Shown: in pieces, positions 1-64,000 of the stretch
How positions within the stretch are numbered: position 1 is the stretch's first letter
Layout of the letters: every line of letters starts with the position of its first letter
Made by a program: the position numbers and the translations under genes
Notes under the pieces: generated by a model
Seen by the model: the letters and a program-made list of their open reading frames with translations, nothing else
The model's database searches: none
Told to the model about the DNA's origin: nothing
Origin: Pyrenophora tritici-repentis
Taxonomy: Eukaryota > Ascomycota > Dothideomycetes > Pleosporales > Pleosporaceae
Assembly (NCBI RefSeq): GCF_003171515.1
Contig: NC_089397.1
Span: 930,001-994,000 of the forward strand
Direction of reading: 5' to 3'
Length of the DNA: 64,000 bases

Positions 1-1160
1 CTTGATTCTCGCTAATGCTATCACTACACTACTTACGCTACAGACGAAACAAAGACGACACCTCCATCTTCTCCACCACCAAAGCCGGTCACGGATTAAA
101 TCCCGCTCAATAGGCGCGCCTTGCGGATCGTCAAGCGGTGGTTGGTCATGGCGTGGCGAAAGCGCCCTGACTGAGCGTATTCATGTTTAGGCGAGATGAC
201 CGGATTCGAAGAACTGCAGCTCCACAGCGGGAGAGATTCTGGCTCGTCCGCGCCGCTGTCTTGTGTAAGAAGCTTATCTCTCGGTGTGCCCCGAAGGGTA
301 CGCTTGGTGCAAAACCAGCCGAGGTCATTCGCCTCGGTCCCTGCAACGGAGAGATTAGAGACGACACTACCGTTCCTGGCCGCTCTCGGAGTATCGGAGT
401 GGGTCGGCCAGGTAAAATTTCTTGCGACCAGAACACGTTCTGAGAGGGAAAATACTTGGTAGTAGATGGAATGGGCCGATTACTCGTTATCGTGTGCGGC
501 GCGGATGGTGTACGGGTTTTGGGTGGCGGACAGCTGCTTACTGCCATGACTGCAGCTATGCATGCGACGTCCATACGGGAGGCATGCAGGGAACGCCTAA
601 AGACCGAGGTATCCAACGAACCACACAACCCGCAATATCGACCAAATGGACCCGGCACTCTGGCATAGGGTGATAAAGTTGAAGGACCAGGTTCGTCCAA
701 ATCACCAACGTAAGATGACCTTGCCCAATGGCCGAAACCGGAAGGTGGTTGCATATGAGCAGCGCAACGAGCAAATCGGCTGGCTGCACGCCGAGCAGAC
801 GGTGGCGCACCTAAGTCGCCAAGGGAAGGCTTCGAGTGTCTTGACAGGGCTTTGTGACGGAGAACTACGCCCATATGGCTAGAATCCGGGCTATCAAGAC
901 GTTACATCGGCCATGGCGAGCGCTTGTGCGTGCTTAGCCCCGCCGCCCATGAGGCAGAGGCAAACGTCGAGCCAGTTGGGTTAATAAGTGAAAGGTGGGT
1001 ATCGCACATGCTCAACGAGGCCGTGGGTTAAATAATGGACCTCTCTCTTTCTGCTTGACAAAGCTTCAGGTGTTTCCGGTCTTCTCTCTCTCCAGGATAC
1101 ACTCAACTAGGCCCTGCCTTCCATTGACCTGGTCTTTGGTTGCGATTGAGCCCTGCAGCT
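1..1160. other. No supported gene; 5' flank of the peptide transporter
   Basis: Several overlapping open frames exist on both strands, the longest being 242 codons on the minus strand (874 to 146). None shows a recognisable domain, a signal peptide or a convincing splice pattern, and opposing frames are open over the same bases, as expected for GC-rich non-coding DNA. The last part, from about 1060, is pyrimidine-rich (ctctctctcc) and is probably the promoter and 5' UTR of the gene starting at 1161. Confidence 0.5.
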
Positions 1161-3119
1161 ATGGCTACCGCTCATGAGACTACTGCGTATGTACTCGGCT
1201 CCGCCAACTCTGGGCCTACACCTTGTTAACACTGTGAATAGCGCCGAGGCACTCCAGCATGGTCAAGAGGTCGCTGATCACAAGCCTCACCTGTACGGCG
1301 CCACAGTCAACGACGACAATGTCGCCGGCGCGCACGTCACCCTCGAGAAGGAACATGGTGCTGCTGCTTCCAGTTCCGACTCTGTCTCCGTCGTCGTAGA
1401 AGAGGATGGTATTGGCGGTATCAGGCCTACAGCCGAGGAGATGGCTACCCTCCGCAAGGTCGGTGAGCCTCTCCCTAAGAGTGCTTTCCTTGTCGCCATC
1501 GTCGAACTCTGCGAGCGTTTCACCTACTACGGCGCCTCTGGTATCTTCCAAAACTACATTGCGCGTCCCCGCAGCGGTGAAAATGGTCGTGGTGCGCTCG
1601 GTATGGGCCACCAGGGAGCCACTGGTCTCTCCACCTTCTTCCAGTTCTGGTGCTACGTAACTCCCATTCTCGGTGCCGTCATTGCCGATCAATACCTCGG
1701 AAAGTACAACACCATCGTCATCTTCTGCTGCGTCTACATCGTCGGTCTGCTCGTCCTCACTCTTACCTCCATTCCGACTGCTCTCGATCATGGCGCTGGT
1801 CTCGGTGGTTTCGTCGTTGCTGTCATCATTATCGGTCTCGGAACTGGTGGTATCAAGTCTAACGTTGCGCCTTTGATTGCCGATCAGTACAAGAGGAGAC
1901 AGATGGTTATTGGCAAGGATGACAAGACTGGCGAGCGCGTCATCATCGACCCTGCGATTACCATTCAGAGGATTTACATGGTAAGCAATATCAAGTCCTG
2001 TCCGCTGCGAACTATCGCTTACTCTCGCAGATCTTTTACTGGTGCATCAATGCTGGATCTCTGTCCCTGCTGGCTACCCCCTACATGGAGCGTGATATCG
2101 ACTTCTGGTCAGCCTACCTCCTGTGTCTCTGCGTCTTCTTCGTCGGTCTCCTGGTTCTCGTTCTCGGCCGCAAAGTCTACGTTGTCCGACCGCCTCAAGG
2201 ATCGATCATCACTGACGCCTTCCGCGCCATGTGGATGATGATCAAGTCCCGCAAACTCGATGCTGCTAAGCCTTCTTACCAAGCCGCTCTTGGCAAGAAT
2301 GCTGTTCTCCCATGGGACGACCACTTCGTCGAGGAGCTAAAGCGTGCTCTTATTGCTTGCCAGGTCTTCTGCTTCTACCCCATCTACTGGGTCGTATACG
2401 GTAACTTCTCCAACAACTTCGTCACTCAGGCTGGTCAGATGCGTGGCCATGGAATCCCCAACGATTTGATGCAGAACTTCGACCCTATTGCCATTATCGT
2501 CTTTCTGCCAGTTGTGGACCAGTGGCTGATGCCCATGCTCCGCAAGCACAAGATTCCGTTCCCTCCGATCAACCGTATTGTAGCTGGTTTCTGGCTCGGC
2601 TCCCTGGCCATGGTCTACGCCTGTGTCATCCAATACTACATCTACAAAGCCGGACCTTGCTACGGTAAGCCTCTCTGCGACGCCGACATGATCAATGGTG
2701 TGCACCAGGGCAACAACATCCACATTGCCGCGCAAACCGGTGCCTACATGCTCATCGGTATCTCTGAGATCTTCGCCTCCGTCACTGGTCTTGAGTACGC
2801 GTACACCAAAGCACCTCCTAGCATGAAGTCCTTTGTCCAGTCCATGTACCTACTCACCAACGCTTTCGGATCCGCCATCTCCGAGGCTTTCAACCCCGTT
2901 CTCTACGACCCGGCGATTGAGTACCTGTTTGCTGGTCTCGCGGGTGCGTCGTTCATTGCCGGATGCCTTATCTGGGTCTTGTTCCACCACCTCAACGCCG
3001 AGGAGGACCAGATGAACATGTTGGATGAGGACTACGACAAGGACCCGACACTCAGGAGGTCTAGTGTGCAAGGCAACCGTACCGTCGGTGTGCACCATGA
3101 GATTGATGAGAAGGCATAG
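1161..3119 (+). CDS. PTR2: PTR2-type proton-coupled di/tripeptide transporter
   Basis: Exons 1161-1186, 1242-1980 and 2031-3119 give 617 residues. The product imports di- and tripeptides with protons across the plasma membrane (POT/PTR2 family). Both family signatures are visible: ELCERFTYYG, followed by a glycine-rich stretch, at the end of the first conserved block, and FYWCINAGSLS at the start of exon 3. GTGGIKSNVAPLIADQ lies between them. About twelve hydrophobic segments are present. The soluble N-terminus of about 85 residues and the charged C-terminal tail are typical of fungal members. The first exon is only 26 nt; without it the protein would lack an in-frame ATG near the conserved N-terminus. 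No neighbouring gene suggests a specialised role. Confidence 0.93.
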
Positions 3120-4389
3120 ATAATTGTGTCTGTCTTCATGGAACGACATATTGGGGAAATGAAGTGTAAATGTGTCTTTTAGTGGCTAGCTATGATACCA
3201 AAGATGAATATTCAATCGTTTTCGATCTTCAATCACCCTTTCCGGAAATTTGCAGCCTGTGAATTAGTATGTCGTAGGACCGAAAGGTTCAAATGTTTAC
3301 CAAAGATCTGAAATGTTGTAGTACATAAATTTAGTCTAACTTAGATATTATTTTCTCGAAAGTCGCCTCTTTCAGCATAGGGGCGGCTCACGGATGGAAA
3401 GCTTAGTCTGCTAGTTTACCCCCTAATCCAGTTCACCTGCTTAAACAACCTGAAACGATTACAACAAAAAATGCATCCTCGGCATCGCACGTCTGTGAAC
3501 GCAGGGTCGCGCGACCTCGGGAGTCCACAACCTCAACCTGCTTAGCCCGCAACAACGCTAACCTAGCCAGCCCCACATCCACAGCTGAGACCCCATGCCC
3601 ATCACACCATTGGTCTCCTCATCCCTCCACGAACACTCGTAAAAGAAAGAACGCGTGACGATGCGAAACCTGGTTTGTGCAGAGCTCGTCCTGGGGAAAT
3701 ACGCCTAGGAACGCACAGTCAGTCTCCTAGTTCATCAGCAAAAGTCGCGCGCGCGCTCCTTCCCCCTGTGCCGTCATGGTTGACGTTTGTGTACCGGAGA
3801 ACAACAATGTGTACCTAGCACACAATACACCGCTCCGTAAAATACGAAGACACGGCAAGTGCATGAAGAGCGGTGTCTACCAAGGTAGGTCGACGGCTGC
3901 GAAAGACATTTCCCAGCCTCGGCGACGTCGTCGACGTTCTATTTTAAGCAACAAATCTTGGATTCAACATGCGGCCACCTTCTAGATACGTCCTAGGTCC
4001 GCTGCTTCGTCATGAGGTCTAGGCTGCTTCGGTAGGCGGGCGGCCCTGCCCCCGTTGTAGATCAATAGTTTTTGTTTTTTCTGTGCGTCTAGCTAACTAC
4101 TGTTTTAAGAATGTTTTGTTCGTATTCTTTTGTTTGCCTTGCTGTGTTGCCTTGGACGAAATACGAAAGGGCTAGGGGATCGACACGTCATCTGGACTTG
4201 ATTAAATAAAAGCTGAAAGGCGCTTGCTTAGGAAGCTTGATGGTTTAGCCCTGTTTGTCTTACTTTACTTGCCTGGCGTATTGTTTTATCTTTAATTTAA
4301 TTTCGTGCTCTCTTGAGATCGAGCATCATCAACACCAACAATAAAACGTTGATTAGACAACCTACAAACTCAATCTACAAAACGCAAAA
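3120..4389. other. Intergenic, no supported gene
   Basis: This is the 3' UTR of the transporter followed by about 1.1 kb without a convincing reading frame. A 69-codon frame at 3776-3985 starts with ATG but contains a run of arginines, has no homology I recognise, and overlaps nothing conserved. The A- and C-rich stretch from about 4310 is probably the leader of the next gene. Confidence 0.45.
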
Positions 4390-5067
4390 ATGTCCATGGA
4401 AATGTCTACCCCAACAGCAACATCAACTCCTACCTCGGCGATATCCTACACTTACACAACTTACACAAACTCCTCCCCAACCCCCTTCCGTAAACCAACA
4501 ATCATCCCCTCCAGCTTCCCCTTCGGCGGCGCCCCAGGCTGCTCCTCGCTGCCTTCCCTCCCAACCGACACACCGCTGCCCTCAAACTACCCCGTCGACC
4601 GGCCATCTGCCGCCAAGCCGGGCTGCGTCATCAGCAATGACGCTGATGTAAACGACCACGCATTCTGGGACCTGTACGAGTGCTGTACCTGGGGTGACAT
4701 GGGGGTGCTGGGTATGCCGCTGCCGTGCACGGCGGTGTGCGTGATAGAAAGTGGAGATGAGCAGACGCTGAGGCGTCTGGGAGAGTGTTTGAGTAAGAGG
4801 GTGGGCGTGGTTGTTTGTAGTGATCGGGAAAGGATGAACGAGACTGAGAGCAGTAGCAGTAGCAGTTCGGTGGGGGAGACGTCGACGTCGATGGCGGCGA
4901 GTGGGACTGCGAGTTTGAGCGCGAGTTTGAGTGGGGGGGCTACCGCGAGTGCAGCGACGGGTGGTGCGGGTAAGGGTGTTGGTGTACAGAGAGGTGATGT
5001 TTCAAGAGCTGGAGTGATGGTTTTTGGTATCTTAGCTTTGGCATCGGCGGTGGGTATGTTGCTGTAA
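4390..5067 (+). CDS. Small Ser/Thr-rich protein with eight cysteines and a hydrophobic C-terminal tail
   Basis: Single exon, 225 residues, ATG in a good context (caaaaATGtcc). No family recognised. Residues 1-50 are Ser/Thr/Pro-rich. Residues 51-143 hold eight cysteines (51, 79, 98, 99, 113, 117, 133, 143), including one CC pair. Residues 150-205 are a low-complexity Ser/Ala/Gly stretch, and the last ~20 residues are hydrophobic and end at the stop. That layout resembles a fungal GPI-anchored or tail-anchored cell-surface protein. However, no N-terminal signal peptide is visible, so either a 5' exon is missed or the protein is tail-anchored. The cysteine spacing does not match the hydrophobin pattern, and I could not assign it to CFEM. 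Confidence 0.75.
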   Translation: MSMEMSTPTATSTPTSAISYTYTTYTNSSPTPFRKPTIIPSSFPFGGAPGCSSLPSLPTDTPLPSNYPVDRPSAAKPGCVISNDADVNDHAFWDLYECCTWGDMGVLGMPLPCTAVCVIESGDEQTLRRLGECLSKRVGVVVCSDRERMNETESSSSSSSVGETSTSMAASGTASLSASLSGGATASAATGGAGKGVGVQRGDVSRAGVMVFGILALASAVGMLL

Positions 5068-5733
5068 GGATGAAGTGATGGGATAGTTAATACAGCACAC
5101 TGTAATAGATAATTTGAGCTGGGAATCAAAACACATCACACACATCACAGCACTCAACGACACACAGGTTCATGGGGTTATAATCTTCATCTATTTATCC
5201 TCGAGATGAATGCATGAGGGAGGACGCGGTAGCATTAAGACCCCATTACCAAACTGCAGTTCAGCAAAATGTCGCCCTTCTTCAGGGTTTCCACCGAACG
5301 TCCTCTGTTCTTCCATCAAAGCAATGTAAACGGGTCATGCCGTTTGGCTGTGAACACAGTAGGTACATTGTAGGAATGGAAACTTCACCTTTCCATCCAC
5401 TTCTCTCTCTCTCCGTTTGCTTCAGATTAGCTATCTTGTTTGGCTAGTTGTGAAGCGCTTGGACAGTACGCAAGCGTTTAGAACTGGTTGATATGCGCTT
5501 GTGGGGGGATGGCGGGGGAGATGGGAAACCCGGAGGGTTTGGGGATGAGTGAGAGGGAAGGTGGTGTGGAAGAGGAAAGGGAAGACGAGGAGGCCGAGGA
5601 GGTCGAAGTTGTGACGGGACCCAAGGACATGCGTTTGGGGTTACTCACGCGCGGAGTGCTCTTGGACGCGTGTCGGACTGTGAGATAGTCACGATATTTC
5701 GTTTCTGTGGTTAGGTTTGGGGACCGGGCAACC
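5068..5733. other. Intergenic; possible Ser-rich remnant on the minus strand at 5478-5733
   Basis: From 5068 to 5477 I see no coding signal. From 5733 down to 5478 a minus-strand frame is open and encodes a Ser/Thr/Pro-rich stretch, in a different frame from the decayed gene next to it. It may be the displaced C-terminus of that gene after a frameshift, or chance. Confidence 0.35.
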
Positions 5734-6165
5734 TCAGAAATAACACACAAGAACTTCCGCAGCTTTAGCGGCGGTAATCTCGGCGCCGGTGGACGAGGTA
5801 GTGGTAGAAGTAGTGCGGAGGCCGAAGGGGTCAAGCGAGGTATAGGACGAGGAGGATGAGGATGAGAACGAGGATGAGGAAGGGGAGGTCAAGGTCAAGG
5901 TAGTGACCGAGCGCTTGATAACAGAATTGTCTTCATCGATATCTTAGGGAGGGGGGCCGCATTCGCCGAATCTTGTAATGGGTTTCCCATATTCGTCGTA
6001 TTCTTTAGGGTCGACACCATCATTCCAGAATCCTCAGTCCTCGGTTTTGTTTTCGTAGCATTCCCTCCACTCCCAGTAGTCAATTTCGCCCTTCTTATCC
6101 TTCTTCTCTCTGTTGGCCGCGACTGCAACCACCATAACCAAGTGAATGAGGGTAGACAACTGCAT
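5734..6165 (-). pseudogene. Decayed gene for a small secreted protein (two in-frame stops)
   Basis: From ATG at 6165 the frame begins with a clear signal peptide (MQLSTLIHLVMVVAVAA) and a charged, aromatic stretch (EIDYWEWRECYENK). It then meets TGA at 6036-6034. The same frame continues for 29 protein-like codons (GFWNDGVDPKEYDEYGK, then a Cys and prolines) to TAA at 5946-5944. It then runs for 69 Ser/Thr-rich codons to TGA at 5736-5734. No GT-AG intron of normal size removes either stop. Both stops could arise by C-to-T or G-to-A transition from sense codons. No homologue is recognised. The call as a pseudogene is inference; sequencing error at two sites is less likely but not excluded. Confidence 0.5.
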
Positions 6166-6652
6166 GATTGACGATATAGCAGTTTCTGAGCGTGGATGGG
6201 TAAGAGGAGTATAGACTGTAAAAACTCGAAGGATCTTGTTTATTCTGAGAGCTTGATCAGAGAAGAGGGGAGTGAAGCACGATATTTATGTTCCTCTGAG
6301 AGTATTATCTCTCCGAGGGAAAAGATATGGCTACACACACAATGCAGCCGCCGTAGTGTAATGAAATGAGGAACTCGTGTTGAAGAATGATCCTGCAGAC
6401 CTATTTTCTGGTGTACCATGGTTGAACTAAAACACTACTATAGAACGCGACATTATGAGCTAACAACGTTCTTAGAAAATTTAAAAAATAACATAGTTGT
6501 AATGAGTACGTCGAGAGTTGGACTCATCGTTACCCCGCATACGATGATCCGAAAAGATCATGTTGAAATGAGGAACTTTGGTCCATACCTCACCTCAACA
6601 AGTATGCACATCCCCAACTTCTCATCACTTCATCAGTCCTCGTATCTAACGC
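6166..6652. other. Intergenic
   Basis: This is the upstream region of the decayed secreted-protein gene and the 3' flank of the next minus-strand gene. It is A+T-rich around 6420-6560. A 113-codon plus-strand frame at 6418-6759 runs into the antisense of the neighbouring gene and shows no domain. Confidence 0.45.
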
Positions 6653-8710
6653 TTAGACATCTCTCCAAGACACTCCGACAGGCACTAACCCACCCACAAT
6701 TTCCGCTCTTGCCTGGTACGCTTTCACGAATCCCGCCATATCTTCCATATCCTCCCTGAGAATTGCCACGTTTTGCTTCGCCATCAGTAATACAGCATCG
6801 AGCTCTCTCGTTCTGAGCAATCTCTGCGTAGATCTACTAGATGACAACATCCGAGCCACGTAACCTCTGGGCATGCTATCTCCCAATAACTGCAAATCTG
6901 AAGCTAAAGTCGACTTCCTACAGGAGAAGATGCGAGATAGGGAACTGCGATTCGACTCCCGCTGTTTTTGGATATCGATCAGCGTGCTCCAGAGCTCCCA
7001 TTCCCGCTCCCAACATCCATTGAGTAGCTTGGTACCAAAATCTACAATCTGCTTGAGGGTGGTGATCTCGTCGTCTAGATCCCCAGCCTTGGTGTTTAGC
7101 TCACCAATTTGCGATTCTTTTTGCGCAAGCCATGCAGTCATGCGGGGAATGAGGTCCTCTTCAAGGCCTGTGACGCGGTCCTGCAGACCATAAACAGTAC
7201 TGTGCAGTTTTCCAATAAGACGACCATGCATGGGATTTGGGGAAGTTGCATTGCTAGGCGGCACTAATGCAGAAAGAGCCGAAGATTGTGCGGGTGCCGA
7301 TCTGCCGACGATCTCTGCATGTAGGTCGAGTTCGGAAGACGTCAGGATGGTAGAGAGGAGACTAGAAACACGGCTTGGAACGTGGTCGGGAGGCAGTGGT
7401 TGGTGCTGACCAAAGCTGGAGTCGCTGGAACTCGAAGGCGGGTAATAGTTTGCTGGAACACCATTTGGCAGCTGACCATGGCGTAGATCCTGGCCCCCTC
7501 TAAGGGCCAAAGGCCAGTTCATAGTCGTATCATCATCCGAAGTTGGTAGATTATAGTATCCGGAACTAACGTTGTTCGGCAGGAGCTCATGTTGATGTTG
7601 GTTCTCGCTATGTGCCGCTGACCGTATTGCAAAAACCTGTTCATCAGGCATACGATCAGAGAACGAATTCTCCGCAACAAGATGACTGAAGTTCGGTACA
7701 AGATCACTATCGACTGCAGAAACTGGTTGATTCTGCACGCACTTTGCGACGTTAGTTGTAGAGCTACGCTCCACTTTTTCTCGGACTGCCGCCCTCATCT
7801 CTGGATTGACCGACTCATTTTTAAGACTGCGCTTCAATGCTATGTCCGAGGTCAGTATCTCGGGCTCTTTGGACCCATGCAGCGAAGTGAACGGAGGATG
7901 GCTTGGTGGCTGATCTGGAGCTTGGACGAAAAGAGGGATATCTTTGGCCGATAGGCGAGACTTTTCATCACCTTTTACTGTGGGAATGCATGTTTTAGGT
8001 ACTGCTACGGGTTTCGGTGGAGCTGGGGTAGTGGATGTTGGGCCTGCAGGTCGATCACTTTCCCGATCGCAATACACTTGTACGGAATACTCCGAGGGAA
8101 AGTCCATGAACACATCCCATTCCTGTAAGCCGGGCGTGATGGGTCCCCTCGGAGGCGAAGATGCCCTCGGAACTGATGGAGATCGCTTTGGAAGTTCGAA
8201 ACGCATGACGGCGGGATTTTCGACATGTCGCTCCCCTATGTTCTTACCGTTCCGCTCCTCCCATCGCCTCAGGTTGTCTGCATTCTGTGAAGCTGTCAAG
8301 TGTTCACTCGGCACCGGTCTCGGCGGTGGATTTACTCCACTTGTTGCGTTGAGGCGCCGGAATGGGGTTCTATGAACCTCCTGCCTAAGATGACCACCGG
8401 GCGGGCCGGCGTATATCGGCTCCACATCCGATGCCAACATGATGCTGTTGTAGTATAGATCCTCCTTTGGATACATGAGACCCTTGTAAGGACCTCTGTC
8501 GATGATTACAGGGAGTTCGTCGGGTGAGCTGGGCCTTCTAGGCACAGCGCGTCCGTCGTCCAAGTCATTCTCGATCTTATCCGAGGCTTTTTGCTTCTCT
8601 CGTTCGCGCTGTCTCTCCAGTTGTTGAGGTGTAGGCGAGGGCTCATCGATCCTGTAAAAATGAATCGGGCGGCGGAGCGGGTGCCTTAATCGTCGGAGGA
8701 AGGGAAGCAT
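6653..8710 (-). CDS. Orphan fungal protein with C-terminal coiled-coil region
   Basis: Single open frame of 685 residues from ATG at 8710. I do not recognise the family. The N-terminus is basic (MLPFLRRLRHPLRRP) and is followed by a charged helix (QQLERQREREKQKASDK). The middle (about residues 130-470) is Pro/Ser-rich and probably disordered. Residues about 490-680 look helical and coiled-coil, with heptad-like leucines and the stretch LHSTVYGLQDRVTGLEEDL. The basic start could be a mitochondrial or membrane-targeting segment, but this is a guess. An alternative model would splice at a TTTTACAG acceptor near 8652, which would replace the first ~20 residues; I saw no clear donor for it. Confidence 0.7.
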   Translation of the reverse strand: MLPFLRRLRHPLRRPIHFYRIDEPSPTPQQLERQREREKQKASDKIENDLDDGRAVPRRPSSPDELPVIIDRGPYKGLMYPKEDLYYNSIMLASDVEPIYAGPPGGHLRQEVHRTPFRRLNATSGVNPPPRPVPSEHLTASQNADNLRRWEERNGKNIGERHVENPAVMRFELPKRSPSVPRASSPPRGPITPGLQEWDVFMDFPSEYSVQVYCDRESDRPAGPTSTTPAPPKPVAVPKTCIPTVKGDEKSRLSAKDIPLFVQAPDQPPSHPPFTSLHGSKEPEILTSDIALKRSLKNESVNPEMRAAVREKVERSSTTNVAKCVQNQPVSAVDSDLVPNFSHLVAENSFSDRMPDEQVFAIRSAAHSENQHQHELLPNNVSSGYYNLPTSDDDTTMNWPLALRGGQDLRHGQLPNGVPANYYPPSSSSDSSFGQHQPLPPDHVPSRVSSLLSTILTSSELDLHAEIVGRSAPAQSSALSALVPPSNATSPNPMHGRLIGKLHSTVYGLQDRVTGLEEDLIPRMTAWLAQKESQIGELNTKAGDLDDEITTLKQIVDFGTKLLNGCWEREWELWSTLIDIQKQRESNRSSLSRIFSCRKSTLASDLQLLGDSMPRGYVARMLSSSRSTQRLLRTRELDAVLLMAKQNVAILREDMEDMAGFVKAYQARAEIVGGLVPVGVSWRDV

Positions 8711-9239
8711 ATTGTACGCTAAGAGGACCAAGTTCGAAGTTTTGAGTGCTAGAGTATCTCAGTTGGTTTGGGTATCGCGACTGGGTGGTTGACGGTGCGT
8801 TGATATGCTATGCGTTTGACATGGCCATGTGTTCATTGTGACAAAGGGCCGTTTGTGATTGTGCTGGTCGAAGGTTCGCTTCACAGACAATCACAGGGCT
8901 GTGAGTAACCACGAAGTCGACATGCAGACGACCTCACTGCCGAAGATACACCGGGGCTAGAAGGAATTGTGGAATTCTCCAAACAGAGGTGTAGTCATAG
9001 GAGGGAAGAGTTCCATGATAATTGTGATCTTAGAAAGCAACAGTGCCGACGTCGTTGAATAAAACTACTCTAATATGCTCCATTAAGCCAATCCCTGTGA
9101 AGACAAGATTGTTGTTCCGGGTATGCAACAATCGTAAATGCGCCATGGTATAAGATGAATCCACTCCATGGCTATGCAGTCGCAGGAATGCAACAAAACG
9201 CCCCCATGCCGTAATCGTAAACCGTAACGCCAGGTATCC
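8711..9239. other. Intergenic
   Basis: This lies between the start of the orphan gene and the stop of SPT2, both on the minus strand. No reading frame, RNA gene or repeat is recognised. It should contain the orphan gene's promoter and the SPT2 3' UTR. Confidence 0.5.
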
Positions 9240-10436
9240 CTAGAACTTCCTCTTCATTTTAGCTGCCATAGCCGCCAGCTTCTTCTTGCGTTCTTCTTTC
9301 AACTTCTTCAGCCTGTTTTCTTCAGCTAGTGCTTCTGCATCCTCTTTCTTTGCAACCTTGAGTGCCAGCTGCTCCTCCTCTTCGACATCCCAGACACCTC
9401 CTTCCATGTCAGAGGAGGCGTCAGACGCATAGTCTTCTTCTTCGTCGTCCATGTCGTCGAGATCATCCCAGTCTGCGTAACCATCATAACGACCCTTGGC
9501 TGGGTTCTGTTTTTGTTTCAAAGCTGGTGTACCATTTCGACTTGAAGTTGCAGGCGCGTTGGCTGGGCGAGCAGTTCCTTTGTAGCCAACCTCGACAGGC
9601 TTCTTGGCTGGCCGTGCTGTGCCTTGATAACCCACATCGACTGCCTTCTTCTTGTCTTTTGAGGAATCGGCTTTCGGATCTATACTTCTGGAGGGGAGTG
9701 CAGTGCCGACAGCCTTCTTACCCTTTGCTCCTGCACTTGCTTCTGCCTTAAGTGCCAAGCGTTCTTTCCTTGACAAAATCTTTGTCGGCTCATGCTTGAT
9801 GGGCGGAGCCAAAGGCTTCGTTGCATCCTTCTCTTTTGCCTTCTGCAGCATGGCTAGATACCCTTTTTTGGGTGCGGATGTCGAAGGGGTAGTAGAGCCG
9901 GTGGCTGCTGGTGCAGGCTTAGGAGCAGGGGCGGCAGCCTTGGGTCCGGCAGCGACAGCGCTGGATAGCTGTGTAGGCTTCCGGATAGGCGGATTCGCTG
10001 GTTTCGAAGAAGACGGTGCTGCTGTTCCCCTATACGGTACGGCTGTGGTAGGCGCGGCCGAGGCGGGTTTCGACGTGGCAGGCGACGAGGTTGCCCGGGC
10101 CGCACCGTTCGTCTGCGCGGAGGCTCCAACGGCCTCCTTCCTCTGCATCTTGCTTTGTCCGGTTTCGACTGGGCCTGATGCCTTTCGCTTCAGCTGAGGG
10201 GTCTGTGATGCGCTACTTGCCCCTCCGACTGGCCGCGGTGCCGGCCTAGGGGCACCAGGGGCAGGCGCTCGGTTTGTTGCCGTCGCCGCAGGCTTTGCGC
10301 CCGCACGGTCGATTATCGACATGATGCTGTCGAGAGACTGAGTGTCGTCAGTATATGTATGCTAGCGCGGGTGAAGCGCCGGACTCACGCTCATGGCAGG
10401 CTGCTGAGAAGGCTTTGACTCAGTGTTACCGGTCAT
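9240..10436 (-). CDS. SPT2: SPT2 chromatin protein (histone H3-H4 binding)
   Basis: Exons 10436-10389 and 10337-9240, with a 51-nt intron (GTGAGT...CTCAG), give 381 residues. The C-terminal ~85 residues form the SPT2 domain: an acidic block (DWDDLDDMDDEEEDYASD) followed by a Lys/Arg-rich helical end (EERKKKLAAMAAKMKRKF). The middle is long, Ala/Pro/Ser-rich and disordered, as usual in fungi. SPT2 binds histones H3-H4 during transcription and helps restore nucleosomes behind RNA polymerase II. The 16-codon first exon is inferred: it joins in frame to give SSLDSIMSIIDRAGA, a better N-terminus than starting at the internal ATG at 10322. The gene is divergent from ribosomal protein P2. Confidence 0.88.
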
Positions 10437-10892
10437 CAAATCGATTGGAGGGCAAGTTGTACATGCTTTCCAGGTAAGAATCGCCGGTATAAATAGTCGG
10501 CGGGGAGGGGCCGCGCGCGCAGGAGGGGGCAAAGCGCACGGGACCGGTCGATTATTGAATGGGCGGGCAGCCAGAGAATGAGCGGTCGACGGCGGCGCAG
10601 ACAGGTCGTTTTATACCTTGGCTTTGAGCCTAACCAGAGTTCACGTGATAAGCTGGTCATCTTGCGCTACACCACTATGGGACTAGCGCAGGCTGCATCC
10701 CACCACAACGCAATATTCGCCAAAAGCCCGAACTTTTTCTCCCGACACCCACGACGTTGAACTTGAAGATTCAGTCTCCGCCAAAACGGTACGCATTGCC
10801 CTTTGAGTCGCATACACAGCGTCGCAATACTAACAGACGCAGGTTAAATCGATTGAACTCCTGTTCCTACAAATCACCAAACCACAATCACA
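10437..10892. promoter_or_regulatory. Divergent promoter region of SPT2 and ribosomal protein P2
   Basis: These 456 bp separate the two divergently transcribed starts. The part next to SPT2 is very GC-rich (gccgcgcgcgcagg). The part next to P2 holds its leader and a 5' UTR intron. I did not identify specific factor sites with confidence. Confidence 0.55.
10789..10842 (+). other. Probable 5' UTR intron of the P2 gene
   Basis: A donor (gtacgc), a near-perfect branch site (atactaacag) and an acceptor (gacgcag) lie 54 nt apart, ending 50 nt before the P2 start codon. The size and motifs match the coding introns in this window. Confidence 0.6.
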
Positions 10893-11280
10893 ATGAAGCA
10901 CCTCGCAGCATACCTCCTCCTCGGCCTTGGTGGCAACACCTCGCCCTCTGCCGCTGATGTCAAGGTGAGAATATCTATCAGATTTGCTAGTATGCGCAGT
11001 CTGACAGCAATAGGCCGTTCTTGAGTCCGTTGGTATTGAGGCCGACAGCGACCGCCTCGACAAGCTGATCTCCGAGCTTGAGGGCAAGGACATCAATGAG
11101 CTCATCGCCTCCGGATCCGAGAAGCTTGCTTCCGTTCCTTCTGGTGGTGCTGGTGGTGCCGCTGCTGGTGGCGCCCCCGCTGCCGGCGGCGCTGCTGAGG
11201 CTGAGGCCGCACCCGAGGCTGCCAAGGAGGAGGAGAAGGAGGAGTCTGATGACGACATGGGTTTCGGACTCTTCGACTAA
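10893..11280 (+). CDS. RPP2: 60S acidic ribosomal protein P2
   Basis: Exons 10893-10964 and 11014-11280 give 112 residues, the usual length. The N-terminus [15 protein letters not shown] and the central [19 protein letters not shown] are diagnostic of the P2 dimerisation domain. They are followed by an Ala/Gly hinge and the conserved acidic stalk tail ending [11 protein letters not shown]2 pairs with P1 on the ribosomal stalk and recruits translational GTPases. The single coding intron splits the codons after DVK. A second intron probably lies in the leader. Confidence 0.97.
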
Positions 11281-12169
11281 GCGCTTCGCCAAACCACCTC
11301 TGTTCACGAAGTATGATCCGGCCAATCTCTCAACATTTACGAGAATCATGCGCAACGAGTTTTGGCATTTGGGGCGTGTCGAGCGCGCGACGGATGGGAT
11401 ATGGAGAAGTAGATTGCGGCAGCGCTTTGCTTGTTGCCTGCTAAGATACCCATAATGAAGCCATGCACCCTCAACTTTTCCGTGATCATGTAGTGATGTA
11501 TGATATGTCGATGTCGTGATCGATTTTGGGGTTTGAATTGTTATGTACTTGTGTTTCAAATGTTACATTGTTTACATCCTTTCAGGGGGAGAAGAATGTA
11601 GATTTGAGTTAGTCGTAGAAAATAAATACAGCAGTAACATATGGCAAGAGGAAGAGGCTGACACTGATCTCATTCATGGATAGATGCGCAGTGATTCTAT
11701 GACAGTTTTCGATTTGCAGAACCCATAACCTTCGGGTTCACTTCCACTACTTTGAATCCGAAGTTTCGTTACAAACAGGTACTCAATGTGAATATTACAA
11801 TTTGCAGTTTAGTAGGCGACACTACAATCAGTATTAACGTTGTTGTCGCCGTCCACATAGTCGTCTAGCAATGGGGATGTATGTCTACAACTGCACATTC
11901 ATCCAAACATGAATACAGCCTATCGATCACCACTCTACTTTGCCAGAAAGTCTCAACCCAAATCTCACATTTCATCTCGTCCTTTGTTCTTGTCGTGATG
12001 TTGCTCTGGGGTTGACCGCGGCACTAGCGCGCCAAGAGGGGCTCGCTTAGAAGCCGGGAAATGGGCACCGACAGTCAGCGAGATCCCAAAATCCATCTCG
12101 ACAGATCCGACAAATACCCTCGCGACCCCAACGAAGTCCCTTTCACCAGCTACTTCGACAATCGCAAAC
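11281..12169. other. Intergenic between P2 and S15
   Basis: This is the 3' UTR of P2 and the promoter and leader of the S15 gene. Minus-strand frames overlapping P2 are shadows. No additional gene is seen. Confidence 0.5.
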
Positions 12170-12858
12170 ATGGCTGACGCTGACTACGATCCCGAGGCCG
12201 CAGCTGGTACGCATTTGCCCCTTCCACGAGGCCTCCCTATAGAGTCGCGAACAGACTGGCACACATGCGACATGGTAGATCAAGGCTAACAATATACGCA
12301 GCCCTTAAGGCGAAGAGGGCGTTCCGCAAGTTCAGCTACCGCGGTGTTGACCTCGAGCAGTACGTTTCCCAATGTCCGGCGATTATGCGGAAGCGCTGGA
12401 GGATGCATACAATTGGTTGCGGTATTCTGATCGGTATACAGGCTCCTCGACCTTGGCTCTGAGGAACTCCGTGACCTCGTCCACGCCCGTGCCCGCCGCA
12501 GGTTCAACCGTGGTCTCAAGCGCAAGCCCATGGGTCTCATCAAGAAACTTAGGAAGTCCAAGCGTACGCAGCATGATCTATAATCGCGACGGAAGAATGC
12601 TAACCCCGCGCAGAGGAGGCCCGCCCCAACGAAAAGCCCGATCTTGTCAAGACTCACCTCCGTGACATGATCGTCGTCCCCGAGATGATTGGCAGCGTCA
12701 TCGGTGTCTACTCCGGAAAGGAGTTCAACCAGGTCGAAATCAAGCCCGAGATGGTCGGCCACTACCTCGCAGAATTCTCCATCTCATACAGGCCAGTCAA
12801 GCACGGAAGGCCCGGTATCGGTGCCACTCACTCTTCCCGTTTCATTCCTCTCAAGTAA
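12170..12858 (+). CDS. RPS15: 40S ribosomal protein S15 (uS19)
   Basis: Exons 12170-12206, 12302-12359, 12442-12563 and 12614-12858 give 153 residues, the expected size. Diagnostic stretches are [54 protein letters not shown] and the end [18 protein letters not shown]. The protein sits in the head of the small subunit near the decoding centre. All three introns have GTACG(C/T) or GTACGT donors and change phase correctly. Intron-rich 5' halves are normal for fungal ribosomal protein genes. Confidence 0.97.
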
Positions 12859-13218
12859 AGGACAGGGTCTTTGGTTGCATGGGTTCTTTCGTGGGGCGGA
12901 TATGTACTTGACGACCTACAACGAATACAGGTGTTAGGTGCATTTACACTCGATGGCTGTGACGTACATCAGCGGTGACAGCGAGCATGACGATAAGGTG
13001 TAGATAGCACCATCCATGACATTCGAGATACCTCCACACACTGTCTGTTTGTTCAAGTGATGTGTGGTTGTGGAAGGTGTCAAACTGCCATGACAGAATT
13101 ACTTGAAGAGTATATGACTTTACATGGCATTGAGTTTGTGATTGAGCAAAATGAAATATGTCTATGTGTAACAAATTGGGTATTATGGAACAAGGAAAGT
13201 CCAAGGACAAACGCTTTA
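12859..13218. other. 3' UTRs of convergent genes
   Basis: This lies between the stop of S15 and the stop of Nus1, which face each other. No coding or RNA gene is seen. Confidence 0.55.
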
Positions 13219-14363
13219 CTACCTCCCTAGACGCATCTCCACCTTTGCATAGTTGTACAATGCTCGAAGGAAGACTTGGTAGTTCACACCCTTGTTGTCT
13301 GGCAGATGGCTGTGTTGTACGTTAGCAAAGTTTCTGATTGCGAGTGTGACTTCAACTTACAATATCTCCGTCAACCTCAGCTGCCACGGCGGATAACCCT
13401 TCAGCTGTACCGTGGGGCTAAACAAGATCAACAAGTCTGGTTCGCTGGAAACGTGGTCGTTGAGCTGTGCGTCGATCAAGTCCATGTTGATTTGCTCTTC
13501 GCGGACATCGCCCTTTTGCGCCATCTCGGCCAGTGTACGTGTCAAGTCGACGATGGTGTCTCGGCCGTCGTGCTCAGAGAGTAGGAGAACAGTCAGGTGC
13601 TGACGCTCCTCCTTGGACACTTCACCATCGGAGGTAGCGGTTTGAGGGGGGGTGTTGGGCGGGGAGTAAGAGCTCAGGTGTGGTGCGCGGAGAGAGAGTG
13701 TGGGTTTACGGCGCGGTCCAAAGTAGGCTTCGAGTGTGTTCCAGATGCTGGCGTGAGTTTGGGGGAGGTAGTTTTTCAGTACGCCTTGTTACTGTTAGCA
13801 GCTGAGCTTCACATTCGCCAGTGAAGAAGCCTACCAGTGCGCTCATAGACACTCAACAGTGGAATACCGGCACTCGCTGCCCAGGCCGCAATCTCGCAGA
13901 CGTCGTTTACCAAGCCTTCCAGACCAGCTGTACCTTGGCTACCGTCATCCTCTTGGTACTCGACTATGACACTGAGATGTCTTGGTAGTTTGTCCAGGTC
14001 CTTAACATCGTGCGCTATGAATTCCGGCGTACGGTGGTGGTATTTTAACAGGGAGACGACCTTTCCTCGAACGAGCCGGTAGGCGCGGCGGAAGCGAAAG
14101 AAGATACTGAATATCAGGGCAACGACGTGGTAGATAGCAAAGTAGAGGAACGACCTGACTGGGCCGGTAAGTGGTTTACGATGTTTCTGAGATGCGCGTT
14201 GGCGGCGGTCGCGAAGCGCCTTCTTCTTCTGTGCCTGGGCTTCGCTGTCGGAGGGGTCCGAGGGGAGGAATGGCTTGAGAAGTTCTTCGCGCTGCTGGAC
14301 GGAAAGCTGCTTGCTCCGTCTGAAGGCGGCCTCTTGCACAGGCGTCAGGCCCGTGGTTGCCAT
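13219..14363 (-). CDS. NUS1: Nus1/NgBR subunit of dehydrodolichyl diphosphate synthase
   Basis: Exons 14363-13835, 13784-13361 and 13309-13219 give 347 residues. Nus1 pairs with the catalytic cis-prenyltransferase Rer2/Srt1 at the ER to make dolichol for glycosylation. The N-terminal ~85 residues are charged and are followed by a membrane segment (FLYFAIYHVVALIFSIFF). The cis-prenyltransferase-like fold follows with KDLDKLPRHLSVIVEY, VNDVCEIAAWAASAGIPLLSVYE and SEPDLLILFSP. The C-terminus ends RLGR, which carries the RxG motif that the family uses to complete the partner's active site. Two introns of about 50 nt are needed to reach this end. Confidence 0.93.
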
Positions 14364-15070
14364 TGCGAACCGTGTGTTTGGTGATAGGAGACAAAATGCC
14401 GTGGGCTGTCAGTGTGCAGACACGGGGGACCAAGGAAATTAGTGGTGAACAGAGGAAAGAAGATACGGGGCTTGGGTTAGCTGGCCATGGTTGGGGAAGG
14501 TGCGATCATGAAATAACCCAGTGAGGCTGGTGCATGTGCATACGTGTGGCGGCCGTTGCTTCCGAGCGTAAGCCAAGTACGGACGCGCATTTCAGGCTTG
14601 CTCCGCCATGCCATATGGCGCCATTACGTGGAAGCTGTCGCAAGTCATTTGAGGCTGTAGTAAGCCTCGACGCGCTTGTAGAGGGTGTTTACAATAGACA
14701 TTGTCTCTAGCAGGTTATTGCGCATGAGGTCACCCGTACTTTGCTAGGCTGGGGCTGCTGCGACTTGCGGACCGGGGACCGAGGCGTGGGGTGCGACAAG
14801 CCACAGTCGCGACTTGGATAGCAGATCGCCAGGTGCACGTATAGTTACGCATACGAGGGGATTTTTGCTCGCTACCCTATACAGACCGGGACTATGATTC
14901 GGTAGCAAAGCTCCAAAACTTCATGCTGCGGGACAATCTCAAAACACCAGCGTGAAGCTGCCTCAGGTGTTCATGGGCAGCAACTGCCCAGCTGGAACCA
15001 CGATTGACGCCCGTAATATCTGAATGATACCCAGTGCCCAAATTCGGCGTGCGCCTTTCTTCTCACAATC
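14364..15070. promoter_or_regulatory. Divergent promoter region of NUS1 and SEC10
   Basis: About 700 bp between divergent starts. No gene, RNA or repeat is recognised. Local GC-rich blocks occur around 14540 and 14760. Confidence 0.5.
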
Positions 15071-17700
15071 ATGCAGCGCGTAAGCTCCGACGGCGCATCT
15101 GTTCTCACCCATCAGACATCGAGGAATTCGATACGCGCGCCACAGTTCACCCTGGAGAAGTTTACGGTAAGCTACTCTCTAGCTCACGGCGCTCACTGTG
15201 TTGACTCGTGCAGAGTAAGGACTTTTTAGTTAAAGACTTCATCGAAGACCTCTCCCAGGCTGCCGTACCAGCGACGCGTAGATCTGGAGGAGCCGGCGGC
15301 CAGCAGACATTCGATCCGAAGCCGCTCATTCGAACCTTTGAACATGCTCTCACCAGGCTCAACGGTCTATCAGAGGACTTGGAGGAGAAGGAGACGGACC
15401 TGTCAGGAGCAGTACGGAGGGCAGAGCTACAACACAACCAGAATGTCGAGTCGCTAGGCAGAAGGCTAGAGCAGGCCATGGACAGATTCCAGAGGTTAGA
15501 CAGCTCGCTGAACGGCGGTGATGAGGGGGGATCAGATGGCGGGGGCAACGTTGCCATGCGCATAGGAGAACGACTCGAAGAGCTTGATCGCCAACGGAAA
15601 AGGGCTCTAGACGCAAAGTTTTTGATTGAATGCTGGCAAGAAGTCAGCGAACGGGGCGAGCTTATGATCCTCGAAGATCAACGCAAGAACGGCGATATCG
15701 TACGCTGCGCCGAAATCGCGCGTCAATTGCTGCGCATCAGCACACGGCTGGACCCAGATGGCGGCCAGCGGGTCAGCGGCGAGGCACAGAACGGCGTCAA
15801 GAGGAGGACATTGTACCAATCCAGACACAACACCAAAGAGGTGATTGAGAAGTTTCTGGAGAATCTGGAGCAAGATCTTCTCAGCAAGTTTCAGGAATGC
15901 TATGCGCGTCCAAACTATCCTGGGATGCGCGACTGTGCCATTGCTCTCAAGGGCTTCAACGACGGAGCTAGTGTCATTGGTACCTACGTCAACCAGCATT
16001 CATTCTTCATCGATCGCATGCAGATGAATGGCGAAGACCTTGGCACCGATCTGGAGACTTGGGATCGCCTCCAGGATCCCGATGCGGAGCCACCTGGTGT
16101 TGAGCCTACACTACAGTCTTTGATTGACGAAGTCAAGATCGTCGTTCAAGAGGAATCAAGCATCATCAAACGCGCTTTCCCATACTACGAAGAGGTGCTG
16201 ATCAAGTTCCTGGAACGCATCTTTCAGCAGTCGATACAGAGCCGATTGGAGATGGTGTTAGACAAAGCAGGTGAACTATCATCACTCGCCTTCCTGCGTT
16301 CACTACAGGCTTCTAGAGGTTACCTCACTCAGCTGGTAGAAGATTTGAAGACACATGGCTTGACGGAGCATCCAGATCCTGCTACATCGGCGGTTGCAGC
16401 TACACTTGATCAGCAACTGGAAGAATTGTTCTCGTCTTACTTCATCGGAGAAAAGTACATCGAACGAGAGAAGAAGAACCTTGAGGAGCTGTACTCTTCG
16501 TTGCTCCTCAAGTTTACCATCTACCACTCGCGGCGGAGTAAGATGCCCACTTCGTACTTTGGGTCCCTTGCACAGCGAGGCAAAGAGCTGGCAGCGTCTG
16601 CTCGTGACAGGTACATGGAACGCTTAGAAAGTACCGAGTTACCTGCGACTCAAAAAGCCACACTTCTCCGTATTGCTGGGTTGAAGGAAGACCAGCAGGA
16701 GAAGAAAGATATCGAAGTGACAGACGAGGATGGTAGACTGTCTCTCCCAGTCGCCAAGCGTATGTTGAAGTGGTTAGCAGAAGGTGTAGGGCGAGGACTC
16801 GAGTTGTCTCCTGGTAACGAGACGCCAAAAGACGTGCAGATTCTCCTTAACCTCCTCCTACGGCAAATGGGCGAGATCTATCTGGAGACGGCATTAGAAG
16901 CGTAAGTAGTGTCTAGTCCTTCCAACCTGACACACCAGGCTAACATTTCATAGTGCACAAGACCATGCCGCTGCGCAGGAGAACTCCAAAACACCACCCG
17001 ACCTCACCCACCTCCCTTCTCTACATGCCATCACCACAATCCTACATCTTCTCCAACAAACCACCACTACTATTCTATTGCCCTTGTGCACGCCCAACCT
17101 CACCATCCGCCGCGAGATCGAAAAATTAACAAGCCTCACAATGGCAACGCTCGAATCAAAACTCTCTAACATCCTCAATCTCACACTAACCGCCTCGCTC
17201 AATTGGGTCAGCAGATGCCTCTCTCAACAAAAGAAGACTGACTTCCGACCCAAAGAGGACGACCTCATGGTAACCAGCGAAACCCAAGCCTGCCGTGACG
17301 CCTCGGCCTTCCTCACACGCGTCGCTGCACAGGCCACATCCGCCCTCTCAGGCCGCAACCTTTCCCTCTTCCTCGCCGAGCTAGCACGAGGCTTACGTTC
17401 CCTTGTCCTATCACATCTCCTGAAATTCACAATTTCCCAGGTCGGCGGTCTCAGCGTCTCAAAGGACATGAATCGCTATGTGGAGCTTGTGAGGGGCATG
17501 GCCAACAGGTGAGGAACTGGAGCCCGGTGCTATGGACATCTTGACGGATGTTAGTACGCTATTTATCATTGGGCCCGAGGCGTTGCGGGACAGGCTCAGA
17601 GCGGCTGGTGGGCAGGATGCGCAGGAGTTGAAGGGGGTTTATCGCAAGGAGAGATGATGTGGGGAGTGTTGGAGTGCAAAGTGTGCTTAGTGGGATGTGA
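15071..17700 (+). CDS. SEC10: Exocyst subunit Sec10, with apparent frame breaks near the 3' end
   Basis: Exons 15071-15166, 15214-16901 and from 16954 give an open frame of 780 residues to TGA at 17510-17512. Sec10 belongs to the exocyst, which tethers secretory vesicles to the plasma membrane. The start (FTLEKFTSKDFLVKDFIEDLS), a coiled coil at about residues 75-115 and the long helical body are typical. After RYVELVRGMA the family-like sequence continues in the +1 frame (EELEPGAMDILTDVSTLF, then IIGPEALRDRLR). It then continues in the next frame (FIARRDDVGSVGVQSVLSGM) to TGA at 17698-17700, after a run of five G at 17633-17637. A 46-nt GTGAGG...TTAG stretch (17509-17554) could act as an intron and restore the first frame, but it would delete family-like residues. 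Either the 3' end is mutated or the assembly has two extra bases. Confidence 0.85.
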
Positions 17701-18251
17701 GGTATTGGTTGTAGAGAAAGGACTTGAAGAGAAGGTGCGTCTGAGGTGGGGTTGATCTACAGAGTTATAGCTTGAAGATGGCAAGAAGACGAAAGTGGGT
17801 GTCGCTTTGGCGAGTAGATGTAGCCATGAGCTTTTTGTTAAGATACCAATATACATATGTCTCCCCAAAGCTTGCATGTTTCTGCTTGTGTGCTTGTGAC
17901 TGATCGTGTCACGTAATTGCTTGAGATACCAAAGCAAGCAAGTGCTTCGTTCCTGTCCTATTAACCTACGCCAGTGACAGTGACGCCTCAACACCAACGT
18001 CCGCAAAGTCACTCTCCTCAAATTATATTGACTGAAACTCCGATCATATGGCACTGGGACTCTGGTCCTAGTCTGCATACTAAGTTTGACAGCTATATCT
18101 AGTAACTGAGTTCCCATGATACTGTTCGTGGTTGGGCATTTCCTGCAGCTCTCTTTCACATACGCAGCTTGTGGCCTGCGCTAACCCAAAATACTACGCT
18201 AGCAGGTAGGCAGCCATACATTACGGGCAACTCTTGCCCTATTAGCTCCAA
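17701..18251. other. Intergenic
   Basis: This is the SEC10 3' flank and the upstream region of the next plus-strand gene. A 187-codon minus-strand frame here is antisense to the SEC10 end and has no recognisable domain. Confidence 0.5.
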
Positions 18252-18928
18252 ATGCGCAACACAACTCCAGGTTTTAGCAGCCGCGTATCGACGACAACGA
18301 GGATGGAGCGCGAACCAGGCTCCATGTGCAAGGACACAGTCGAGAAGCCCGAGTCAGAGGATATCCCTGCAAGAGTCGAGGCCGAGGTCGTGATGAAGGC
18401 GTTGTGAGTATGAGCTGGGCGTCCAAGAGAAACATTGCTAATAATATCAGTAAGCCCACACTTCTTGGTCTCCCCGGAGAAGTTCGAAATCGTATCTACG
18501 AATACGTCATCGGCGGTCATATTGTTTACTATATGGGCCCACACGGCTGCACCGTAGGACGCGCGTGTGACTACGACCCTTCCAGTAAGGAGCAATGGAC
18601 TCGTCTCTTTAGTCTCAGCCTCGTCTGTCATCAACTCAACCATGAGGCAAAGAACTTGCCATACACGCTCAATACCTTCATCTTCGATTTTGCTCACAAA
18701 CGCATCAAGGATATGATCAAGGATGATAAGAAGAAATTCATTGCCACAATATCTATTTATTTTCATCACGACGATAATTTCATCTGGGTTCTTCCTCAGC
18801 TGGAGCAGTATACTGGTCTGAAGACTCTGTTCGACAGGGAATCCCGAGTTTACAAGCATCCTATTCTCAAGGAATTCGTCAAGAAGAGGGGTCTGAGATA
18901 CGTACAATGTGAGCCGGACTTCTGGTGA
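18252..18928 (+). CDS. 2EXR/DUF7730-domain protein
   Basis: Exons 18252-18403 and 18451-18928, with a 47-nt intron, give 209 residues. The second exon opens with LLGLPGEVRNRIYEYVIGG, the hallmark of the fungal 2EXR (F-box-like) domain. It is followed by a Leu/His-rich stretch (FSLSLVCHQLNHEAKNLPY) typical of that fold. These proteins are lineage-expanded in filamentous fungi and their function is largely unknown; some may be substrate adaptors. The first exon encodes about 50 polar residues. A second gene of exactly the same length, with an intron in the same phase, lies at 22312-21638 on the other strand. Confidence 0.82.
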
Positions 18929-19330
18929 CAGAATCGCACGCGGCATACGTGAGGTACGAGCAAGTCTCGAATCCTTTCTAGGTATGTTGGCTTGCCGAAT
19001 CATATGTCGCATGGACCTGACTTCTAGTTACACAGGCACCTATTAGCATCCGCCTGCTCTAGGCTCTTCATTGCCTAGATGTTCCGGCCTATGATGCCTT
19101 GTCTCCTGGGAAATAGAAAGGATGATTCGTACAATAGCATGCTACTGCCCCAGTCTTGCTATCTTCCACGAACTGAAGAGCTCTGATTTCTCACTGACAG
19201 CTCTTTTCGATCCGTATGATTCCCCTTCTCAATCAAGAAAGGGGACGGATGGACACACATAGTCACAAGCAGCGAACAAACAAATACTCAAAATGTGTGT
19301 TCATATCTTGAAATGACAACTTATGTAAAC
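18929..19330. other. Intergenic
   Basis: Convergent 3' flanks of the 2EXR gene and the thiolase-like gene. Nothing else is seen. Confidence 0.5.
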
Positions 19331-21108
19331 CTACAGCATCGCAGGCCTATCAAACCCAAAAAGCAATCTACCCTTCTTCTCACTATCCCTCCACACCCAC
19401 CCACTCTTCCCTACAATCTCCCCCTTACCTCCCGCCATAATCTTCAACGTTGCTTCATCCCCATGATTTGCAAGAAACCGCTCCCCACCCTCCTTGACCC
19501 TCCCAACAACGAACCCCCGTAACGGCGTCCCATCCCTCCCAAACTCCACCGTGTACGTCTCCACCACCGCCTCGCCCTCAGCATCCCCCAAAATCTGCGG
19601 AACAGGCACATCTGTAATCTGCAACGGCAGCGGATTCTCCGTCGGGTAACCAACCCCCTCATCTCTTGGTTCCTTTGAAAGTACAACAACATACTGATAA
19701 CTCAGCACACCACCATTACAAAGCACCAAACCCTTCCTCCCTTTCCCCTCTCTCAACCGCCTCGTCACCTCTGTAAGCGCATGCATACTATAATTATTGC
19801 CCGCGCCCCCAAACGACGTCAGTCCACCCAGCACCGTCAACTTCTTTTCGCCGCCCACGAGCGGTAAGCCCAGATGTTGCGCTGCTAGTTTAGGCACGAT
19901 AGGGAAGCAGGAGTAGATATCTATGATATCGAGTTCAGAGACGGAGGTGCCGGATATGGTGAGACAGGCATCGAGAGAGCGCGACAGACTGGGTGAGGAG
20001 TGGTAGTTTGGACGCAGCCAGAATTCGTCCGAGTCCTTTGTGCCGGCGCCGCCAAGGGGGTAGATCCATTTTGAGGGGGGGATGGCGAGGGAGGTGGCGG
20101 TTTGAGGGGTGGTGAGGAGGAGGGCAGAGGCGAGGTTTACCGTGTTGAAGGCATTCATTAGGAGGGGATCTGTTGACAGGGATTGGTTAGGTATTAGTGG
20201 TATAGATATGTGTTTGTTTTGTGATTGCTCTGTAGGAGACCATTGGGGGCTGGGGAGTTGTGGACGTACATGGGTAGCATATCATTCTATTCTTCTTCCC
20301 TATGGTCTTAATATCTTCCTCGGTCTTGCAACTCCCGTAAATCCATGCTATTTCATTCTTCTCGGCTACTTTGGCAAATTCCGCATATAGCTTTGCGCTC
20401 TCTTCGTGGTTTTTTTGCGGAGTTTGTCCTCGGTGCGCTCGAAAGGCGTTTTCGTATAATGGGTAGACGTGTATAGGCGCTCCGATCTTGTGGATAGCAC
20501 CGATATCTTTGGGGTTTGTTAGAAGAATGCATGGGTTGCCGGAGAGGGATGATATCTCACTGTTTCCTAGATCGCGACCTGTGGGTGAAAAGACAGAGTC
20601 TACGGCTTCAGCGGGAGGCGTCCAGCCTGGTGGAGGAAGCTTTTTGGCTGCTGCACATGCGGATACTGGGACTTTTGATTTAGCAAACGTGAACTTGGAT
20701 TGCGCAATTGTGCTCTGTAGGATACGCACGTGATGCCAAAGCCTCACCCCCAGTAACAACAGCGACGTTACACTCCCCTTTTGCTATCCTTTTGGCTGCC
20801 TCATCGAACAGTTTCCCTGGCTTATCACCGCCGTGTTCAGAATATCTTTTCCATTTTAAATCGTCCTGCACGCCTAGTTTGTCTGCTAAGAGGCCTGGTA
20901 AGTCCGGATACGGCCATGTCCATGTCCTGACGACGTCGATGCTGTCGATTGCTGCTTGGAGATCTGCTGAAGATGAAGATGACGCGTCGTTGATGGCTGC
21001 TTGGATGGCTTCTAGCATCAGTGCTGCGGGCTCTTTTGCGTCGGCGATGGAGGTGGACCGGTTCTTGATGTCGCCTATGCCGATGATGATTGGGATGTTG
21101 GGTGCCAT
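19331..21108 (-). CDS. Thiolase-like protein (SCP2-thiolase/TLP1 type)
   Basis: Exons 21108-20730, 20650-20270 and 20169-19331 give 532 residues. The fold is that of thiolases: IPIIIGIGD at the start, VVTGGEALAS ending the first half, a second half with DIIDIYSCFPIVPKLAAQ and SFGGAGNNYSMHALTE, and an extra C-terminal domain of about 110 residues. This matches the thiolase-like proteins with an added C-terminal domain (TLP1_add_C) better than classical beta-ketothiolases. Where a thiolase has its nucleophilic Cys, this protein reads EHGGDKPGKLFDEAA, so ordinary thiolysis is doubtful. Substrate unknown; CoA esters are likely. The second exon may start at 20650 or 20647 (tandem CAGCAG acceptor). 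Confidence 0.85.
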
Positions 21109-21637
21109 GGTGCAAATGGGTTTCAGGGTGCTCAGCAAAGTAGATTTTATTTTGTGATATCTACCTCTTAGAAATGCCTATGGGTTCAAGTAGTATGTTC
21201 ACATAGCTCCGTACGTAGGTCGTTGTGCGTGAGGAGAGTCATGATGCGCGTGAGGCGTGGGCTGAAGTTGCCGAGGTACAATGGCAAGGCAGAGCAAGCT
21301 TGAGGATTGGCATCTTTGGAGCTGTGTATGATCACCTCGGACGCAGAGAAGTGTAAATAGAGTCTGTCTCATGATGAGACATGTTGGAGTATAGCTTAGC
21401 AATGTTGCGCATATCTGGGCAGCAAAACCATTATGGCAGGATTGGAATGGGTTGAATGTTACCCAAGTGGAGAACGACAGTAACACATGAACTTAATCGC
21501 TTTCTATGTCATACCCACACCCCAAGCCGTCATATCGTTCCCGCTATGGACTATGATGTTCCTTTGAGATCCGAGCTTACCAGCTCCATGTTCAGAAGGT
21601 AACACTCATACGTGTAGGTGCGAGCAGAGCTTTCTCG
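21109..21637. other. Intergenic
   Basis: This is the upstream region of the thiolase-like gene and the 3' flank of the second 2EXR gene, both on the minus strand. No supported feature. Confidence 0.5.
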
Positions 21638-22312
21638 CTACTCAAACACAACCTCAACATCCGTAGCCATCACACTGTATGCTAACGCCTTTAGATGCAA
21701 TCGCTGAAAAGCTTCCCGAACTACGGCATTGTTCCGGACTCCCTTTGGCCACTCTCGCATCTCGACAATAATCTTGCATAGTCCACGGAATCTGTTCATG
21801 CCGCAATCCTCCAACATGAACAGATTGTCCTCTGTAGCAGGCGGGTACAAGGCAAGACGCAGGGCCGTGATAGCTCTACGCTTCGCAGCTGGTACACTAT
21901 CTAGAAACTGCTTGATGGTTTTGACGTGATGAAAGCGGAAGTCGTTGAGTCGGAAAATCAAGAGGGCGGTTTCTGCGTAGACTTGTCGACATGTCATAGC
22001 AATTGCGAGAAGCCGAGTGAAGTTATAGCGAGGAATCTTGTACTGGTCTCGGGGGGAGAAACCGTTGGGCTCTACGGCGAGTTGCAGGCGCGAAGACAAG
22101 GAGCGGCCGACCAGGATACACTGTTCTGAGAAAGCATACTCGTATATGCGATTTCTCAGCTCGCCGGGGAGGCGGAGAAAGAGAGATTCCTGTTGGTTCT
22201 GGAGGGTGCTGGGGGCTGTTAGATGATGTCGCTCATCATGTTTTGGTACTTACAGCCTGTCCGCATCGTCTTTGGACAGAGCGACGCGCGGCTGACGCTG
22301 ATGTGATTTCAT
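21638..22312 (-). CDS. 2EXR/DUF7730-domain protein
   Basis: Exons 22312-22254 and 22208-21638 (45-nt intron) give 209 residues. The domain starts just after the splice junction with FLRLPGELRNRIYEYAFSEQ and continues with LLAIAMTCRQVYAETALLIF, the pattern of two conserved helices with an R-N-x-I-Y-E/x-Y core. Function unknown. Length, intron phase (2) and domain position match the gene at 18252-18928, so the two may be old paralogues, although outside the core they are strongly diverged. The start at 22312 is inferred from the spliced frame; the second exon alone has no suitable ATG. Confidence 0.83.
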
Positions 22313-22957
22313 TGTGCTCCAAGATGTTAACGCGATGTCGAGGCGCGCTGCACGCGGATGTATACCTATACGGCCGTTGAGCGAGGCTGAAGTAGAGTGC
22401 TAAGGAAGTGGGTGGTTGTGATAAGTGAGACGGCTAGGTGCCTGCACATGTGCCTAGGTCACTGATGTCACGGGTAGATGCACAAGTATGGATTTCACCG
22501 AGATGTAAGTCGGTACGATCTCGACACAGGAAGCCGGAGTTATACAATGCAGATACCGCCCTGCTTTCGAACACCGGCCCGTTATCCTGTTTACTCCGCC
22601 AAGCATGCACAGCACACTCCGTCTCTTCGACCAGCGTTGAATGATGCGATAGTCATCGGCACGACGAATACCTGGAAAGTAGTGACCAGTACAGTAAGAC
22701 AACGTTTCTGCTTCTCGATGAAGTTTGATGTAGTATCTTGGTGGTCGTAGCCCGAACTCGTAGAGCTTAACAAATTTGTCTAAGGTGAAGCTGGCATGAA
22801 GCCATGATGGTTTGGTGAGGTTTGGAGGAAGATGCTAGCGCGGGGTAGGGCTTTCGCTTTTCGTTAGCGTGGTAATCTTGGCAGCCCACCTTGAACAATT
22901 TCGTGGTTGTGCGGCAGCAACGGCGTGTTCGTAACAGCGTCTCAATCACTAAACACA
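22313..22957. promoter_or_regulatory. Divergent promoter region of the 2EXR gene and eIF3d
   Basis: About 645 bp between divergent starts. Short open frames on both strands have no support. The leader of eIF3d begins somewhere after about 22860. Confidence 0.45.
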
Positions 22958-24789
22958 ATGGCACCAGCGTCATTATTGGACCTTGTGGCCGCGCTGCCCG
23001 ATACCCAAACATGGGGACCGCCAGTCACGGACGAGACGATGCTCGAAGGCGTTCCCTTTGCGCCCTACTCAAAGGCGGATAAATTGGGTCGTATGGCCGA
23101 CTGGACTGAGGGCAAGGACCGCGAGCGGGGAGGACGTCAGCAGTATGGGAACCGCAACTACAGGGGTACGTTGAGGAGAAGATAGTAGGAGAGGCAGACA
23201 AGGGCTAACGAGACAATGTAGACCAACAAGTATACGGCGCGAACCAGCAGACCAACCCCTTCGCTATTCAGGCTGCCGAGGAGGAGGCTACCTTCTCCGT
23301 TGTAGACAACACCCGAACATCAGCCCGTGGCCGAGGATTTGGACGAGGAGGCGGCACGGTTTTCCGTGGACGAGGAGGACAGCGTGGTGGTCAGGCACAA
23401 CGTGGAGGACGGGGTACCTTCCAGCGCGTTGGTGGACGTGGTGGACAGCAGTACGACAACCAGCGCGGTGGTCGCGGTGGCAGAGGAGGACGTCGCTTTG
23501 GCTGGAGAGATGACAAGCCTCAGCGCAACCGTGACGCTTCCGTCCAGGTCAAGCCCGAGTGGAACGTCAAGGAGGAGATTGACTTCTCGCGCCTCAGTAA
23601 GCTTAACCTGGATACCCACGAGGGTGAGGACATCGACAGCTACGGTTTCCTCTACTACTACGACCGCAGCTACGACAAGCAACCTGGTGCCAAGACCTCA
23701 GAGCGCAGACTCAATGTTCTCGACCGTGCTGCCTACAATGTCACCACCTCGAGCGATCCCATCATGCAGGAGCTTGCAGACAAAGACGAGGCCACTGTCT
23801 TTGCCACCGACGGTGTCCTTTCGATGCTCATGTGCGCCACAAAATCCGTCTACTCCTGGGACTTGGTCTTTACCAAGAGGAACAACAAGGTCTTCATTGA
23901 CAAGCGCGACGGATCCAGTTTGGACATGGTCACTGTCAACGAGAACGCCGCCGATGCGCCACTTGAGATCTCTGAAGGAAACAAGGACTCGATCAACAGC
24001 CCGGGTGCTCTTATGCTCGAAGCCACTCACATCAACAACGTTTTCCCTCTCCAGGTTGTTTCCGAGTCAGAAACCAACAAGGTCAACATGCCCCACGAGC
24101 ACCCATTTTACAACGAAGAAGTTGAGACCGACCCGCCCGCGTCCAAGGCTTACAGGTATCGCCGATTCGACCTGTCCCTGGAGAAGGATGAGGAGCCTCT
24201 GCATTTGATTGTCCGAACAGAGCTCGATGCCGTTGTCAAGAACAACATCAACGGCGAGGATCAATACCTGACCATCAAGGCACTGAACGAGTTCGACAAC
24301 AAGGCCCAAGGTGCTGGCGGTGCTCTTGACTGGAGGACCAAGTTGGCCAGCCAAAGGGGTGCTGTTCTTGCTACCGAGATGAAGAACAACTCTTGCAAGC
24401 TTGCTCGATGGACTGTGCAGAGTATCTTGGCCAAGGCTGACACCATGAAGCTCGGGTACGTATTGTCATTGGTCGTTCTGAGCCTTTGCTAACAATTTAC
24501 TAGTTTCGTATCCCGTACTAACCCCAAGAACAACAACGACCATGTCATTCTCGGTGTTCTAACCAACAAGCCCCGCGACTTTGCCGCCCAAATGGCACTC
24601 AACCTTAACAATGGATGGGCTATCGTCCGTACTATTGTCGACATGGTACTCCGCATGGAAGAGGGCAAGTATGTTCTTGTCAAGGACCCTAACAAGTCCC
24701 TTCTCCGCTTGTACTCGGTGCCTATGCATACTTTCGAGGAAGAGGATGTTGAGGAGATGCAAGCACCGGCCGAGGAAGATGAGGAGTAA
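22958..24789 (+). CDS. eIF3d: Eukaryotic translation initiation factor 3 subunit D
   Basis: Exons 22958-23165, 23222-24455 and 24504-24789 give 575 residues. eIF3d is part of the eIF3 complex on the 40S subunit and, in animals, can bind the mRNA cap. Diagnostic stretches are WGPPVTDE and [13 protein letters not shown] near the start, [34 protein letters not shown], and [20 protein letters not shown]. An RGG-rich segment at about residues 105-170 ([19 protein letters not shown]) is the usual RNA-binding linker. The protein ends in an acidic tail ([17 protein letters not shown]). Splice junctions fall in NYR/DQQ and KLG/FVS and are in frame. Confidence 0.97.
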
Positions 24790-25366
24790 TTATCGGACAG
24801 GAAAATGGGTAGTATTTCTTTTCTTTCAACGATATCCGTAGGGTTGGTTCCATGAGCACATGCATGATAAATGACACATCATTGAATGATGATACTCAAC
24901 GGACGTTGTCCATTCTACATGACAGTTATCATTTTACCAAGACAACATGAGATCTGACTTGAAAATACTTCTTCATTAACATAGCGTGTGTCAAGCATTT
25001 GCAGGTGATTCGTGACTCGCCCACATGACTAATCATCAGATTGAGACAATCGCAGAAAGTGTTAGTATAAGTAAATATTGATCCCAGTAGATACCTACAG
25101 ACAATGCGATCAACCTGATACATCCTCTAGTTCAACTATCGGTGTGTGGCTACTAAGGATGCAGGGACGTCAGTGGCGTGCACAGACTTGCCCAGCTTTG
25201 CCGGACTCATTCTCACTCGCTTGCACCCTCTCTCACGTCTACATCCTTTGTATATAATTCGCTTCTCTTATCTTGGGCCTTTAGGCGAAAATCTATTTAG
25301 ATCGGCCCTTAATATCCCTTACTATGGCCGTTCAGCAGTATCAACTACAATTCTTCGCCCTCAACC
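24790..25366. other. Intergenic
   Basis: This is the 3' flank of eIF3d and the promoter of the next gene. No supported gene or RNA. Confidence 0.5.
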
Positions 25367-26725
25367 ATGATCGATGAACTATTGGTACACATCTCTGCAC
25401 CAACTACTCGACAAACCGACGAACTTTACTATGCTTTGGCTGGCGCTTATCTTAAATTCGAACCTCTCAGAATACATGCAGATGAATCGCGACAGGATGC
25501 CGCTCCGGGGCCATCTGCTGCATCCAGGGTAAACGCCCAGACATCACCAAATAACGAGGACCCTGTCGCTACATCTTTCCTATCGACCAGCAAAGACTCT
25601 TACGGCAGCTTTCCGTCCTATATTTCCTCTGAAGGCCATAGTAAAGTTCGCGCAGGCACTAGAAACCAATTCTACTATGGCGCAGAGGAAGAAGACATCG
25701 ACCCAACGGTTACCCGGCTTGATCAACTAGATCGCATCCATCGGAATTGGAAGAAACAAACAACGCCAAAGTCCAGCTTTACCGGCGGAAAATCAGCAAC
25801 AAAGCATGTCTCCAGTAGTCCTGATGATGCCAATACAGCCTTCATAGAGGATACACAAGAGGCAGCGAGACAGCTTCAAAGTCAACTGTCAGACAGCTAC
25901 TCCACAACTTCCGTGGATACATCTGAAGACGACTCGAATCCACAAGTTATACGGGAGTATCCGACGTCTCGTGCTGGACCCTCTGAGCACAACATCAAGA
26001 GCACACCCAATGTATTGGTGCCAGAGACGCCCAAGTACGGCAGCGTTGTTTCGAGTTCCAGGGAAAGCCTGCCCCTAAAAAGTGCTGGCAGTGTAGCGGA
26101 ACAGCCTACTCATGTTCGCTTAAACTCATCTACCAGGTCCGATAGTACAGTCCCGAATACCCAGGAAAGTTTACGACCAACTGAAGCATTGCATTCATCG
26201 ACCCCCACTCCTAAAGTTAAGGACAGCGGCAATAAGAGCCCGGGGACAAACCAAGAGCTCGCTAAGCCAATTGACTTCTCCAAGCTTTGCACCGAAGCCT
26301 ATGCACCAGAGCCCAAGATATCCATAGCATGCCCGGGTAGTCTACCCTCTCAAATTACAGGGGCTTTGGAGGCGCTCAAGAACCAAAATCCAAACCGCTT
26401 CAGACCAGTCAAGCAGCGGGGTACTCCCAAAGCCGACGATCGAGGATACTGGTCTATCGATTGCGCTCACTGGCCTCAGGATTATCAACAAGAGTTCTGG
26501 AACCACATGTGCGACCAGGTCGCAAGCGATAGACTTGGTTGGGGTGTGACGTTGCATCGAGAGGGTGGTACTTCGCAGTCACTTGGTAGAGTCAAGTTGT
26601 ACTGCTGGGGAGAGGTTGTAGAGCACATGTGGTTGGTGCTATGGCTCTTCTCCAGAGCGAAAATAAATGGCTCCAAACTGAAATGGGTTGACGCAGATGG
26701 AAATGCGATTTTTGAGATGACTTGA
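25367..26725 (+). CDS. Orphan protein with a conserved-looking C-terminal domain
   Basis: Single exon, 452 residues, family not recognised. Residues 1-35 (MIDELLVHISAPTTRQTDEL...) look folded. About 40-330 is Ser/Thr-rich and probably disordered, with many likely phosphorylation sites. The last ~120 residues look globular and Trp-rich (YWSIDCAHWPQDYQQEFWN, GWGVTLHREGG, YCWGEVVEHMWLVLWLFSRA, WVDADGNAIFEM). No signal peptide or membrane segment is clear. The same-strand neighbours are eIF3d and the phosphodiesterase, with no evident functional link. Confidence 0.75.
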   Translation: MIDELLVHISAPTTRQTDELYYALAGAYLKFEPLRIHADESRQDAAPGPSAASRVNAQTSPNNEDPVATSFLSTSKDSYGSFPSYISSEGHSKVRAGTRNQFYYGAEEEDIDPTVTRLDQLDRIHRNWKKQTTPKSSFTGGKSATKHVSSSPDDANTAFIEDTQEAARQLQSQLSDSYSTTSVDTSEDDSNPQVIREYPTSRAGPSEHNIKSTPNVLVPETPKYGSVVSSSRESLPLKSAGSVAEQPTHVRLNSSTRSDSTVPNTQESLRPTEALHSSTPTPKVKDSGNKSPGTNQELAKPIDFSKLCTEAYAPEPKISIACPGSLPSQITGALEALKNQNPNRFRPVKQRGTPKADDRGYWSIDCAHWPQDYQQEFWNHMCDQVASDRLGWGVTLHREGGTSQSLGRVKLYCWGEVVEHMWLVLWLFSRAKINGSKLKWVDADGNAIFEMT

Positions 26726-27085
26726 GTCGATTTGGCAAGACTGGGGTTGATCTACAGGTTTGGGTATGTCGTAGCAGGTTAATCCGATGTTCATCGTATG
26801 TCACATGCGCCAGCTGGCATCTAATAAATGTACAACGTAAATTGGAACCCAACACTTATGACTACTCAGCCAAGCAGCAAATTTTTCGTGTCGCTAGTGT
26901 AATGTACATGTATAGGACTATATATGTCCCTGCGTGGGTCTGGGTGACATTCCTACGCGCATGAAACATGACTGCCAAGAGACCGTCTGGAGTTGCTGAT
27001 CCCCAAATATACTCTCGAACACGGTAGTGGCGTGCAACGTCTCCTTCTCTCCTAATTATGCCATCTCAGACCTGGAGACGCGACC
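26726..27085. other. Intergenic
   Basis: Short gap between two plus-strand genes, holding the 3' end of one and the promoter of the next. Nothing else is recognised. Confidence 0.5.
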
Positions 27086-29357
27086 ATGTCTTCAGCATCA
27101 CAGGAAAAACTACATAGGGTCGCTAGTTCGGACGCGGGCGACGACGAGCGGACCCTCTACGAACACACCGATGATGAAAGTCACGACGGCAGGCCCTCAG
27201 GCGAACTTTCCACCCGCGATCGCGAGATCCTAGACTCGGAAGACGAGCGCGAAGAGCTTCTTACACAGAAAGAGGGCATAAAGGATATTTTGAGCCGCAG
27301 GGGCTCCTCCATCAAGGTTGGGAAATGGGGCAAGAAGAAGCCGAAGACGCGTAGGAAAGGCGAAGATGCAGAATCGAGTGTACTCATGTATGAAATGGAG
27401 GAGGGCATGGGCGCTTCTTCTCAAAGCTTACGTTCGAGGAGAAGTTCCGAGGGCGACGAGCAACGATTGCTTGCGAGCGCATTGCATCAGAAGGTATGTT
27501 GACTTCCACGTATGCGCGAATGAAGCTGACAGTGGTTGTAGGCGCGCCGGAAGATTTTCTATCAACGGATAGCCATATATATCCTTATAATCATTCTTTT
27601 TGTCGTCCTCCTCGCCGCCGCCTATAATCTCTCTACCCCGAAAGATGTCAAAGACCTGGCCGCCATGGTCTCGAATGGCACCTCCCTTTTCGCCCCTACA
27701 ACCATTCTGATATCGCTCGACGGTTTCCGTGCCGATTTCCTGTATCGCAACCTTACGCCTACACTCAATCAACTGATACAAGAGGGTATTTCGCCCAAGT
27801 ACATGCTTCCTAGCTTTCCGAGCGTAACCTTCCCTAATCATTACACCATGGCGACTGGCATGTATCCCGAGGCGCATGGGATAGTTTCGAACACGTTCTG
27901 GGACCCAAAACTACAGCAAGAGTTCTACTACACGGATCCTAAACGAAGTTTACAACCGCACTGGTGGGGAGGCGAGCCCCTGTGGGTAACGGCCGAGAAG
28001 CAAAAGGTCCGGGCAGCAGTGCACATGTGGCCCGGGTCGGAAGCGAACATCTTGGAACAAGAGATTGCATACGTTGACAAGTACAATGGCTCGGAAGTGC
28101 TTGATAGGAAGGTCGACCGCATCATGGGCTTACTCGATCTTCCCGGTTCCAAGGACATTGGCGCAAGCGCACTCACGCCTCGGCCCCAGCTCATCGCTGC
28201 ATATGTCCCCAATGTAGATGGCGACGGCCACAAATACGGGCCCAACAGCACTGAGATTCGGGATACGATCACAGCCGTAGATACTATGATGGGCGGCATT
28301 TTGGAAGGATTGAAGCAGCGAAACCTCACCGGTATCGTTAACGTCGTTGTAGTGTCTGACCACGGCATGGCCACAACCGACATTTCGCGCCTCATCCAAC
28401 TCGAAGACCTCATCGACCCCAGCGAACTCTCCCACACCGACGGCTGGCCTCTTTACGGTCTCCGGCCGAAAGACCCATCCTCGCTCCAACGCCTCTACAA
28501 GCAAGTCAAAGACCGCACCGCTAACAACCCCAATGTCGAAGTCTACCTCCGCGAGAACATGCCGGAACGATACCACTTCTCCAAGAATGACCGCATCGCC
28601 CCACTGTGGATCATACCGAAAACAGGCTGGGCCATTGTCACAAAAGATGAGTTCAACATTGAAGCCGGCAAGAAAGATGGCGAGATATACCATCCCCGTG
28701 GTCTACACGGCTACGACCACGAGCATCCTCTCATGCGAGCGATTTTCGTAGCTAGAGGTCCTGCGTTCCCACATACGCCTGGTAGCATGATGAAGCCTTT
28801 TCGTAAGTAACCCTTCCTTTCAAAACACGGCTATGTCAGTCCGCGCAAAAAGGAAGAGTAGTTTGCTAACAAACACCCCAGAAAATATCGAACTCTACAA
28901 TATAATCTGCGACTCCATTAACCTCACCCCCGCCCCCAACAACGGTACCTTGCGTCTCCCCCTCCGCCCCACTGGTCTCCACAACGAGACCCAAACCGCA
29001 GCCTCGGACCACACGCCTGAAGATCCCGTCCCACCCTATCCGTCCTCCTCGTCCGCCGCCCTACCGTCCTCCGCGGAGCTGGCTTCCATGCCCTCGGCTC
29101 TCGGCTCGCTATCCAGCATCGCGGCGTCGGCGTCGGGCATGGAGGATACGTCACCGACGGTTGACGAGGTGCCTGTCAGACCAACGCCTCCCACTGTACG
29201 GCCTACAGATGCTGCAGTAAAGGAAGGGGGCAAGAATGAGGAAGCGGGAGAGGATGGGCCCACGGGAGAGATGAGTTTGTGGGAGTGGTTGACGCACAAG
29301 GCGGATGGGATTAAGGATTGGGTGGATCAGTTTGTCGAGAGTCATGTTCCTATTTAA
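27086..29357 (+). CDS. Type II membrane nucleotide pyrophosphatase/phosphodiesterase (NPP family)
   Basis: Exons 27086-27493, 27542-28802 and 28882-29357 give 714 residues. A charged cytosolic N-terminus of ~145 residues is followed by one membrane segment (IAIYILIIILFVVLLAAAY). The type I phosphodiesterase domain (PF01663) follows. It shows the metal site LISLDGFRADF, the nucleophile Thr in FPSVTFPNHYTMATG, VVVSDHGMATT, and LHGYDHEHPLMRAIFVARG. Family members hydrolyse extracellular or vacuolar nucleotides and phosphodiester bonds, as yeast Npp1/Npp2 do under phosphate shortage. The C-terminal ~130 residues are a Pro/Ser-rich tail ending IKDWVDQFVESHVPI. The active-site residues all appear intact. 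Confidence 0.93.
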
Positions 29358-29574
29358 GTGTCGAACTTGGGGTTTTGTTTGGTGTTTGGATAGATTAGAG
29401 ATTATTTTCGTTGTTGTTCTGTTTCCCGCTATCTGATACCCATGCTTGATGTTATTTTCCAATCAAGCATTTTTCTAATTCGACCATATCGATCTTTTTC
29501 ACGGTTCAAAGTGTAAGTGTCGATGGTTGTGTGGTGATGATCATTACATTTCATTCCAAGTATTAAATCTCCGT

Positions 29575-29772
29575 CTACATGATATCACACTTTGATGGCA
29601 ATCCACATGGACCCTCCTTGTCCTTTTCCGTCTTTTGCTGAGGTCCAGCAGAAGACGCAACAGGAGCACTTGTAGTTGTAGTGGCAGTGTTGGTAGCCGC
29701 CGGTGCTGTTCCATTCGTAGCCGCAGCACCGTTGGTCTCCACTGCCTTCTTCTCAGCCGCACCACCATCTAG
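29575..29772 (-). other. Candidate readthrough extension of the flavodoxin-like gene, ending in a CaaX box
   Basis: Directly after the TGA stop (29775-29773) the same frame stays open for 65 codons, to TAG at 29577-29575. The extension starts LDGGAAEKKAVETNG, continues as an Ala/Thr/Ser-rich linker, and ends GPCGLPSKCDIM, so its last four residues (C-D-I-M) form a prenylation motif with a second Cys seven residues before the CaaX cysteine. The stop context is CAG TGA CTA G, the context known for efficient UGA readthrough in fungi and animals. If decoded, the protein would be 270 residues. No intron of normal size can remove the stop. Confidence 0.7.
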
Positions 29773-30613
29773 TCACTGGTGAGCCTTGGCTACGGCCTCG
29801 TAGAAGGCCTTGCCCTGAGCGGTAGCAATGCTGAGCTCGAGGGGAGTGGGCTGGCGCGAGCCGTCGCCGGCGGAGAAGGTACCGGCGCCCCAGGGGGAGC
29901 CACCGTGGACCTCGTCGAGGTTTGCGAGTTGGGCTGGAGAGGGGGTTAGTATACCAGATATTACTGACTCGCCATCCAAGCTTGTGGAGTGTATACATAC
30001 CGAAAGCGGTCTTGTAGCCTAGAGGCACGTAGATGAATCCGTGGTGCACGAGCGTGCTCATGGCAGCAATGCAGGTGCTCTCCTGTCCACCACCGAGGGT
30101 ACCAGTTGAGACGAAAAGACCAGCGTATTTGCCCCAGAAAGCACCCTGTTGCCATTGTTTGCCTGTCATATCCCAAAAAGTTTTGAACTGGGCAGGAAAG
30201 TTCCCATACCTGCTGATCAGCATCGGGATGAAAGGTCAAGGTTAACAATCTTCTTACCTAGTAGGGATACCGAAGAGGATACCATCGAACTCCTCAAGGA
30301 TGGAAGGGTCTTCGACGACAGGGACATCGGCGGCCTTGGCGGGCGCGTGCATCTTAGCGAGCACTTCCTCAGGGAGGGTCTCCTTGACTCTGGTTGAGTT
30401 GTTAGTATAAACGAGAGAAAGTAGAAAGAAGGGGTACATACTGGAAGAGCTTGGCTTCACCGCCAGCCTCCTGGATACCCTTCAACTCAGCATCGGCCTG
30501 GTTTCACTGTTAGCTCAAGCTATTCTGGGTCGCCATAAGACAGCGTCTGAACGTACCAATTGCTTGATGTGGCCATACATGGAATAGTAAACAATGGCAA
30601 TCTTGGGAGCCAT
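29773..30613 (-). CDS. Flavodoxin-like NAD(P)H:quinone reductase (Alt a 7 / Pst2-Ycp4 family)
   Basis: Exons 30613-30557, 30497-30442, 30389-30258, 30209-30001 and 29933-29773 give 204 residues, the length of the Alternaria allergen Alt a 7. The family is WrbA-like: an FMN enzyme that reduces quinones by two electrons and protects against oxidative stress. The start [19 protein letters not shown] carries the FMN phosphate loop. [38 protein letters not shown] and [18 protein letters not shown] are diagnostic. The stop after AKAHQ lies in a readthrough context, and the frame continues to a CaaX box (see 29575-29772). The four introns are small and in frame. Yeast Ycp4 is a longer relative reported as lipid-modified, which fits a membrane-bound form. 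Confidence 0.95.
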
Positions 30614-32179
30614 CTTGAACGCTTTGGGGGGGGGGTATCAAAAACTTGCGAGGAAAAAGAGTCTAGGTAATGAGGAGATGTAGAGTAACTATCGAGGTAC
30701 AAAACAAAGACGAAGCTGCCTAGTGGAGAGACGAAGCGCTCCCCATCTTTATACCTTTGACGCACCCCACCACCCGATCCATACCCTATTCCCCGATTTC
30801 TTTCTGCAAACATCATGCAATGTCTTCCCACGACCGGACCAATGGTGCCGAAGCATCGAGACTCCACAACCCAGCGCTCCACGCTCAAAAGCTTTCCCCG
30901 ATGCTAAGAAAAGCGTAGAAGCAGACGGTGGAAAGCATGGCAACGGGGGTGCCTGCCCCTCCTCACCAAACCTCTTGCAGTTTAGCGCAATCCACATGTC
31001 GCCTTGTTTGCAGTAGCGGCGTTGCACGCGATGCATTTTCAGGGCACGGTCAGTGGATTACATGAGGCTTTGGTAAGTGATTGAAAATACGCTATTGCTA
31101 TCACGATCCGCCATCCGGATAACTGTAACCAAACTCTAAGCTCGCAGGCTGTCAAAGTCGCGTCCCGTGCTTCCGTGATTGTCATCGATTCGTTCCGAGT
31201 GTCGACGGCACAGTTCCGCCCGCAGGTTTGCGCCTTTCAGGCTTGTCAGCGCCATGCGTGCTTACTGATCTGCAATCTACCAGGGATGATGTCATGCATC
31301 TGCTTTGGACGGAAAAGCGGGTGTTAGTAAGCTCGCACATTCGCTGTTCGCGATTCCCGCCCGGAAGCTGGAAAAAGCAGGATTGCCGTGCCAAATTTTT
31401 ACGAGGCGAGCGTCTTGTAAGAAGGATGAGAATACGATGGTACCTTACGCTTTCCTGCTTTGAGCAGACTTGCGTCGCCCAAAGCATTTAGGTTGGGAGG
31501 CGGGAGGTGTGGCCATTGCAGTCCGCTAACCTGTACTACTACCCCACAGCTATGACACCCAGCATCAACACCTACCTACATAGGTAGTTACGTTACGCTT
31601 CTGCCGCAAGCCTTCCACTACAATTTGATACACTCGTGAGATTTTCAACATCCGTAGTTGTACCGCCACTGAAGACCCTGAAAGGACCCTGAAAGGGGAA
31701 CCCGGTCGCGTCCGCCTGGCAGGCCTGGGCGACAGCGAAGCTTTCTGTCAGCATACCCAACATATGGATCTCGCCGCAACTTGAAGCATGCGAGCCATAT
31801 TTGGACCAAATCTAACCGCCTGCTGAACGCTCAAACGTACTGGCTTCTCACTACTTCACCGGCATTCATTCAATGAGAATTAGGCTTATCATTCCATTTG
31901 TCTTGGGTATCCAAGTACAATGCCGTTCTCCAGAACGGTCCGAAACGTCGTATATATATATATCTATATACGAGCAACCCGATTGCGTGGATGATTAGGC
32001 CGATCGCAATACAGGGAGCTCACGTCAGAAACGGTGGGTGAACTGCCTGCAACAGACATGCAGTCATCATGTTTGTACTTATAAGTATATCCACCACGTA
32101 GCCTCCTAGATATATCTTTTTTACGCCGTTTTGCGAAATCGGCGCGCCGCTCATTACCCCACATTCATTACTTGCAATT
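30614..32179. other. Intergenic, 1.6 kb
   Basis: Divergent promoters of the flavodoxin-like gene and the protease. Short frames on both strands have no support. A run of seven to nine G lies in the flavodoxin leader (about 30626). A short direct repeat of ggaccctgaaag occurs near 31680. A perfect 7-bp inverted repeat (31923-31938) and a TA tract (31951-31970) lie about 200-260 bp before the protease start. Confidence 0.5.
31951..31970. repeat. Short TA tract upstream of the protease gene
   Basis: Twenty bases of alternating T and A broken by one C, about 210 bp before the start codon at 32180. It could supply a TATA-like element or be a simple repeat. Confidence 0.6.
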
Positions 32180-35119
32180 ATGCTTTCATCCAAGTTCCGT
32201 CTTGCTGCATTGGTTGTTTCTCTTGCAGTCTCTACCGTTGCAGCTTCTAATCGCTCGCCTCAAGCCCCCCAGACTTACGTCCCAGGAGCCTACTTAGTAG
32301 AATTCGAGGATACAGATGCTGATAGATTTCCTACTACATGCGTAAGTTTTGTCGCAAGAATCTGACATCGATAACTAACAGCACATGCAGGATGCATTTT
32401 ACAAAAACCTTACAAGTTGCAGTATCGCTGCCCACCCGCGCCTCGATCTGAACCACGAGCTTTTCAAGGGTGCTTCCTTCAAACTTGGCGATGGACATGA
32501 TGGAGAGGATACGCTGAATCTGATCAAATCATTCTCCTGTGTCAAGCAGATTTGGCCCGTCCGCCTGGTTTCCAGACCGGTTGCCGATGTTTCGCTCGGA
32601 AACGGATATACTCAATCAATTCCACAACGTACGCACCAGAAGCGTGGTATCCAAGATTCATATCTTCCGCATGTCATAGGAGGTGTAGACAAGCTTCGTG
32701 CTCAGAATCTGACCGGAAAGGGGATATTCATTGGTGTGATTGACGGCGGAGTCGACTTCATGCACCCTGCCCTCGGCGGAGGCTTTGGAGCTGGCTTCAA
32801 AATCAGCGCCGGTGAGGATCTCGTAGGTAGTGCCTACGACGGAAAAAACACACCCGTCCCTGGTGGCAAGCCTGTAAGTAATTTGGTTTTGTTTGAAAGG
32901 GGTGTTTGTGGCACTATCTGCATATACTTATATACCCGGTCTGGTCGTAATTATCTTCTGCAATATCATTATGCTCACTGATAACAACAGATGGATTGTT
33001 ATGGACACGGCACTCATGTTTCTGGCATTATTGGCGCCGATCCTAACCCGTACGGCTTCACTGGTGTGGCGCCCGAGGCCACTCTGGGCGTATGGAAAAT
33101 CTTTGGATGCGTGTCCCCTTCAACTTCAAGTGATATGATAATGCGCGGATTCAACATTGCATATGAGGCAGGCGTAGATATAATCTCCGCTTCCTTCGGT
33201 ACTTCGAGTGGGTGGTCTGAAGGTGAGTACAGTGAACTGGCGCGACCAAGATGGCTGGTGACTAATCAACACAAGACGAGGTGTCAGTGGTTGTCCAGCG
33301 CATCTCCGAGAAAGGAGTTGTAGTCGTCGTTGCCGCCGGTAACAACGGCACCATAGGACTCTTCGATGCTCAGGCTCCCGCCAATTCTGCTGGAGCGCTA
33401 GCAGTTGCTTCAATCGACAACTACGTTCAACCCCTAGTTTGGAGCAACGCCACATATACGACTAATGGCGCCAATTCCACCAATTTCGGATATATAAAAT
33501 CTTATCCACAGAACATAAGCTTCGAACATGCAACTTTCCCCCTGTATGCACTCGATTACAACAGAAACGTGTCAGATACGGCCTGTACACCCCTCGCCGA
33601 TTCAACCCCTGACCTCGGAGGATACATCACTCTGGTTCAGGCCTCAACATTTATAGATCGTTGCACCTTGGATGATCAACTGATAAATCTCGGTGCGAAA
33701 GGTGCAAAACGCGTCTTTTTCCACATTCGCAATTCCTACACTTATTTCCCAGTAGTAAATTCAACCAAGGTTGCATGCGGAATGGTATCGGAGAGAGAGG
33801 GCCAACATTTCCTTGATCTTCTCCAAGCAGGAAAACAGGTCAATGTCACCTTCACTGGTGCCGGGTATATCAACAGCACTGTTGCCACAAACAAGACGCA
33901 GATATCAGACTTCAGCTCTTGGGGGCCCACCAACGAGCTATCGATAAAGCCTGAAGTAGCAGCACCTGGTGGCAATATCCTTTCCACATGGCCACTGATC
34001 AAGGGCGGCTATGCAACGATGTCAGGAACTTCGATGGCCGCGCCTTACATGGCCGGCACTATTGCTCTGTTGATGCAGGCCAAAGGCAAGAAGTTTGCGA
34101 CGCAGTCCGAGATCTTTAATCTCCTGACCACCACTGCTGACCCACTGAAATGGATTGCTCGCAACAGCACCTTTTTGGCACCAGTCATGCAGCAAGGCGG
34201 CGGAGGGCTGAATGCATACAAAGCTGCTTTCACCACCACCACAGTAGATGCTCGCTTCATTGGTTTGAATGACACTGCGCACTTTACGTCCGTTCATGTC
34301 ATCAACATCAAGAACACATTCAAGCAAGCTCAGACATACACGTTCGACAATCTCAAAGCACCTACCGTATACACATTCAGCAACGGTTCCCACTATCCCA
34401 CCGAATACATGCCTTGGCATAAAATACGGCCTGAATTCGATCAAACCAGTCAGGCCAGTGCATCCATTCGCTTTGAACCCGAAATCCTCACTGTCGAGGC
34501 TGGCTCGATCGGAAAACTCACCATGCACTTCACCCCACCTAAGGGCCTCGACGCGTCTCGACTGCCATTGTACAACGGCTACGTTGCTATCAACGGCTCA
34601 TGGGGCGATTCACTCACCGTGCCTTATATGGGAGCCAGCGCCAACATGATTGACCAGCAGCTCTTCGACAAAGAGCTCGACTACCCCTACCTCGCCCGCA
34701 GCACAAACGTCAGCCAGAGAATCAACGGCAGCGACTTGTTCCCTCTTCCGATCGACTACAAGCTTCGCAACGAAAACACCAGCTATCCGACCATCATGTG
34801 CCAGTTCGCCATGGGCTCCCGCGTCGTTTCCGTAGACATTGCATCAAAGGCAAAGAACGGCACGAATATCCAGCTGGGTAACTCGACAAACGATTCCGAT
34901 CGTATCCTAGGACCCTTGCCTGATATGCCTCAGTTGAATCAGTGGCGCGGTGAAGCTTTCAACTACACGTGGAACGGCACGCTGGCGGACGGCCAGACAC
35001 CTGTACCGGCGGGCACGTACAAGCTCATCCTCAGGGCATTGAAGATCTTTGGCAACCAGGACGACGATGCGGACTATGAGAGGTGGGACTCACCTTACTT
35101 CAACCTCAAGTACTACTAG
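32180..35119 (+). CDS. Secreted subtilisin-like serine protease (S8, PA and Fn3-like domains)
   Basis: Exons 32180-32341, 32391-32873, 32991-33222 and 33276-35119 give 906 residues. A signal peptide ([22 protein letters not shown]) precedes a propeptide of roughly 120 residues. The catalytic triad is intact: Asp in [12 protein letters not shown], His in [10 protein letters not shown], Ser in [12 protein letters not shown] protease-associated (PA) insert lies between His and Ser (about residues 390-500). The C-terminal ~300 residues resemble the Fn3-like domain of the Vpr/C5a-peptidase type. Many N-x-S/T sites fit secretion. It likely degrades external protein for nutrition. The small middle exons break the open frame, and all junctions are in phase. 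Confidence 0.92.
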
Positions 35120-36247
35120 GCGAGGAGATCCGTGCGTGCGATGATGCGCTCAGTCAGGTGTTTTACCTTCAGGCTTCCCATAATTACACTTTTACTTTGT
35201 GTCACCGAACACGTTCTATTTCTTATCATATATCATCTTTTTTCTTCTAACATGTATATCTCATGATGTCCATTTCATCTACCCGAAATCTCAAACACGC
35301 CTGTCAGCCAGGCTACTCTTATCGTCCGAGCGTGCCCTCGATGCAAAATCCTTCATGATATTGGTAAGCAGAGGAATTAATCATCCCAGGGCTGACTTTT
35401 CTTAACGCCAACGCTTCCATGTAACCAGTCACAAGTACACAGCCTACCATCTACCACACTCCAAACATGACATCTTGTATTACAACCTTACATAACCGCC
35501 CGACCAACCGATCCTGCAGATACCGAGACTCGCATCGCACTGTCCTAGAGCAACGTCATCGGCGCAATACTGACGACATTGCTCGGGGAAAGTAATTCGT
35601 TTGTGTAGCATGAAGAAGTTGTTGGGCTTGGAATTTATTAGTTGGCAATTATTGCGTGACGAGGTACCCCAACAGCAGGGTCATGGCGCCCGCAAACAGG
35701 ACCAGCTACACGTGCCATAGGAGGCGGCCGTCAGTGGCATGATCGCCAAGACACTACACGCCCCAGAGAAGGACCTAGAAGAATATGCAATCCTTGCACC
35801 AAACGCATGTCATTGTGTCACGATGCAGATCATGATTCCATATCGTTTGTTTCATTGGTCATGCTTTGAGAAAAAGGGAAAATGATGAAATTTGCCTAGT
35901 AGTTTTGAACGCTGAAAATGCTAGAGGAAAACATTGAATACTGTAACCACAGTAAGGAAGACGTGTAAATGCAGCAGCCACCATCGCCATGCGAGTAAAA
36001 CAACCCAATGAACAGCTTTTTCAAACATGGCCATGTCTTGCTTTATAAGAGGAAACCCACTGAAACGAGAAAGAGAAGAGAAGGAAAAGTACACCCTATG
36101 CATGAAAATAATTGGCTGCTTTTCGGCCTGAAAACTTTTGGCTCCGGGCCTTGTTGCGCATGCATGTGGCCGTTATGTCGTTAAAAGTCGTTATGAAAGG
36201 ATACAAGTGAAATGAAGTTTAGTCGTCATTCGTGGATCGTTCCACGA
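35120..36247. other. Intergenic, 1.1 kb
   Basis: Convergent 3' flanks of the protease and the F-box/LRR-like gene. On the minus strand, about 35700-35655, a short hydrophobic frame (LVLFAGAMTLLLGYLVTQ, then TAA) follows a possible acceptor (cgtgtag). It could be the last exon of a very small membrane protein, but I could not build a full gene. Confidence 0.4.
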
Positions 36248-37745
36248 TCACGTGCGAATGGAGAGGAGCCTGCGACGGACGCCGGCGAGGAACTCGGCCT
36301 CCTCGATGCGCTGGAACTGCGCCTCTTCCTCTTTTCCGTAGAGTCCGGTGCTGCCATACGGGCCCTTGCCGCTGAACTCTACATTCTGTGGCCAGCGGCC
36401 GTCGGATGAAATCTGCGCCAAGGAGAAGTCACCGTGCACGGACTGGAAACCAGGCTCGAAGATGCACTCGGCAAAGAAGAGCTCAATGTAAAGTTCGCGG
36501 GGAATAGCGCTCTCGGCACGCAACCGAATGAAGCGCCGCGCTTGTTCCAGCAGCTTTTGTAGAGCATCGGTCGCCTCTTGAGTGGAGCGGCCATCCTCGT
36601 GTTCACACAAGTGCAGGGCGCGTACCTGCAAATCGCCCGAGAATTTGGCATCCTCATTGGAAAAAAGGTGCGAGCAGACAGACGGAAGCGAGATGGACAA
36701 AGTCTGCAGCTTGGGGCAGTTGCGGAATGTGTCGCAAAGATGCTCACTGTCACTTGGGGATCCAGGATGCGGGTGCCAGAAGCCATCTTGTGACCGCGGG
36801 CTGTGCTCGAGAACGCGAAGTGTCTTGCGAGATGCCTTGACGATAGCCATAACGCCATCGATGGTAATGGAGGAGTTGCAGGTCAAGTGGAACTCTTCAA
36901 GCTGGGTGGCGGTGCGGGCAATGGCGAAGAGGTCGTTGTTGGTGATAGGCATGAAGTTTGTGTCGCCAAAGATCTTCAGTCGTCGTAGCTGGCTGAAGTT
37001 GACAGACTGTAGAGGCTCGAGATCAACGAGGTTGTCCTTGTCTGCAGCTTGCTGCGATGTGGGGTCGACACACTGGAGCTCCAAGGACTGGAGTGGCTTG
37101 CCAGTACCGGTCAAGACAGTTCGCCAGGCATCGGCACTCACGTGCCTGATGGTGGTCCATGGAAGGGAAAGGGAGGTGATGTTGGTACAGTTCCTGAGCG
37201 ACTCAAACACAAGACGATCAGTTTCGGCGGTGTAGAAGCCGTGGACCCACATGCGCTTGATCTTGGAAGCTACCTGTGGGTAGTCGTTGCAGATGCTCAC
37301 AGTGCGCTTGAGGGAGGCGAATGGGTCGCGGTAGACGGCCGTGCCAGTCAAACGGTTAATGAGCTCGTAGAGCGGGTAGCTCTCTCGCCTGTTGGAAAGT
37401 TCTGCCCATCGCTTTGTGTTGTTAGTGCAATGTCTGGAGACGGGGGATATGGTTCGTGCTTACCTCTCCACCCTTCCATCGTCGGATGTAGACGTCCTTG
37501 ATGGAGTGTTCCAGCGCCCACTCGTGCCACTTCCAGCACACGGATCGTAGAGTGGCAGTCGCGTCCCACTTGAGGAGCTCAGGCGGGACCGGGCCTCTAA
37601 CATAGCGTTGAAGCTTGGCCCTCTCTAGAGGGAGGGGTGCTTGCTGGAGGCCAAAGGTGTACGTTGGGCCATCACGTACATTGGCCTTGGTAACCTCGTC
37701 GAGGATCTGGGAAAGAACTTCGTACGGGAAGTCGTTGATGTGCAT
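36248..37745 (-). CDS. F-box/leucine-rich-repeat-like protein
   Basis: Exons 37745-37464 and 37411-36248 give 481 residues. The start MHINDFPYEVLSQILDEV is an F-box-like helix, and a second helix follows (TLRSVCWKWHEWALEH). Irregular leucine-rich repeats make up most of the rest, for example LRNCTNITSLSLPWTTIRHV, FSQLRRLKIFGDTNF and CPKLQTLSISLPSV. Such proteins usually act as substrate adaptors of SCF ubiquitin ligases, binding Skp1 through the F-box; the target is unknown. The intron (GTAAGC...ACAAAG) is needed to join the F-box to the repeats. Confidence 0.82.
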
Positions 37746-40336
37746 TGAATTCTTCGATGACGGTAGGGTGACTCGATGTCTGTATCTTTGAAAGCTAGTG
37801 GGTGAGTAGTTGCCAATGACTACTTCGGGGTGCTGTGTTGAGACTGTAGGTGAAAGGGAAGTTGGGTAAGATTGATGGTTAGTCGGAGATCAAGCAGAGA
37901 GTGAAGGCAGGCAACAGGTCTCTTATAGTCAAAGGGGTGCTATCCTTGCCCGTGCCGCAGAGATTTATTTGGACAAAGAGCACCAGGCACCGTGGTACAT
38001 GGTTAGTCAAGAGACAAGCCTGGGGAAATGCGCCGGCTGCAGCAGCGCCAACGACCCGGACTCGTCGCGCCAAAAGGGAGAGGCGGTAGCGCAGGCGAGC
38101 CAATGGGCCCGTGTGCAATCCATCACAGGTGTGTGGTTTTGCGATGGAAAGGGCTCTAGAGGTGAGGTTCTCTTTACGTCAGCGGGGGCTTGGCGGCGTC
38201 GGAGCTGCTGGGAGGCAGAAAATTGGCTTCACGTGGTCGCAGGCCAGCATTTCGATTACCCCCAGGAAATTCATTTTAGGGGCCACCTGACCACCAATGA
38301 CACATGGAAATCTCTGTTGACGCCTCCGACCAGCGTCTGCCAGCGCTCGAAACGACTCCTCCCCAGCCTCGTGCCTGCATCGCGCCTTCCCGCTGGGCAT
38401 GTCCGTGCCTTCTTTGATGATGATGCTGCCACTGCTGCCGATTGATGCCGGCTGCCGTTGGCTTGTCGCCTTGGACTTCATCTCACCACCGCTCCACAAG
38501 CGTGCCATATTGCTGCCTCCGCACCCGCCAGTCGCACCTTCTCCGCACCCGTAAATGGATGTCGTCACGGCTGATGCCATCCGTGCACCGTCTTGCACGT
38601 TCCATGTCGTCAAACTGGCATCGTCTTGCATAGACAGCACCACTCCATTCTCGCCATGGTCGACTCCATCTCCGGGTGACCGTGACACGTATGTTGCCGA
38701 CTGTTGCATGAGCTGGACCTTAGCTTCACCATTGTCTTTTACCCCTGCCTGCTTTTGATATTTGTTACGTCTTCGCAACCTACCCCCTCTGCAACCAGGA
38801 GTCAATACCGTTATACGGGAACTACTCTAGCTCTAGAGGGGAACCGAGCCCACTACACAGCATCCCCAAGCAATCTATGAGCTAACAAAATGCGCTACCC
38901 CGCGAAGATCTCAGAACCCCTTGCCAGGTGGATTCGTGAAGCTCATTTAGCTCTGGAACCGATCTGGCCGACCTGCAACCTAGCTACGGGAAAGAGATTC
39001 CGTTTCCACTACGAGCGTCCGTCGTCGCCACATTGAGCCGACGCAAGCCTACGATTCTGACTTGAAAACGGCCTTGTTCTTGCTCCGTTGGACGCGCGCC
39101 TCACCAGCCATCACGAGGCGGTAATGACCTCAGCTGACACTCTCCCTCGAGCGCTAAGAGCCGCAACACCATGGCACAAGCATCGTGACCTTCCGCTTTA
39201 ACCTGCTGCATTGAGCACTGCCACGCTGCAGCGCTTGCTTAACGCCGGCACCTTGCAGGAGCCGGCCTGAGTGTACTGTCTGTGCTTACCGGACTCCGCA
39301 TTGTGGCAGCGCATCAACATCAGTAGAACGGCCCAATGTTGCACCCTCCGAAGGAAAATGTACCCCTTGGGTTAGGATAACAGCCCTTCCCTACCGTGGA
39401 GCTTCTTATTATAGCTAGCTCCTACCTGACAGCCTGCAGGGCTCTGCGTTAAATCTCATCTAGGAGAGTAATGTTCGAACTAATGGTTTTCTAAAAGCTC
39501 AAAGCTGTATCTCCGGCTGGAAAGCATCCCTATCGTTTCAAGAAGGGTACTACAGCGGGTTGCTATCTTGCCTCCCTTCCGTACCAGTCGGTAGTTCCCG
39601 ACACCAGCTTGCCGACTTCCGGGGAAAGATGCCCGCAAGGCCGTCTGGATGACGCGCAAGCCATACGAGTCCGCCACTGGAACTGTGGACCGCTAATCGC
39701 TAGCTGAGCGTGAAACCGGTCAAAGTATCAACATATTCCTTCTTGATCTGCACAAGATTGTCTTTTCTTGAGAACAGCTGGGTTGCTAGACGTAGGCCGA
39801 TACCAACTTTATGGTATCAAGGAGATTATTTCCGCCCGGGATATCCACTTCCACCGCCAAATCTTCCAGATCGAGTGTGTCTCGAGTGGAACTTCCCATG
39901 TTGAGCAGTATCGAGCTCCAGACAGGCTTTAGGCTTCCAGTTTAGGACTATCGTGTTTACCGGTCTGAGGTTTCTTATCTTGCACTACGCGCCGCGAGCG
40001 TAACACGGAGAGCAGACTTGGAGTAGCACCGCCACATGAGGCTTTTATGCGACTTGCTCAACCGTGCAACTGGAGATAAGGGGATACTGGAAGCAGCGGA
40101 GAAACACGAATTTGAGCTTTTTTTCTCGACGCAATAATGGCGCAAAGAAGACCACGGGTGTAACATGAGGTAGGGGCAGTGGAGCATGGGAGACACAAGC
40201 ACAGGGTAAGTGGTTGAGTGGCCATTTGCAAGATTTTCACCATTGTCACAAACAATCTGGGACATCTCAAATCATGTCATCAATGGGGTATCTTATCTAT
40301 CATCTAACCAAGCATGCGTTCTCTCTCTTGCCCGTG
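37746..40336. other. Intergenic, 2.6 kb, no supported gene
   Basis: This is the upstream region of the F-box/LRR-like gene and the 3' flank of ATG6. A minus-strand frame of 208 codons (38805-38179) has no ATG at its limit and no recognisable domain, and opposing frames are open over the same bases. No transposon ends, long repeats or tRNA boxes are seen. Confidence 0.45.
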
Positions 40337-42023
40337 CTACCTCCTTCTCGCCCCCATACTCTCAACATTGTTCGCATGTGCAAGCAAGTACTTGCAGCAC
40401 GTGAGGGTATACTTGCACGCCTTTGTCCAGCCCTCATCTTTATTCAAAGCAAGCTTGATACTCTGATCATGAATACGATCTTTGCGTATCTCATACGGCA
40501 TCTTGACCCCACCGGGCCCGCCGATACCAGGGCCCCCTATACCCATGCTACCTCCAGCAGCAGCGTTGTTGGGAGCCGTGTTCTCAACAAAATCGCCGAG
40601 TTGGCGGAGGCATTCCAGAAAAGCGACCATGGCGGTATCGAACTTCCTATGTAAGAAACCAAAGTTTATGGGGAAGTCGCCCGAGGAATATAGTTCTAGC
40701 CGGTGTTTTAACACTTGCGGTGAGTTTGCTGCGGTGCTGGTGCTGGTGGTAGATTGTGCTTGTTGACGTGTCGATTCCGTGCCCGGTACCCCGCCTTTTG
40801 TTTCTACACGTGTTATGGTGGATGTCGATCCCATGGGGCACAGTTCGTAGCCATCGAACTTGTAGCCCAACCGCTCAGCCAGAGTAGCCAGGAGGAGGCA
40901 TGTTTGGCCCCATGCTGCGTTGATCTCGGGCCAGTCGACGTAGGGGTTGGGTAAGCGGCCTAGACGCAGACCGTTGATTGTGGCAAAGTGGTTATCATGT
41001 GTGATATTGAAGGTATCGTTGTATACGCTTCTCCTCTGTAGCTGGCTCAGTATCTGTGCATCATGTGCATATCGCGTGGCAAGAGCGTCGCGCTCGTTCT
41101 GGAACTCGGTCAAGGTTGAGTTGAAGGCATTCCGACTCTTCCAGAACTCGCTCTCCTCCAGATCTAGTATACGAGCCTCGGTTTCCAAGGCAGCCAGCTG
41201 GGCATCTAGGTCCGCCTTCTCCGCTTCCAGGTTCTCGAGCTGGGTGATCGCAGTACTTTCGGCCTTCTTCGCGGCCTTGAGTGCGGCTTCGGCGGCTTTG
41301 ACTTCTTCGGCGCTCGGCACGTCCGTATTGGCCCGGCGCAGGTAGTCGACGTATGCGTCACGCTCGCGGGTCGCCACGCCCAGTCGCTTCTGTAGGCCGT
41401 CTATGAGGAGCTCGGTACATTCTACACAAATGGGATGGTCGATGTCGGAGCGTGCGGATAGTATCTCGAACATGCGATTCGTAGTCTCGAGCCCGTCGGC
41501 TAAGCTTCCGCCTCCGGGCGTGCCTGAGGCTGCCACGATGCTCTTTCTTCGTGCTCTATCGCTCCCGTTTGCTTGTGACTCTTCCACTTGTGTTTTGCGA
41601 TCTGTGCCCTGCGCTGATGTCGTAGGAGGTGAACCTATCATGGACTCGGACATGTGCACATCTATAAAAGACATTGCAGGATTTTGAGGTCCATTTGACT
41701 GTTTCGATGGCGGTGGGCCTTGTATATTGCGTCTGAAGGTCGGGTTTCTGGCGTTTTTGGTCGCATCTTCGTACTTCTTCTGGCGCTCCGGAGGGTTTGG
41801 AGCGCGCGACTGGCGGTTAGGAGAGGTTTTGGGCGGAGGTTGTTGGCTGGAGACTGTCGAGTCTATCTGAGTCAGTATGGCTGGGACAGAGTGAAGCCTA
41901 TGAAGGCATACCGGTTAGTAGCTTGAAGGCGGCCGGGTTGAGTTGATCGATAGAAGCATCGATATCTATGGGCGTGCGGCATTTCTGACAGGCTAGGCCT
42001 GTTGACTTCTTGTCGTTGGCCAT
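40337..42023 (-). CDS. ATG6: Autophagy protein Atg6/Vps30 (Beclin 1)
   Basis: Exons 42023-41912 and 41862-40337 give 545 residues. Atg6 is a subunit of the class III PI3-kinase complexes (with Vps34 and Vps15) in autophagy and vacuolar sorting. The N-terminus has a CxxC pair (LACQKCRTPIDID), and a second follows further on (HPICVECTELLIDGLQKRLG). A coiled coil spans about residues 200-280 (AEEVKAAEAALKAAKKAEST, then LENLEAEKADLDAQL). The evolutionarily conserved domain follows with WPEINAAWGQTCLLLATLA, then LGYKFDGYELCPMGS. The end (DEGWTKACKYTLTCCKYLLAHA) is the membrane-binding region of the family. An Ala/Gly-rich insert (about residues 480-500) is a local feature. Confidence 0.95.
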
Positions 42024-42297
42024 ATTGTCAAGAGCTGTACATTTTCATGCTTCAAATGCTTAAAGCATGCCAGGCGTGCTTTACGTGAGGGAGTGAATGA
42101 CGACGGTGCTGTACTGTAGTTCGCGGTTGGAGATCATCTGCACCCGGGTGGGGCTCCCGCCGCTAGTTAAGTTGGACAGGCCGGGGGCAGTCGCGTCCCA
42201 GCCATGATTTATCGCGTCGGCTTGTGTATCTATCGCATTCGGCCGCAAACATCCCATCTCCCCCGCCAACATACCGCGCCCCTCACCTGTTTACGTC
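42024..42297. promoter_or_regulatory. Short divergent promoter of ATG6 and the Scm3-like gene
   Basis: Only 274 bp separate the two start codons, so both core promoters and leaders must share this stretch. No specific site is claimed. Confidence 0.6.
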
Positions 42298-44525
42298 ATG
42301 GAGTCGCCGGCAAAGCGCATGCGCATTCTGCAGTCGGTCGAAGTCGACGAGGAGAATGAAGAGTACATCAACGCGAAGAGGAAGCAGCAGCAAAAGTTCA
42401 AGGGCCGCCTAGAGTCCATCTTCGACAAGTATGGAAGCATGCACGAATCAATGAGCGATGAGATCGACATGAAGTTGAATAGAGTCGTCGTGGATAGAGG
42501 GCATCTGCGCCGACTGAAGCGTCAGGTCAACCGAAAGGAAACCATGCTATTGGACACTCTAGGACTGACAGTTGGACATGAGCCAGAGGAACAATGTGAA
42601 GAGGAGGAGGAGAAGGTTGAGGATTCAGAGGACGAACTGGCTCTGACACAGCCAGTAAAGTCTAAAGGTGGGCGGCCTGGACAGGACAAGCATGGAGAAG
42701 CGATTCAGCCTGCGCAAGACAAAGCGCAACATAGCGACGCGAGTCATCCGGCATCATATCAGCCATACCCTTCGGCGACATCGATACCGCAATTGACCTC
42801 ACCGCAAGCGCCCAACACGCCGAACCCGACCGCGAACCTCCTGCAACTCGTTCAATTTCCACAAACGCCTGCGGGACAGCAGGCACAAACTGCTTTCTAC
42901 ACAACCTTGACGCAAACCATCAACCAGGCCATACACCAAGCTGTAGTCCCGCTATTTGCAGGCCTACTGCCATCGAATGCCCCGATACCCTTCGCGACCG
43001 CCGCCCCACCGCCGACCACACCTATAACAACCAGCGACAAGGTTGCGCCAGCAACAGACCCCAAGTGGTTCTTTCCTCCACTTTCTGCCAAAGGAAACCA
43101 CAATCCAGTTGCTCAGTCGAGTCCCCTGCCAACCCTCCCAGCCTCCACAGCAGTTCCGGCAGCGCAAGAGGCAATTATTCGACAAGATGGAGATGGTGTG
43201 CTACAGCAACCGCGTGAAGAACAAGCTGTTGACAATCAGCCTGCTAAGAAACAAACTTCAAACGAAAGGGCATGGAATTTGGTTGGTACAAGAATACACC
43301 AAAGCTCGCCGACTGTACCACGCCGAAGCAGTCCACGCGTTGAGATACAGAGGCGGATAGCACGGCATATAGTCAAGAAATACCATTTCACTCATGAAGA
43401 TGATGTGTATATCAGCAAGCGTAGGTTAATAGATGGAATGACCTGGCCCCATATCAAGGCCAGCAAGAAAAAATGGGAACAGTGGCCACTGAAAGCTTTA
43501 CATAACCGTTGGAGTCGAATCAAGAATGATAACTTACACGTACAAGAGGCACCAGTAGTCCTCGTGGGCAGCCCTATTCAGGGTAACGACCATAGCTCTG
43601 TTACACAGGCTGAACTCCCGTCGGTGCAGACTCACCATCTCCCAACTCCGAGCTCTTCTGAGCATGAAGATAATCAGCAAGATAAGATGGAATCGACACA
43701 AGAAGAAGGCAACTACAACATCCTCTCATCAAGCACGCACTTCGATGATGACGAAAGGGACCTTTTATCATTAGCGGGCGACGACTTGGCTGAGGATCAG
43801 CTCCTGATGCCGAGAGATGATACACCGGATCCCGTACCAGAAGACGTCATAATCCCTTCTATAGAAACGAGGGACTTCATCGACGAGGAGCAGCTACAGC
43901 AAGACTTACTCGCTAGTTTGCCAATGCGGGGGCGCAACCCTCACGCCCACATTGCCGGTTCCAGCCAAAGTAAAGAAAGAGTCTGTAACCTCTTCCCCAA
44001 TATCAACACGGAAACCGGACAAGGCACCAGCCAGTTGGGGAGTAGTGCCCGACTCGGAAGCAGAAGACGACGAAGATGGCTCAGCGAAAACGGATCCGAC
44101 CACACCCACGATCACAACTAGTGCCAAGAGCCTCGCTCCGCACCAACAGAGCCCACACGCCACGCACAACACGGCACATGGCAATAGCAATTCCATTGAC
44201 CTTGTTGACGATGACAATTTCCCAACACCGGCCACCCCGCAGATAAAGCGCGAGACCAGCACACCCCCCAGCAAACTTCCTCTCTACCCTGCAAACACCG
44301 ATAACTCAACCAAACCGCCTACTTATGCTCGACTCTTCGGGCTCAAAATCTGCGTCTAAGGCTAATCGCAAGACATATCTGAAACAGATCAAGCAGAGCT
44401 GGACCAGGAAGAATTCACCCGCTCCAAAGAGTCTTGTGAAACGAAAAAGCTTTCCTAGTTTGGGAGCTCGAAAACGCGCTTGGATAGATGATGGAGATGA
44501 CGACGTGGATGAGCTTGCCATGTAA
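42298..44525 (+). CDS. SCM3: Scm3/HJURP-like CENP-A chaperone with Myb-like domain; two apparent frame breaks
   Basis: The first frame runs 607 codons (42298-44121). Residues about 28-75 match the Scm3 motif of filamentous fungi: FKGRLESIFDKYG, then DEIDM...VVVDRGHLRRL. A Myb/SANT-like segment lies at about residues 360-405 (KYHFTHEDDVYISKRRL, then WSRIKNDNL). Scm3 delivers the centromeric histone H3 variant to the kinetochore. From 43928-43932 (five G) the protein-like sequence continues in the +1 frame (WGVVPDSEAEDDEDGSAKTD, then SIDLVDDDNFPTPATP). From about 44320 it moves to the third frame (ANRKTYLKQIKQSWTRKN, ending DDGDDDVDELAM). No normal intron explains either change. Mutation or assembly insertions are both possible. 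Confidence 0.72.
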
Positions 44526-45360
44526 TATTGTCTTGACGTTGATACCGCGCTTATACGTTTGAGATACCCTTTGTTTGCTGCGAATGATTTGTGAAAGTAT
44601 ATAGCATAGCCTCATCATTATTGATATGTATACTAAGGCCGATCGATGTACGGACTGTAGAATGCCGAAATATATATTGTAGATCGTGTACGCTCTTACC
44701 AACGAGCTGTGACAGGCAGGCACTGCTAATACTCTCGTTTGAATGGTGTGATTGCGTCGCTCTTTCCGTCTTCTCCCGACATATCCTCCCCCACATTCAA
44801 TCGCATATGGCGGAAATTCCGAGGCCGCAAGTGACGCCATTCACCTTCGCGGTGCTGTACAAAAATCCGGTTCCAATTGAATCCAGCAGTACTTGGCGAT
44901 AGCCAAGGGTGTTTACTGTTTGCTCACACTGGGCGGCCTACAGCGAATCGAGCCGAGGGAAAGCTCTGTTTACGTTTCGGTGCTGGCATTTCTCACAAGG
45001 CTACGTTGCAACAAGTCTCCAAGTGGTGAAGGTATAGTGTTAGTGAGGGAGCGAGCTGCCGATTTCGGTGCCCTCACTCGTCGAGTATATGGTGACTTCT
45101 CCCAGACAGACCGGCACACCTTTCTCAGCTGTGATCATCGGCTTGTTCGTCTAGGACGAAGTTTCGGTGAGCGTCACCATCCAGCTATCTATCGAGCCAA
45201 TTGGCAGTCGTTGAACTTCAACCACTCCACCTACACCCGTCTCCACGACAACAGACCACTGCTCCAAACCACCCAACCACCTCGCGACTGCTCACACCAG
45301 CAACACATTTCATTTTTCAGCGACTGCCCTGCAGACGCCGTGATAGCATCCACCTGAACA
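44526..45360. other. Intergenic
   Basis: This is the 3' flank of the Scm3-like gene and the promoter of the next. From about 45210 the sequence becomes C- and A-rich (ccactccacctacacccg), typical of a fungal leader. It may contain a 5' UTR intron, but I cannot place one with confidence. Confidence 0.5.
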
Positions 45361-48300
45361 ATGCCCTCGCTCAAAGATCTCAGTTGCGCAATCGAGCTTT
45401 CCGAACCCCAAAAGGCACTGGAAGAATTCGGCACCATCTATGGCGATGGATTTGTAGAGACTTTCGTACCTGTACCCAGCAAGCCGCAATCATTTTCGGT
45501 CCACCTCACTTCCAACAAGTTCATCGCACCAGGCGTGGCTATCTTTGTATACGTTGACGGTGTCTACCAATGCAACCGCAATAGACAGGACTTGAAACTT
45601 CGGAAACCTTCTGATAGCCGCTCTTTGGTCGACTTCAGAGTTCGCCAAAAGGAGGAGAGACAAGGGGATGGCTCGATGATTGCGCGCGAGTGGGCATTTG
45701 ACAAATTGAACATCAGTAAGTCTGACGGCTGGTCTCTGGAAGACGCCTGCTAACATATCAAAGCATCAGCAGACGATGCACCAAGCCTATGCTCACCAAA
45801 CATTCTCGAGAACATTGGTTGTATAGAAGTCATCGTGCTGCGGTGCGCGGGTATCCGCAATGCCCAATCTGGTGCGACGATGAACTTCGATGGAGCAGGT
45901 GATTACCTTGATCAGCACTTTGGTCTAGATGGGAGCTCGGGGCCCTCGAATGAAAAGTCTATGTACGACGACCGTCTGCCCCTTTTCCATAATTTCGGCA
46001 ATGGCTTCAGTCCACCACCACCTTTATCCTCCTACCGCCAGCCGTATGTCGAATCGGATGATAGCCGCAAAGCATCGTCATCACGGAACCGCCGCAGCGC
46101 TCACGGTGCACAAGGCGTGCCTCCTCAAGCATCTGTCACACATCACACGCAGCTTCGTTCCAGATACACCGAGTCTGTCAGTCCTGGTGCGCGGCGCACG
46201 AGCGAAATTTGTCCACCAGGCTTTCAGTATGGTAGCGGTCCTATACCGCGCGACGGAGAGCCGTTCCGACAACGAGCGACAGATGCCAGGACGTCTAAAG
46301 TTCCCTTTCAAGATCCTGTCTGGTTGAACGAAGTGATTACTACAGCAGTGAAGCAGGGATTGGAAGAGTCGCGACGGATTGAGGCGCAGTCTGAAGGACG
46401 TGCTGGAAAGAAGAAAATTCACTCAGATGTGGACATCAAGAATCACCTACCTGGAGCATGGCCGACATCTCCAGTCGCAGTGACCCCAGAACCGTACAAA
46501 CGATCTCAGCCAGCGGCTTTCTCTGTGCACGAGCGTGATAGTGATCACGGCTCGAAATGGAACGACTCTCAAGGCGGTTGGAGCCAACATAAGTCGCAAA
46601 GCAAAGCCGGCAGTCGCGTTACGTGGAGTGCTGAGCCCTTCTCCGAAACCGATTCCTCAAGTCATCGCGGATGGAAACTGCATGAAGAGACACCTTCAGA
46701 TTCTTGGGATACAGAAGAGACATGGGCGACCAACAAAGCGCATACTTGGGAGGCTTCCGATCCAGTGAGCCAATCTCAGCCACCAGCTGTTCTGAGTCAC
46801 TATAATGTGAAGGCCATCCCCCCAATCAATTTGGATACACACAGTCGCCAGCGTTCTAAACTCAGCTCCCAACAACAGAAGTCGCGCTCAAAATCACGTA
46901 CAAAGCACTCTCGACGAGAACATGGAATCACGTCGTCTTCTTCAGAAGAAACAGGGTACGCATATCTTGAACGGCCTTCAGACTCAGTCGTCTCCTTGAG
47001 CAGCTCAGACGAAACTCTTCGGGCATCGCGTTCTCGGACTCATGCACCACTTGGAACAAAAAGCAGGTCTAAGAGCCGTTCTCGGCGTACGAAATCTGCG
47101 CAGCGAGACGACGGGCGAAGACCATCACAGGCTTCGCAGTACGCACCCATGGCGCAGCCAGCAGGAACCCATTATGCCGCTGCTTCTCCCATGATCAAAC
47201 AAGCCACGCCGATTATCATGAACGCGCCAATACATCTGATCCCGACACAAGTACCCTCATGGCAGCCTAGTGTACATCCTCCAAGTCAGGGTCCGCAAGT
47301 GTTTGATCCCATACGGAAGCAAAGCAATGCTAGCAATAAATTCCCTCCCCCGTATGCATCATCGCTGAAAGATCTTGTCAATGGTACAGTGGGTGCTGAG
47401 CAGCAAGAAAGCCGTTCTGTTTCCTCTTCTAGTTGGGGAAGTGTCAAGAAGACTGGAAGTGTAAAAGATTCATGGGGAAATGATGACGACAAGGAGTCTG
47501 GCTGGGGTACTACTGGTACCTCTGGCTGGGAAGAGAAGGAACCAAAACCACAAGGCAAGAATGGCTGGGAAACCACGAACGAGCCTATGAATGAAGGTCA
47601 AGCCGATGGCTGGAAAACTCCGAATGAACCTATGAAAGACGATCAAGCGGAGGGCTGGAAAACCCCGAATGAACCTATGAACGACGATCAAACCAATGTC
47701 TGGGCCAATACCGACGACATCAACCAAGTTGAAGCCATCGCCTGGGAGACCAAGGATAACAATTGGGTCATGAAGGGCGATGGTGCCAGCATGAAGGATG
47801 ACGGTGTTCATGCGAAAAATAGCAATTGGGGTATGGAGGACAATAGCGGGGATAAGAACGACGATGGTTGGAGTCCGAAGAACAACTGGGGCGCACCTCA
47901 GACACTGAAGAGTGAAGGGGAAAAGGAGAAAGAAGGTACTGTCAACGATGCGACAAGCCTGCGGTCCGCTTCGGAGAACGCCGTCGAAAATCCATTCGTC
48001 TCTGAAACACCATGGCAAACCCAGACATGGGACTTTCAGGCCAATAAAGACCATGAAGAAGTTGTCCCATGCAACGACGTCAAGCCAGCTCCGCAGATTC
48101 CAGTGGTAGAAACACCCCAAAAGGCTGCTTCAGCATCTCGTCGCTACAGCAACAAGTCCCTATCAAAATACCGCCAACTTCGTAACTCTTCTACGGACCT
48201 GACCACCCCAAAGGCGCACTGGCAATTCCCCCCTCCACCATTGTCACACAAACTTCGGACCATCTCCGAAAATCAAACTTACATTGCCCCAAAAGAGCCG

Positions 48301-48900
48301 CGCTACATCATCCCGGAAAAGATTGCCAGCGAAAAAGGAATTGAGCACCAGGTGCGACCTGGCCCGGCAACCGAGTACGGACATGTAGTGGGTAGGCCAG
48401 AGTACATGGATCAACTAGACAAGCCATACGCCGTATTTCGATTCAAGTACCGCAGTCGCTCTATACTTAAAGCACTGTTTGGAGATCAGATATCTGGAGT
48501 GGAGAAGCCTCTGCCATCTCGAACTACCGAAATCAAGAAGGAGAAACTCAAACAGGTCCCACAGGATGAGTTGATTGATAAGATGCTCAAGTTGGAGACG
48601 AAGCTCAAAGAAGCTCAAAGGTCTAGGGAGAAGAAACACAAGCATGGCCATCGCCACCATGAAGCAGAAAAGGAGGAAGAGAAGGTAACAAAGCCCAGTG
48701 ATCAAACTGAAGTTATGGCACAGGCCTTGACTGAGGCATGGGTTCAGCATCAGTCTCGCGAACCCAGCGAGAAAGCAAACAGCCAGACTGCAAAATCCAC
48801 CAGTAAGGAGAAGGGTGAGAACATTGAGAAGAAGGGAAACGCCAATGGGGCATGGTTGCAGAGTGGAAACGATGGATGGGGTAGTAACATCAAATGGTGA
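45361..48900 (+). CDS. DUF7918-like protein with a long GW/WG-rich disordered region
   Basis: Exons 45361-45715 and 45764-48900 give 1163 residues. The N-terminal ~170 residues form a folded domain of the fungal DUF7918 type (FIAPGVAIFVYVDGVYQCNR, then REWAFDKLNI). The rest is mostly disordered. About residues 350-480 are rich in Ser/Arg with SR-like runs. Residues about 690-850 contain many tryptophans in GW or WG pairs (SGWGTTGTSGWEE, NNWGAPQ), including three copies of a 15-residue unit (GWKTPNEPM type). The last residues are again W-rich (GNDGWGSNIKW). A Lys/Glu coiled coil lies before that end. Similar W-rich regions in other eukaryotes bind Argonaute, but no function is known here. Confidence 0.85.
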
Positions 48901-49789
48901 ATCCAATTCCTTAGTAGCTAGCCTCAACGACGGAGGAAAGAAAGTAGAGAATAGCTCAGGTCGTCCCAGAATCCGGAGAATTTGATCCTCTGCTGCGACG
49001 AGTCGGATTTGTGGAGACGATGCTTTGATGCATGGACACTTGGAGTCATGCTGCCCTCCGTTCTCTGGATCGGACGATGAAAAACACGAGCTCTGTAGGC
49101 AATAGTTTCCCCCCAAAAATACACCCTAAGCCAAACCTGTTATCCAGCATTCGTTTTCCAATACCCACCTCTCTATGATTCGCGGATAAATATGATACGC
49201 GGTTGTATTCAATATTGCCACGTGAGCTTCCACTAGCATGCTCCCGATCTTAGCTAGCACTCAACGCCATCATCACCAAGTAGCTATTAATACTAGTGCG
49301 TAAATCCTTCCGGGAGTCTATGCGGTGATCACGATGACAGCTGATGGTGTTGCTACGACTTGGAATAAACTTTGTTACCTATGCAAGAATACGAAGAGCG
49401 ATCGCGAGATGCGACCACCGGAAGAAGACCGTAATGACCGTAAAGGCTTTGGCATCTTTGACTAAGCACAGCCGGTCCAAATTTTGAGGAGAGGGAATTT
49501 TTCAAGCCAAACTTGGGAGGTGTAGTTGCAGCGTCGACGGATGCTCGGGCACCATTAACCCGGTGGCTGCAACTAAGATGAACGCACTCATGCTTTCCCA
49601 GGAACGCGCATCCTTAGTAAATGTATGTTGGCACCAGGATGTCAGGTAGGTACCCGTCTGATTAATGTCCTTAATGAAATCATCACGGGAAGTGGGAAGC
49701 TGGCCTAGAAGTATGCAGACGAAGTGAACAAGCAAATCAGGTTTTCATCTGCAATGCAAAATATAGTGCAATTCACAAAAGGTAAAAAC

Positions 49790-49796
49790 TTTAGCC
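49790..49796 (-). promoter_or_regulatory. Possible XlnR/Xyr1 site
   Basis: GGCTAAA on the minus strand, about 440 bp before the GH62 start codon. This is the binding motif of the xylanolytic activator XlnR in filamentous fungi. A 7-mer occurs often by chance, so the support comes from its location. Confidence 0.4.
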
Positions 49797-49962
49797 TGAT
49801 TTGTCGCGAACAAGGCTAGTGGCAGCCTTGAAAATACTGCAGGTGGGAGTATAAGTAGCTAAAGCTTATATTTCACACGCAATATAGCGCGATAGTATAT
49901 TACGTAGATACCTGCCAGGTGAGGGAAGTAGCGTGGACATGGCGTAGCCAAAGGCGAAAAAT

Positions 49963-49968
49963 GCGGGG
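49963..49968 (+). promoter_or_regulatory. Possible CreA site
   Basis: GCGGGG fits the CreA consensus SYGGRG for carbon catabolite repression, about 270 bp before the GH62 start. It lies at the start of a G-rich stretch. Confidence 0.35.
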
Positions 49969-50141
49969 GGTGGGGAATTTAGATTGTTTTCTCGTTTCCA
50001 TTTCCGTTGTTCGGCATACCCACGAGCATGCACCCCAGTCCGACAGCCGTATATCCCCCTGTTCGTGTCTTAAGATGGCAGGAATTCTGCCGCGGGAATT
50101 GTAAAAAAGATGGGGAGGAGGGGTGGTCATGTGTAGCTGTG

Positions 50142-50149
50142 TATATAAA
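50142..50149 (+). promoter_or_regulatory. TATA box of the GH62 gene
   Basis: TATATAAA lies about 85 bp before the start codon, at a usual distance for a fungal TATA promoter with a short leader. Confidence 0.55.
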
Positions 50150-50233
50150 GAGATGGATGCGTGATACTGATGGAAGCCGGCACGATTTCGTCTTGCAACT
50201 CCTCCCGAAATCACGCCTCGTTTTACATCAACC

Positions 50234-51354
50234 ATGCGGTTCTCCCTCTTCGCCGCCGCGGCATTCGTTGCTTCGGCCGTGGCACGCAGTTTGCCTGTCG
50301 ATGCACCAGTGACTTTGTCCTCTCGACAAACTAAGCTGCCCAGCTCGTTCAAGTGGTCGAGCAGCGATGTGCTGGTTTCGCCGAAAAAAGATAGCCACAA
50401 CATAGCTGGTGTCAAGGACCCGTCCATCGTTGAGGTCAACGGCGTGTACCATGTTTTTGCCAGTGGGGCGAGTGATGCAGGATACACGCTTCTGTACTTC
50501 AACTTTACAGACTTTAGCAAGGCCAACCAGGCCCCGTTTTACTACCTCGATCAGAGCAAGATTGGTACTGGATACAGGGCTGCTCCCGAAGTGTGTAAGT
50601 AACCACCATCACTCGTCTCTTAAAAAAACACGCTAACACACATCCAGTCTACATGAGCTCGCAAAAGCTCTGGTACCTCATCTACCAAAACGGCAATGCA
50701 GCTTACAGCACCAACCCGGACATCTCCAACCCAGCCGGCTGGTCCGCACCCCAAGTTTTCTACCCCAACGGCACGCCCGCCACCGTCACAAACAACATCG
50801 GAAAGGGCTACTGGGTCGACATGTGGGTCATCTGCGACAGCGCAAACTGTCATCTCTTCAGCTCCGACGACAACGGCCACCTTTACCGCAGCCAAACGCC
50901 CGTATCCTCGTTCCCCAAGGGCATGAGCGAGCCCGTCATCGCTATGCAGACCACCAAACCCAACGACCTATACGAAGCGTCCAACGTGTACAGCGTGGGA
51001 GGCGGCCAGTACCTGCTGCTGGTTGAGTGCATTGGCGTAAAGTCCTCACCCGGCGGCATCCGCTACTTCAAGTCGTGGACGAGCTCGAATTTGGCGGGGC
51101 CGTGGACAGCGTTGGCGGCGACGGAGGCAAATCCCTTCATGGGCGCGGCGAACGTGCAGTTTGCATCGGGGAAGAGCTGGACTGAGTCCTTTAGTCATGG
51201 AGAGATTATTAGGACAGTGGTTGATCAGTCCTTGACGATTAAGCCGTGCTCAATGAGGTTTTTGTACCAGGGTATTAGTCCTAGTGCTAATGCGAACTAC
51301 AACTCACTGCCTTGGACTTTGGGTCTGTTGACTCAGGTGGGTAACTCTTGCTAG
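50234..51354 (+). CDS. Secreted GH62 alpha-L-arabinofuranosidase
   Basis: Exons 50234-50594 and 50648-51354 give 355 residues. A signal peptide (MRFSLFAAAAFVASAVA) precedes a five-bladed propeller of the GH62 family. The enzyme removes arabinose side chains from arabinoxylan. Conserved acidic residues are visible in GVKDPSIVEVNGVYHVF, GYWVDMWVICD and GMSEPVIAMQ. The family stretch NLAGPWTALAATEANPF and the end NYNSLPWTLGLLTQ are also present. No carbohydrate-binding module is attached. Promoter elements suggest control by XlnR and CreA. The downstream WSS1 gene faces it with only 145 bp between stops. Confidence 0.95.
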
Positions 51355-51499
51355 GTGGATGCGAGAGGGTTGAAGTAAGGGGGGGGGGAGTTGAGAGAAC
51401 TGGCAGAGTTCAAGGTCGCTATTGTACACTACAATATTGCTTGCAGTGCTTCTCTCAGCGACGAAGCCATGTATATATGTATATAGCTATGCACGAAAT

Positions 51500-53042
51500 C
51501 TATGATTCTAGCTTCATGGTCCCGCAGAGCGAACATGTCCACCACTGTCTCTCCTGCATAAAGGTTAGCAAACATCTTCCTTGTCACATGTGATGACACT
51601 TACCATGAAAGTTCCACACTCCAAGCAATTCCAGCCTAACCGCCCCCTCGCAGGTTCAAACGGCGTCGCACCCTGTCCCCTCAACCCAGACTGCGGTGGT
51701 GGTCTCGGTAAACTAGGCGCCGTGTGTCCCGATGCGAAGCGCCTGTGTTCAGGTATCGGCTGGGGTGGTTGTTCCAAGCCACAGACCTCGCAAGCAAGGT
51801 AGTCGAGTGGATTATGCAGCGTACACTGCGGACATGCCCATTTGTCAGGATCAGTGGGGACAATCAGGGGCTGTGGGACGGGAGATGTACGTGGTGGAGT
51901 GGGCGGGAGTTGCTTCCTACGTAGTTGCTCTTCCTCGTCGGATATCAGACGCGAGGAGGGTGTTCTTGTAGACTTTGGTTCCGGCTGCGTTTGTGTTCTG
52001 GACGATGACTGTGTGACTAGTCGCGATAGCGGACGGCCTTGTGGAGGATGTGTGGTACTACGTGTCGGGTAAGGCTGAGGTACGGATGAAGTGACCGCGA
52101 CGTCTCTATTCCTTGACCATGCTAACCCCGATGAATTTTGTGCAGGAGATGCAGTGCGTGAAGGCGGATTACTATCAAACTGCAGACCATTTTGAGGATC
52201 CCAGCTTAGTCCCCCGCTGCCAGTCGGCGCGCCTAACCGCTGCATCTCCTCGTCATACATGAGATCCTGCAGTGCTTGCGCAATCGCCCAGTCGTTAGCG
52301 TCATCTTGCTCAGCCCTGGTTCGGAATCCATCCTGCTCTTGCTGGTTGACGAGCCTCCCTGCGTCCGAGCTTCCGCTTGCACATCCTTCGGTAATACTGC
52401 TTCGACGTGACGCGGCATCGGCGATGACTTTGCGCATATCTATGTCACGTCCGCCAGGCCGCGTACCCCCGAGGCGATGGCCTCCAGAGTTGGAATTGGT
52501 AGTGGCCTTGCGCTTCTCGGCGGCTTTCCTCGCCTGTCGGCGCATCTCGTCAAGCGGTATGCGTCTGCCGCCGAGTTTTTGGCCTTGCGACAAGAAGCCT
52601 TCACCAGTGTAGCCCTTCATTAGAAGCGATTGATGCTCATCTCGAAGTTCGTTCCAGAGGTTGTTGAAGTCTACATTGTGGGGACCAAAGACAATGTGAC
52701 AGAGTTCATGCAACAAAGTATCTGTGATCTGCTCCATGGATAGAAATTGCCTAGAGTCATAGTGATATCGCAGTCGAATGAGGATCCTCTCGGTGCGGTT
52801 GATATTGAGGCCTTGCAATTATTAGCCATAGCCAAGAGTTAGCAACCAGCCTCATGCTACGTACCTAGTAGCTGAGGCTCGTCCGGCAAGAATTCAGCCA
52901 ACGTGCCGACTTTCCAACCGCGCTTCCTCATCATGGGCTTGACCATGGATGCAGCCTTGCGAAGCATATGTAGTGCCTCTCCATCCCTGGGCAAATGTTT
53001 CAGATGCTCGTAGGCATCGAAATGCGCATCGATCTCCCGCAT
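51500..53042 (-). CDS. WSS1: Wss1-type WLM metalloprotease (DNA-protein crosslink repair)
   Basis: Exons 53042-52865, 52811-51604 and 51553-51500 give 479 residues. Wss1 cleaves proteins crosslinked to DNA and works with SUMO and Cdc48. The WLM domain (residues about 1-150) holds the zinc-protease motif HELCHIVFGPHNVDF. The middle is disordered and basic. A RanBP2-type zinc finger follows (WACPQCTLHNPLDYLACEVC). A second C-terminal finger is split by the last intron: its first CxxC is in exon 2 (WNCLECGTFM) and its second in the 18-codon last exon (WWTCSLCGTMK). Reading through that intron would destroy the finger, which supports the spliced model. Confidence 0.92.
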
Positions 53043-53662
53043 AGCTCTTACTATTTCCGTTTGTTCGGCGTTGTGCCCTTTGAATGTGTCGCCGCTGTGC
53101 TTTTGCAGTGGCGATTATTTCCTCGGATTCACGATGGGTGGCCTAGAGAGAGTGGATATGCGTATCGATACGATGACCTTAAAATAGAAGAAGAAAAGTC
53201 CTACTGCAACGGCAAAGAAGCAGGTGGAAGGGAACCCAGAGATTAGTCCAGGAAAGAGGCAAACGACAAGGCCGGCCACGTAAGCAATTCACGCGTCGTA
53301 TCTCGGTGGTGGACAATAGCAGGGCGGGCCTGAATGAGGGTATGCTAACTCAAAGATAGTATTTACCCGCTGCTATCGTCTAAATAGAGTGGAGGCGATG
53401 TGCTGCAGGTCAGTATGTAGGTAAGCGTGTAGGCTCAATAATAGATACGTGGGCACCGAGGGCGTGGTACGACGACAGCGAGCCAGCCGCACTCACGTGG
53501 GAGCGTCGTGTAGGATGGTGGCGCGAGTCAGTCGCCAGAGCCTGACGTAGTGTAGTGCACATACGGCCTCGCAACGACTAACTTACCGGAGGCGACGTGC
53601 GAAGAGCTGGAGCATCGCGCACTTGCAAGTCACCCCCACACGTTTGCAATATCCGTGACAAC
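53043..53662. promoter_or_regulatory. Divergent promoter region of WSS1 and the DUF1776 gene
   Basis: 620 bp between divergent starts. No reading frame or RNA gene is supported. Confidence 0.5.
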
Positions 53663-55104
53663 ATGTCAAGCGACGACCAGCAGTTTCTAGGCGTGGTGAG
53701 TGTGAAGGTGGCAGGTGGTTTGCAGCTTTTGCTGACGTAGGTGAAGCTAGCAGAGTACTCCAAAGATGTCCGCACCTTTACCGGATCGATATGGGATGCA
53801 ACGGATGCGCATTTTGCCCATGTAGCTGGATACATCAAGAAGAGCCTTCCTGAAGGATGGCTTCCGGAACGCGCACGACCACGTCCACCCCCTCCATCCC
53901 CGCACACCATCACTGGCACATACTTGCATCGCCTCCAACACTGGGTATCTGAGAACCGGGCGTTGACGGCTGCGATTGTCGCCTTCTTTGGCACAGGAGG
54001 CTTTCTTGTCTGGAGAGAACGAAGAAACTACAACCGCAAGAGGCGAGCGCGGAAAGCGAGCAATGGGGCACGAACGGAGGTTGTTGGTGAGCATCAGACA
54101 TGCACTGGGTATATGGAAAGATTCTGACTATAGTAGTTCTTGCTGGGCCTCCCAACTCGCCCATCGTCCGATCGCTATCCCTCGACCTAGAACGACGCGG
54201 CTTTATTGTATATATTATATGCTCTAGTATGGACGAAGAGCAGCAAGTGTTGAGCGAGTCGAGGGCAGATGTGCGGCCGCTGCATCTGGACGTGGTGGAT
54301 ACCATGGGCACGCAGGACGCCATTGACCGTTTCAACGCTCTTCTCGCAAAGCCGCACGTCGCCTTCTCGGGGGCAACCCCGCACAACCTCCACCTCAGCG
54401 GTGTCATACTGGTGCCTGACCTCATTTATCCTACTGGCCCCGTGGAAACAGTGACCCCTGAGCTTTGGTCTGATGCCCTGAACGCCAAGGTACTCAACAC
54501 TATCGCTGTCACGCAGGCACTACTGCCTACAGTCTGTGAGTTCAAATCACGCGTCTTGATGGTCACACCCAGCATCATTGCATCATTGCGGCCGCCATTT
54601 CACAGCGTAGAAACTACCATTGTAAGTGCCCTCGAGGGTTTCCTGGCCTCGCTCCGCGCTGAGCTGGGGACCCTGGGCATTGAGGTGCTGCAATTTCATC
54701 TAGGGACGTTTGATTTCACCAACGTGGGGCTCAAACAGCATCTCCCGACTAGATCGATCGCCAGTCCTGTTGCTTGGCCAGCAACAACAAGGGCCTTGTA
54801 TGCGAGCAACTTTGAAGCCCAGACACGGGTCGCGCAAAACCGGGGACTGTTAAGCCAGAGCGGAAGCTCACTTCGGGAGTTACATAATGGCGTGTTCGAC
54901 GCCCTCACACAAAAGCGGCCGCGAAAAGTATGGCGAGTAGGGCGCGGGAGTGTCACATATGACCTGGTGGGCAACTGGGTGCCATCTGGGCTCGTAGGAT
55001 GGATGATGGGACTACAACGTGTATCCCTCGACAAGGCGTCGAAGCCAAAGCTAGAGGATAGCGTGCAACTACAAGCGTGGGAAAGAGTTGATGCGATCGC
55101 TTAG
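53663..55104 (+). CDS. DUF1776 protein (SDR-like fold with N-terminal membrane segment)
   Basis: Exons 53663-53695, 53741-54086 and 54134-55104 give 449 residues. After a Pro-rich stretch, a hydrophobic segment (ALTAAIVAFFGTGGFLVW) is followed by basic residues, so the protein is probably membrane-anchored. The Rossmann-like part begins at the third exon with VVLAGPPNSPIVRSLSLDLE and continues with RGFIVYIICSS and LHLSGVILVPDL. This is the DUF1776 family, related to short-chain dehydrogenases (yeast YNL181W/Pbr1). The usual Tyr-x-x-x-Lys catalytic pair of dehydrogenases is not evident. The third exon may begin at 54134 or 54137 (tandem TAGTAG acceptor), changing one residue. Confidence 0.88.
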
Positions 55105-56477
55105 CTGGCCTAAAGGCACTTGATGGGGGCAACGTCATAAAGGGACTGTGCCGGCGGGAGAGACGAACGGGGCCGTAGCATCGGCATCGATACGGAGATT
55201 CGCAGCGCACAGTTGCCGCTTCGGGTGCAATGGAGCGACATTCTGTGGTCACAAGACAGGAGCATACTCGCCATTCAATAGTGGCATATTCGCCGTTGGA
55301 CGCTGGTGTGGTCGTCATTCGACGGCTGCAGGTACGAGGGCTTTTGCCCCTTGGGGATATACTTCAGCTAGTTTCCCCTGCATTGTTAGATTGGAAGCCC
55401 AGGCTCGCGGGTTGACGGCAGTCCAGTCAGTCGTCGAGGTATAGTTGGACAGGATTATGGGAGTCATCTCACCTCTTTGACAAGAAGCGTTACAAGAACA
55501 GTGGTTCGCAGAATGGGCAGCATTTTAATGAGCAGCGTTCTGGAACATGTTCTGCTCCACAATGTGCCGGCAGCAAATGAAGTGACGGCGGGCATGTGCC
55601 ACTCTATTGACGGGCGCCGCCCAAAGGGGAACCGGAGCCGAGGGCGAATAGGGATCCATGAAAGTCATTAGTGAAACGAGGCAGCTGTCAGGCCGGAGAT
55701 GGGGCATGTTTGGTGGTGATGGTGTGAAGGGGAAACATGGCGCGGCCATGGTGAAAAACAAAAGGCCATATGTGCAGAAGATGTAATCATGGCGGGAAGC
55801 ATGAGGCTCGTGTACATATGACAAGTATGACAGGCGGCCAATTGATGTGCTGCTGCACTGGTGGTGCATCATGGTGGAGACTGGTGTGCGTCGTGTTAGA
55901 CCGACGGCGCAGTGGCCACAACGTCGTCGATGCAGGGCACCAAGGCCTGGTAGCGCGCCCGATTGGGTGGGCAGGGACAGCAGGGACAACAGGGAGAATG
56001 CTAGACACGCAGCAGGTTCCACATGGTTTCAGGAGGTCTAAGTTTGGCTATTATTGCCTGCGGTCAAGCTAGAGTCGCCATAGAACATCGCGAGGCCCCA
56101 AGTGAATTGCTGCCTCAGTGCTGTGCCAGTCAGTCCCCTCACTCGACGCTTGCTGTCGTATCCGCTCCTTCGCGCTGCACCCCCCAATAATCGCCATCGC
56201 CATCGCCCATCGCCGACTTGTTGCCTTTCCATGCCCCAACGCACACGACCAACACGCCAACACAGCCATTCGCGCCTTGCCCCAAACCTGACACAGCCAC
56301 TCTTCCGCATCGCGCATTCTGTAAGAGTCCTTCGCATTCGCACTTGTCCGATTGCCGTTTCCCGTCTGCCGCTTGCGCGCATGACAGCCCGGCGTCATAT
56401 CCCGTCCGCCGCCGCCGCTTCCATGAGCCATCCTTGCTGAAGACGACCATCACTGCCGTCAGCCCTTCACCTTCACC
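55105..56477. other. Intergenic, 1.4 kb
   Basis: No supported gene. The last 350 bp are pyrimidine- and C-rich and probably form the long leader of the next gene. Overlapping short frames on both strands lack domains. Confidence 0.5.
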
Positions 56478-58664
56478 ATGGCCAACAAACCACAACGACC
56501 AGGCGGTCTCGATCTGCGCTCCCACTCGTTCGAACCTCCCCAATTCCCCAACTCGACTCTCGGCAGCAATCCCAACGCCAGCATGAGCAACCTGTCCCTC
56601 ATGTCCGACCTGCCCAGTCCGCGCACCGGCGAAGCACCTCCCGCACTCTCTCCTCTGGACGCTCTCGCCCTCCAGGGACGACTTCTCGCAAAGCGCTTCG
56701 AGCAGCAGGACAAGGCCGGTCGTCGCCTCAGTCGACTGGCGCCACTCACCATCCAGAATGAGTTCGGCAATCGCTCCGGCTACTTTTCATCCATGTCCAG
56801 CTCGACTGTCAACTCTCCCAATGAAGAGGCCGGCCCCGTCAGGTCACCTCAACCACAGCCGTCTCCCCGCCAGGATGCTCATGAGAGGCACAAGTCGTGC
56901 TACCCGCAGTTTGGCAACGAGGAGCCCGAGCCGCAATTCGCCCTCGGCCCTCTCCAGAGTCCAATGGCTACCATTGTGGAAGCAAGCCCTGCCACCCCAC
57001 CCCAGGGCTATTTCGACATACCCAGGTCGCACTCGCCCGATTCAGTCGAGCCTCACTTTGGTCTCCGTGAAGCCACGCCCATCAGTCCCCACGTGCCGCA
57101 ACCCACTTCGCACATGTTCCTCAGTCCACAGAGGAAGCCATCAGTCGAGTCGCAGCATCGCTCGCAGCCACGCTCTAACCTCCTCCCCCCGAGATCATCC
57201 AGCTCCATACACTCCAATCGCTCTCCACGACTGTCGCCGAGCATGAGGTCTGTCACCGGAGACAGTTATGGTGATGTCGAGGACATGTCGCTCAGCGGGT
57301 CGTATGACTCGATCCACCAGAACCGTAACTTGTCTCCTAGCTCTAGCGTATCCAGGGCGCACTCTCCCTTTGCCCACCCTGGAGCATCTGCAATGGCACG
57401 ATCGCCGTCGGCCGCATCCGACTACTCTCAAAACGGTTCCATCCTCCCGCGCCCGTCCTACAACTTCTCACGACCCATGAGCCGACAGAGCGCTCGCCCA
57501 TCATTGGACGCAAGGTCGAACGGTGGGCCATCGCGCCAACCATCGCAGGAAAGTGTCAACATGAGGCCTTCCTTTGACAGTCCACTCCGACGACAGGACT
57601 CGGGCGATAGCCCTACTAACCATTATGCCAACGATACTATCCACACGCCAGTCAGCATGGCGAGCGAGGACTTCCGCAGATCAGGCGACTTCAACAGCAA
57701 CCCGGCTCCCTCCTACACATACACAAAGTTCAATCTTCCTCGAGGCAGGCCCGTCGACCGACGATCTGTTGGCGTTGAAGATTTCTTCAAGAGGGAAATC
57801 AAGTGGGACCAGGAAAACCAGCCCGGTAAGGCCCAGACGCGTCCGCCTTCGCCAGAATCACCACCCCGTTCGTTTGATCAAGCACGACTACAACGACCAA
57901 GTACAGACCATGGAGCGCCCTCCCTCACTTCTAGCAATAGTACTATCCGCGCACGGACTGCCGGGTCTACTGCTGAAGTCACTGCCCAACAACACTGCGA
58001 CATGGGTCTTGAGCTTCATGAGGCCGGCGAACTCCTCAAGTCTACCTACCACCTTCGTCTCGCAGCCCGAGCTGGCCTTCCGGAGGCCATGTTCTGGTAC
58101 GGTCTAGCTTGCCGACATGGCTGGGGTATGCGTGAGAACAAGGCCGAGGCATTACAGTGGCTGCGACGCGCCGTCGACTCTGGCCAGCTTGAGGTTGCCG
58201 ATGACGAAGACCAAGACAAGCAAGGGCAACTGACCGACCTCACGAAGAAGAAGAAGCACCGTGCCCAGTATGCCGTGGCCATCTATGAGCTGGGCAAGTG
58301 CTATGGAAACGGATGGGGCGCTCCTACCGACAAGTCCCTTGCGCTTCGCTGCTACGAAATTGCCGGTAACTGGGGCGATGCTGATGCTCTCGTTGAAGCT
58401 GGCTACTGCTATGCTGAGGGAGTTGGTTGCAAAAAGAATATGAAGAAGGCTGCCAAGTTCTACCGTGCAGCCGAGGCCAAGGGTGTCAGCATGGTCGGCA
58501 ACAGCTGGATCTACAAAGACAAATACATGGACGACGACTCCACCACCTCTGATGCTCGCTCAGTCCGCTCTGGCCGTTCGGCAACCAAGGACCATTCTGA
58601 GAAGAAGCCTCGCGACAAGAGCAGGACCCGTACCATCTTCGGTCGCAAGAAGAGCTCTGCTTGA
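56478..58664 (+). CDS. Sel1-repeat protein of the Dsf2/Nif1 type
   Basis: Single exon, 728 residues. Residues 1-480 are Ser/Pro-rich and disordered, with many SP/TP sites. Residues about 500-685 contain Sel1-like (TPR-like) repeats: AGLPEAMFWYGLACRHGWGM, AVAIYELGKCYGNGWGAPTD, and DALVEAGYCYAEGVG. The C-terminal ~45 residues are basic and Ser-rich. The layout matches yeast Dsf2 and fission yeast Nif1, regulators linked to cell-cycle and polarity control. The exact role here is inferred from that resemblance. The start ATG at 56478 follows a typical CACCATGGCC context. Confidence 0.85.
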   Translation: MANKPQRPGGLDLRSHSFEPPQFPNSTLGSNPNASMSNLSLMSDLPSPRTGEAPPALSPLDALALQGRLLAKRFEQQDKAGRRLSRLAPLTIQNEFGNRSGYFSSMSSSTVNSPNEEAGPVRSPQPQPSPRQDAHERHKSCYPQFGNEEPEPQFALGPLQSPMATIVEASPATPPQGYFDIPRSHSPDSVEPHFGLREATPISPHVPQPTSHMFLSPQRKPSVESQHRSQPRSNLLPPRSSSSIHSNRSPRLSPSMRSVTGDSYGDVEDMSLSGSYDSIHQNRNLSPSSSVSRAHSPFAHPGASAMARSPSAASDYSQNGSILPRPSYNFSRPMSRQSARPSLDARSNGGPSRQPSQESVNMRPSFDSPLRRQDSGDSPTNHYANDTIHTPVSMASEDFRRSGDFNSNPAPSYTYTKFNLPRGRPVDRRSVGVEDFFKREIKWDQENQPGKAQTRPPSPESPPRSFDQARLQRPSTDHGAPSLTSSNSTIRARTAGSTAEVTAQQHCDMGLELHEAGELLKSTYHLRLAARAGLPEAMFWYGLACRHGWGMRENKAEALQWLRRAVDSGQLEVADDEDQDKQGQLTDLTKKKKHRAQYAVAIYELGKCYGNGWGAPTDKSLALRCYEIAGNWGDADALVEAGYCYAEGVGCKKNMKKAAKFYRAAEAKGVSMVGNSWIYKDKYMDDDSTTSDARSVRSGRSATKDHSEKKPRDKSRTRTIFGRKKSSA

Positions 58665-60783
58665 TCACCTACCTCCTTGTATATGTGTCCACGACTTTTT
58701 TTCCTTATGCGTTTGGCGACGGCGTCCGGGCTTAGCGACGGGAAGGCTGATCTTGCATATACCCTGGAGCATCTTTCCCGGCCCATTTCCCCTTCGGCTT
58801 GGTCCAAAACTCTGATTTCCTTCCGTTCATTTCCTTACGTTTAGTTCGCTACATTCACGATACCTGCCTGGTGCACGGCCTGGCACCTACTTTTGCGCTT
58901 TGATTGTTTTTTGCGCTTGGATCGAACTCGTCGATATATCGGCACACCACTCACATCTTTCCTTTTTTTCCTGTTCGTTTCTATATGTTGTTTTGTTTCC
59001 TTTGTTTATACCACAGTTTGCCCGAGGGCAATTTCCTTTCTTTCTGTTGCGGACTGAGGTCCTCATGTACGTAAATCTAATTTCGGTACTGGTGTACTGG
59101 CTTGTGGTGGGATAGGCTGTCGCGTCTCGTCAGCGGGATGCCTGACTTCTCCTTATTGTACTAGGGTAACGCTTTTGTGCATATGGATGGGTTTCAATCA
59201 GAATCAGCATTTGCTGTAGATTGCTGGGTGTATGTGTATACCAGGCTAGCTCTACAGTGGGTAGAATGCAAACATTGCAAGACGCGAACTTGTTCCCGTT
59301 ACATATCTTCCTTGTTGATCATGTTGAACTTCAGACTTGACTTGGCTAACACAACCAGCTTTGATTTGTCAAAAGTCAAGTGTCTGTCGCAAGGACTACT
59401 CAGAACATTACAACCACTACTGACTTGTAAACTACACCAGAACCTCCGCAAATTCGAATTCCCCCCCTTAATCATGTTTCAGCCACAATTCCATTCCTTC
59501 TCCCGATTTCAGTACTTCTTTACAAAACACATATACAAATCTCCTTACTGCAGTTTGACGGCTCTCTCGCATCAGTCTCTTGGTACGAAAACCAAATGGT
59601 CAGCTTCTTTCCTATTCCCATAATGCCTTCCTCGCCTACTCACGACTCGCGGAAGAAACTGCCTTGAGTGGAAGTTACCAGATTGGTAGTTAACCAAATT
59701 GGGATGCGGCTCAGGAATGATAATTGACAGGGTAATTCAGTACATGCGTGCATGTAGAGAGTAGCCGACGTTATAGCAAACCGCTCCATTGTCACGTGGA
59801 AAGAAGCATCTGTGCTCTGTAACGATGTGCTCCCCGAGTTCTGTTGTCACGTCGCGCCTGCCAGTATACTTGATGTGAAGAGCTATGACGAATGCGCACT
59901 AGCCCCAATCAGCACGATATCCCAACCACCATGCGCGGGGCAGGAAAGGGGCCTTCCTCCAACATGCACACGCAACATTCCCAAAATCCAGTCCGGCTCG
60001 CACGGCACAGGAGATACTTGTTCGGTTTCTTTTCTATTCTTGCTAGCGCCGGGAATGCTGCCACTGCTGCGATGATGGGAGGCGCCGTGGTTGCCGTGCC
60101 GCACTCAGGTTGACGCCTCTTGTTTCAATGCATACTTTTTCTCCCTGCACCTCACCAATCATGGCTCAATGAGCCCCGGAGGATTTTCTTGGTTGGTAGG
60201 GCTGGCTGGCGTGTATCAGCCCCGCTGCGTACTCCATCCTTTATGTTTCTCGTTTCTCGTTTCCATCACACTGAACGTTTGGGGTCGCAGGAGGCCGGCC
60301 ATGCAATAACGATATGCATACTGACAAAAGCCATGTTTAGTTATATCACCGGTGGACTTTACAACGGAATTGGCCAGAGTCGTTGAAGGAGCTTGAAGCT
60401 TGCCCGTAATGAGACCGTGGCGTCTCGCCAGCATTCAACCATCCGGTGTTTGGGGCTGTGTATGCAGAGTTTATGTAGAGTTCGATTGGAACATAACAAT
60501 CGTGGAGTCGAATGAAGATGTTCGCGCTCTGTAGGTTATCACATACGTGCAGCATCTGGGACGGAAGCGGTCTCACGGCATGATCTTCTTCAAGAAGGTG
60601 ATAACTTCAGGTAAGACTCTTCGAATACATCTCTTGATATAAAACGCCTCTATCGCATGTGCAGAAATAGTACAACTCTCACTCTCTATCTTTCCGACTG
60701 TCAACTTTTACAAAAACATACATTCGACGCCACTTTACCAGGCTGGTTCTGGTTACTGAAATCTTACTCTTACCTATCCTGTC
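58665..60783. other. Intergenic, 2.1 kb
   Basis: This is the 3' UTR of the Sel1 gene and the upstream region of the dynamin-like gene. A 148-codon frame at 59177-59623 has biased but not protein-like composition and no domain. No tRNA or transposon is recognised. Confidence 0.45.
60638..60644 (+). promoter_or_regulatory. TATA box of the dynamin-like gene
   Basis: TATAAAA about 145 bp before the start codon at 60784, in an otherwise mixed-composition stretch. Confidence 0.45.
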
Positions 60784-63420
60784 ATGCAGCCATCATCACC
60801 AACATCACCAGTATTCTCTGAGGCCGCTTCGAAGACCGAAACTATGGCGCAGCAAGGAACGAGCACGCTTGAGCAGCTCCAAACGCCACAGCAAGTCGAA
60901 CTACTCGACAAAATTGACGAGCTCCGCCACCAAGGGCTAGGGCACCATGGAATCAGCTTGCCTCAGCTGATCGTCTGTGGAGACCAGTCTTCCGGTAAGA
61001 GCTCACTCCTTGAGGGACTCACTCATCTTCGGTTCCCTACCAAGGAGGGCATGTGTACTACGTTTGCAACCGAAGTGGTGCTTAGAAGAGAACCGGATAT
61101 TGAGATCTCATGCACCATCACACCTGGCAAATCGAGATCGCCCACTGAGCGACGCGAGTTGGCGAAATTCAAGCGTACTTTTCCGTCCCGCGAAAGCTTC
61201 CTGTTCGAGTCTGTGACGGAACAGGCAAAGGAACAGATGGAACGCGGCGCCAGGTCAAGCCGTGTATCCATTTTCGAAGATGTCCTACGCGTTCGCTACT
61301 CTGGCCCCGAGCTTCCCTCTTTGACTATTGTAGATTTGCCTGGACTGTTCGAGACGGAGCTTGGTGGTGGCAGTGGTGCGGAGAGAGTTGCCGAGTTGGT
61401 GACAAGCTATATGCGCGATGACAAGTCCATCATACTTGCAGTGGTAGTTGCAGACAACGATCCAGAGAACCAAAAGGTCTTCAGATATCTCAAAGACTTT
61501 GATTCGACTGGCGCACGTACGCTTGGCATCGTTACGAAGCCAGACAAAGTTGAGCGGGGAGGCGATAACGAGAAAGAGATGATGAGGCTTGTGAAGAATC
61601 AAAAGCTTCCACTGAAGCATCGGTGGCATGCTGTGCGCAACCGAAGCTACGCAACAAAAGACCAAACACCCGCAGAACGCGACGAGGCCGAGCGCATCTT
61701 CTTCAGCAATGGCGTTTGGGCGTCTTTCCCATCACAAGACGTTGGTATTGCAGCTCTCCGAGTGAAGCTATCCCAAGTTCTCTTAGAACACATTGGAAGG
61801 GAATTGCCAGAGCTCATTACAGCCGTCCAAAGCTCGATACAGACCACTGAGGTCGGTCTGAAAGCGTTGGGTCCGGTTCGCGACACGGCAGAACAACAGC
61901 GCAGCTATTTGATGGGCCATGCGCAGAGATTCCAAACGCTTACAAATGATGCGCTCAGGGGTATCTATAGCAATCCTTTCTTTGCGCTATCATCACTAGA
62001 CGAACCAGCGACAACAAGACTGCGTACAGAAGTGCAAAATCTGAATATGGCATTTGCTCAGACGATGTACGTCAAGGGCCATACCTGGAACATCGGATCT
62101 ACACACGGCTCTTCAGCTCCCGTACCTTCTGACAATTACTCGCAAGCTTTTCTGGAATACAACAATGAGTTCGACAAACCAGAAGTCATCAGTCGCGAAG
62201 ATCTCAACTCACATATTGGCGAGCTTGTCAGGCAAAGTCGACCTTCAGGGCTACCTTCGCTCGTAAACCCGCTGGTCATTGGGGATTTATTTAAGCAACA
62301 GTCCCAGCATTGGTGTAAACATGCCAAGCACCATCTTCAACGTGTATTCAAGGCCGTGACTGCCTACGTTGAGGAAGCGCTGGGATCACTAATGGATCCG
62401 TACACATGCAGCATGCTGATGCTCAAGCAGGTCCGCCCAGAGCTAGACAGGCGCTGGCGTAGCGTCGAAGCCAAATTGGAAGAGCTTCTAGTGCCTTATA
62501 CCGAGCAGGATCCTGTCACGTACGATCCAAGCTTTGTATACCAAGTCGAAGAACTACGAGCTGCCCGTTACGCTAGCAAGACGAAAGTCCAGGCTGGTGG
62601 TCCAGCAAGTGCCTCGGTGCCGTTTGTCTTTGGCGCTGGCGATGATGCCCAGAACTATAGGCAGTCTGCCGAACATCTCTTGACGGAGTCTATCGACAAC
62701 TATGCGAACTCTGAGATTCTTGATCTCATGCAAACTTACTACAAGGCCAGTATACCTGCCACTTGGAAAACAATTACATACATACTAACTATCCCATAGA
62801 GCGCATTATCAGTCTTCATCAGCAACATTGCCACCCTTGGAATCGAGAATTGTTTGATCAAGGATCTCTCTGCAATATTCTCTCCGACTCTGACTGCAGG
62901 CATGGACGACGACAAGTTATCCGCCATTGCCTCTGAGTCTGAAGACATACGCCATGAACGTGCTACTCTGAAACATAAGCTCAGTGTCTTGGAATCAGGC
63001 AAACAAGTCTTGTTCGAGCACATTGGTAAGACATCAAGGAAACGCTACTCCTGCTACCCTTTCTGACATCTTATCTTAGCAATGCGTCCCACCATTCGGA
63101 CAACCACAAAGCCAGCTACTACTAGCCTCCGATCCAGCATGACCCCCAGTCGGTCCCGCACACAAAACTCGCGACAAGATGAGCAGGAAAGAAGGGATGC
63201 CACACCCGACGCTGAGGACGAATTATCGCGCCAGCTTGACAACCTCGTTGTGACGCCACCCTCACCTGCGTCTGCACTTGTGCGGTCTCGGCCCCGAGTC
63301 GATTCTGGGACTGGGACGCCGACGCCGAAGAAGCAAGGTAGAAGGAGGTCACCGTTTGGATGGCCGCCTAAGTATGACGTTCCTAGGGCGACAGTCGAAG
63401 ATGCTTCTGATGATGATTGA
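60784..63420 (+). CDS. Dynamin-like (Mx-type) large GTPase
   Basis: Exons 60784-62745, 62800-63025 and 63080-63420 give 842 residues. The GTPase domain shows the P-loop GDQSSGKSS (residues 66-74), the switch Thr in CTTFATE, DLPG in TIVDLPGLFE, and TKPD in IVTKPDKVE. The middle and stalk regions follow, then a GTPase effector domain in exon 2 (SVFISNIATLGIENCLIKDL). The tail is disordered and ends in acidic residues. Fungi carry several such genes besides Vps1 and Dnm1, with unknown roles. The first intron needs a GC donor (AAG/GCCAGT...CATAG/AGC, 54 nt). The GT donor four bases later would put the effector domain out of frame. Confidence 0.88.
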
Positions 63421-63694
63421 AGGTGGTTTGTGAGGAGCGTAGCAGTACATACACGTGATGTTGTGGAAATGAACTATGATCTTTTTGTCTCATCTTAACC
63501 TTGCAACCACTTACATCCCACATGTTCGTATCGAAAACCTCCGCCGTTGCAGGCACCGAAAAAAAGAAGCTTGGTCATTCGGAAGATAAAAAAACAGTTA
63601 TTGGTCATGTGTAAGAGAAAACAGAAAAAGTACTTCCAACCTCCGACCACACATGTTCACGCACCACCACAGTAACCATCACACCCATTACACG

Positions 63695-63717
63695 CCATCA
63701 CCCATCACCCATCACCC
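63695..63717. repeat. CCCATCA heptamer, about three copies
   Basis: Consecutive units of CCCATCA (the first starting GCCATCA). The sequence is not the fungal telomere repeat TTAGGG/CCCTAA. Confidence 0.7.
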
Positions 63718-63893
63718 AAACCTAGCACAAACACACTAAGAAACAAAAACTCATACAAACCCTCCACACCCTCCCCAACCGCAGTTCAACCGACCCTGCC
63801 CAAACCGAACCGAACCGAGACCAGCAAAACCCTGCGCTCCACTGCTCTCCCCTCCCCACCACACCGGAAAGAAAAAAATTAATCGCTTGCAAT

Positions 63894-63894
<1 letters not shown>

Positions 63895-63930
<36 letters not shown>
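63895..63930. repeat. CA dinucleotide microsatellite, 18 units
   Basis: Uninterrupted CA repeat of 36 nt, likely variable in length between isolates. Confidence 0.95.
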
Positions 63931-63931
<1 letters not shown>

Positions 63932-64000
63932 CGGCGGCCTCACCTCGGTGCTAACCCCACGCCACAACCCGCCCATCGCGCTCAGCCATTGCGTCATTGC

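What the first reader, a model, noticed from the sequence alone, without database searches (positions are those of the whole stretch)
29575..29790. Programmed UGA readthrough that would add a CaaX lipid anchor to a flavodoxin-like quinone reductase
Seen: the 204-residue reductase stops at CAG TGA CTA G. The same frame then stays open for 65 codons, ending in C-D-I-M and TAG, with a second Cys seven residues before the CaaX cysteine. Composition is that of a flexible Ala/Thr/Ser linker, not of random 3' UTR. Known: UGA CUA is the efficient readthrough context described for fungal glycolytic enzymes that gain a peroxisomal signal, and for several animal genes; a Met-ending CaaX box is a farnesylation motif. 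Inference: a small share of ribosomes makes a membrane-bound isoform while most product stays soluble, the same logic as cryptic peroxisomal targeting but with prenylation. Yeast keeps soluble and lipid-modified relatives as separate genes (Pst2/Rfs1 and Ycp4).
Basis: partly seen in the sequence, partly recalled or inferred. Interest (0 to 1): 0.93.

Follow-up and report, generated by a model that had tools for sequence, protein, structure and literature searches.

The report
Readthrough adds hidden membrane-anchor tail
A fungal quinone-reducing enzyme appears to come in two forms from one gene: most copies stop normally and stay soluble, while a leaky stop codon would let some ribosomes add a 65-residue tail ending in a lipid-anchor signal that is conserved among filamentous ascomycete fungi.

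Summary
Observation confirmed, interpretation strengthened. A five-exon minus-strand gene (30613-29773) encodes a 204-aa type IV NAD(P)H:quinone oxidoreductase (WrbA/Pst2/Alt a 7 family). It ends in UGA CUA G, a known fungal readthrough context; the frame then runs 65 codons to GPCGLPSKCDIM-TAG. New evidence is comparative. Of 197 proteins listed by three searches, 71 end in a related tail, and 69 of these fit CGLPxxCaaX with an aliphatic a2. They include members of seven Pezizomycotina classes. Seven of the 71 carry W at the stop position, always followed by L and in five by LDG, as in the window; at least two look like UGA translated as Trp. The other 64 reach the tail without a visible stop residue, probably through model introns. 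In the window, none of 7 in-frame GT-AG pairs tested across the stop has a branch-point motif. Best explanation: programmed readthrough yields a minor isoform, probably prenylated and S-acylated, on the plasma membrane. Neither readthrough nor lipidation was observed, no DNA of relatives could be read, and alternative splicing in some lineages stays open. New variant of a known kind.

The parts
30557..30613 (-). exon 1 of the reductase (start codon 30613-30611)
   Evidence: translation aligns with homologues
30442..30497 (-). exon 2
30258..30389 (-). exon 3
30001..30209 (-). exon 4
29773..29933 (-). exon 5 up to and including the first stop codon
29769..29775 (-). UGA CUA G: leaky stop codon and context
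   Evidence: context described in PMC4207609
29578..29772 (-). 65-codon in-frame readthrough extension (variable linker plus anchor)
   Evidence: related tails; tail of relative P0095 modelled with low confidence, as expected of disorder
29578..29613 (-). conserved terminal block GPCGLPSKCDIM
   Evidence: CGLP in 71 of 197 listed proteins; 69 of those 71 fit CGLPxxCaaX
29605..29607 (-). upstream Cys codon, possible S-acylation site
   Evidence: conserved in the tails; lipidation inferred
29578..29589 (-). CaaX box CDIM, probably farnesylated
   Evidence: a2 aliphatic in 69 of 69; lipidation inferred
29575..29577 (-). second stop codon TAG

Best explanation
The gene makes two proteins from one mRNA. 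Most ribosomes stop at UGA and release a soluble 204-aa quinone reductase. A minority misread UGA in the weak UGA CUA G context (amino acid inserted unknown), continue 65 codons and end in GPCGLPSKCDIM. Prenylation of the last Cys, and probably S-acylation of the Cys six residues upstream, then fixes this minor isoform to the plasma membrane, likely eisosomes, where it can keep ubiquinone reduced against lipid peroxidation. Shown: the sequence anatomy and the conservation of the tail. Inferred: readthrough, its low rate, lipidation, location and function.
For: UGA CUA G in the window; PMC4207609 reports UGA CU(A) as sufficient for readthrough in Ustilago and notes a following G in many of its genes. 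Related tail end in 71 of 197 listed proteins from at least seven classes. W at the stop position followed by L in 7 of 7 and by LDG in 5 of 7; P0106 and P0123 also have W directly after their CaaX, pointing to UGA read as Trp. Post-stop residues in register: P0122 10, P0121 6, P0106 5, P0142 5, P0170 4 of 11 identical. P0106 and P0157 run without break through all four intron positions of the window gene, so probably come from spliced mRNA that keeps this stretch. None of the 7 in-frame GT-AG pairs tested across the stop holds a branch-point motif. Yeast precedent: Candida Ycp4 has a ~90-aa extension ending in CAAX (PMC4556627 passage); S. cerevisiae Ycp4 is palmitoylated (PMC7943015 passage) and listed as an Erf2 substrate beside Ras1 and Ras2 (PMC5364179 passage).
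Against: No readthrough, peptide or localisation data. No DNA of relatives was available, so conservation of TGA CTA is inferred from translations; W could be TGG in P0121, P0122, P0142, P0157 and P0170. In 64 of the 71 tails nothing stands for the stop, which fits model introns but would equally fit real ones. The post-stop match is weak for P0123 (1332 of 20000 shuffles as good) and P0157 (1008). Codon usage in the tail differs from the enzyme's. RNA folding after the stop is unremarkable (z -1.38, 17 of 200 shuffles as good). One donor overlapping the stop (GTGACT) fits a loose consensus 5 of 6, though its only in-frame acceptor in the tested range lacks a branch point.
Confidence: 0.82

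Rival explanations
1. The tail is real, but it is joined by alternative splicing of a short intron that removes the stop, not by readthrough (in the window, or in other lineages only).
For: 64 of the 71 tail-bearing proteins, all of them NCBI models, reach the tail with no residue at the stop position, e.g. P. tritici-repentis P0001, Alternaria P0006/P0008/P0010, Penicillium and Aspergillus. Many break right after the VSK/VAK lysine, where KVNFA-type sequence could supply AAG|GTN (inferred). Fungi attach hidden peroxisomal signals by either route, in a mosaic across species (PMC4973966 passage).
Against: In the window, with donors sought in exon 5 and lengths of 36-140 nt, only 7 in-frame GT-AG pairs cross the stop and none holds a CTRAC or YTRAY motif; three of the gene's four real introns have CTAAC 12 nt from the acceptor. 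P0001's 16-residue gap corresponds to one of the 7 (48 nt, donor GTAGCC, 3 of 6 consensus positions). Apparent junctions differ between species, also among 16 Penicillium models. The window has KAHQ, so no K|GT donor there. Conserved LDG after the stop would be unexpected inside an intron. Donors in exon 4 or earlier were not enumerated.
Confidence: 0.12
2. The tail is translated by readthrough but serves another purpose, such as degradation or partner binding, and the CaaX is not lipidated.
For: The readthrough extension of yeast PDE2 leads to degradation (PMC4973966 and PMC3777964 passages).
Against: The conserved part is the terminal block, with a2 aliphatic in 69 of 69, while the linker varies.
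Confidence: 0.04
3. Chance open frame or annotation artefact.
For: The other two frames are also open here.
Against: Nearly the same terminal block in proteins of seven classes.
Confidence: 0.02

Closest known systems
UGA CUA readthrough of fungal and animal metabolic enzymes giving peroxisomal isoforms (PMC4207609; passages and first of five parts of the text seen)
   Same: Same stop context including the following G, one gene giving two localisations of a soluble enzyme, hidden C-terminal signal.
   Different: The hidden signal is a CaaX box with a second Cys, not PTS1; the linker is long; the enzyme is a quinone reductase.
Flavodoxin-like proteins Pst2, Rfs1, Ycp4 (S. cerevisiae) and Pst1, Pst2, Pst3, Ycp4 (C. 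albicans)
   Same: Same enzyme family; Candida Ycp4 has a ~90-aa extension ending in CAAX; eisosome or plasma membrane location; S. cerevisiae Ycp4 is palmitoylated (passages).
   Different: The yeasts have several genes, one with the CAAX extension; here one gene with a leaky stop. Homology of the Ycp4 tail to this tail was not tested.
Drosophila Syx17 readthrough extension with predicted farnesyltransferase signal (PMC3840789 passages)
   Same: Readthrough extension with a predicted prenylation signal.
   Different: Unrelated protein, animal; a prediction in the passages seen.
PaYIP3 -1 frameshift of Podospora and other Pezizomycotina (PMC3777964 passages)
   Same: A C-terminal extension made by translational recoding and conserved across most Pezizomycotina examined there.
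   Different: Frameshift instead of readthrough; no lipid signal in the passages seen.

Membership tests
NAD(P)H:quinone oxidoreductase type IV (WrbA/Pst2) | Match to the curated family model above cut-off | tested here: met
   TIGR01755 198.9 bits, cut-off 132.5; solved Pst2 (5mp4) 251 bits
NAD(P)H:quinone oxidoreductase type IV (WrbA/Pst2) | FMN binding and quinone reduction | not testable with these tools
   needs purified protein
Programmed UGA CUA stop codon readthrough | UGA followed by CU(A), with G next favoured | tested here: met
   TGA CTA G in the window
Programmed UGA CUA stop codon readthrough | In-frame extension conserved between species | tested here: met
   related tail in 71 of 197 listed proteins, seven classes; two searches used the tail, so the share is no frequency
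Programmed UGA CUA stop codon readthrough | UGA and its context conserved between species | tested here: inconclusive
   W at the stop position in 7 of 71 tails, followed by L in 7 of 7 and LDG in 5 of 7; no DNA of relatives
Programmed UGA CUA stop codon readthrough | No splice route that removes the stop | tested here: inconclusive
   window: 7 in-frame GT-AG pairs (donor in exon 5, 36-140 nt), none with a branch-point motif; longer introns, earlier donors and relatives not tested; no RNA data
Programmed UGA CUA stop codon readthrough | Extended protein detected | not testable with these tools
   needs ribosome profiling, reporters or peptides
CaaX-prenylated protein | C-terminal Cys-a-a-X with aliphatic a2 | tested here: met
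   CDIM in the window; a2 I/V/M/L in 69 of 69 tails of standard form, 2 of 71 set aside
CaaX-prenylated protein | Prenylation in vivo | not testable with these tools
   needs labelling or membrane fractionation
Ycp4 | Flavodoxin-like enzyme with a C-terminal extension ending in CaaX | tested here: inconclusive
   the layout is the same only after readthrough; homology of the tail to yeast Ycp4 not tested

The most novel reading that the evidence does not exclude
Filamentous ascomycetes have kept, since before their classes split, a translational switch that sends a share of one quinone reductase to the membrane as a doubly lipidated, Ras-like anchored isoform. Oxidative stress, which lowers termination fidelity, raises that share and so reinforces the membrane against lipid peroxidation. 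The leaky stop does the job for which yeasts keep separate genes (Pst2 and Ycp4).
Probability: 0.3. Interest if true: 0.9.

Novelty: new variant of a known kind. Interest (0 to 1): 0.82.

Why it matters
The fungal readthrough cases in the papers seen mainly hide peroxisomal signals. A deeply conserved readthrough isoform with a prenylation signal would show that leaky stops also control membrane anchoring. It would explain why public gene models of this enzyme disagree at the 3' end, and it offers a testable link between termination fidelity and membrane antioxidant defence. The abstract of PMC4207609 speculates that readthrough has functions beyond peroxisomal targeting.

Tried and rejected
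The tail-weighted region search gave 5 hits among 259 candidates; a profile of 12 C-terminal pieces worked better. Tail DNA patterns in viral and prokaryotic contigs gave one match each, L015 and L016, both in unrelated short frames; a profile scan of viral contigs gave 27 pattern matches and no relative. The GPCGLP-type DNA pattern in the own genome gave 9 matches against 3 for the reversed control; of the 8 given as loci only the window's continues as CGLPxxCaaX-stop, the ninth was not read. RNA structure after the stop was not remarkable. A second gene of the family was looked for in this genome: all 5 hits are exons of this gene; the tool scores only best candidates, and PMC6916069 lists two homologues in A. 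brassicicola (passage).

Literature: ten searches. No listed title, abstract start or passage that I saw reports a readthrough-derived CaaX in this enzyme. Four lists were cut short (10 of 434, 20 of 1192, 15 of 23, 12 of 156), most subscription journals are missing, and no paper was read whole. The Podospora genome paper PMC2441463 mentions 14 genes possibly needing frameshift or readthrough in a supplement that I could not open (passages); this gene may be on that list.

Changed on re-checking: the splice membership row is now 'inconclusive' because earlier donors and longer introns were not tested.

Full report
WHAT IS THERE. On the minus strand, exons 30613-30557, 30497-30442, 30389-30258, 30209-30001 and 29933-29773 encode a 204-aa protein. 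It scores 198.9 bits against the NAD(P)H:quinone oxidoreductase type IV model TIGR01755 (cut-off 132.5); its best solved relative is yeast Pst2 (5mp4). The stop is TGA, followed by CTA G. The frame continues for 65 codons and ends GPCGLPSKCDIM, then TAG at 29577-29575. The closest database protein, P0001 (Pyrenophora tritici-repentis, 254 aa), is identical to the window's read-through product over its first 198 and last 56 residues and lacks 16 residues around the stop, so the window is very likely from that species (inference).

IS IT MORE THAN CHANCE. Openness says little: the other two frames are open too (74 and 55 codons), and codon usage in the tail differs from the enzyme's (7 of 65 codons end in C, against 92 of 204). 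Conservation settles it. Three searches listed 197 different proteins: the best 120 of 6433, all 5, the best 120 of 4310. Of the 197, 71 contain CGLP near the C terminus: 14 first listed, 2, 55. Of these 71, 69 fit CGLPxxCaaX; P0146 (one residue shorter) and P0154 (named partial) were set aside. Among the 69, GP precedes in 68, a2 is I, V, M or L in 69, and X is L 32, Q 17, M 13, S 4, V 1, A 1, T 1. Look-ups put examples in Pezizomycetes, Geoglossomycetes, Leotiomycetes, Sordariomycetes, Lecanoromycetes, Dothideomycetes and Eurotiomycetes, plus Sarcosagium of uncertain class. Searches used the tail itself, so 71 of 197 is a product of selection, not a frequency. The 83 listed proteins of 196-207 aa without CGLP end near the first stop and cannot show whether a tail follows. 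Some proteins in the set are close relatives of each other.

READTHROUGH OR SPLICING. Of the 71, 64 reach the tail with nothing that I can assign to the stop; all 64 are NCBI models, presumably with introns that skip it (DNA not seen). Apparent junctions differ between species and among 16 Penicillium models (SKVH-AESKPE, AKVN-PHSESKPE, SK-PESSTP, AK-PEDSTG and others). A frequent break is right after the lysine of VSK or VAK, where KVNFA-type sequence could offer AAG|GTN (inferred); the window has KAHQ and no such donor. In the window I listed GT-AG pairs of 36-140 nt with the donor in exon 5 that cross the stop and keep frame: 7 exist, their donors fit a loose consensus at 3 to 5 of 6 positions, and none contains a CTRAC or YTRAY motif. 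Of the gene's four real introns three have CTAAC 12 nt from the acceptor; the other has only looser motifs (TTAAC 32, TTGAC 26, CTGAT 7 nt away). Donors in earlier exons, GC donors and longer introns were not tested.

One search found W between the last-helix landmark and the tail in 11 of the 71. In four (P0158, P0161, P0168, P0173) it lies in the enzyme's last helix and was set aside. In seven it stands at the stop position by my alignment: the environmental P0106, P0121, P0122, P0123, P0142, P0157 and the NCBI model P0170. W is followed by L in 7 of 7 and by LDG in 5 of 7, as in the window. P0106 and P0123 also have W directly after their CaaX, where the tail's own stop should lie, which fits UGA translated as Trp by the gene caller; in the other five W could be TGG (inference). 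Comparing the 11 residues after the stop with the window: P0122 10 identical, P0121 6, P0106 5, P0142 5, P0170 4, P0123 3, P0157 2; shuffles as good, of 20000: 0, 2, 7, 53, 18, 1332, 1008. Five of seven are well beyond shuffles, two are not. P0106 and P0157 run through all four intron positions without break, and P0122, which starts in exon 3, through the last two; they are probably from spliced mRNA, or else from genes without these introns. P0121, P0123 and P0142 appear to carry translated intron and so to be genomic (inference). P0123 has nearly the tail of the NCBI model P0095 (Halenospora) and contains the stretch VNFA-W-LAEGSAKE that P0095 lacks.

HOW IT PROBABLY WORKS. UGA CU(A) is sufficient for readthrough in Ustilago, and a G at the next position was noted in many of the genes found (PMC4207609, passages and first of five parts of the text). 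The tail is a variable linker with a nearly invariant end. AlphaFold2 on P0095 (25 sequences, mean pLDDT 68.4) gives residues 203-243 and 246-253 below 50, as for disorder, but 117-120 and 160-173 of the enzyme are below 50 too, so this is weak support. The end carries two Cys six residues apart and a CaaX box, the layout of doubly lipidated Ras-type proteins (resemblance recalled). Candida Ycp4, of the same family, has a ~90-aa extension ending in CAAX, and the family was found at the plasma membrane and protects against lipid peroxidation (PMC4556627 passages). S. cerevisiae Ycp4 is reported as palmitoylated (PMC7943015 passage) and is listed as an Erf2 substrate with Ras1 and Ras2 (PMC5364179 passage). 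Yeast flavodoxin-like proteins are eisosomal (PMC5753163 and PMC6723945 passages). I infer a soluble major form and a lipid-anchored minor form from one gene. PMC4207609 notes that oxidation of ribosomal proteins affects termination fidelity (author summary), and a review links oxidative stress with more stop codon readthrough (PMC11616006 passage); a redox-tuned switch is the bold reading and is untested.

NOVELTY. Readthrough that gives dual localisation is known. A predicted farnesyltransferase signal in a Drosophila Syx17 extension is in print (PMC3840789 passages), and human extensions have been screened for prenylation sites (PMC4359377 passage). I saw no report for this enzyme in ten searches (some lists cut short), and the Podospora genome supplement with 14 recoding candidates (PMC2441463 passages) could not be opened. 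I file it as a new variant of a known kind.

Noticed in passing
27542-28810 and probably on to 29357, + strand: Convergent neighbour: type I phosphodiesterase/nucleotide pyrophosphatase (PF01663, 351.5 bits). An open frame downstream, probably its last exon, stops at 29357, about 220 bases from the end of the readthrough tail.
   Followed up: partly
30626-30635, - strand: A run of ten C in the 5' leader, 12 bases upstream of the reductase start codon.
   Followed up: no
P0170 (Sarcosagium campestre MAG): Carries W-L-D-G at the stop position in an NCBI model; if this is a real TGG, the anchored form would be made constitutively there.
   Followed up: no
public gene models P0001, P0006, P0008, P0010 and others: Inconsistent apparent junctions before the tail look like gene callers bypassing a leaky stop.
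   Followed up: partly
A. brassicicola AB10448.1 and AB02777.1 (PMC6916069 passage): Two flavodoxin-like homologues are listed there, while only one gene was found in this genome.
   Followed up: no
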